Assembly: GCA_024689865.1 (NCBI GenBank)
Contig: JAILDA010000028.1
Location: forward strand, 1-34,961
DNA from: Clostridia bacterium
GTDB lineage: Bacteria; Bacillota; Clostridia; Peptostreptococcales; Anaerovoracaceae
Length of the DNA: 34,961 nt
Direction of reading: 5' to 3'
A model generated the notes under the pieces. It was not told the origin of the DNA. It saw only the letters and a program-made list of their open reading frames with translations, and made no database searches. A program made the position numbers and the translations under genes. Position 1 is the first letter of the stretch; every line of letters begins with the position of its first letter. Below, in pieces: positions 1 through 34,961 of this stretch.

Positions 1-1214
1 CCTGCTCCCAGAAGTTCGACCAGGTAGCAGAATCTGTCGCAGGCGTCCTTGGCGAGGTTGGGATCTATGCCCTTCTCGAATCTGCCGGAGGCCTCTGTCC
101 TAAGGCCGAGAGCCTTGGAGGTGCGGCGCACGCTGTCTCCCAGGAAGTTGGCGGATTCCACCAGCACCATGCTGGTATCGTCCTCTATCTCAGAAGCCAG
201 ACCGCCCATGACTCCTGCTACGGCGGTGGGACCGCCCTCGTCCTTTATCATGAGCATGGAGCTTGTAAGCGTCCTCTCGTTTCCGTCCAGAGTGGTGAAC
301 TTTTCGCCGTCAGCAGCGGTATCCACGATTATGTGGGAGCCGCGCACCGTGCGGATGTCGAACGCGTGCAGCGGCTGTCCGTACTCCAGCATTACGAAGT
401 TGGTGATGTCCACTATGTTGTTGATCGGCCTCTGGCCGGAGAAGATCAGGCAGCGCTGCAGCCACCAGGGGCTCTGCTCCACCTTTATGTCCTTTATGAC
501 TCTGCCGCAGTAGCGCTTGCAGAGGTCCGGTCTTTCGATGCTGATCTTTATGTAGTCCTCGCTCTTTTCCGGTGCCACCTTTTTGCACTCGGTGTCCGGG
601 TATCTGAGCGGGGTACCGAAGGTTGCGGAAGCCTCCCTGGCCATGCCCAGCATGGACAGGCAGTCCGGTCTGTTGGGGGTTATCTCGAAGTCTACCACGG
701 TCTCCTTAAGTCCCATGGCTTCCACTATGTCCTGACCGGGCGTAAATTCGTCCGGAAGTATCCATATGCCTTCGCGGCTTACGACCGGCACCACCTTGTC
801 GTCGAAGCCAAGTTCCGAGCAGCTGCAGAGCATTCCGAAGGAATCCACTCCGCGCAGCTGGCCTGCGTGTATGGTAACGCCGCCTTCCACCTTGGGCTGT
901 CCGTGCAGCGGTCCGGGGATGTGCGATCCGTCCAGGCAGACAGGAACCAGAGCGCCCTCGAAGATGTTGTGCGCGCCGGTAACTATCTGGACGGGCTCGG
1001 CTTTGCCAACGTCTATAAGGCACACCAGAAGCTTATCCGCGTTGGGGTGCTTTTCTATCTTCGCGATGCGGCCGATAACTACGCCTTCTATGCCCTCGCC
1101 GAAATGCTCCACCGTCTCCAGGTTGGATCCGGACAGGACCATCCTGCGCACGAATTCGTCCGCGTCCACGTTAACGTCAGTATAATCTTTAAGCCATTTG
1201 ATAGGTACTAACAT
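1..1214 (-). CDS. pheT: Phenylalanine--tRNA ligase beta subunit (partial, 3' end outside window)
   Basis: Minus-strand translation from ATG at 1214 gives MLVPIKWLKDYTDVNVDADEFVRRMVLSGSNLETVEHF...HPNADKLLVC...NIVDITNFVMLEYGQPLHAFD..., a typical PheT N-terminus with tRNA-binding and B3/4 regions. It lies directly downstream of pheS with GGAGG upstream. Confidence 0.95.
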   Translation of the reverse strand, partial: MLVPIKWLKDYTDVNVDADEFVRRMVLSGSNLETVEHFGEGIEGVVIGRIAKIEKHPNADKLLVCLIDVGKAEPVQIVTGAHNIFEGALVPVCLDGSHIPGPLHGQPKVEGGVTIHAGQLRGVDSFGMLCSCSELGFDDKVVPVVSREGIWILPDEFTPGQDIVEAMGLKETVVDFEITPNRPDCLSMLGMAREASATFGTPLRYPDTECKKVAPEKSEDYIKISIERPDLCKRYCGRVIKDIKVEQSPWWLQRCLIFSGQRPINNIVDITNFVMLEYGQPLHAFDIRTVRGSHIIVDTAADGEKFTTLDGNERTLTSSMLMIKDEGGPTAVAGVMGGLASEIEDDTSMVLVESANFLGDSVRRTSKALGLRTEASGRFEKGIDPNLAKDACDRFCYLVELLGA

Positions 1215-1226
1215 TTTGCTGCCTCC

Positions 1227-2249
1227 TTACTTGAACTGCTCTATGAAGCGTATGTCGTTCTCGTAGAGAAGACGTATGTCGTCCAGCTCGTATTTGAGCA
1301 TGGCTATGCGCTCCACGCCCATGCCGAACGCGAAGCCGGTGTACTTTTCGGTGTCCAGTCCGCCCACCTTAAGGACGTTGGGATGGACAAGTCCGCAGCC
1401 CAGGATCTCTATCCAGCCGGAGCCCTTGCAGACTCTGCAGCCCTTGCCGCCGCACTTGAAGCAGCTTACGTCCATCTCGGCCGAAGGCTCGGTGAACGGG
1501 AAGTGATGCGGACGGAAGTTGGTCCTTGTGGAGGATCCGAACATCTGCTTCGCGAAGCTGTCCAGAACTCCCTTCAGATCCGCCATGGTTATGCCCTCGT
1601 CTACCACAAGGCCTTCCACCTGATGGAACATCGGGGAATGCGTGGCGTCCGGGGTATCGCAGCGGAAGCATCTTCCGGGAGCGATGACGGCTATGGGAGG
1701 CTTCTGCGCAAGAAGCGTCCTTACCTGCACCGGAGAAGTCTGCGTACGCAGCAGAACGTCGTCCGTAATGTAGAAGGTATCCGTCATGTCCCTTGCGGGG
1801 TGGTTGGGACCCGCGTTGAGCGCGTCGAAGTTATTGAAAACGGTCTCCACCTCCGGACCTTCCGACACGGAAAAGCCCATGGACATGAAAATCTTGGTTA
1901 TCTCGTCTATGGTCTGGGTAATCAGGTGCCTGGTGCCTAAGCTTGCCGGCGTTCCGGGCTCCGTAACGTCTATGGTCTGGGCCTTAAGCTGAAGGTCTCT
2001 GGCAAGAGCCTTAAGTTCCTTCATCCTGCTCTCCAGCGCGGACTCTATCTGAGCCTTGGTCTGGTTGGCAAGCTGTCCGAAGCTCTTTCTTTCTTCCGGG
2101 GCAAGGTCCTTCATGGACTTGAGTATGTCCGTGAGCTTGCCTTTCTTGCCCAGGTATTCTATCCTGAGCGCTTCGGCGTCCTGGATGCTTTCAGCTCCCA
2201 GTATCTGTTCCTTTGCCTTAAGGGCTATTTCTTTAAGGCGATCATCCAT
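1227..2249 (-). CDS. pheS: Phenylalanine--tRNA ligase alpha subunit
   Basis: 340 aa ORF with class II aaRS motifs (FNNFDALNAGPNHPARDMTDTFYI, RTQTSPVQVRTL, GFAFGMGVERIAMLKY). Confidence 0.97.
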   Translation of the reverse strand: MDDRLKEIALKAKEQILGAESIQDAEALRIEYLGKKGKLTDILKSMKDLAPEERKSFGQLANQTKAQIESALESRMKELKALARDLQLKAQTIDVTEPGTPASLGTRHLITQTIDEITKIFMSMGFSVSEGPEVETVFNNFDALNAGPNHPARDMTDTFYITDDVLLRTQTSPVQVRTLLAQKPPIAVIAPGRCFRCDTPDATHSPMFHQVEGLVVDEGITMADLKGVLDSFAKQMFGSSTRTNFRPHHFPFTEPSAEMDVSCFKCGGKGCRVCKGSGWIEILGCGLVHPNVLKVGGLDTEKYTGFAFGMGVERIAMLKYELDDIRLLYENDIRFIEQFK

Positions 2250-2255
2250 CGTAAA

Positions 2256-3050
2256 CTATATCCGTCCTTTCTGGCGCAGGGATTCGTACATTATGACGGC
2301 TCCGGCTGCAGCCGCGTTCAGCGACTCCGTGCCTCCGGCCATCGGTATCCTTAAAAGTCTGGAGGATGCCTTGAACTCCTCTGAGGCACCCGCGCCTTCG
2401 TTTCCTATTACCACCGCCGCGTTTCTGGCAAGAGGCAGATCCCACAGATCCGACTTCCCTTCCGCCGCAGCGGTATAAAGCGTCTTTCCTGCGCGGCTGA
2501 GCATTTCCGCCGCATCCGCCGCGCTTTCGCAGTGTATCACCGGGAGCCTTAAAAGACTTCCGGCCGCGGACCTTACTGCCTTGGGCTGCCAGGGGTCCGC
2601 CGTTCCTTTTACCAGCACAGCCGCCGAAAAGCCCATGGCTTCCGCCGTTCTGATCAGGGTGCCTACGTTTCCGGGATCCTGCAGTCTGTCCAGGACCAGA
2701 ACGTTAGCTCCTTCCGGAAGAGCTGACAGATCCGGCTCGTCCGGCTTGTATGCCTCCGCGGCTATGCACTGCGGAGTCCTGGCGTCCGTTATCCTGGAAA
2801 AAAGCTCGCGCGAAAGAACGCAGACATCTATGCCTGCCTCTTCCGCTGCATCAGCGGTCCTGAGCGCATCCGCGTCCTGCGCGTCCGATCTCAGGAACAC
2901 TGTCTTTACAGTTCCTTTGCGGCTTACGGCTTCGCCGATTATGTTCGGCCCTTCGATAAGGTAGAGCCCCAGCCTGTCGCGGTATTTCTTTTCCAGGAGC
3001 GATACTGCCTCTTTGACTATTCTGTTGTCCGAAGAGTTTATCTGCCTCAT
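2256..3050 (-). CDS. TrmH/SpoU family RNA 2'-O-methyltransferase
   Basis: 264 aa; SpoU motifs NVLVLDRLQDPGNVGTLIRTAEAMGF, VIGNEGAGAS and IPMAGGTESLNAAAAGAVIMYE; adjacent to pheST. Confidence 0.93.
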   Translation of the reverse strand: MRQINSSDNRIVKEAVSLLEKKYRDRLGLYLIEGPNIIGEAVSRKGTVKTVFLRSDAQDADALRTADAAEEAGIDVCVLSRELFSRITDARTPQCIAAEAYKPDEPDLSALPEGANVLVLDRLQDPGNVGTLIRTAEAMGFSAAVLVKGTADPWQPKAVRSAAGSLLRLPVIHCESAADAAEMLSRAGKTLYTAAAEGKSDLWDLPLARNAAVVIGNEGAGASEEFKASSRLLRIPMAGGTESLNAAAAGAVIMYESLRQKGRI

Positions 3051-3081
3051 CCGTGCCGCGCTATGCTTAATATTGACAAAA

Positions 3082-3102
3082 GGGCGGGCATTCAGCCCGC
3101 CC
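3082..3102 (-). terminator. Intrinsic terminator downstream of ftsZ
   Basis: Perfect 8-bp stem GGGCGGGC/GCCCGCCC with 5-nt loop, followed on the minus strand by TTTTGTC. Confidence 0.85.
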
Positions 3103-3118
3103 CAGGTCCTGTCTGTGA

Positions 3119-4255
3119 TCAGAGGTCGAGGTTGGTGTTTCCTGCGTTCTTAAGGAATGCGGGAATGGGGAAATCGTTGTCGGGCTGATAGCTCGTTTCC
3201 TTCTTGATCTCCTCCACGCTCTCGTCCAGCTCCACCACGCTGGGCTCCGGCTTATCCTCGCCGAGTCCCTTGCCGGGTATCTGGATCTTGTCCAGGTCGT
3301 CGTCGAATCCGGTGGCGATTATGGTAACGCGGACGGTATTCTCCATGTCCTCGCGTACGGACGCACCGAATATGATGATGGCATCGTCGTCGACTTCTCT
3401 GGCAACTACGTCGGCTGCGTCGTTGAGTTCCAGCATGCCGAGGTCGTAACCGCCTACGACGTTGAGCAGCAGCGCCTTGGCGCCCTTGATCGTGGTCTCC
3501 AGGAGCGGGCTTTCGATCGCGTTCTTGATCGCGGCTTCCACCCTGTTCTCTCCGCTGGCGGTGCCTACGCCCATGTGGGCTATGCCGCGGTCTCCCATTA
3601 CGGTCTTTACGTCCGCAAAGTCCAGATTGATAAGTCCGTCTTCGGAAATGAGGCTTGCTATGCTCTCCACGCCGTCCTTAAGGACTTCGTCCGCCATCTT
3701 GAAAGCATCCAGGATGCTGGTGTTCTTTTCGGATACGGTAAGGAGCTTGTCGTTGGGAACTACTACCAGGGAGTCCACGTAGTTCTTAAGGAACTTGATG
3801 CCCAGATCCGCATGTTCTCTGCGCTTCTTTCCCTCGAATGTGAACGGTCTGGTAACTACGCCTACCGTAAGGGCTCCGGAAAGCTTGGCGGCCTTGGCGA
3901 CTATCGGAGCAGCTCCGGTGCCTGTGCCTCCGCCCATGCCGGCGGTGATGAATACCATGTCCGCGCCTTCCAGCTGGCTCTCGATGTTCTCAAGGCTCTC
4001 TTCCGCGGATTTCTGTCCGATCTCCGGATTTCCGCCGGCGCCCAGGCCCTTTGTAAGCTTTTCACCTATCTGGACCTTGGTCTCCGCCTTGGACTTGTTG
4101 AGGTTCTGTTTATCTGTGTTGATCGCGATGAAGCTGATGCCCTGAAGGTTGGATTCTATCATGCGATTTACTGCGTTGCAGCCGGCTCCGCCTATTCCTA
4201 CCACCTTGATGTTAGCGGGGGAATCTGCCGGGGTTTCGAATTGTAACATAGGCAT
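3119..4255 (-). CDS. ftsZ: Cell division protein FtsZ
   Basis: 378 aa; tubulin/FtsZ motifs [46 protein letters not shown] ribosome-binding site upstream. Confidence 0.98.
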
Positions 4256-4294
4256 ATTTATGGCCTCCTTGACCTACTTGTGCATATTAATATT

Positions 4295-4323
4295 ATAATA
4301 GCACAAACTATTATTACTAACAA
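4295..4323 (-). promoter_or_regulatory. Putative sigma-A-type promoter for ftsZ
   Basis: Minus strand reads TTGTTA-17 nt-TATTAT (plus-strand TAACAA at 4318-4323, ATAATA at 4295-4300), 40-68 nt upstream of the ftsZ ATG, in an AT-rich gap between ftsQ and ftsZ. Confidence 0.6.
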
Positions 4324-4355
4324 CGGATTTTAGGAATGAAAAAACAGGATTTTAC

Positions 4356-5129
4356 TTAATCGATCCTGGGGTCGAAGAAGAGTTCTCCGCCCGTGCCGAT
4401 CTTGATGACGCCCTTGTTGATATCCTGCTTAAAGTGTTCTTCCGCCAGACGTTTGATGGCGGGAAGCGCAGACAGTATTCCGTCAGGGGTGCCCTCGCAG
4501 TAGTAATGGTCGTAGATGTAGGCCTTTACGACTGCGCTGGAGAAGTATATCTTCTTGAAATAAAGATCCAGTTTGCCGGTCTCTTCCAGTATCTTGAGAG
4601 TGCTCGCAAGCATGTAGCTCTGCTCGGCCTTAATGGGCTTGCCCTCTTCCGAGGAGGACAGAGCAATGCCTTCCAGCACGGTGATCTTAGGCTCCTCGTC
4701 TGCTGTGCGCAGGACGGTACCTTCGGTGTCTATGATGACGTAGCGTCCGCCCGACTCAACTGCGGCGTACTCAACGCGCTCTTCCAGCTTTATGACGACT
4801 GTGCCCATGGGCATTTTTTCCACCTTGGCGTTCTTTATGTACGCGCTCTGCAGAAGGTTCTTTACAGCCGCGCGGGGCTTAACGTCGAATATAAGATTCT
4901 TTCCGGTCTCGATCCCGGAAAGCTCTATCACCTGCGAAGGTGTGTAATACTTATTGCCCTCAACGCGTATGTCCGTAACATTGAAAAGCGCGGACTTCAA
5001 AAGAAGCACTGCTCCGACTATGACCAGCACTATTATGAAAAGCGTAAGGAAAGGACGCTTTTTTCTTCTCTTCTTCTTTTTCCGCTTGCTCTTGCTCTTG
5101 TAAGCAGAGGGTTCTTCGTATTCGCTCAT
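4356..5129 (-). CDS. ftsQ: Cell division protein FtsQ/DivIB
   Basis: 257 aa; basic N-terminus, one TM, POTRA-like FNVTDIRVEGNKYYTPSQVIELSGI; between murG and ftsZ. Confidence 0.88.
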   Translation of the reverse strand: MSEYEEPSAYKSKSKRKKKKRRKKRPFLTLFIIVLVIVGAVLLLKSALFNVTDIRVEGNKYYTPSQVIELSGIETGKNLIFDVKPRAAVKNLLQSAYIKNAKVEKMPMGTVVIKLEERVEYAAVESGGRYVIIDTEGTVLRTADEEPKITVLEGIALSSSEEGKPIKAEQSYMLASTLKILEETGKLDLYFKKIYFSSAVVKAYIYDHYYCEGTPDGILSALPAIKRLAEEHFKQDINKGVIKIGTGGELFFDPRID

Positions 5130-5153
5130 CTGTATCCGGGCAGCCGGACAGGA

Positions 5154-6254
5154 CTATGCGTCCAGCCCCAGCTCCTTGTATATTATATCCGCTGCGTCCG
5201 GCCTTGCCAACTTCTTTGCGGCCTCCGACATGGCGGAAAGTCTTTCTTTATCCGAAGCCAGCGCCAGCACAGCCTCAGCAAGTTTGTCCTCCCCTTCCGG
5301 AAGGTCCTTTTCTTCTATCAGGACAGCGGCGTCCGCGTCGGCGACTGCCTTGGCGTTGTAGAACTGATGGTTGTCCGTAACGTTGGGAGAAGGCACCAGC
5401 ACGCTGGGCTTTCCGCATACCGCTATCTCGGATACCGCAATGGCTCCTGCTCTGCTTACCACAAGATCCGAAGCGCACATCAGTTCCGGCATGTTGTCCG
5501 CGTAAGGCATGAAGGTAAGGAATCCAAGATCCTTATCCATGGCGTCCAGCTTTTCCTTTATCTCCTCATAATGCCTTCTTCCGCTTACGAAGAACAATCT
5601 GATGTCGTTTCCGCTCAGTTTCTTTACAAGGCCCAGAGCCTCTCTGTTTAGGACTTCCGCGCCCAGACTGCCTCCGAAGAGCAGCACCATGGTCTGGCCG
5701 TCCTTAAGCCCCAGCTTTTCCCTGCATTCCGCGCGGTCCAGAGTAACGAAGCCGCCCCTAACGGGGTTTCCGGTCATTATGACTCTGTCCGGATGTCTGA
5801 ATCTGCCTTCGGTGCCGGCGAAACTGGTGAACACCTTGTCCGCAAAGCCGGACAAAAACCTGTTCGCAAGGCCCGGAAGAGCGTTCTGTTCGTGTATGAA
5901 GCACTTTATTCCAAGGCCGTGAGCCTTGCTTATTACCGAACCGGTAACGTACCCGCCCGTGCCTACGGCGATGTCAGGAGCAAAGTCCTTAAGTATGCGG
6001 CCCACTTCGCGGGTGCCTTCAAAGAATGTGCGCAGAGTCTTGAAGTTCTCCGCCAGATGTTTTCTGTCGAAACCGCGCGCGTCTATGCCTTTTATCTCGT
6101 AACCGGCTGCGGGGACCAGACTGTTTTCCATGCCCTTCTTGGTGCCTATGAACAGTATCTCCGCTTCCGGGTGATGTTCTCTTATCTTGTCCGCAATGGC
6201 GATGGCGGGATAGATGTGTCCGCCGGTGCCGCCGCAGCTCATGACTATCTTCAT
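5154..6254 (-). CDS. murG: UDP-N-acetylglucosamine--N-acetylmuramyl-(pentapeptide) pyrophosphoryl-undecaprenol GlcNAc transferase
   Basis: Translation from ATG at 6254 gives MKIVMSCGGTGGHIYPAIAIAD...; further motifs FIHEQNALPGLANRFL and LVVSRAGAIAVSEI. Start overlaps the ftsW stop (ATGA). Confidence 0.95.
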   Translation of the reverse strand: MKIVMSCGGTGGHIYPAIAIADKIREHHPEAEILFIGTKKGMENSLVPAAGYEIKGIDARGFDRKHLAENFKTLRTFFEGTREVGRILKDFAPDIAVGTGGYVTGSVISKAHGLGIKCFIHEQNALPGLANRFLSGFADKVFTSFAGTEGRFRHPDRVIMTGNPVRGGFVTLDRAECREKLGLKDGQTMVLLFGGSLGAEVLNREALGLVKKLSGNDIRLFFVSGRRHYEEIKEKLDAMDKDLGFLTFMPYADNMPELMCASDLVVSRAGAIAVSEIAVCGKPSVLVPSPNVTDNHQFYNAKAVADADAAVLIEEKDLPEGEDKLAEAVLALASDKERLSAMSEAAKKLARPDAADIIYKELGLDA

Positions 6255-7414
6255 AACGTTTCCTTCTCCGAAGCCTGCTTGGATATGTTGAACAGTATTC
6301 CCAGCTCCATCATGAAGAGCACGGTGGCCGTTCCGCCCAGGCTTATAAGCGGAAGCACCACGCCCGTAGGCGGGAAAGATGCGGAGACCACGGCGACGTT
6401 GAGTATCACCTGCAGTCCCAGATGTATGGTTATTCCGGCCGCCATAAGCGTACCGAACATGTCCCTTGCGTTTACCGATGCCAGGCTGCCTCTCCACAGA
6501 AGCACCATGTATACCGCCAGCAGCACCATCACGCCTATGAAACCGACTTCTTCGCCTATTATCGGCAGTATGAAGTCGCTCATCGCCTCCGGAAGATACA
6601 GGGCTTTCTGCATGCTGCGTCCAAGGCCCACGCCGGTAACTCCGCCGGAACCGAAGGCCAGCAGCCCCTGCACGACCTGATAGCCGTCACCCAGAGGATC
6701 CGCGAAAGGATCGAAGAAGCTGGTAACGCGCTTAAGCCAGTAACTGCCTTTAAGGACTATCAGCCCTGCGAATCCGGCTGCGCCGACGCCTACAGCCAGC
6801 ACTATCCAGCCGAACTTTATTCCGGCAACGATAAGCATTCCCAGGGCCATCAGAAGAACTGTGCCCGCAGTGGAAAGGTTGGGCTGCTTAAAGATCAGAA
6901 CGAATGCCGCCCCGGCAACTATCAGCACCGGAAGGAAGCCTTTTAGCGTCTTTGCTCTGGAGGGCTTGCACGCGAAATACCAGGAGATGAACAGTATCAG
7001 CGCCGGTTTGAATATCTCGCCCGGCATGAATGTAAAGCCGGTGCCCGGTATCTGTATCCAGCGGGTGGCCTGGTTTATCGTTTTCGCTATTCCGAGAGAC
7101 GAAGGCGTAAACAGCAGCAGAAGCAGGAAGAAACCGACTATTATCGCCGGCAGCGCGAACTTGCTCCACACATGATAATCGATCATCGAGAATACTATGA
7201 ACGCAAGCCAGCCAATGGCCATCCATATCGCGTTGTTCTTAAGGTAGTAGTTAGGATCGCCGAACTTGCTTATGGCAGTATAATAGCTCGCGGAGAAGAC
7301 CGCGACTATTCCGATGACAGACAGTATCAGCGTGGTGACCACTATGTAGAAATCGCCCTCGCCGAACTTGCTCTTTATCCTGATCTTCTTTTTTTTCTTA
7401 GCTGCTTCAGCCAA
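6251..7414 (-). CDS. ftsW: Peptidoglycan polymerase / cell division protein FtsW (SEDS family)
   Basis: Multi-pass membrane protein with SEDS motifs (VFSASYYTAI, NQATRWIQIPG, GEEVGFIG, PPTGVVLPLISLGGTATV). Likely TTG start at 7414 behind AAAGGA; the ORF track begins at an earlier TTG at 7435. Confidence 0.92.
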   Translation of the reverse strand: MAEAAKKKKKIRIKSKFGEGDFYIVVTTLILSVIGIVAVFSASYYTAISKFGDPNYYLKNNAIWMAIGWLAFIVFSMIDYHVWSKFALPAIIVGFFLLLLLFTPSSLGIAKTINQATRWIQIPGTGFTFMPGEIFKPALILFISWYFACKPSRAKTLKGFLPVLIVAGAAFVLIFKQPNLSTAGTVLLMALGMLIVAGIKFGWIVLAVGVGAAGFAGLIVLKGSYWLKRVTSFFDPFADPLGDGYQVVQGLLAFGSGGVTGVGLGRSMQKALYLPEAMSDFILPIIGEEVGFIGVMVLLAVYMVLLWRGSLASVNARDMFGTLMAAGITIHLGLQVILNVAVVSASFPPTGVVLPLISLGGTATVLFMMELGILFNISKQASEKETL

Positions 7415-7462
7415 CGCTGTTCCTTTCGTCCGCAATTCTTCGGCCTGCGAAAGACCTTGTAT

Positions 7463-8842
7463 CTACAGGCTCCTGACTATCTTCTTGAACTCTTCGCCTC
7501 TGTGCTCGTAGCTCTTGAACATGTCCCAGCTTGCGCACGCCGGGGAAAGAAGGACCGTGTCGCCCTTGCTCGCCAGCTGCGCGGACGCCGCGATGCACGC
7601 TTCCAGGGAGTCGCATCTTACTATCTGCTCGTCCCTGTAGCCGCACTTAAGGGCGGTATCCTTGATCCTCGGGGCGGTAACGCCCAGGAGCACCAGATAC
7701 TTTATCTTGTCTTTGCCTATCTGCAGCATCTCCGTAAAGTCGGAGTTCTTCTCGTATCCGCCGGCTATAAGCACTATCGGAGTATCCGTGGCCTCTATGG
7801 CCTTTATGGTGGAATCCGGATTGGTGCCCTTGGAATCGTTTATGTATCTTACGCCCTTAAGCGTCCTTACGTACTCTATTCTGTGCTCTACGCCCTTAAA
7901 GGTCTTAAGGATGCTGCTTATGGTCTTGGCCGAAGCGCCGCTGAAATACGCTATCGCCGCCGCGGCCAGAGCGTTCTGCAGGTTGTGCTTTCCGGGGATG
8001 TTCACGTCCTCCGCCTTGCAGAGCTTCTTCTCCTTGCCGTCCTTTTTTACGAAGATGTATCCGTCCCTTACGAATGCGGCGTTGGGCTGCATTCCGAACT
8101 GTATGCCCTCGCCTTCCGTGCTGAACGGTACGTGTACGGGCTTCTCTATGGTCTCGGAGAGCCTGGCTGCGCCTGGATCGTCCGCGTTGTAAACGAAATA
8201 GTCGTCCATGGTCTGGTTCTCGCAGACACGTCCCTTTACGCGGGCGTACTCTTCCATGTCTCCGTGGCGGTCCAGATGGTCGGGAGTAATGTTAAGGACG
8301 GCGCTTACGTGAGCGCGGAAATCCTTTATGGTCTCCAGCTGGAAGCTGGAAACTTCGGTTACCATTATCGTATCTTCTTCCGCGGAGGCGGCCTGAGAGG
8401 ATACCGGAAGGCCTATGTTTCCTGCAACCATGCTGGGTATGCCGTCCGCCTTAAGGATCGCTCCTACCAGCGTTGTGGTAGTGGTCTTTCCGTTGGTGCC
8501 GGTTATGGCAAGGAAGCTGCCTTTGCAGTTCTCATAAGCAAGTTCCAGCTCGCCTATAAGTTCTTTACCAAGCTTAGCGACCGGGTGGCGGGCTGTTATT
8601 CCGGGGCTTATGACTACCCTGTCGAAGAACTTTTCTTCTTCCGGGTGTTCCTGCATAAGCCTCTCCTGAGCGTCCGGCCCTATGTAAAGGACGACGTCCT
8701 CTTCCCTCAGCTTACCGATCACTTCCGGCGCAAACTTTTCTTCCGGCTTCGAATCCCAGGCGTAAAGCTGCGCCTTTCCTTTAAGCAGCTCCGCGGCCGC
8801 AAGGCCGGAGCGTCCGAGTCCCATGATCAGGATCTTTTCCAT
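7463..8842 (-). CDS. murD: UDP-N-acetylmuramoyl-L-alanine--D-glutamate ligase
   Basis: 459 aa; Mur ligase motifs AITGTNGKTTTTTLVG, NITPDHLDRHG, YINDSKGTNPDSTIKAI, LLSPACASWDMFKSYEHRGEEF. Confidence 0.96.
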   Translation of the reverse strand: MEKILIMGLGRSGLAAAELLKGKAQLYAWDSKPEEKFAPEVIGKLREEDVVLYIGPDAQERLMQEHPEEEKFFDRVVISPGITARHPVAKLGKELIGELELAYENCKGSFLAITGTNGKTTTTTLVGAILKADGIPSMVAGNIGLPVSSQAASAEEDTIMVTEVSSFQLETIKDFRAHVSAVLNITPDHLDRHGDMEEYARVKGRVCENQTMDDYFVYNADDPGAARLSETIEKPVHVPFSTEGEGIQFGMQPNAAFVRDGYIFVKKDGKEKKLCKAEDVNIPGKHNLQNALAAAAIAYFSGASAKTISSILKTFKGVEHRIEYVRTLKGVRYINDSKGTNPDSTIKAIEATDTPIVLIAGGYEKNSDFTEMLQIGKDKIKYLVLLGVTAPRIKDTALKCGYRDEQIVRCDSLEACIAASAQLASKGDTVLLSPACASWDMFKSYEHRGEEFKKIVRSL

Positions 8843-10215
8843 GTCTCCTCCGAGTTTCTTATTAATTCCGCTACCTGTCCCAGTCCCGTGGAATTGGAAC
8901 CTTTAACAAGCACGGCGTCTCCCTCTTTAAGTATCTGCAGGATCATGTCCTTTACGGAATCCAGATCCGCAAGTCCTATGGTGCTGGTGCCGGTAGTTCC
9001 GGCTTCCCTTACACCCTTGAAATACAGGTCTTTTCTACTGCCTACGGCTATTATCATGTCCACGCCGCTCTCCGCCGCAAAACGTCCTACTTCCGTATGT
9101 CCGCTCTCGTCCGCGCCGCCAAGTTCCAGCATGTCGCCGAGCACGGCTATGCGCCTTTTCGCGTCCACTCCGCAGAGCGCGGATATGCCCGCCTTCATGG
9201 AATCCGGGCTGGCGTTGTAGCTGTCGTCCAGCAGATAGATGCCCCCGATCTTTACCGCCTTAAGCCTGCGGTCGGTGGCGATGACGTTCTTAAGAGCGGC
9301 CGAAGCTTCCTCCAGGCTGATGTCCATCTGAAGCCCCGCGGCTATCGCAAGACACGCGTCCAGAGCATTATGCTCTCCAAGAAGAGGGAGCTCGAATCTT
9401 ACGTTATTTACATAAAACTCTATTCCGTCTTCTCCTTTATTTTTCACATCTTTATAGTCTATGTCCTGTCCTACCAGAACTATCTTGAAATTGCTCTTGT
9501 TGAGGGCTCTTTCCCTTATCTCTTTCTCGGTCTTAAGGTAGTCAGAGCGGGAGTTAACGACCAGCGTGCAATCGTCCGTAAACGGCAGGACTATCTCCAG
9601 CTTGGCGTCTGCAATGGCGTCGCGGCTTCCGAGCCTCTCCATGTGCGACACGCCGACGTTGGTTATTATGGCTATCTCCGGCTTGACCCAGGTAACGTAC
9701 TCTTCTATCTCGCCCTTGTGGTCCATCCCCATCTCGAAGACTATGCACTGAGTGGTCTCATCCGCAAGGAAACAGGTAAGACATACGCCCAGGTGCGTGT
9801 TGAGGTTCTTCCTGCTGCACACGGTCTTGTACTTCGCGGAAGCTACTGCAGCGGTAAGCATCTTTGTGGTGGTCTTTCCTACGCTTCCGGTAACGCCCAC
9901 CTTCCTTACGTTGAACTGCGCCACGTAAGCCTCCGCCATGCGCTTGAAGCCCTCCATGGTATCGTCCACTCGTATCACCACGCTGCCCGGAAGTTCCGGT
10001 ATGTCCTGGCTTACCAGAAAGGCTCTGCAGCCCAGATCGTAGGCGGATTTTACGTAGTTGTGTCCGTTGTTTATTTCTCCTATCACGCAAACGAAAAGGT
10101 CGCCGTCCGCGCACTCTCTGGAGTCTATCTTAATGTCCCTTACAAGGTATTCCGGATCTCCCGTAAGCTTTCCGCCGCAGGCATCCGCCAAAAATCTTGC
10201 GCTAGTGGGTCTCAT
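8827..10215 (-). CDS. murF: UDP-N-acetylmuramoyl-tripeptide--D-alanyl-D-alanine ligase
   Basis: 462 aa; GVTGSVGKTTTKMLTAAV, ITNVGVSHMERLGSRDAIADAKLE, LLDDSYNASPDSMKAGI, AVLGDMLELG. Confidence 0.96.
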   Translation of the reverse strand: MRPTSARFLADACGGKLTGDPEYLVRDIKIDSRECADGDLFVCVIGEINNGHNYVKSAYDLGCRAFLVSQDIPELPGSVVIRVDDTMEGFKRMAEAYVAQFNVRKVGVTGSVGKTTTKMLTAAVASAKYKTVCSRKNLNTHLGVCLTCFLADETTQCIVFEMGMDHKGEIEEYVTWVKPEIAIITNVGVSHMERLGSRDAIADAKLEIVLPFTDDCTLVVNSRSDYLKTEKEIRERALNKSNFKIVLVGQDIDYKDVKNKGEDGIEFYVNNVRFELPLLGEHNALDACLAIAAGLQMDISLEEASAALKNVIATDRRLKAVKIGGIYLLDDSYNASPDSMKAGISALCGVDAKRRIAVLGDMLELGGADESGHTEVGRFAAESGVDMIIAVGSRKDLYFKGVREAGTTGTSTIGLADLDSVKDMILQILKEGDAVLVKGSNSTGLGQVAELIRNSEETWKRS

Positions 10216-12280
10216 TGTTCTCTTCCTCGTCTGTTATTATTTCGTAGTATATCGTTACGGTGGACTCTTTGTTGACCTCCGTGCCTGGCTTCGGGTACTG
10301 ATCGGTCACCATCAACTTTACGCTGTTGGGATCCTCAAGCGCCGGCGACAGATTGTAGTTCAGGTGCTTTCCGGCAAGCCTTCCGATGACGTCTTCCATG
10401 TCGTCGCCCGTAAGATCGGGGACGGTGGTAAGCTTGCTGTTGAGTCTCTTAAGTTCCGCATCCGTGTAATGCGGCTGTATGTTCATGTATTTCAGGACCG
10501 CTTCCATTACTTCTTTGGCGGCCGGAGCAGCGGTGTTACTTCCCTGATTGTTCTTTACCTTAGGAGTATCGCAGATCACCAGGACCACCATCTTCGGGTC
10601 GTCTATGGGCGCCACACCTATGAAGGACGCGAACACGTCCCTGTCGCTGGAATAGCCGCCGGCCACAGGCTTGTTCGCGGTACCGGTCTTGCCGCCGATG
10701 CGGTATCCGGAGATCCTGGCCTTGCCCGCGCCGCCTTCGGAAACGACGTATTCCATTATCTCAAGCATCTCCTGAGCGGTCTGCGCGCTTATCGGGACGC
10801 TCTTTACGGTCCTTCCGAAGCTCTCCACAAGCTTGCCGTCCGCGTCGCGTATCTCCTTAACAAGGTGAGGCTCCAGAAGGAACCCGCCGTTTGCCAGCGC
10901 GGAGACTGCAGTTACAAGGCTTACAGGAGTAAGAGCTATGCCCTGTCCGAAGGACATGGTAGAGATCTCTACTATGTTGGCCTCGGCTCTGGTATAGATC
11001 ATGTTGTCGGCTTCGCCCGGATAATCCACGCCGGTCTTCTTGTGAAGGCCGAAGGCCTCTATTCCGTTGTAGAAGGTATTCTTTCCCATCCTCTGGGCTA
11101 TGTCCACCAGCGCCATGTTGCAGGAATTTCCTACAGCCTTTGCAAGGCTCTGGTTGCCGTGACCGCCCGGATAGCACCAGCACTTTATGGTACGGTCCGC
11201 CACTCTGGTGTAACCGCCGCAGTAGAAACCGTCCCTGGTGGTTATGGCTCCGGAGTCCAGAGCTATGGATGTAGTTACGAGCTTGAACGTGGAGCCCGGT
11301 TCGTACACGTCGCAGAAAAGAAAGGATCTCCACATCTTGTTCCAGTACGCCACCTTCTCCGCGTCCGACATCTTGGCGAACTTCTCCTCGTCCCCTGCTC
11401 TGGGAGCTCTGGGGTCGTTGGGGTCGAACTCATCCGTCTGCACCGCCGCAAGTATGTCCGCGGTGTTGGGATCCATTATTATTATGGATACTCTGTCGGA
11501 TTCGCTCTGTTTGAGCCACTTCTGCGCGACCTCCTCCGCTATGTTCTGGATGTTCATGTCCAGAGTGGTTACGATGGTGTAGCCGTCGTCGGTGCTGTAA
11601 TACTTATTGGTGCCGTAGACCAGCGGGTTTCCGCTCCTGTCCTTGCTGCTTATCCATCTTCCGTTCATTCCGGAAAGGAATCTGTCGTAGTAGAGCTCAA
11701 GGCCCGTCATGCCGTCGCCGTCGTCGTTGGTGAGTCCTACAAGCTGGCAGCCGAACCTGCCCATGGGATAGTAGCGCATAACGTCGTCCACTATCTCCAG
11801 GCCAGCCAGATCCGCCTTGCGCAGAGCGTCGGCCTTCTCATCGTCCACATGCTTTGCCAGCCTTATGAGAGTCTTGTCGGAAGTGAGTATGTCGTAGACG
11901 TCGCTTCTCTCCATTCCGAGTATTTCCGTTATGGTCTGTATCTCTTCGCTGAGATTCTTTTCTATCTCCTCGGTGGTCTTGCCGTTTCCTTTTACGGTCT
12001 TGGGACGCACCCAGATGGTGTTTGTGGACGCGCTTACCGCAAGAGCGTTGCCGTTGCTGTCTTCTATGCCTCCGCGAACGGCCGTTACGACGCTGTCGTC
12101 GGTCTGCTGCTTAAGCGCCTTCTGGGCGTACTCGTCGCCCTTTATCACCATGTGCCATCCCAGTCTTAAGGCCAGCGCGGCGAAGCATATCATCATAAAG
12201 AAAAAGACGAAAAGCATACGGCTGCGGTTTTTATAGCCTGTTTTCGTCCTTTTTGCCTCTTTGAACAGTTTAAACTTCAT
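10202..12280 (-). CDS. Division/sporulation transpeptidase (class B PBP, FtsI/SpoVD type) with C-terminal PASTA domain
   Basis: 692 aa; one N-terminal TM, active site EPGSTFKLVTTS, SCN in GNSCNMAL, KTGTA in GGKTGTANKP, terminal PASTA-like TVPDLTGDDMEDVIGRL... Confidence 0.94.
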   Translation of the reverse strand: MKFKLFKEAKRTKTGYKNRSRMLFVFFFMMICFAALALRLGWHMVIKGDEYAQKALKQQTDDSVVTAVRGGIEDSNGNALAVSASTNTIWVRPKTVKGNGKTTEEIEKNLSEEIQTITEILGMERSDVYDILTSDKTLIRLAKHVDDEKADALRKADLAGLEIVDDVMRYYPMGRFGCQLVGLTNDDGDGMTGLELYYDRFLSGMNGRWISSKDRSGNPLVYGTNKYYSTDDGYTIVTTLDMNIQNIAEEVAQKWLKQSESDRVSIIIMDPNTADILAAVQTDEFDPNDPRAPRAGDEEKFAKMSDAEKVAYWNKMWRSFLFCDVYEPGSTFKLVTTSIALDSGAITTRDGFYCGGYTRVADRTIKCWCYPGGHGNQSLAKAVGNSCNMALVDIAQRMGKNTFYNGIEAFGLHKKTGVDYPGEADNMIYTRAEANIVEISTMSFGQGIALTPVSLVTAVSALANGGFLLEPHLVKEIRDADGKLVESFGRTVKSVPISAQTAQEMLEIMEYVVSEGGAGKARISGYRIGGKTGTANKPVAGGYSSDRDVFASFIGVAPIDDPKMVVLVICDTPKVKNNQGSNTAAPAAKEVMEAVLKYMNIQPHYTDAELKRLNSKLTTVPDLTGDDMEDVIGRLAGKHLNYNLSPALEDPNSVKLMVTDQYPKPGTEVNKESTVTIYYEIITDEEENNETH

Positions 12281-12309
12281 GCTCTGCCTTTCCCTTAATA
12301 TAAAAAACA

Positions 12310-12331
12310 GCGCCGTGTTTTGATCCGGCGC
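12310..12331 (-). terminator. Terminator/attenuator-like hairpin between ftsL and ftsI/spoVD
   Basis: Minus strand GCGCCG-10 nt-CGGCGC followed by TGTTTTTTA, located inside the dcw gene string. Confidence 0.5.
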
Positions 12332-12341
12332 GTATCATGTT

Positions 12342-12671
12342 TTACCGATAGACATTTTCCCTTAGAGCCAGAGCAAAGTCCTCGACGGACTCACTGTCTC
12401 CTTTCAGGTATATGATGTCTGCGAATTCGGCGCGCACCATTCCCAGCTCCTGGGCCTTTTGCTCCAGGCTTGCTATGTTTGCCCTGATGCTCACCTTGGC
12501 CTCCGTGCTCCTTATCTGCCAGGAGGCCTGCTGTATCTTGTTGTTAACAGTGTTGATCTCGTACTGCAGCTCCGATGCGCTTGCGTTGAGCCATACTATC
12601 CCTACGCAGAAAACGCATATCAAAAGTATAAGGATCAAAATCTTTGTCTTGTACTTAAGAATGCTGCTCAT
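12342..12671 (-). CDS. ftsL: FtsL/DivIC-like septum protein
   Basis: 109 aa; short N-terminus, one TM, then coiled-coil-like segment (ASELQYEINTVNNKIQQASWQIRSTEAKV); syntenic position between rsmH and ftsI. Confidence 0.75.
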   Translation of the reverse strand: MSSILKYKTKILILILLICVFCVGIVWLNASASELQYEINTVNNKIQQASWQIRSTEAKVSIRANIASLEQKAQELGMVRAEFADIIYLKGDSESVEDFALALRENVYR

Positions 12672-12679
12672 CTTTTCTC

Positions 12680-13615
12680 CTACAGTTTCTCTATTATCCT
12701 GAGCTTGGCGCTTCTGGCTCTGGGATTTGCCGCCAGCTCTTCTTCACCCGCAGTTACGGGTTTTCTTGTGATCTTCTTTATGTCGGGCTTCTTTCCGCAT
12801 ACGCACACCGGGAAGTCCGGCGGGCACGTGCACGGGTCCAGGCGCTTTTCGAAGACGTTCTTTACTATCCTGTCTTCCAGCGAATGAAAGCTTATGACCG
12901 CAAGCCTTCCGCCGGGAGCAAGCACGTCTATGAAGTCCGATACCGCGCCTTCAAGGCGCCCCAGTTCGTTGTTGACCTCTATCCGTATAGCCTGAAACGT
13001 TCTCTTAGCCGGATGCGGCCCTTCTCTCCTCGCCTGAGCCGGTATGGCTGCCTTTATGATCCTTACCAGTTCCGACGTGGTGCTTATTCTGTTCTTTTCT
13101 CTTTCTTTAACGATGAACTGCGCTATGCGCGCCGCCCAGCGTTCCTCGCCGTACTCGGATATTATCCGCACTAGCTCTTCTTTGCCGTAGCCGTTGACTA
13201 CGTCCTCAGCACGGAGGCTCCCCTGCGCGTCCATGCGCATATCCAAAGGAGCGTCGTGCATGTAGGAAAAACCTCTTTCCGGGTTGTCCAGCTGGAAACT
13301 CGATACACCGAGGTCCAGCAGAGCCCCGTCTGCCTTTTCCGTTCCCAGTTCGGAAAGCACCAGCTTTACGTCGGAATAGTTGCTTTTGATCAGGCTCTTT
13401 CTGCAGCCGAAGCCTTCGAGTCGTTTGCCCGCAGCTTCGATCGCGTCGCTGTCGCAGTCTATCCCTATGAGCCATCCGTCCGGACCAAGCCGTTCGCAGA
13501 TCCCCGAGGAGTGCCCGGCTCCGCCGAGCGTGCCGTCTATGTAAGTTCCGCCGCTTTTTATATCCAGTCCCTCGATGACTTCTTCATAAAGGACCGGTAC
13601 GTGACTGAACTCCAT
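12680..13615 (-). CDS. rsmH: 16S rRNA (cytosine(1402)-N(4))-methyltransferase
   Basis: 311 aa; [75 protein letters not shown]. Confidence 0.97.
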
Positions 13616-13618
13616 CGG

Positions 13619-14050
13619 CTATACCTTGTAGGTCTCCGAGAACCTTGCGAAGTCCTTAGGACCAAGCTTTCCGCCGTTTGCGGAATCGTCGTAGACTTCT
13701 CTGGACCAGAGCTCCACTCTGTCCAGCATGCCTAGTGTTACAAGTTCCTTATCCATTCGCGCCACATCTTTATATGACGCCGGTATAAGGAGCCTGCCCT
13801 GCCTGTCGATCTCGCAGTCTGTCGCGTTGGCGAAGATGTAGCGGATGAAGGCTCTTGCGTTCTCGTCCGAGCGCGGCAGCGCGGCAAGCTTTTGCTGCTG
13901 CTCCGCCCACGTGGACATAGGATAGAGGATCAGACACTCGTCAAGGCCCCTGGTAAGAACGCACTTCGGACCGAGCTCTTCCCTGAACTTGGCCGGAATT
14001 ATCACGCGGTTCTTAGCGTCTATGGAGTTTTGATAGGTGCCCATGAACAT
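13619..14050 (-). CDS. mraZ: Transcriptional regulator MraZ
   Basis: 143 aa; MFMGTYQNSIDAKNRVIIPAKFREELG and DRQGRLLIPASYKDVA, the two MraZ/AbrB-like repeats. Confidence 0.96.
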   Translation of the reverse strand: MFMGTYQNSIDAKNRVIIPAKFREELGPKCVLTRGLDECLILYPMSTWAEQQQKLAALPRSDENARAFIRYIFANATDCEIDRQGRLLIPASYKDVARMDKELVTLGMLDRVELWSREVYDDSANGGKLGPKDFARFSETYKV

Positions 14051-14192
14051 GGATCGTCTACCCTTTCTTTCCCCTTGATTCTCTTTCCCGATAACTCTTT
14101 TGAGACCCCGCCGCGATCCCCTTTCGCGGCCTCCGGGATCCCCAATGCCTCTTTTGAACAGGCGACAAAACCCCCTTTTCGGGTTTGCGTCT

Positions 14193-14261
14193 CCACTTTA
14201 CACCACTTTTGTCCGAAAAACAATATTTTTCCTATAAAAATATGGGAAATTACTCCACTTT
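14193..14261 (-). promoter_or_regulatory. Putative MraZ-binding boxes (mraZ autoregulation)
   Basis: Three minus-strand AAAGTGG copies (CCACTTT at 14193-14199, 14203-14209 and 14255-14261). The first two are exactly 10 bp apart; all lie upstream of mraZ. Confidence 0.6.
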
Positions 14262-14313
14262 TTTTCGCGAAAAGCCTTGAAAAACAAACGTTCTCAAGCG
14301 TTTTCCAAGATAT

Positions 14314-14338
14314 AGTGGTATAAGGCTGACATACCACT
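14314..14338. repeat. Perfect inverted repeat AGTGGTAT-N9-ATACCACT
   Basis: 8-bp perfect arms in the mraZ/rnhB divergent intergenic region. Confidence 0.7.
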
Positions 14339-14399
14339 AAATATAGTTTTTGGCATTTCCGGACGGTACAAAGAAAATGACATGGACCGCCCTCCCCTG

Positions 14400-14408
14400 T
14401 GGTATAAT
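14400..14408 (+). promoter_or_regulatory. Putative extended -10 promoter for rnhB
   Basis: TGGTATAAT (extended -10 TGN plus perfect TATAAT), about 20 nt upstream of the rnhB start; no convincing -35 at 17 bp. Confidence 0.5.
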
Positions 14409-14428
14409 GTCAGGCGGAGCGTAACATC

Positions 14429-15070
14429 ATGAATAAACAGGAACGAGAAGAAAAACAACGCCGGAAACTGGAAGAGATGCTCAGCTTCGAACGGGAGCTC
14501 TGGGGAGCCGGTAAAGAGTTCGTTGCAGGAGTGGACGAAGTCGGAAGAGGCCCTCTCGCCGGCCCGGTGGTCACGGCCGCGGTAATACTCCCCAAGGACT
14601 TTTCGCTGATCGGAGTGGACGACTCCAAGAAGCTGTCGCCCAAAAGACGCGACGAGCTATTCGATCAGATAAAAGAAGCGGCCGTTTGCTGGGCGATAGG
14701 ACGCCGCGAGCCCGCCAGGATAGACGAGATCAACATTCTGGAAGCCACCAAGGAAGCCATGGCAGACGCCATAAAGTCGCTGCCCGTAAAACCGCAGCAT
14801 GTTCTGATAGACGCCGTAAGGCTTCCGGGTCTGGACATGCCGCAGACATCCATAATAAAAGGCGACGCGCGCTCCGTATCCATAGCCGCCGCAAGCATCC
14901 TGGCTAAAGTGACCAGGGACCGCGAGATGGAGGAAATGGCAAAGATATACCCCGGCTATGCCTTCGAGTCCAACAAGGGCTACGGCACGGCCGCTCACTA
15001 CGAAGGGCTTAAGGCTCAAGGCCCCTGCCCCATCCACAGAAAAACGTTTTTACCAAAGGAGGAAACATGA
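14429..15070 (+). CDS. rnhB: Ribonuclease HII
   Basis: 213 aa; VAGVDEVGRGPLAGPVVTAAVILP, DSKKLSPKRRDELF, AASILAKVTRDREM, NKGYGTAAHYEGL. Confidence 0.97.
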   Translation: MNKQEREEKQRRKLEEMLSFERELWGAGKEFVAGVDEVGRGPLAGPVVTAAVILPKDFSLIGVDDSKKLSPKRRDELFDQIKEAAVCWAIGRREPARIDEINILEATKEAMADAIKSLPVKPQHVLIDAVRLPGLDMPQTSIIKGDARSVSIAAASILAKVTRDREMEEMAKIYPGYAFESNKGYGTAAHYEGLKAQGPCPIHRKTFLPKEET

Positions 15071-16770
15071 CATTTAAGGAAATGCCCTACAGCCGTTACG
15101 ACTGCGAGCAGCTGAAGAAGGACCTGGCAGAGCTTACGAAGAGCCTGTCCGCCGCAAAGACCTACGAGGAAGCAAAAGCCGTCTTCCTTAAGAACGAGGA
15201 AGAAGGAAAACATTTCGAGACCGCCGTAACGCTTGCCCAGGTGCGCCACAGCATAGACACCCGCGACAAGTTCTACGAGGAAGAATGCAACTACTACAAC
15301 CGCATGCTGCCCGAAGTGGAGGAATACTCCCAGCAGTGGAACCTTGCCATGCTTAACAGCCCGTTCCGCGCGGATTTCGAAAAGGAATACGGCGATCTGA
15401 TGTTCATAAACACGGAGATATCGCTCAAGACCTTCTCCCCGGACATCGTCCCGCAGATGCAGCAGGAGAACGACCTTACCCAGGAATACGAAAAACTCCT
15501 TGCCAGCGCGCAGATCCCCTTCCGCGGAAAGACTTACACCCTTGCGCAGCTCGGACCCTACAAGGTGGATCCGGACGACGCCACCAGAAAAGAAGCTTAC
15601 CTGGCCGAAGGTACCTGGTACAAAGAGAATCAGGCCAAGTTCGACGAATACTACGACAAGCTTACGCACCTTCGCGACGAGATGGGAAAAAAGCTCGGAT
15701 ACGAAGGCTACACCACGCTGGGATATTACCGCATGGACCGCAACTGCTACACCAAGGAAGACGTGGAGAAGTTCCGCGCAGCTGTAGTGAAGTACCTCGT
15801 GCCGGTAGCCGAAAAGATATACAAAAAGCAGGCAGAGCGCCTTGGATGCGAGTATCCCATGAGCTTCTACAACTCCGTGCTGGAGTTCCGCAGCGGCAAC
15901 CCCAAACCCGCCGGCGGCAGAGACTATCTTGTGGAAGCAGGACAGCGTTTCTACGACGATCTTTCTCCGGAGACCTCTAAATTCTTCAGGACCATGCGCG
16001 AGATGGACCTCATGGATCTGCTCTCCACCGAAGGCAAGCAGTCCGGAGGTTACTGCACATCCATACCGGACTACAACGTGCCCTTCATATTCGCTAATTT
16101 CAACGGCACCCAGCACGATGTGGAGGTCATAACCCACGAAGCCGGCCACGCGTTCGAAGCATGGATGAACATAGACCGCGTTCCCAGCAGCTACATCTGG
16201 CCGGGAATGGAATCCGCGGAGGTGCATTCAATGTCCATGGAGTTCTTCGGCGAGACATTCGCGGAGGACTTCTTCGGAAAGGACGCGCGCAAGTTCCTCT
16301 ACAGCCATCTGGCAGGCGCCATCACATTCATACCGTACGGCACCATGGTGGACCACTTCCAGCACGAAGTCTACGCCAACCCGGACTGGACGCCGCGTCA
16401 GCGCCACGACTGCTGGAAGAGGCTCATGGGCATCTACACTCCGTGGATAAAACTGGACGGAGAGATCCCATTCTATTCCGACGGCGAACACTGGCAGAGA
16501 CAGCATCACATCTACTCCAGCCCGTTCTATTACATAGATTACTGCCTTGCGCAGACCGTGGCTCTGGAGTTCTGGGCAATGATACAGAAGGACCGCAAGG
16601 ATGCCTGGAAACACTACATGGCTTATACCGTTCAGGGCGGAAGCAGGACATTTACCGACCTTCTTAAGAACGCGGACCTTAAGAGCCCGTTCGAAGAAGA
16701 GACGCTCAGAAGCGTCTGCGCGCAGGCAGACAAGGCGCTGGATGAGTTCGACCTTACAGGCATCGAATAG
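15067..16770 (+). CDS. M3 family oligoendopeptidase
   Basis: 567 aa; zinc-binding THEAGHAFEAW, M3 fold signature regions (YEGYTTLGYYRMDRNCYT, SMSMEFF...). Confidence 0.93.
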   Translation: MTFKEMPYSRYDCEQLKKDLAELTKSLSAAKTYEEAKAVFLKNEEEGKHFETAVTLAQVRHSIDTRDKFYEEECNYYNRMLPEVEEYSQQWNLAMLNSPFRADFEKEYGDLMFINTEISLKTFSPDIVPQMQQENDLTQEYEKLLASAQIPFRGKTYTLAQLGPYKVDPDDATRKEAYLAEGTWYKENQAKFDEYYDKLTHLRDEMGKKLGYEGYTTLGYYRMDRNCYTKEDVEKFRAAVVKYLVPVAEKIYKKQAERLGCEYPMSFYNSVLEFRSGNPKPAGGRDYLVEAGQRFYDDLSPETSKFFRTMREMDLMDLLSTEGKQSGGYCTSIPDYNVPFIFANFNGTQHDVEVITHEAGHAFEAWMNIDRVPSSYIWPGMESAEVHSMSMEFFGETFAEDFFGKDARKFLYSHLAGAITFIPYGTMVDHFQHEVYANPDWTPRQRHDCWKRLMGIYTPWIKLDGEIPFYSDGEHWQRQHHIYSSPFYYIDYCLAQTVALEFWAMIQKDRKDAWKHYMAYTVQGGSRTFTDLLKNADLKSPFEEETLRSVCAQADKALDEFDLTGIE

Positions 16771-16810
16771 AGCAGAAAAGCCGGCTTGGGAAAGCCAAAG
16801 CATAAAGAAA

Positions 16811-16835
16811 AAGACCGGGAGAACATCCCGGTCTT
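16811..16835. terminator. Bidirectional terminator between convergent M3 peptidase and U32 genes
   Basis: AAGACCGGGA-GAACA-TCCCGGTCTT perfect stem, flanked by A-run upstream and ATTTTG downstream. Confidence 0.88.
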
Positions 16836-16880
16836 ATTTTGTCTTTGTCGTGTCTGCCGTGTACGGGCAGGCATCTGTTT

Positions 16881-19019
16881 TTACAGCAGCTCGCGGAAAT
16901 ACAGCCCGGCCGTACGGCGCCCCGGAAGCGGGGCTTTTTCCATGCAAAGAGCCGTGATCTCCGCGCACTCCTCAGCGGTCTCCGTGGTGAAGTACAAGAG
17001 ACGGAACGACAGGTCCGGAAGGTTCCTGTCCGCGGCGTAAAGAGGTACGCAGTTGAGCAGCTCGGAATACTGCTTATCGCGGCACAGAACGGTAAACCTT
17101 TCGCCCTTGCGGTCCGTAAGGATGTTTACACCTTTGCAGTCTCCGCAGCCGTTCTTTCCCCTGGCCGGGCAGGCGCGAAACTTCATCAGAGGAAGATAAC
17201 CGTAGACCACGGCTCCGGCGCGGTCCGCGAATGATATCCTGCGCATGTCAGCAGACGGCATCTCGAAAGAAACACAGGCATCCGCAAGACCGAGCTTTAG
17301 GTGCTCTTCCATCGATACGGAGTTGAGGATGTTGAGGGTAAAGCCTCCGTGAGCGGTAAATCCGAATTCACGGGCAAGTTTCAGCGCTCCAAGGTTTTCT
17401 ACGTAAGCATCTATTATGTTAAACTCTTTTATTTCTGCCAGCTTTGCCCTTATGGTTTTCATGTGCGAAGGCCATATCACAGGCGGTATCTCCGCCATGA
17501 TGAGCTCTGCTCCGCAATCTTTTGCCCTGTTTACGGATACAGCGTCTATCGCTTTGAGCGGCAAAATGACGGTATCCGGACAGCCCGAAAACAGCTGATC
17601 TGCGCTTTCAAACCTTGCCCTTAAGGTATTTTCCCGTCCGCCGCGCCAAGACGCGTCAGAAGCCTTGTTTTCGGCCTTAGAACGCATGTCCGGCGCGCCC
17701 TTCAGCCCTGCATTCCCGGGCACTGCTACAGAGGAGATCTTGTGCTCTTCCAACTGCCTTTTCCCTAATGCTCTTACCCTTTCTTCGGCCAGTCCTTCCA
17801 ATGCTTTTCTGCGCAGTTCGTTGAGCTGTGACGCAGGCAGCATCACCGCCCCTTCAATGTCCGTTTTAAGATCGTTAAGGTAGTACGGAGTACCTCCTGT
17901 CTTGGACAGATACCGCTCCGCGTATTCCTTGGTAAGGGGCAGCGTTTTGGGCGTCTGCGGCACCTCGCCGGCAGCGCTGAACGACACGCTGCCGTCTGTG
18001 ACCGTAAGCTCCGCGGGCTGCCCTTCGCGCACCGTAAGATGCATGTCAACAGCTATGTTCCGGGGCTCCTTTTCGTAGAGCTTCGCAAGGTCATTAAGTA
18101 CCTGGTCGGCGGCTGTAACGTCCTCCTTGGTGCGGTACCCGAACATGTCCGGTCCCCGCTTTCCTGTCAGGTATCCGTCAGTAAAACCGCTCCTGGAGAA
18201 CACCGCGCGCAGAGTCTCCATGTCCGGTTCGCTGCCCTCCATTACAGCCCTGCAGGCGGTAACGGCAGCGGCCACGTACTCCGCCCTCTTCATGCGGCCT
18301 TCTATCTTTAAGCTCGATACCCCGGCGTCCGCCAGTTCCGCTATGTGGTCTATGTACGACAGATCCTTTAAGGACAGCGCGTGATCCCTTCCGCAGATGC
18401 TGCAGTCCAGTCTGCACGGCTGGGCGCAAAGACCTCTGTTGCCGCTCCTGCCGCCTATCATGGACGAAATGTAGCACATCCCGGAAACGCTCATGCAATG
18501 TGCTCCGTGCACGAATACTTCGATATCCATGCCGGTTCTGTCGTGTATGTCCTTTATTTCCTCTAGCGTAAGCTCACGCGCGGCAACAGCCCTGGAAAAA
18601 CCCATTTCCTTAAGAAGCGCGGTGCCCTCCGCGTTGTGGACGGCCATCTGGGTGGACGCGATGAGCGCCGTATCCGGCCAATTCTCCCTTGCGTACTTAG
18701 CTACTGCAAGATCCTGGACTATGAGTCCGTCCGCACCCGCGCCGCAGGCGGTATCCACGGTCTTTCTCATGGCTGCAAGTTCGCGGTCGAACACAAGAGT
18801 GTTTACGGTAACGTAGACACGTACTCCCCTCTCGTGGCAGCGTGCAACGGTCTGGGGGAGCTTGTCGCCGGCAAAGTTGTCGGCGCTGCGTCTGGCGTTG
18901 AAATCCGGCAGTCCGAAATAGACAGCGTCCGCGCCGCATCTGAGCGCCGCGGTAAGCTGCTCTTCTCCGCCGACAGGCGCAAGTATCTCCGGCCTTTTAT
19001 CTTTTGGTATGATCTTCAT
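16881..19019 (-). CDS. U32 family peptidase with C-terminal DUF3656-like extension
   Basis: 712 aa; KRPEILAPVGGEEQLTAALRCGADAVYFG, EVFVHGAHCMSVSGMCYISSMIGGRSGNRGLCAQPCR, SLKIEGRMKRAEYVAAAV. Confidence 0.9.
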   Translation of the reverse strand: MKIIPKDKRPEILAPVGGEEQLTAALRCGADAVYFGLPDFNARRSADNFAGDKLPQTVARCHERGVRVYVTVNTLVFDRELAAMRKTVDTACGAGADGLIVQDLAVAKYARENWPDTALIASTQMAVHNAEGTALLKEMGFSRAVAARELTLEEIKDIHDRTGMDIEVFVHGAHCMSVSGMCYISSMIGGRSGNRGLCAQPCRLDCSICGRDHALSLKDLSYIDHIAELADAGVSSLKIEGRMKRAEYVAAAVTACRAVMEGSEPDMETLRAVFSRSGFTDGYLTGKRGPDMFGYRTKEDVTAADQVLNDLAKLYEKEPRNIAVDMHLTVREGQPAELTVTDGSVSFSAAGEVPQTPKTLPLTKEYAERYLSKTGGTPYYLNDLKTDIEGAVMLPASQLNELRRKALEGLAEERVRALGKRQLEEHKISSVAVPGNAGLKGAPDMRSKAENKASDASWRGGRENTLRARFESADQLFSGCPDTVILPLKAIDAVSVNRAKDCGAELIMAEIPPVIWPSHMKTIRAKLAEIKEFNIIDAYVENLGALKLAREFGFTAHGGFTLNILNSVSMEEHLKLGLADACVSFEMPSADMRRISFADRAGAVVYGYLPLMKFRACPARGKNGCGDCKGVNILTDRKGERFTVLCRDKQYSELLNCVPLYAADRNLPDLSFRLLYFTTETAEECAEITALCMEKAPLPGRRTAGLYFRELL

Positions 19020-19041
19020 TTATAAGCTTCTCCAACGCCGG

Positions 19042-20259
19042 TCAAACGCGCTTTCTGAGTATGTCCTGAGCCTTTATTCCGTCCGGTGCGCTTATCCTAA
19101 GGCGCCTCATCGGGACCGCGGAACGCTGCATTGATTCGCCGTCTTCGCTCTCGATGCTCTCCACTGTAAAACTGCGGCCCGCGCTTCCGGGACTTAAGAT
19201 CTCTAGTTTATCGCCCACGGCAAACGGATTTCTGGTCTCGATCAGGAGCTTTCCGTCCGCGCTGTCCTTAAGGGCAGAAGCCACGAACAGAGTGTTGCGG
19301 ATGTATCCGGAAGTATCCGGGGCTACGGACTCCGGGTCTCCGAGATAGAAACCCGTGCAGAACGGCCTGTGACTGGTGGTGTCCAGTTCGCTCCTCGCCT
19401 GATCCGCGTTTATCTTTCCGTCGATCAGCATCCTGTACGCGTTTACCACCGTGCCTATGTAGAACGGAGTCCTCATGCGGCCTTCTATCTTAAAGCTGCA
19501 GATGCCTGCGGCAGCCATCTTATCCAGTATGTCCGCGCAGCACATCTCCTTGGACGACAGTATCGCCATTCCGTTCTCGCTCTCTTCCACCTTAAAGAAC
19601 TCGCCGGGGCGCTTCTCTTCCATAAGGTAATAGTTCCAGCGGCATGTCTGGGCGCACTGTCCGCGGTTGCCGCTGCGTCCCGCAAGGAAAGCGCTCAGCA
19701 TGCAGCGTCCGGAATAAGACATGCACATCGCTCCGTGTATGAAGCCTTCCAGCTGAAGGTCCGCCGGGGTGTTGGCCCTTATCTCCGCTATCTGCTCCAG
19801 CGAAAGTTCTCTTGCAAGCACTATCCTGGAAGCTCCCAGATCGTAGTACACCTTTGCCGCACGGTAATTCATGCAGTTGGCCTGGGTGCTTACGTGCACC
19901 TCCAGATCCGGTACGTTCTCCTTTATCTGCGCAACTGCGCCTATGTCGGACACTATCACGGCGTCCGCTCCTATGTCCTTCAGAAAGCGCGCGTATTCTC
20001 CCAGCCTTGGTATCTCGTCGTTATTGGCAAAGCAGTTGACCGTCACGTACATCCTTCTGCCGTTGGAATGTATGAATTCTGAGGCTTCCTTAAGTCCTGC
20101 CTCATCGAATCCCGCGGACGATGCCCTTAGCTGCATGAACGGTCCGCCCAGGTATACTGCGTCCGCTCCGAACCTGACAGCAGTCCTTACCGCTTCCATG
20201 TCTCCTGACGGGGCCAGCAGCTCCGGCTTCCTGCCGTCTTTCATCGTTATCTCTTTCAT
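19042..20259 (-). CDS. U32 family peptidase (collagenase-like / tRNA-hydroxylation TrhP type)
   Basis: 405 aa; KPELLAPSGDMEAVRTAVRFGADAVYLGG, EGFIHGAMCMSYSGRCMLSAFLAGRSGNRGQCAQTCRW, SFKIEGRMRTPFYIGTVVNAYR. Confidence 0.92.
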   Translation of the reverse strand: MKEITMKDGRKPELLAPSGDMEAVRTAVRFGADAVYLGGPFMQLRASSAGFDEAGLKEASEFIHSNGRRMYVTVNCFANNDEIPRLGEYARFLKDIGADAVIVSDIGAVAQIKENVPDLEVHVSTQANCMNYRAAKVYYDLGASRIVLARELSLEQIAEIRANTPADLQLEGFIHGAMCMSYSGRCMLSAFLAGRSGNRGQCAQTCRWNYYLMEEKRPGEFFKVEESENGMAILSSKEMCCADILDKMAAAGICSFKIEGRMRTPFYIGTVVNAYRMLIDGKINADQARSELDTTSHRPFCTGFYLGDPESVAPDTSGYIRNTLFVASALKDSADGKLLIETRNPFAVGDKLEILSPGSAGRSFTVESIESEDGESMQRSAVPMRRLRISAPDGIKAQDILRKRV

Positions 20260-20636
20260 TTCAGCACCTTAAAACTGTTTCTGTTATATTCAATTATCCC
20301 GTCTCCGCTCATCCTGGCAAGTTCCCTGGACAGCGCGCTCCTGTCGCAGCCCAGATACTCCGCCATCTCTTCCCTGCTGAGCGGCACGCTGAATCCGCAG
20401 CCGTTCTCTTCCTTGTACAGTTCCAGAAAGGCTGTTATCTTTTCCCTTAAACTGTGCTTAAGCAGCACCCGGACGCGGTCGTTCATGTCCAGCATTTTCT
20501 GCGCCAGTCCGGCCGTAAGCCGCGTCGTTTCATCCGGGCCTTCGCCCAGGCATTGCTTAAGCTGAAGCGATTCCGCTTCCGTTAGAAGCGCCTGCGGACC
20601 TGCGACGTGCATCATTTTCGTTTCATTCGGTGTCAT
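20256..20636 (-). CDS. Crp/Fnr-type winged-helix DNA-binding protein lacking a cNMP-binding domain
   Basis: 126 aa; linker helix followed by Crp HTH (PLSREEMAEYLGCDRSALSRELARMSGDGIIEYNRNSFKVL). GGAGGATCC-ATG start context; stop overlaps the U32 start (ATGA). Confidence 0.8.
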   Translation of the reverse strand: MTPNETKMMHVAGPQALLTEAESLQLKQCLGEGPDETTRLTAGLAQKMLDMNDRVRVLLKHSLREKITAFLELYKEENGCGFSVPLSREEMAEYLGCDRSALSRELARMSGDGIIEYNRNSFKVLK

Positions 20637-20648
20637 GGATCCTCCGCC

Positions 20649-22451
20649 CTACCTTCCGTACCTGAAATTGGTCTTCTCGTAGAATTCCATGTAATTATGG
20701 TTGTATAAGCTGCTCTGCAGTTCCAGCGGCAGCTCGCCGGCGAACCACGAGGTCCCTGTTATCATGCAGCGCCCGTCCTCCAGGATCGCAGGCACGTCTT
20801 CCGACAGAGCCTGCGATGCCTTCATGAACGAAGGCCCGCCAAGTCCGCAGAGCCTAAACAGCTCCGGCATCAGAAATGCCGTTGACAAAGTACGTCCCGT
20901 TCCGCTGAATTCGACGCCCAGCTTAGCCTTCGCGGCGCTGTTAGCCCAGATGATGTATCTGGTATCCGCTGCACGGACGACGGCGGCCCTTGTAAATACA
21001 TCCAAAGCTCCGCCCAGATCCGGAGCGCATTTGGAATAGATCACTACCACCACAGGCTCCTCGTCCGCCTCCATCCTGTCCAGCATCGTGCCCAGGTAGA
21101 AAAAGCTGTCCTTTATCGCCCCGAAATAGTTGTTCAAAACATTCCTCTGCGCAGCGGGTATGCCCTCGTTGATGATGATCCCGTAGTGCGAAGACTCGCT
21201 GTCATAAGGCGCGGAATTCTGCGTAGATGCGGCAAAAATGAACTGCCTTGCATTGCCCTTCGAAAGACCTTCTCTCCACATGTCGTAGACCTTTGAATAA
21301 AGCATCCAGTCTGTGTTTCCGCCGGCGGTGTCTCCGACCGGACCTTCCGTATACGCAGGGAAACTAAAGCTTTCGAAGCCGAGGTAATCGCACACCCTTT
21401 CTGTGTTTCGGCTGCCGGGAGCCACAGGCTGAACGCCCTGAGTCCCGTAGCCCTGGGATCTAAGGTAGTGCACGTAGGAATTTGTGTAAGTCCTTATCGT
21501 TCCGGGCGAAACGTAACCTGTAAGGAGGCTCCTTGCGGGGCCTGCGGATGAGTCCCTGAAGCCGCCTGTCACCAATGATCCGGTCAATGCGAACGCCCTG
21601 ATGCGGTCGTAGTCCTCGTAAGCCGACGCTACGTCCGATATGTCCGTATAATCCGCAAATGACTCCAGCTGTATCGCCACTATGCTTACCGCTTTATCGT
21701 CTGTAATGTCCGCAGCCTCGTATGCCTTAAGCATTTCTGCTGCGCTTTCCGCCGAGTAACCTCCCGGAGCCGGCTCCGCAGAGTCTCTGACTGCGGTAAG
21801 CATCAGCGGGTATATGAATCCCCTCGTAACGTACTGCCTGGCATCTTCTCCCAACTCAAGCGTTCCGCCGTACTGCGGCTCCACAGGATACTTTGCGGTA
21901 TTCGTCACCTGCTTAAACCCCCAGACAGAAAACCCCGCCAGAACAGCCAGAAATATTATCCTGCCCGCAAACCACGGGGTCTTTCTCTTAAGGAACAGCA
22001 CTAACAGAAGCGTCGTTACCGCGACGAGGTAGATGACGCAGAGCACGCTCAGAAGGTCCAGTCTAACTTTTGAAGCGTCGGAGATGTAATCGAATGCTTC
22101 CCCGGACACTATGTCCGAAAACCATATCGTCTCTGACGTCTGCTTCAGCTTCAGCGACTCCAGAAAACTGAATAACAACACGCCTCCGGAAGACAGAAGG
22201 AAGGACAGCCACGGCCTTCCGACTATCATGTATACCGCAAGATGCAGCAGGACCACAGGCGCCAGATTGAACAGAAGCAGACGCGCGGCCGCAAAGTAGC
22301 TCCTAAACAGGCCGGATCCAAGACCGCCCGTTCCCAGAGCCAGCGATAGCACGCCGGTCGCCGCGCCGAATATTATAAGAAGAAGCACAGCCACGATCAC
22401 AAGGCCCGGCTTCCGTTCTCTTTTATTTGTTTTTTCCTGATCCTTTGCCAT
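20649..22451 (-). CDS. LTA synthase/sulfatase-superfamily-like membrane protein, probably catalytically inactive
   Basis: 600 aa; N-terminal TM helices then alkaline-phosphatase-fold landmarks (VSIVAIQLESFADY, SLLTGY, RSQGYGTQGVQP, PVVVVIYSKCAPDLG). Metal/nucleophile residues are substituted. Confidence 0.72.
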   Translation of the reverse strand: MAKDQEKTNKRERKPGLVIVAVLLLIIFGAATGVLSLALGTGGLGSGLFRSYFAAARLLLFNLAPVVLLHLAVYMIVGRPWLSFLLSSGGVLLFSFLESLKLKQTSETIWFSDIVSGEAFDYISDASKVRLDLLSVLCVIYLVAVTTLLLVLFLKRKTPWFAGRIIFLAVLAGFSVWGFKQVTNTAKYPVEPQYGGTLELGEDARQYVTRGFIYPLMLTAVRDSAEPAPGGYSAESAAEMLKAYEAADITDDKAVSIVAIQLESFADYTDISDVASAYEDYDRIRAFALTGSLVTGGFRDSSAGPARSLLTGYVSPGTIRTYTNSYVHYLRSQGYGTQGVQPVAPGSRNTERVCDYLGFESFSFPAYTEGPVGDTAGGNTDWMLYSKVYDMWREGLSKGNARQFIFAASTQNSAPYDSESSHYGIIINEGIPAAQRNVLNNYFGAIKDSFFYLGTMLDRMEADEEPVVVVIYSKCAPDLGGALDVFTRAAVVRAADTRYIIWANSAAKAKLGVEFSGTGRTLSTAFLMPELFRLCGLGGPSFMKASQALSEDVPAILEDGRCMITGTSWFAGELPLELQSSLYNHNYMEFYEKTNFRYGR

Positions 22452-22525
22452 GATGCGTAAAGATCTCCTGATCCATATGATTTTTTCGTCCGGGACATGA
22501 AAACAGCCCCGGTTTTCAGGCAGTC

Positions 22526-22554
22526 ATTCTACCATTTTTTCGTTGCGAAGGCAA
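22526..22554 (-). promoter_or_regulatory. Putative promoter for the LtaS-like/Crp-HTH/U32 operon
   Basis: Minus strand TTGCCT-17 nt-TAGAAT with TGG extended -10; upstream of the 22451 start. Confidence 0.5.
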
Positions 22555-22578
22555 CATTAATACCGCTCCAATAAAAAA

Positions 22579-22607
22579 GCGCAGACAAGCGTTCTGCCTG
22601 TCTGCGC
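22579..22607 (-). terminator. Intrinsic terminator downstream of the SPFH-partner gene
   Basis: GCGCAGACA/TGTCTGCGC 9-bp stem followed on the minus strand by TTTTTTAT. Confidence 0.85.
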
Positions 22608-22621
22608 GAATGTTGCAAAAG

Positions 22622-23137
22622 CTACCTGAACGTGCTCTTGTTAAGGCCTGTGGTGTTGTGCCGCCTTATATGGGAACGCTTGAGCTCGTCCGCGGCGCAT
22701 TCAACTTCGTGCGACGCGCCCAGATCTACGCCCGCGCGCCTCTTTAACGCAGCCTCCTCACGGAACTGCTTGGCAAGCCAGTCGTTCTTGCGGTCTTCGA
22801 AAAGAACGCTCTGAGTCTTAACGTCTACGGGACCGGACTTGTATCCGGAGTATGCGCTCCGGCTGCCGGTATTGCTGCTCCCGTAAGTTGCCCCGGGAAC
22901 GTTGCGGAAAGACTGAGACTGCCTTGCGCGGTCCATGCTCTCCTGCTGCGCGTCATAGACCCTTCCGGACTGACTGCGCACTCCCTGCGACTGCTGGGAC
23001 GGCATCCTGAACTGCTGCTGCCGTTGGTTCATTTGCTGAATTCTGGCAGCCTTGGACGCGCCCGACGCCACCTTGGCAATGATCGTGATGACCACGACCA
23101 TCCATATTATGCCGAATAGAATGGAGACTACTTCCAT
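22622..23137 (-). CDS. Hypothetical single-TM protein with Gln/Ser-rich linker
   Basis: 171 aa; N-terminal TM (VSILFGIIWMVVVITIIAKVA), Q/S-rich middle and charged C-terminus; starts 2 nt after the SPFH gene stop. Confidence 0.75.
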   Translation of the reverse strand: MEVVSILFGIIWMVVVITIIAKVASGASKAARIQQMNQRQQQFRMPSQQSQGVRSQSGRVYDAQQESMDRARQSQSFRNVPGATYGSSNTGSRSAYSGYKSGPVDVKTQSVLFEDRKNDWLAKQFREEAALKRRAGVDLGASHEVECAADELKRSHIRRHNTTGLNKSTFR

Positions 23138-23139
23138 GG

Positions 23140-24033
23140 TTACTTAGCGCTTTCCTTAAGTGCTGCGATCGTCCCCGCCAGATTAGCGATGTCCGAGGGA
23201 ACGATTATCTTGGTGGCCTGACCGTCTGCCATGGCCTCTGCGGTCTCGAAGGACTTGAGCTTTATGTAGCCCTCGCCCGGAGCAGCCTCGTTGATCAGCC
23301 TTATGGATTCGGCCTTTGCACGCTGTACTGCCAGCAGAGCTTCGGCTTCACCTTCCGCCTCCTTGATGCGCTGTTCCTTAACAGCTTCCGCGTGGAGGAT
23401 GGCTGCCTGCTTTTCACCTTCTGCCATGGTGATCGCGGACTGCTTCTTACCTTCTGCGGTAAGGATGGCTTCTCTCTTTTCACGCTCTGCCTTCATCTGC
23501 TTTTCCATTGCATCCTGGATGCTCTTGGGCGGCTCTATGTTCTTGACCTCTACACGGCTTACCTTGATGCCCCACTTATCGGTGGCTTCGTCCAGGATGG
23601 CTGTGATGCGCGCGTTGATGGCATCGCGGCTGGTGAGTGTTTCATCGAGAGTCATGGAACCTATTATGTTACGAAGGGTCGTAGCGGAGAGGTTCTCGAT
23701 GGCTGCCAGCGGTCTTTCAACGCCGTAGGCGAAAGCCTTGGGGTCGAAGATGTAGAAGAATACTACGGAGTCTACGCGCATGGTAACGTTATCCTTTGTG
23801 ATAACGGGCTGCGGCTCGAAGTCCGCTACCTGTTCCTTGAGGGAGACTCTCTTCTTTATCTTGTAGAAGATGGGGATCCTGAAGTGCGGACCGGCGTTCC
23901 ATGTGGAGTGGTATTTACCGAGGAGCTCCACGATGTAAGCGTAGGCCTGAGGCACTATTACGATGCATCTGATGAGCAGGATGACTACTATTACTGCTAC
24001 TACTATTGCTATTATCGTTCCGATATCTGGCAT
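23140..24033 (-). CDS. SPFH/Band 7 (stomatin/QmcA-like) membrane protein
   Basis: 297 aa; N-terminal TM, VPQAYAYIVELLGKYHSTWNAGPHFRIPIF, SLKEQVADFEPQPVITKDNVTMRVDSVVFFYI, Ala/Glu-rich coiled coil. Confidence 0.95.
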   Translation of the reverse strand: MPDIGTIIAIVVAVIVVILLIRCIVIVPQAYAYIVELLGKYHSTWNAGPHFRIPIFYKIKKRVSLKEQVADFEPQPVITKDNVTMRVDSVVFFYIFDPKAFAYGVERPLAAIENLSATTLRNIIGSMTLDETLTSRDAINARITAILDEATDKWGIKVSRVEVKNIEPPKSIQDAMEKQMKAEREKREAILTAEGKKQSAITMAEGEKQAAILHAEAVKEQRIKEAEGEAEALLAVQRAKAESIRLINEAAPGEGYIKLKSFETAEAMADGQATKIIVPSDIANLAGTIAALKESAK

Positions 24034-24119
24034 TTCATTCCTCCTTTTGATCTTAACGATACATTGGTGTTGTTTTCAGATCTGACTGTCTTGCTGTTTT
24101 CAGCCGTACAGTTTTTTAT

Positions 24120-24128
24120 ATTATAACA
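24120..24128 (-). promoter_or_regulatory. Putative extended -10 promoter for the SPFH gene
   Basis: Minus strand TGTTATAAT; weak -35. Confidence 0.4.
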
Positions 24129-24159
24129 TACGACGCGGCGTTAGGACATAATTTTTGAA

Positions 24160-24188
24160 AAAGGCCGGAGCGATAGGCCCCGGCCTTT
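24160..24188 (-). terminator. Intrinsic terminator downstream of hsp20
   Basis: AAAGGCCGG/CCGGCCTTT stem followed on the minus strand by TTTTTCAAAAATT. Confidence 0.82.
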
Positions 24189-24217
24189 GCCGTTATGTTT
24201 TGTTCTGCCCCAGACTA

Positions 24218-24601
24218 TTACAGGATCTCCAGCCTCTTGGTCTTAGGCTCTTCCGGCTGTTTCTTAGGCATCGTCAGCTTAAGCACACCGTCCGTGTAGC
24301 TTGCTGAGATCTTCTCGGGATCCACGCCGCTGATGTCGAAGCTCCTGCTGTAGCTGCCGTAGCTTCTCTCGGAGCGGATGACTCTGCCCTCGCTGTCCTT
24401 TTCCTCGTGTTCGTTGTTCCTGGTAGCGGTTATCACCATGGTGTCGTCCTGAAGGTCGATATGTATGTCTTCTTTCTTGAACCCGGGAAGATCCGCCTCA
24501 AGAATGTAATTGCCGTCCTTTTCCGTAATGTCTGTACGGAACTCCGGGAACGGGTTGTAGCTTCTCATATATCTGCGTGCATAAGGTGTAAGTTCGAACA
24601 T
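24218..24601 (-). CDS. Hsp20/alpha-crystallin family small heat shock protein
   Basis: FRTDITEKDGNYILEADLPGFKKEDIHIDLQDDTMVITATR...GVLKLTMPKK. Preferred start MFELTPY at 24601 behind GGAGGG. Confidence 0.95.
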   Translation of the reverse strand: MFELTPYARRYMRSYNPFPEFRTDITEKDGNYILEADLPGFKKEDIHIDLQDDTMVITATRNNEHEEKDSEGRVIRSERSYGSYSRSFDISGVDPEKISASYTDGVLKLTMPKKQPEEPKTKRLEIL

Positions 24602-24697
24602 TTTTGTTCCCTCCTTTTGTTTCATTTCTTTTTACATCTAAAAGATAACGCCCCATTGTGACGGTATTTTTACGCAAATGTGAAGGAAAAGTGAATT

Positions 24698-24724
24698 TTA
24701 GCACTCTTGATGCAAGAGTGCTAA
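24698..24724. promoter_or_regulatory. CIRCE element (HrcA operator)
   Basis: Exact TTAGCACTC-N9-GAGTGCTAA, about 97 bp upstream of the hsp20 start. Confidence 0.97.
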
Positions 24725-24801
24725 CCGCGGCGCGGAAGAATGTCCGGCATAGATCATGCATATAAAACCCGGGGTGCGCTTCTTATGGCAAAAAAAGATA
24801 C

Positions 24802-24834
24802 TGCCGGGAACCTTTTCAGGAGGCTTTCCCGGCA
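24802..24834 (-). terminator. Intrinsic terminator downstream of the PocR-AraC regulator
   Basis: TGCCGGGAA/TTCCCGGCA stem followed on the minus strand by TATCTTTTTTT. Confidence 0.8.
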
Positions 24835-24864
24835 ATACCCAGCACAGAAAGTATTATAAAGAAT

Positions 24865-25779
24865 TCAGATCTTTTTCTTGTATCTAAGCGGAGTGGTACC
24901 TTCCAACTGTCTGAACACCTTGGTGAAGTAGCTCTGATCCGAGAATCCGCAGCGTTTGGCGGTCTCCGCGATAGGCACGCCCTCGGAGAGCATGGCCTTG
25001 CTTCTTTCTATCCTTACCTGAGTAAGATAGGCGTTTACAGTGGTGCCCTGCTCCCTTTTGTACACCCGGCACAGGTACGATGTTGTCATGCCCGCGTGCT
25101 TGGCGATGTCCAGGAGCGAGATGTCCCTTCCGAAGTTTTCTTCTATAAAGCTGTTTACCTCTTTGACCGTTGCAGCGGGGTCTATCCTGTTCGCTTTGGC
25201 CCAGGCACTGACCGTGCCTTCTTCCATACGTGTCAGATAATCCTCGCTCCGGTGGTCTGCTTCGCTGAGGAAGGCAGCGGAGTAGACCAGGAGCTGAGAA
25301 AAAGCGTTTACCCGCTTGGGATCTATATAGGGTATCTGCCCCATACGGCCCATTATCGCGTCCACAGTCTGCGGATCCAGTCCCATTACGCCGCTTAAGT
25401 CGTAATCCCTGAAGTCCTGGGGATCCTCCATTATGAAGGGCCCGACCGTAAGCCTGTTGAGGTCCCCGTTTGATCCGGGTACGGCAGAGGTTATGCAGGA
25501 AAGACCCAAAGGACATTCGTAAAGGTACTTTCCGTCCTCGCGCTCCGAGGCTTTGGCTGTAAAACTGTGAAGACGCTTGCAGTCTTGTTTGGAGATGCCT
25601 GTTCCGGAGCAGACGTCGCACGCGTCGCAGCAATATCCGCTGGCCGACAGGACCGTTCCGTCCGGGGCACACAGCTCGCATCCCATTCCGCTTGCCGAGG
25701 CGAAGGCCTGGACGCAGCCTTCTGCAAGTTCAATATCGATGCCGGTAACCTGTGCCAATTGATCTCCTTGATTAGACAT
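24865..25779 (-). CDS. AraC family regulator with N-terminal PocR sensory domain
   Basis: 304 aa; Cys-rich N-terminal PocR-like domain, C-terminal double HTH (DISLLDIAKHAGMTTSYLCRVYKREQGTTVNAYLTQVRIERSKAML...SDQSYFTKVFRQLEGTTPLRYKK). Confidence 0.9.
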   Translation of the reverse strand: MSNQGDQLAQVTGIDIELAEGCVQAFASASGMGCELCAPDGTVLSASGYCCDACDVCSGTGISKQDCKRLHSFTAKASEREDGKYLYECPLGLSCITSAVPGSNGDLNRLTVGPFIMEDPQDFRDYDLSGVMGLDPQTVDAIMGRMGQIPYIDPKRVNAFSQLLVYSAAFLSEADHRSEDYLTRMEEGTVSAWAKANRIDPAATVKEVNSFIEENFGRDISLLDIAKHAGMTTSYLCRVYKREQGTTVNAYLTQVRIERSKAMLSEGVPIAETAKRCGFSDQSYFTKVFRQLEGTTPLRYKKKI

Positions 25780-25810
25780 AATACTTTTGGTAAAATCAAC
25801 TTACACGGAT

Positions 25811-25839
25811 AATATAACACAAATTGTTATGATTGTGAA
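25811..25839 (-). promoter_or_regulatory. Putative promoter of the PocR-AraC regulator
   Basis: Minus strand TTCACA-17 nt-TATATT (plus: AATATA 25811-25816, TGTGAA 25834-25839). Confidence 0.6.
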
Positions 25840-25864
25840 CACTTTTGTTCAAAAAAATCACAAT
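25832..25864. repeat. Nested inverted repeats in the divergent intergenic region (candidate operator)
   Basis: ATTGTGA (25832-25838) / TCACAAT (25858-25864), and nested TGAACA-CTTT-TGTTCA (25836-25851), overlapping the predicted AraC -35. Confidence 0.6.
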
Positions 25865-25954
25865 TATTCGCAAATTTCCTGACAATAATTTAAGTTTTTT
25901 ATTGTAGCCCTGCAAAATGAAACAGCAGCATTTAATGGATATAATGGTAGAGGC

Positions 25955-27376
25955 ATGGAAAGTAAAACATTAAAAGTAATATCAAAGGATAAAGAGACAG
26001 ACATCCGTTTCTCCGGAAGGACAAAACTGTCCGGACTGCTGGAAGCCGAAGGGCTTATGCCAGCAACTCCCTGCGGCGGAAACGGCACCTGCGGAAAGTG
26101 CAGCGCCTATCTCAACGGAGAAAAGATCCTTTGCTGTCAGGCATGGGTGGAGGAAGACGGCGAGCTGCTGCTCCCGGAAAAGCAGATCCTCAACAAGATA
26201 AAGACCGACGGCGAGATGCCGGAGTTCAGCATCAAGGATCAGGACGGCTACGGACTTGCCGTGGACATCGGCACTACTACAGTTGTCGCAAGGATCATAG
26301 ACCTCAGGACCGGAAAGCTGCTTCCCGCAGTCTCCAGAGAGAATCCCCAGAGGCTTCTCTCCGCGGACGTCATCGGAAGGATACAGGCCTGCATAGAAAA
26401 AGGAAAGCTTCCTGTGCTCAGGGGCCTCATCAACGAAACGATAGAAGACCTCCGCGAGCACGACCTGAAGATCTGCGGACTTACGGAAGAGGACATAAAG
26501 AAGACCGTCATTACAGGCAACACCACCATGCTCTACCTGTACACGGGACGCATGCCCACCACGCTCGCCTACACTCCGTTCATAGCGGACTGCCTCTTCG
26601 GATTTGAGGAAAACGGCGCATATCTGCCGCCCTGCTTCGGAGCATTCGTGGGCGCAGACATATATACCGCCATCACTGCCAGCGGTCTCATAACCAAAGA
26701 CGAGGCTGCTGTCCTTGTGGACCTCGGCACCAACGGAGAGATAGCGCTTTTCAACAACGGAAAGCTTACATGCTGCGCAACAGCCTGCGGTCCTGCCTTC
26801 GAAGGCACCGGAATCAGCTGCGGCGGACCGGCCGCTAACGGAGCCATAGACCACATATGGCTGGAAGACGGACAGGTCAGATATTCGGTGATCGGCAACA
26901 CCGCACCCACGCACATCTGCGGCAGCGGAATAATGGACGCCATCGCAACGCTGCTGGAACTGGAAGAGATCGACGAGACCGGAGCAATGCCGGATCCCTA
27001 CGAGTTCGCTCCCGGAGTGGTACTTCAGCCTAAGGACGTCCGTCAGGTGCAACTTGCAAAGGCCGCCATCTGCGGAGGCATACGCACCCTCATCAACCGC
27101 GAGGGACTTAAGCCGGACGACATTAATACTTTATACATAGCAGGCGGCTTCGGATCTTACATAAAGCTGGAAAATGCTGTAAAAGTAGGCATTTTCCCGA
27201 AAGAAATGCAGGATAACGCAAAAGTTATAGGCAACGCAGCCCTTTCAGGTGCTATAATGATATTATTGGGCGCCGACAAGAAGTACGAACCGTCTTCGGT
27301 AGAGACCGAATGCATCAACCTTGCACAGCAACCCGAATTTTCGGATCTGTATATGGAATCAATGTTTTTTGAGTAA
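25955..27376 (+). CDS. 2Fe-2S ferredoxin-ASKHA (DUF4445/RACo-RamA-like) reductive activator protein
   Basis: 473 aa; PCGGNGTCGKCSAYLNGEKILCC ferredoxin motif, ASKHA motifs GLAVDIGTTTVVARIIDL, LVDLGTNGEIALF, CGSGIMDAIA, YIAGGFGSYI. Confidence 0.9.
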   Translation: MESKTLKVISKDKETDIRFSGRTKLSGLLEAEGLMPATPCGGNGTCGKCSAYLNGEKILCCQAWVEEDGELLLPEKQILNKIKTDGEMPEFSIKDQDGYGLAVDIGTTTVVARIIDLRTGKLLPAVSRENPQRLLSADVIGRIQACIEKGKLPVLRGLINETIEDLREHDLKICGLTEEDIKKTVITGNTTMLYLYTGRMPTTLAYTPFIADCLFGFEENGAYLPPCFGAFVGADIYTAITASGLITKDEAAVLVDLGTNGEIALFNNGKLTCCATACGPAFEGTGISCGGPAANGAIDHIWLEDGQVRYSVIGNTAPTHICGSGIMDAIATLLELEEIDETGAMPDPYEFAPGVVLQPKDVRQVQLAKAAICGGIRTLINREGLKPDDINTLYIAGGFGSYIKLENAVKVGIFPKEMQDNAKVIGNAALSGAIMILLGADKKYEPSSVETECINLAQQPEFSDLYMESMFFE

Positions 27377-27394
27377 TATTTAGAGGAGAGAAAA

Positions 27395-28387
27395 ATGACA
27401 CCCAAGGAAAACTTACACGCATTCTTCGAAGGAAAGAACTATGAGTGGAAGCCGGTAGGAACAGACAAGAAGTCCTTCCAGCCGGAAGAGATCTGCGAAT
27501 ACGTAGCCAGAGCTTTCGTTAAGCAGCAGGAGCCCTTCGATAACGCAGCCAAGGGCGGCGGCATCGGCTGGTTCGGCATCGAGTGGGAGTACGAACCCGG
27601 CGCAGGCGGATCCATAAGCCTTGCTCCGATACTCGACGAAGTATCCGAATGGAAGGAAAAGATGGTATTCCCCAACCTGGACGAGATCGACTGGGAAGGC
27701 ATAGCCAAGAAGAACGCAGACTACCTCAACACAGACCTCGGCATAGAGTTCACCGTATTCACCGGATACTTCGAGAGACTCATCTCCCTGCTCTCCTTCG
27801 AAGAAGCAGCGATGGAGCTCATAATGGAAGATTACGAGGACGACATTCACGAGCTCTTCACAGCGCTCACTGATTTCTACATCGACTTCGCCCAGAGATT
27901 CCGCAAGTACTTCAACGCCGACTGGTGCATAATCCACGACGACTGGGGCACCCAGAGATCGCCGATGTTCTCCCCCGAAGTACACAAGAGGATGATCGTT
28001 CCGCACCTCACCAGGTTCGTTTCCGAGTGCCACAAGGTAGGACTGCTTGTTGAGATGCACTCCTGCGGATTCATCGAAGACCTCATCCCGAACCTCATCA
28101 GCACCGGCATCGACAGCTGGGCAGGCCAGGGCATCTGCGACAAGAGAAAGCTGATCAACCTGTACGGCGACCAGTTCAAGTTCGAAGTCATCACCAACCC
28201 GGATCCGAAGAAGCCGCTCAAGACCAAGGAAGAGGCTATAGAATTTGCTGACAATATCTTTGATGAATTCAAGGATAAGGACATCATGTTCTGGACAAGC
28301 CCGAAGCGCTGCGGCAGCATGGAGATCTATCAGACCGTCTGCCAGGAACTCAAGGCAAAGGGAATCGCTTACAGAAAGAACGCATAA
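27395..28387 (+). CDS. Uroporphyrinogen decarboxylase-family (corrinoid methyltransferase-like) protein
   Basis: 330 aa; UroD/MtaA-like fold; candidate Zn ligands HSCGF and late Cys in SPKRCGS; AGAGGAGAG ribosome-binding site. Confidence 0.85.
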   Translation: MTPKENLHAFFEGKNYEWKPVGTDKKSFQPEEICEYVARAFVKQQEPFDNAAKGGGIGWFGIEWEYEPGAGGSISLAPILDEVSEWKEKMVFPNLDEIDWEGIAKKNADYLNTDLGIEFTVFTGYFERLISLLSFEEAAMELIMEDYEDDIHELFTALTDFYIDFAQRFRKYFNADWCIIHDDWGTQRSPMFSPEVHKRMIVPHLTRFVSECHKVGLLVEMHSCGFIEDLIPNLISTGIDSWAGQGICDKRKLINLYGDQFKFEVITNPDPKKPLKTKEEAIEFADNIFDEFKDKDIMFWTSPKRCGSMEIYQTVCQELKAKGIAYRKNA

Positions 28388-28400
28388 TAAGCGCTTATTA
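28385..28400. repeat. Perfect 16-bp palindrome TAATAAGCGCTTATTA overlapping the UroD-family stop codon
   Basis: Read directly; self-complementary, no spacer. Confidence 0.8.
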
Positions 28401-28406
28401 AGCATC

Positions 28407-28435
28407 AAAAGACCCCGCTTCCAGCGGGGCCTTTT
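28407..28435. terminator. Bidirectional terminator between convergent UroD-family and PrpD genes
   Basis: AAAAGACCCCGCT-TCC-AGCGGGGCCTTTT near-perfect hairpin with A/T tails on both sides. Confidence 0.88.
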
Positions 28436-28467
28436 ATTGTCCTTTTCATGGGACAGGCCGGAACTCT

Positions 28468-29850
28468 TTACAGCATTTCGACTATCTTTCCGACGTCGTC
28501 CAGTTTATCAACGCCTTCCAGCATCTTCAGGAGGTCCTCCTGCTGCTCTTCTGTATAGCGGTTTGCGGACAGCGCGGTGCAGCTTCTGAATTTTTCGCGG
28601 AACTGCTCGTCGGAAAGCGGGCAGGACGGATCGCCCAGAGCAGCTTCTTTGTGTTTGAAGAAATCGCCCTTGGCAGTGTGGTAGGTTATGTCCACCGTAT
28701 TCGCCTTTATGCGCGGAGCGTACTCCGGTTCGACGGAGAAATTCACCCTCTCCGCAAATCCGTAAATGTCTTCATCCGGAAGATTCTCCGGCAGGAAATC
28801 CGAGAGCACCACCCTTCCCTTTTTAGCCGCAAGTCCCATGCAGTAAGGAATGCTGAACTTGGCGCTTATGGCTGTAACAGGTCTGTTCTTGACCTCGCGA
28901 GGGTCCACGACTATGCTCCTTATGAACTCGGAACCTTTCATGTCTACGGAAAGGATATCTTCGAACTTCAGATCGTTCTCCTTCATCACCTCTATGGTGG
29001 ACTGGATGCTCGTATGGCATCCAAGGCACGCCGGCCAGAATTTTATTACAAGCTCAGACGCGTACCATTTTTCTCCAAGTCCTTCCACCAGTTTCTCCGG
29101 AACGCATCCGGCTCTTGAATATGCCTTAAAGAAGCCCTTCTCGCCTTCGAATAGTTCCTCGAAACCTATGCGGGGTCTGTGCTTAGCCAGAAGTACGGCC
29201 TGGACCGCGGACTTTGCTCCGAAGCCGTCGCGTACAGCTCTCATGAGCGAGTTCTTGTCGTTCATCATCTGCGAAAGGCCTGTTGCAGCGTATGCGTTGC
29301 AGCCCAGTGCATCTAAAGTCTGCTCGTAGTCGTATCCCATAAGCCTGCAGCCGGCCAGGACGGCACCGTAAGATCCGAAGACATGCGGTGTATGCCACCC
29401 GTGCTTGGCCAGATCCTCTCCTGTAGCAATGGATACGCGGCAAGCTATCTCAGAGCCTATAAGAAGCGCTGCCAGAAGTTCTTTACCGCTCACGCCGCCC
29501 CTGTACTGAGCAAGAGACAGAAGAGCCGGCGTCGTTACGGCATTGGAATGCAGAGTAGCAGCCTGACATGTGTCCTCAAGATCCATGGAGTGCGAGAGCG
29601 CAGCGTTTACAAGAGCCGCGGTGTCCGGCTGCACATGCAGATCCGTAGAATAGATCTTGCACGGCCCGGTCTCGCAGTGCTCTTTTGCGTACGCCACGAA
29701 AGACGGAAACGCGGGATTCTGCGTTGTTGCAGCCTCTATGCATCCCAGTGCGTCCATCAGGGAGTGTTTCTGCACATCCAGGTATTCCGGAGGTATATCT
29801 TCTGTCTTTGTATTTAAAGCGAAATCTATGAGTCTGCGCGTTATGTCCAT
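28468..29850 (-). CDS. MmgE/PrpD family protein
   Basis: Preferred start MDITRRLIDFALNTKTEDIP at 29850 behind AAGGAGA; PrpD landmarks AALVNAALSHSMDLEDTCQAATLHSNAVTTPALLSLAQ, KHGWHTPHVFGSYGAVLAG. Confidence 0.92.
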   Translation of the reverse strand: MDITRRLIDFALNTKTEDIPPEYLDVQKHSLMDALGCIEAATTQNPAFPSFVAYAKEHCETGPCKIYSTDLHVQPDTAALVNAALSHSMDLEDTCQAATLHSNAVTTPALLSLAQYRGGVSGKELLAALLIGSEIACRVSIATGEDLAKHGWHTPHVFGSYGAVLAGCRLMGYDYEQTLDALGCNAYAATGLSQMMNDKNSLMRAVRDGFGAKSAVQAVLLAKHRPRIGFEELFEGEKGFFKAYSRAGCVPEKLVEGLGEKWYASELVIKFWPACLGCHTSIQSTIEVMKENDLKFEDILSVDMKGSEFIRSIVVDPREVKNRPVTAISAKFSIPYCMGLAAKKGRVVLSDFLPENLPDEDIYGFAERVNFSVEPEYAPRIKANTVDITYHTAKGDFFKHKEAALGDPSCPLSDEQFREKFRSCTALSANRYTEEQQEDLLKMLEGVDKLDDVGKIVEML

Positions 29851-29878
29851 GGTCATTCTCCTTGCAGAGCAGAAAAAC

Positions 29879-29908
29879 ACGGGGCAATGCCCTCAGGCAC
29901 TGCCCCGT
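29879..29908 (-). terminator. Terminator-like hairpin between CapA-like and PrpD genes
   Basis: ACGGGGCA-(ATGCC CTCA GGCAC)-TGCCCCGT followed on the minus strand by GTTTTTCT; only about 28 nt upstream of the PrpD ATG. Confidence 0.8.
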
Positions 29909-29920
29909 TTTGCGTTGTAA

Positions 29921-31054
29921 CTATTCGGTAACTATGCGTACCTCGTCGCCCTCGATGGCGAACTTAGGCTCGATCTTCTGGTTCTCCGTGATCTCGGTAA
30001 CGTAATCTATTACCTCCTTGAACCTGGGGTTCTCGTGAGTCAGGATCTCCGGAACGAAGGTATCGTCGTCGATCCATACGGGAACGTAGGTGAACTTGTC
30101 GATCTTACCGTCCTTAAGATACATCTTGGCAATGATGGTCTTGCAGGAATCGTAAGGCATCGTGCGCTTCGGATGCTTCTTGAAGTCGTCGTTCAGCTTA
30201 CGGATGTCGGCGTGGCGGGAGTCGTTTATGAGTCCGTTCTTGCCTTCGAAGTAAGCCGCCGGGCCTTCGGTAGCGAAGTTGGCCAGCGAGTAGAATATCG
30301 GCTTGCCCTTGTATACTTCTATACCCTTGAGTATGTGAGTGTGGTGGCCGATGACTACGTCCGCGCCTTCGTCCAGAGCGTAGTGTCCTACTATCCTCTG
30401 ATAGTCGGCTATGACTGCCGGAGTGAAGTGGATGCCCCAGTGCTGGGAAACTACCAGTATGTCTACCTGCGGGCGCAGCTTATGGATGTCCTCGATCATG
30501 TTGTTGAGGTCATCTATGTGCGGCCAGCTGAAGATCCTTACCGGCGTACCGGGCTGATCGTGCTCTACGCACGGAGCCGCGGTTATTCCGCGCATCGGGT
30601 TTGCTCCCGGCCTGTCGACCAGCGCCCAGTAATCCTGAGGCAGTATGGAGCAGTATCCGAGGAAGCCTATCCTGGTCCCGTCGTCTAGAGTCCTGATCAC
30701 AGGCTTTCTGGCTTCTTCAAGATTGTTTCCTGCGCCTATGATGTCGATCTCCGACTCCTTCATTATGCGCATGGTATCGTAGAAGCCTTCGAAGCCCCAG
30801 TCCATTACGTGGTTTCCGGCGTTGGACATAACGTCGAAGCCGGCCCTCTTAAGGCAGGGACCCGCGGACGGATATATGCGCAGCGGCAGTCTGCACTGGC
30901 AGGCCGGAGCGCCTTTGTCCGTAACTACTGCTTCCAGCTGTCCGAACAGAAGATCGCAGTCATGAAGATAATCGTTAGTCTTCGCGAAAATGCTGTCCAT
31001 GTCCGGACGCTTGGGGGCGGTATCGCCTACGAATAAAACTGTTTTGTTAGCCAT
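29921..31054 (-). CDS. CapA-like metallophosphatase-fold protein, no signal peptide
   Basis: Preferred start MANKTVLFVGDTAP at 31054; FGQLEAVVTDKG, MSNAGNHVMDWG, VVSQHWGIHF, ADVVIGHHTHILKGIEVYKGKPIFYSLANF. Confidence 0.88.
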   Translation of the reverse strand: MANKTVLFVGDTAPKRPDMDSIFAKTNDYLHDCDLLFGQLEAVVTDKGAPACQCRLPLRIYPSAGPCLKRAGFDVMSNAGNHVMDWGFEGFYDTMRIMKESEIDIIGAGNNLEEARKPVIRTLDDGTRIGFLGYCSILPQDYWALVDRPGANPMRGITAAPCVEHDQPGTPVRIFSWPHIDDLNNMIEDIHKLRPQVDILVVSQHWGIHFTPAVIADYQRIVGHYALDEGADVVIGHHTHILKGIEVYKGKPIFYSLANFATEGPAAYFEGKNGLINDSRHADIRKLNDDFKKHPKRTMPYDSCKTIIAKMYLKDGKIDKFTYVPVWIDDDTFVPEILTHENPRFKEVIDYVTEITENQKIEPKFAIEGDEVRIVTE

Positions 31055-31090
31055 GTTATCCTCCGAACAATTATGTGGCTGATCCGGCAA

Positions 31091-32401
31091 TTAAAGTACA
31101 ACACCGAGTATGGTAAGGATGATGCCGCCGAGCACTACGCCGATGAGGCATACTACCAGCTGTCCGGTAACCAGTCTCTTGGCTATGGACTCGTCGCGGT
31201 TCATTCCCATGAATACAGCGCCGCCTGTGCTGAACGGGGACATACCTGTGAAGTGTGCACCCAGAACTGCAGCAAGGAAGAGCACCATCGGGTTGAGTGT
31301 TCCGCCGGAAGACTGAACGAGCTGCGGTACGATCGGAGCGACCATCGGGAATACGACGGTGATTCCTCCGGAGAAGGAGGACAGGAATGCTCCGAGCAGG
31401 CACATGAAGAAGGGCAGCAGCCAGTTGGGAATGGTAGCTGTGAGCCAGTCGGAAATGATCTTGACTGCGCCGGCCTGAACAGCAACGGCCATCAGCATGG
31501 AGATTCCGGAGAGGAGCAGCAGCGTGTTCCACGGGCAGGCAGCGATTACCTTCTTGGGCTCGGCCAGCTTAAGGAAGTGCGCGAAGATGAAACCGATCAG
31601 GCAGAGCACCTGAATGTCGCAGAATCCGGAGAAGCTCTTCATGAACGCTCCGCCGATCTTCCAGGTGTTGAGCATGCCCGGTACTACTGCGAAGAATACT
31701 ACGCAGAGGATCAGGATGAGGGTGGTCTTCTGCTCTCTGGTGAAGGCAGCAGGCTCTTCCATACCAACGATGGCCTTTACCTTGTAGCCCTTCCAGATGA
31801 AGAAGCAGATGACAATCAGCAGGATGGATACGATCACGCTGATGAAGAAAATGCTCCAGGTGAATCCGCCGGACTCAGCTTCGTAACCGTTGGCAGCTAT
31901 GTTGGCGTCGATGATGGCACCGGAAGCTCCCCAGCGAACGAAGGAACCTGCGTTTGCGGAATAACCGAGGGATGCGCAGATAAGCGGGTCAACGCCCGAC
32001 GGAACAGCAATGGTGAAGCCCATTACAGCCAGAATGGCGCCGGCAGCCGGCGGTACGCAGCCGAGGATACCAAGGGCGAAGCCTATGATCATCAGCATGA
32101 ATACCAGCATGGACGGCCTTTTTCTGGTCGCGTACAACATCTTTTCGGCTACTGCCTTCATCGTTCCGTTCACGACGCCTACGCCGAAGAACAGGGACAG
32201 AGACATTACCTGGAAGAATACGCTGGTCGGGAACATAGCGATGACGTTCTTAACACGAAGACCCATGAACAGGACGCCGATTATGAACGCGAACACCATC
32301 GCAGATACACCCATCTGCAGGTTGAACTTGTAGCTGAGGAATATAGCCAGAGCTACACCGATCAAGCACAGTATTACTATTGTGCCGTTTACACCTTCCA
32401 T
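31091..32401 (-). CDS. SLC13/MatC-type dicarboxylate permease
   Basis: Multi-TM; starts MEGVNGTIVILCLIGVALAIFLSYKFNLQMGV (MatC-N-like) behind TAGGAGG; C-terminal SGGITVVFPMVAPIVPQL and HFTGMSPFSTGGAVF. Confidence 0.82.
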   Translation of the reverse strand: MEGVNGTIVILCLIGVALAIFLSYKFNLQMGVSAMVFAFIIGVLFMGLRVKNVIAMFPTSVFFQVMSLSLFFGVGVVNGTMKAVAEKMLYATRKRPSMLVFMLMIIGFALGILGCVPPAAGAILAVMGFTIAVPSGVDPLICASLGYSANAGSFVRWGASGAIIDANIAANGYEAESGGFTWSIFFISVIVSILLIVICFFIWKGYKVKAIVGMEEPAAFTREQKTTLILILCVVFFAVVPGMLNTWKIGGAFMKSFSGFCDIQVLCLIGFIFAHFLKLAEPKKVIAACPWNTLLLLSGISMLMAVAVQAGAVKIISDWLTATIPNWLLPFFMCLLGAFLSSFSGGITVVFPMVAPIVPQLVQSSGGTLNPMVLFLAAVLGAHFTGMSPFSTGGAVFMGMNRDESIAKRLVTGQLVVCLIGVVLGGIILTILGVVL

Positions 32402-32441
32402 TTTTAACCTCCTAAAAATGAAAACTAGAATTGCTGAGGTC

Positions 32442-33350
32442 TCAGTGCATTCTGCAGTCGAGACCAAGGTTTATGAATATACGTTTGTAACTCTCCTTTT
32501 GTTCTGCTGTCGGAGAGGTAACGCCTTCCAGAAGATACGGAATGTTGAGCATCTTATACTTGCCCAGTCCGAATCTGTGGTACGGAAGAAGATCCACATG
32601 CAGCGACGGATCCAGTTCCTTTACGAACTCCGCCGTTGCGGCAAGGTTCTCTTCCGAGTCGTTGTATCCCGGTATTACCGGAATGCGTATGAATATCTTT
32701 ACCGGATATTTGTGTATCTTTTTTAGGTTCTCCAGGATGAGCTCGTTGCCGAAGCCTGTGTACTCCCTGTGCTTTTCCGTATCCATATGCTTAATATCAT
32801 ACAACACAAGGTCCGTGTACGGCAGAACTTTTTCTATGTTCTCCGAAGGAAACTGTCCGCAGGTATCCAGAGTGGTATGTATCCCCTCTTCCTTGCACCT
32901 TCTGAACAGTTCAGCCACGAATTCCGGCTGGAGCATGGCTTCGCCTCCCGAACACGTGACGCCTCCGCCGGAAGTCTCGTAGAAGCCTTTGTCCTTCATT
33001 ACTTCTTCGAAGACTTTGTCTATCGTCTTCTCTTCGCCGTAGAAGAACATCGCATGCGACGGGCATACCTGGGTGCAGGTGCCGCAGGACACGCACTTTC
33101 CGCGGTCTATGCTTATTGCGCCGTCCTTTACGGAAAGCGCCTGATTGGGGCAGTTCTTGACGCACATGCCGCACTTTACGCATATGGGCGCCCTGTGAGC
33201 CAGCTGCCTTACGGCCTTCTGAGACTCCGGATTGGCGCACCAAAGACACCTTAAGGGGCAGCCCTGAAGAAAGACCGTGGTCCTTACTCCGGGGCCGTCC
33301 TCGGTAGAAAAGTGCTGGATATTGAATACTTGTCCTTTTATCTGCGGCAT
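32442..33350 (-). CDS. Glycyl radical enzyme activating enzyme (radical SAM, two 4Fe-4S ferredoxin motifs)
   Basis: 302 aa; STEDGPGVRTTVFLQGCPLRCLWCANPES (CX3CX2C), CVKCGMCVKNCP, CVSCGTCTQVCP, GGGVTCSGGEAMLQPEF. Confidence 0.95.
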   Translation of the reverse strand: MPQIKGQVFNIQHFSTEDGPGVRTTVFLQGCPLRCLWCANPESQKAVRQLAHRAPICVKCGMCVKNCPNQALSVKDGAISIDRGKCVSCGTCTQVCPSHAMFFYGEEKTIDKVFEEVMKDKGFYETSGGGVTCSGGEAMLQPEFVAELFRRCKEEGIHTTLDTCGQFPSENIEKVLPYTDLVLYDIKHMDTEKHREYTGFGNELILENLKKIHKYPVKIFIRIPVIPGYNDSEENLAATAEFVKELDPSLHVDLLPYHRFGLGKYKMLNIPYLLEGVTSPTAEQKESYKRIFINLGLDCRMH

Positions 33351-33370
33351 TTGCTCTTCCTGGTCGCGTC

Positions 33371-33390
33371 CGGACCGCGTTTACGGTCCG
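33371..33390. repeat. Inverted repeat/hairpin between the GRE and activase genes
   Basis: CGGACCG-CGTTTA-CGGTCCG, 7-bp perfect arms, in a 48-nt intergenic gap; no U tract. Confidence 0.7.
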
Positions 33391-33398
33391 ATGCGCAC

Positions 33399-34961
33399 TT
33401 ACATTGCTTCGCTGGTCCTGGATATGATCTCGTTCCTGAGGCTCTTGGGAAGATCCACGAAGAACGCGCTGTATCCGGCTACGCGTACCATGAGGTTCGG
33501 ATGCTGTTCCGGATGCTCGCTGGCTTCAATAAGCAGATCCTGGTCGATAATGTTGATCTGTACGTGGAATCCGCCGTGAGTGAAGTACTCCTCAAGCATG
33601 GCGCCCAGGTTCTTGATGTTGTCCGGGTTGTTGAACAGTCTCTTGTCGAACTTCATGTTCATGAGCGCCGCGGTGGAGTTGTCTACGTGCACCGCCTTGG
33701 ACGCGGAGTTGAACACGCAGGTGGGTCCGTGCGTGTCGCAGCCCTGCGAAGGCGAGCAGAATCCGTCGGCAATGGGCTCTCCGTCCTTATGGCCGCTGGG
33801 CAGCGGGCCGGTCCTTCTGCCGAAGGTAACGTGAGCCATCGCTCCGGAACGTCCTCCCCAGAGAGGTGTTCCGAACGGGTTCTTTTCTTTCCACATTCTC
33901 TCCTGGAGCCATACGGACAGCTCGGAGAAGGTCTCGTCTGCGTAGTCGTCGTCGTTGCCGTACTTAGGCGCGGACTTGAGCAGAGCTCTTTCGTACTCGT
34001 AGCCTTCGAAGTTGTGGTCCATAGCCTCTATTATGCGGTCTACGGTAAGCTTCTTGTCGTCGAACACCAGCTTGCGGATGGCCGTTAAGGAGTCGGAAGC
34101 ATCCTGAAGTCCGCGGTCTGCTATGTGATACAGGAAGGACGGATACCTTACGCCGCCGGCTCTTGCGTCCATGCCCTTTTCCAGGCAGTCGCCCAGAAGA
34201 GCGGAGAGGTACGGAGTGTGGAAGCTGTTGATGTCTACGTACGCGGATACTCTGGCCGCCTTGGCCATGTCAGCGATCAGAACGTCGAACTGCTTCTTGA
34301 ACGCGTCCTTGAATTCCTCGAAGGTCTTGAAGTTTCTGGGATCTCCGGTGTGGGGGCCTATCTGGACCTTGGTCTTGGGATCCATGCCGTCGTACATTAC
34401 GAACTCCATGATCTTGGCAAGGTTTATGTAGTTGATGCCCAGCGATCCGCCGTGGGTGGAATATCCGCCGATCAGCGATCCTGCGCAGCCCAGAGCGCTC
34501 CAGTTGCGGGCGTCTTCTATGGGCATTCCTCTCTTGAGGAAGCCGGGGATCCTGGTCTCGTCGCTCATGTAGGCCGGGTTGCCGTCGCCTCTGCGGACGT
34601 TTACTTCTATGGCCTTGTACCATACGCGCTTGTCTATGTTCTTATGGTAGCGGACATAGATCGGCGGCTGCGGCAGATTGACCTGAGCCTGACACTCAAG
34701 AATAAGATAGGACAGCTCGTTGGAGGCGTCCCTTCCGTCCGCGGTCTGACCGCAGAGAGTGGTAGCCTGAAGAGTGGTTCCGGGAATGTTGTTCTTTTCG
34801 TAGTTGTTCTTCACTACGGAGATCTCATTGATCTTTACCAGTACCAGGGCGAACAGTTCCGCGGCGTCCTGACGGGACAGCGTTCCGTTCTCTATTACGT
34901 CCTGCTTGTACATCGGGTAGAGATACTGGTCGATGCGGCTGGGGGACTCTGCCTGGAAAGA
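33399..34961 (-). CDS. Glycyl radical enzyme of the pyruvate formate-lyase family (partial, N-terminus outside window)
   Basis: C-terminal glycyl radical motif NLMVRVAGYSAFF; Cys loop NWSALGCAGSLIGGY; IGPHTGDPRNFKTFEEFKDAF; FGRRTGPLPSGHKDGEPIADGFCSPSQGCD. Reading frame continues to the window edge. Confidence 0.93.
   Translation of the reverse strand, partial: SFQAESPSRIDQYLYPMYKQDVIENGTLSRQDAAELFALVLVKINEISVVKNNYEKNNIPGTTLQATTLCGQTADGRDASNELSYLILECQAQVNLPQPPIYVRYHKNIDKRVWYKAIEVNVRRGDGNPAYMSDETRIPGFLKRGMPIEDARNWSALGCAGSLIGGYSTHGGSLGINYINLAKIMEFVMYDGMDPKTKVQIGPHTGDPRNFKTFEEFKDAFKKQFDVLIADMAKAARVSAYVDINSFHTPYLSALLGDCLEKGMDARAGGVRYPSFLYHIADRGLQDASDSLTAIRKLVFDDKKLTVDRIIEAMDHNFEGYEYERALLKSAPKYGNDDDYADETFSELSVWLQERMWKEKNPFGTPLWGGRSGAMAHVTFGRRTGPLPSGHKDGEPIADGFCSPSQGCDTHGPTCVFNSASKAVHVDNSTAALMNMKFDKRLFNNPDNIKNLGAMLEEYFTHGGFHVQINIIDQDLLIEASEHPEQHPNLMVRVAGYSAFFVDLPKSLRNEIISRTSEAM

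Follow-up and report, generated by a model that had tools for sequence, protein, structure and literature searches.

Gene Content of the Locus

The window, as the whole analyzed stretch of 34,961 nucleotides is called here, was the entire contig of a metagenome-assembled genome (MAG) of 1.5 Mb that was 69% complete. Five minus-strand genes, separated by intergenic gaps of 36–64 bases, were found at the positions given in the original prediction, and Pfam assigned all five to the families named there. The locus and its flank comprised the following features:

33399..34961, minus strand: glycyl-radical enzyme (GRE), C-terminal 520 of 821 aa; PF02901 (PFL-like) and PF01228 (Gly_radical)
32442..33350, minus strand: radical-SAM GRE activase with a CX3CX2C motif and two ferredoxin-type clusters; Pfam Radical_SAM, TIGR02494
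31091..32401, minus strand: MatC_N/CitMHS (SLC13-like) permease; PF07158 and PF03600
29921..31054, minus strand: CapA-like (PGA_cap) metalloprotein; PF09587
29879..29908, minus strand: terminator- or attenuator-like hairpin ending the four-gene core, ahead of the variable fifth gene
28468..29856, minus strand: MmgE/PrpD family protein at the variable fifth position; PF03972 and PF19305
28413..28429, plus strand: terminator-like hairpin where the PrpD and UROD genes converge
27395..28387, plus strand: flank, outside the operon, URO-D/MtaA-like methyltransferase (UROD); PF01208
25955..27376, plus strand: flank, RACo-type corrinoid activation protein; PF14574 and PF17651

Because the window was a whole contig, the GRE was cut by the contig end. 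The absent upstream part was supplied by a second locus, L016, which carried a 99.6% identical copy with a complete GRE of 821 residues at 9098-11563. The activase scored 366.8 bits against TIGR02494 (cut-off 174) and adjoined the GRE in the window and in loci L016, L014, L015, L017, and L019, while the permease orthologues in other loci were 60–100% identical. Between the window and L014, dN/dS was 0.060 for the GRE, 0.080 for the activase, 0.095 for the permease and 0.067 for CapA, and spanned 0.06–0.12 when the flanking UROD gene was taken together with these four, indicating that the genes are under purifying selection.

Distribution of the Operon

Orthologues of the GRE were found in five genomes of the same genus, all ruminant MAGs, and in two mouse-gut MAGs. 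Among 85,462 species genomes scanned, those from goat, sheep and buffalo foregut were 92–100% identical and the two from mouse gut were 72–73% identical over the part present in the window, the other matches being GREs of only 34–35% identity. This GRE occurred in 5 of the 352 genomes of the host family, all of them in one genus, and three others had a GRE of 40% identity. The order GRE-activase-permease-CapA was common to all readable orthologous loci; every known member of the operon is MAG-derived, and the mouse contig stops ahead of the position of the fifth gene.

The genus has an unusual GRE repertoire. Genome G010 contained 15 glycyl-radical domains with one activase above the cut-off, and eight of its GREs lay on a single 38 kb contig. 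A second GRE locus in the genome of the window comprised a 3-hydroxyacyl-CoA-dehydrogenase-like (3HAD) gene, a MatC permease and two PrpD genes. UROD-like genes adjoined GREs in L130/L131 and L134, and the locus of a sister-clade GRE (L042) ran GRE-activase-MutE-MutL-PrpD with a TRAP transporter.

Operon Boundaries

A divergent LysR-type gene lay upstream of the GRE in L016, L014, and L017, followed on that side by glycerol kinase, VanY and HemN-like genes, with FeoAB in L014. No microcompartment shell protein gene was present among the genes identified in these three loci. At the other end, CapA was directly followed by a GC-rich hairpin of ∼11–15 bp in each of the five ruminant loci examined (the window, L016, L019, L014, and L015). 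Past the hairpin, the window, L016 and L019 carried PrpD, whereas L014 and L015 carried 3HAD, with a weakly cupin-like gene after it in L014. Since genome G004, which was 98% complete, had no match to 3HAD at E 1e-40, PrpD and 3HAD seem either to substitute for each other or to have been added separately.

The conserved core is thus LysR<>GRE-activase-permease-CapA, closed by the conserved hairpin, and the variability of the fifth gene places PrpD outside it. The operon had been predicted as a five-gene unit; orthologous loci share the permease and CapA but not strictly PrpD, which lies past the hairpin and is replaced in two genomes, so that the predicted operon is mis-bounded by one gene.

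Gene order also defined the flanks. In L016, the block from LysR to PrpD sat exactly between the glycerol kinase and the UROD/RACo genes, and in L014 the block from LysR to the cupin-like gene, together with FeoAB, occupied the same interval. In two sister species of the same genus, whose genomes had no match to this GRE (G009, locus L125; G005, locus L126), glycerol kinase directly adjoined UROD and RACo, which shows that the latter two are an older flank. The operon is a discrete insertion between these flanks, and membership of UROD and RACo in it was rejected on gene order.

Phylogenetic Placement of the Glycyl-Radical Enzyme

Membership of the GRE superfamily was clear from PF01228 (96.9 bits), the invariant C460 and G797 (L016 numbering) and the adjacent activase. 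The active-site motif was GCAGSLIGGYSTHGG and the glycyl loop was VRVAGYSAFF. The protein was distinct from pyruvate formate-lyase, having a single cysteine (GCAG) instead of a Cys-Cys pair and scoring 98 bits against TIGR01255 (cut-off 994). The full-length L016 GRE scored at most about half of each NCBIfam equivalog cut-off for GREs (HypD, HpsG, CutC, IAD, HPAD, and PflD), with 507 of 1100 bits for HypD, 505 of 1000 for HpsG, 442 of 1050 for CutC and 410 of 1100 for IAD. HypD was the second-best NCBIfam model for the window GRE, at 33% identity, but the latter has GCAGS in place of the GC[VI]E motif and no proC-type neighbor was seen. The best solved match was glycerol dehydratase (GD; 1r9d) with an E-value of 3.2e-141, 476 bits and ∼35% identity, compared with 306 and 320 bits for the X-succinate synthase structures 4pkc and 9o8u, which were not in the tree; no small-subunit gene of the BssA/MasD type was seen at the locus.

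Two maximum-likelihood trees placed the window clade with GREs of the GCLGYH and GCVWP motifs (support 98/97), apart from GD, HypD, CutC, IslA, YbiW, PflD, and 7e7l. BssA, MasD, and clostridial HPAD were outside these trees and had lower PDB scores than GD, and the references for GD, 8id1, IslA, and 7e7l were taken from printed HMMER alignments lacking their terminal parts. In an earlier tree, built without 7e7l and IslA, GREs with a GCLDAV motif also fell in the window group, so that the deep placement of the window clade depends on sampling. By sequence comparison, the GRE is an undescribed branch outside the characterized families that could be placed. This agrees with the original prediction of an undescribed enzyme, in that it fell inside no characterized cluster tested by trees or NCBIfam. 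Structure models of the GRE and CapA from AlphaFold2 (7 sequences, pLDDT 55, and 4 sequences, pLDDT 47, respectively) were of poor quality and were discarded.

Active Site of the Glycyl-Radical Enzyme

The window GRE shares its fold family, catalytic cysteine and glycyl loop with glycerol and propanediol dehydratases (DhaB1, PD), and C433 and G763 (GD numbering) were kept in ruminant and mouse members. It differs from these enzymes in that the base glutamate and the hydroxyl-binding His, Ser and Asp are replaced, and no shell or aldehyde genes were found among those read. Residues H164, H281, S282, E435, and D447, which line the glycerol site of the 1r9d structure, were A, Q, A, G, and G, respectively, in ruminant and mouse members. 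The hallmark glutamate of eliminases (GD, PD, CutC, HypD, IslA, and HpsG), two residues past the catalytic cysteine, was common to GREs of the GD, CutC, HypD, PflD, YbiW, and IslA types in the alignments and was glycine in four of four members of the window clade.

These substitutions bear on whether the enzyme could be an eliminase that dehydrates a hydroxylated di- or tricarboxylate in a remodeled pocket with conserved GAK, QAES, and STHGG residues, with PrpD or a 3-hydroxyacid dehydrogenase handling the product. GD is the best solved match, and PrpD and 3HAD are hydration and dehydrogenation enzymes that fit hydroxy-acid chemistry; yet none of the five GD pocket residues examined is retained, the glutamate shared by the six types above being one of them, and elimination seems rather unlikely. 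This argument about the reaction type starts from residues that are absent and from distant kin, and elimination could still be supported by another set of residues.

Among the arylacetate and hydroxyphenylacetate decarboxylases (7e7l, HPAD, and IAD), 7e7l is a solved decarboxylase-like GRE (GCVLH) that, like the window GRE, has no glutamate past the catalytic cysteine, but it grouped with other GREs of the genus and not with the window clade (98/97), and no gene for an HPAD small subunit was seen at the window locus. An aromatic-acid decarboxylase of this kind, acting with the methyltransferase and RACo genes on methoxylated plant aromatics, would account for UROD and RACo next to the locus, and is in keeping with the UROD-like genes beside GREs in L130/L131 and L134 and with tannase/feruloyl-esterase genes at the CapA-PrpD loci of Novosphingobium ES2-1 and Croceicoccus. 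It is nevertheless improbable: UROD and RACo are older than the insertion and run in the opposite direction, the 7e7l group does not include the window GRE, and the MatC and Tct transporters favor small carboxylates.

As a third alternative, the GRE could act on a branched dicarboxylate as a cobalamin-independent mutase or isomerase, analogous to the glutamate- or methyleneglutarate-type mutases. The arrangement of L042 is suggestive of it, but the mutase genes there are additional to the GRE and none occurs in the window locus, making such an activity very unlikely.

CapA-Like and PrpD-Family Proteins

The CapA-like protein started with MANKTVLFVGD and, by eye, had no evident N-terminal hydrophobic anchor. 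Its nearest solved relative was MslH, with a score of 84 against a cut-off of 700. MslH is a calcineurin-like, metal-dependent lasso-peptide epimerase whose active site has been described (PMC10406935). In alignments, residues D11, E41, N81, H82, D85, H205, and H240 of CapA formed an MslH-type set, matching D11, E44, N87, H88, D91, H259, and H295 of MslH (metal ligands and His/Asp dyad), and H261 was replaced by glycine. Unlike the MslH system, the window locus contained no lasso precursor.

CapA relatives recurred in several other settings. In the same genus, L121 carried a copy ∼56% identical beside another GRE (CapA-GRE), and L120 had the order GRE-CapA-TctB-TctA-TctC-PrpD with a convergent activase and a GRE of a different branch; L119 had a CapA-PrpD pair with TctCAB and without a GRE, CapA being 41–44% identical in both L119 and L120. 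On plasmids of Novosphingobium and Croceicoccus, CapA (40–45%) and PrpD (32–34%) lay on the same strand without a GRE, with a membrane-protein-like gene or, in ES2-1, further genes between them; kinship to UROD was rejected for the hypothetical gene at this position in Novosphingobium. These units differ from the window locus in their aerobic hosts and TonB receptors, and some have tannase-type esterases nearby. Other CapA relatives lay with TctC, PrpD, tartrate dehydrogenase or LeuCD genes, and in ES2-1 (L031) and L123, the genes of the latter identified by eye from the sequences and not by Pfam, CapA accompanied a TRAP transporter, CoA-transferase III and 2-hydroxyacyl-CoA dehydratase. Among 388 genomes sampled across the class, no close CapA homologue (E 1e-60) was found outside the genome of the window. 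The combination of GRE, CapA, PrpD and a carboxylate transporter thus recurs independently, with another GRE branch, and by association CapA is probably an organic-acid enzyme in these settings and not a capsule protein.

The PrpD protein was closest among solved structures to IDS-epimerase (2hp3; E 7.9e-31), followed by cis-aconitate decarboxylase (about 1e-20); both belong to the MmgE/PrpD fold family, with a similarity too remote for function to be transferred. It was also set apart from 2-methylcitrate dehydratase by a score of 38.8 bits against 950 for NF042438. Since PrpD recurs with the GRE and/or CapA in other loci, a functional link among them is likely. The converse, in which CapA is an envelope protein and PrpD a housekeeping enzyme, both chance neighbors of the GRE with no shared pathway, draws on the naming of PGA_cap for capsule synthesis and on the hairpin that parts PrpD from the core. 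It is a most improbable reading, because CapA-GRE and CapA-PrpD adjacency recurs across several distinct kinds of locus and extends to a second phylum, and neither capB/capC nor other capsule genes were recognized in the loci read.

Putative Pathway

No description of a GRE/CapA/PrpD locus was found in the open-access literature searched; the enzymes of PMC13081902 were set aside, being amidohydrolases irrelevant to the locus. The reading we prefer, to which we give an even chance, is that Bacillota of the rumen and the mouse gut carry an inserted operon for the catabolism of a small carboxylic acid, probably di- or tricarboxylic and perhaps hydroxylated, with a non-eliminase GRE. The di-/tricarboxylate type of substrate is a plausible suggestion from the transporters and neighboring genes. 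The LysR protein would sense the acid and the permease, as a MatC-type transporter, would import it. CapA may prepare or process it, by analogy with MslH through metal-dependent acid/base chemistry such as epimerization at the carbon next to a carboxylate, or through hydrolysis; hydrolysis, phosphoester chemistry or epimerization could each be its reaction. From its family and adjacency, the activase is expected to install the glycyl radical on the GRE, whose cysteine thiyl radical would attack the acid or a processed form of it.

The outcome of this attack, the weakest step of the scheme, may be radical decarboxylation or another C-C bond cleavage, a non-eliminase outcome being favored by the lack of the residues that serve eliminase GREs as carboxylate base and for hydroxyl binding. 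PrpD, as a lyase or isomerase, or the 3HAD-like enzyme would route the product into central metabolism. More tentatively, and with the odds somewhat against it, the window GRE, together with its relatives of the GCLGYH and GCVWP motifs, may form a new GRE class for radical C-C cleavage (or isomerization) of aliphatic di- and tricarboxylic acids, with the CapA-fold metalloenzyme as an unrecognized step of organic-acid catabolism common to anaerobes of the gut and aerobic sphingomonads.

The GREs whose function is known make up a small set. Many abundant gut GREs are without a known function (PMC11574389). The operon at this locus has sharp limits, its GRE is devoid of the eliminase residues, and a CapA enzyme occurs with it. 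Since the operon appears to take up an organic acid of plant type for attack by a GRE of an undescribed branch, and since its CapA recurs in organic-acid gene clusters, it probably marks an unknown anaerobic degradation pathway. Aerobic CapA homologues lie beside PrpD in the culturable Novosphingobium aromaticivorans (SARO_RS17930 and SARO_RS17920, respectively, in strain DSM 12444), so that the substrate might be discovered through the aerobe together with anaerobic reconstitution of the GRE. Finding the substrate would give catalytic roles to CapA- and PrpD-like proteins, for which capsule synthesis or 2-methylcitrate dehydratase is now the routine annotation.

Operon flank and further GRE loci in the genus

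The flank of the window's operon carried the following gene pair, beside which no corrinoid-protein gene was recognised:

25955-28387: URO-D/MtaA-like methyltransferase and RACo

UROD copies were in tandem in the sister species, the same-genus genomes without the window GRE.

The genome of the window harboured a second GRE locus (G000:C50; L043, L044), containing a GCVWP GRE, a 3HAD gene, two PrpD genes, a MatC permease and glutamate dehydrogenase, together with two GCLDAV GREs in tandem; no activase was recognised near its GREs. A counterpart in G010, of the same genus (L141; G010:C70), additionally had a TctC-like gene and the cupin-like gene of L014. Another G010 contig, C66 (38 kb; L129, L130, L131), held eight GRE genes, most with GCLD or GCVD motifs, interspersed with FAD_binding_4/CCG Fe-S/FAD-oxidase triplets, LysR-like genes, one UROD-like gene and DUF169. 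In all, G010 encoded 15 GREs, whereas a single activase scored above the cut-off.

GREs and CapA-PrpD pairs in other genomes

The genes of L042 (G202:C236:1-20000) were ordered GRE (GCLGYH), activase, MutE with a B12 domain, MutL, PrpD, and alcohol and aldehyde dehydrogenases, preceded by genes for a TRAP transporter and a molybdopterin oxidoreductase. In two genomes, a similar-looking small protein of ~190–225 aa adjoined the GRE activase:

L120:7352-7918: small protein beside GRE activase
L140:10221-10895: small protein beside GRE activase

The Clostridium transplantifaecale GRE (L023:9092-11530; motif GCAGIQPTRKD), which like the window GRE lacks the Glu, fell in a different tree branch from it, and a GRE on a Peptoclostridium acidaminophilum plasmid (L077:144-2513), in which GCVVP replaces GCVEP, clustered with CutC.

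CapA also neighboured PrpD, with no GRE at these loci, on plasmids of the aerobic sphingomonads Novosphingobium and Croceicoccus (L030, L031, L032, L033), where TonB receptors and, at two of the four loci, tannase/feruloyl-esterase-family genes were close by.
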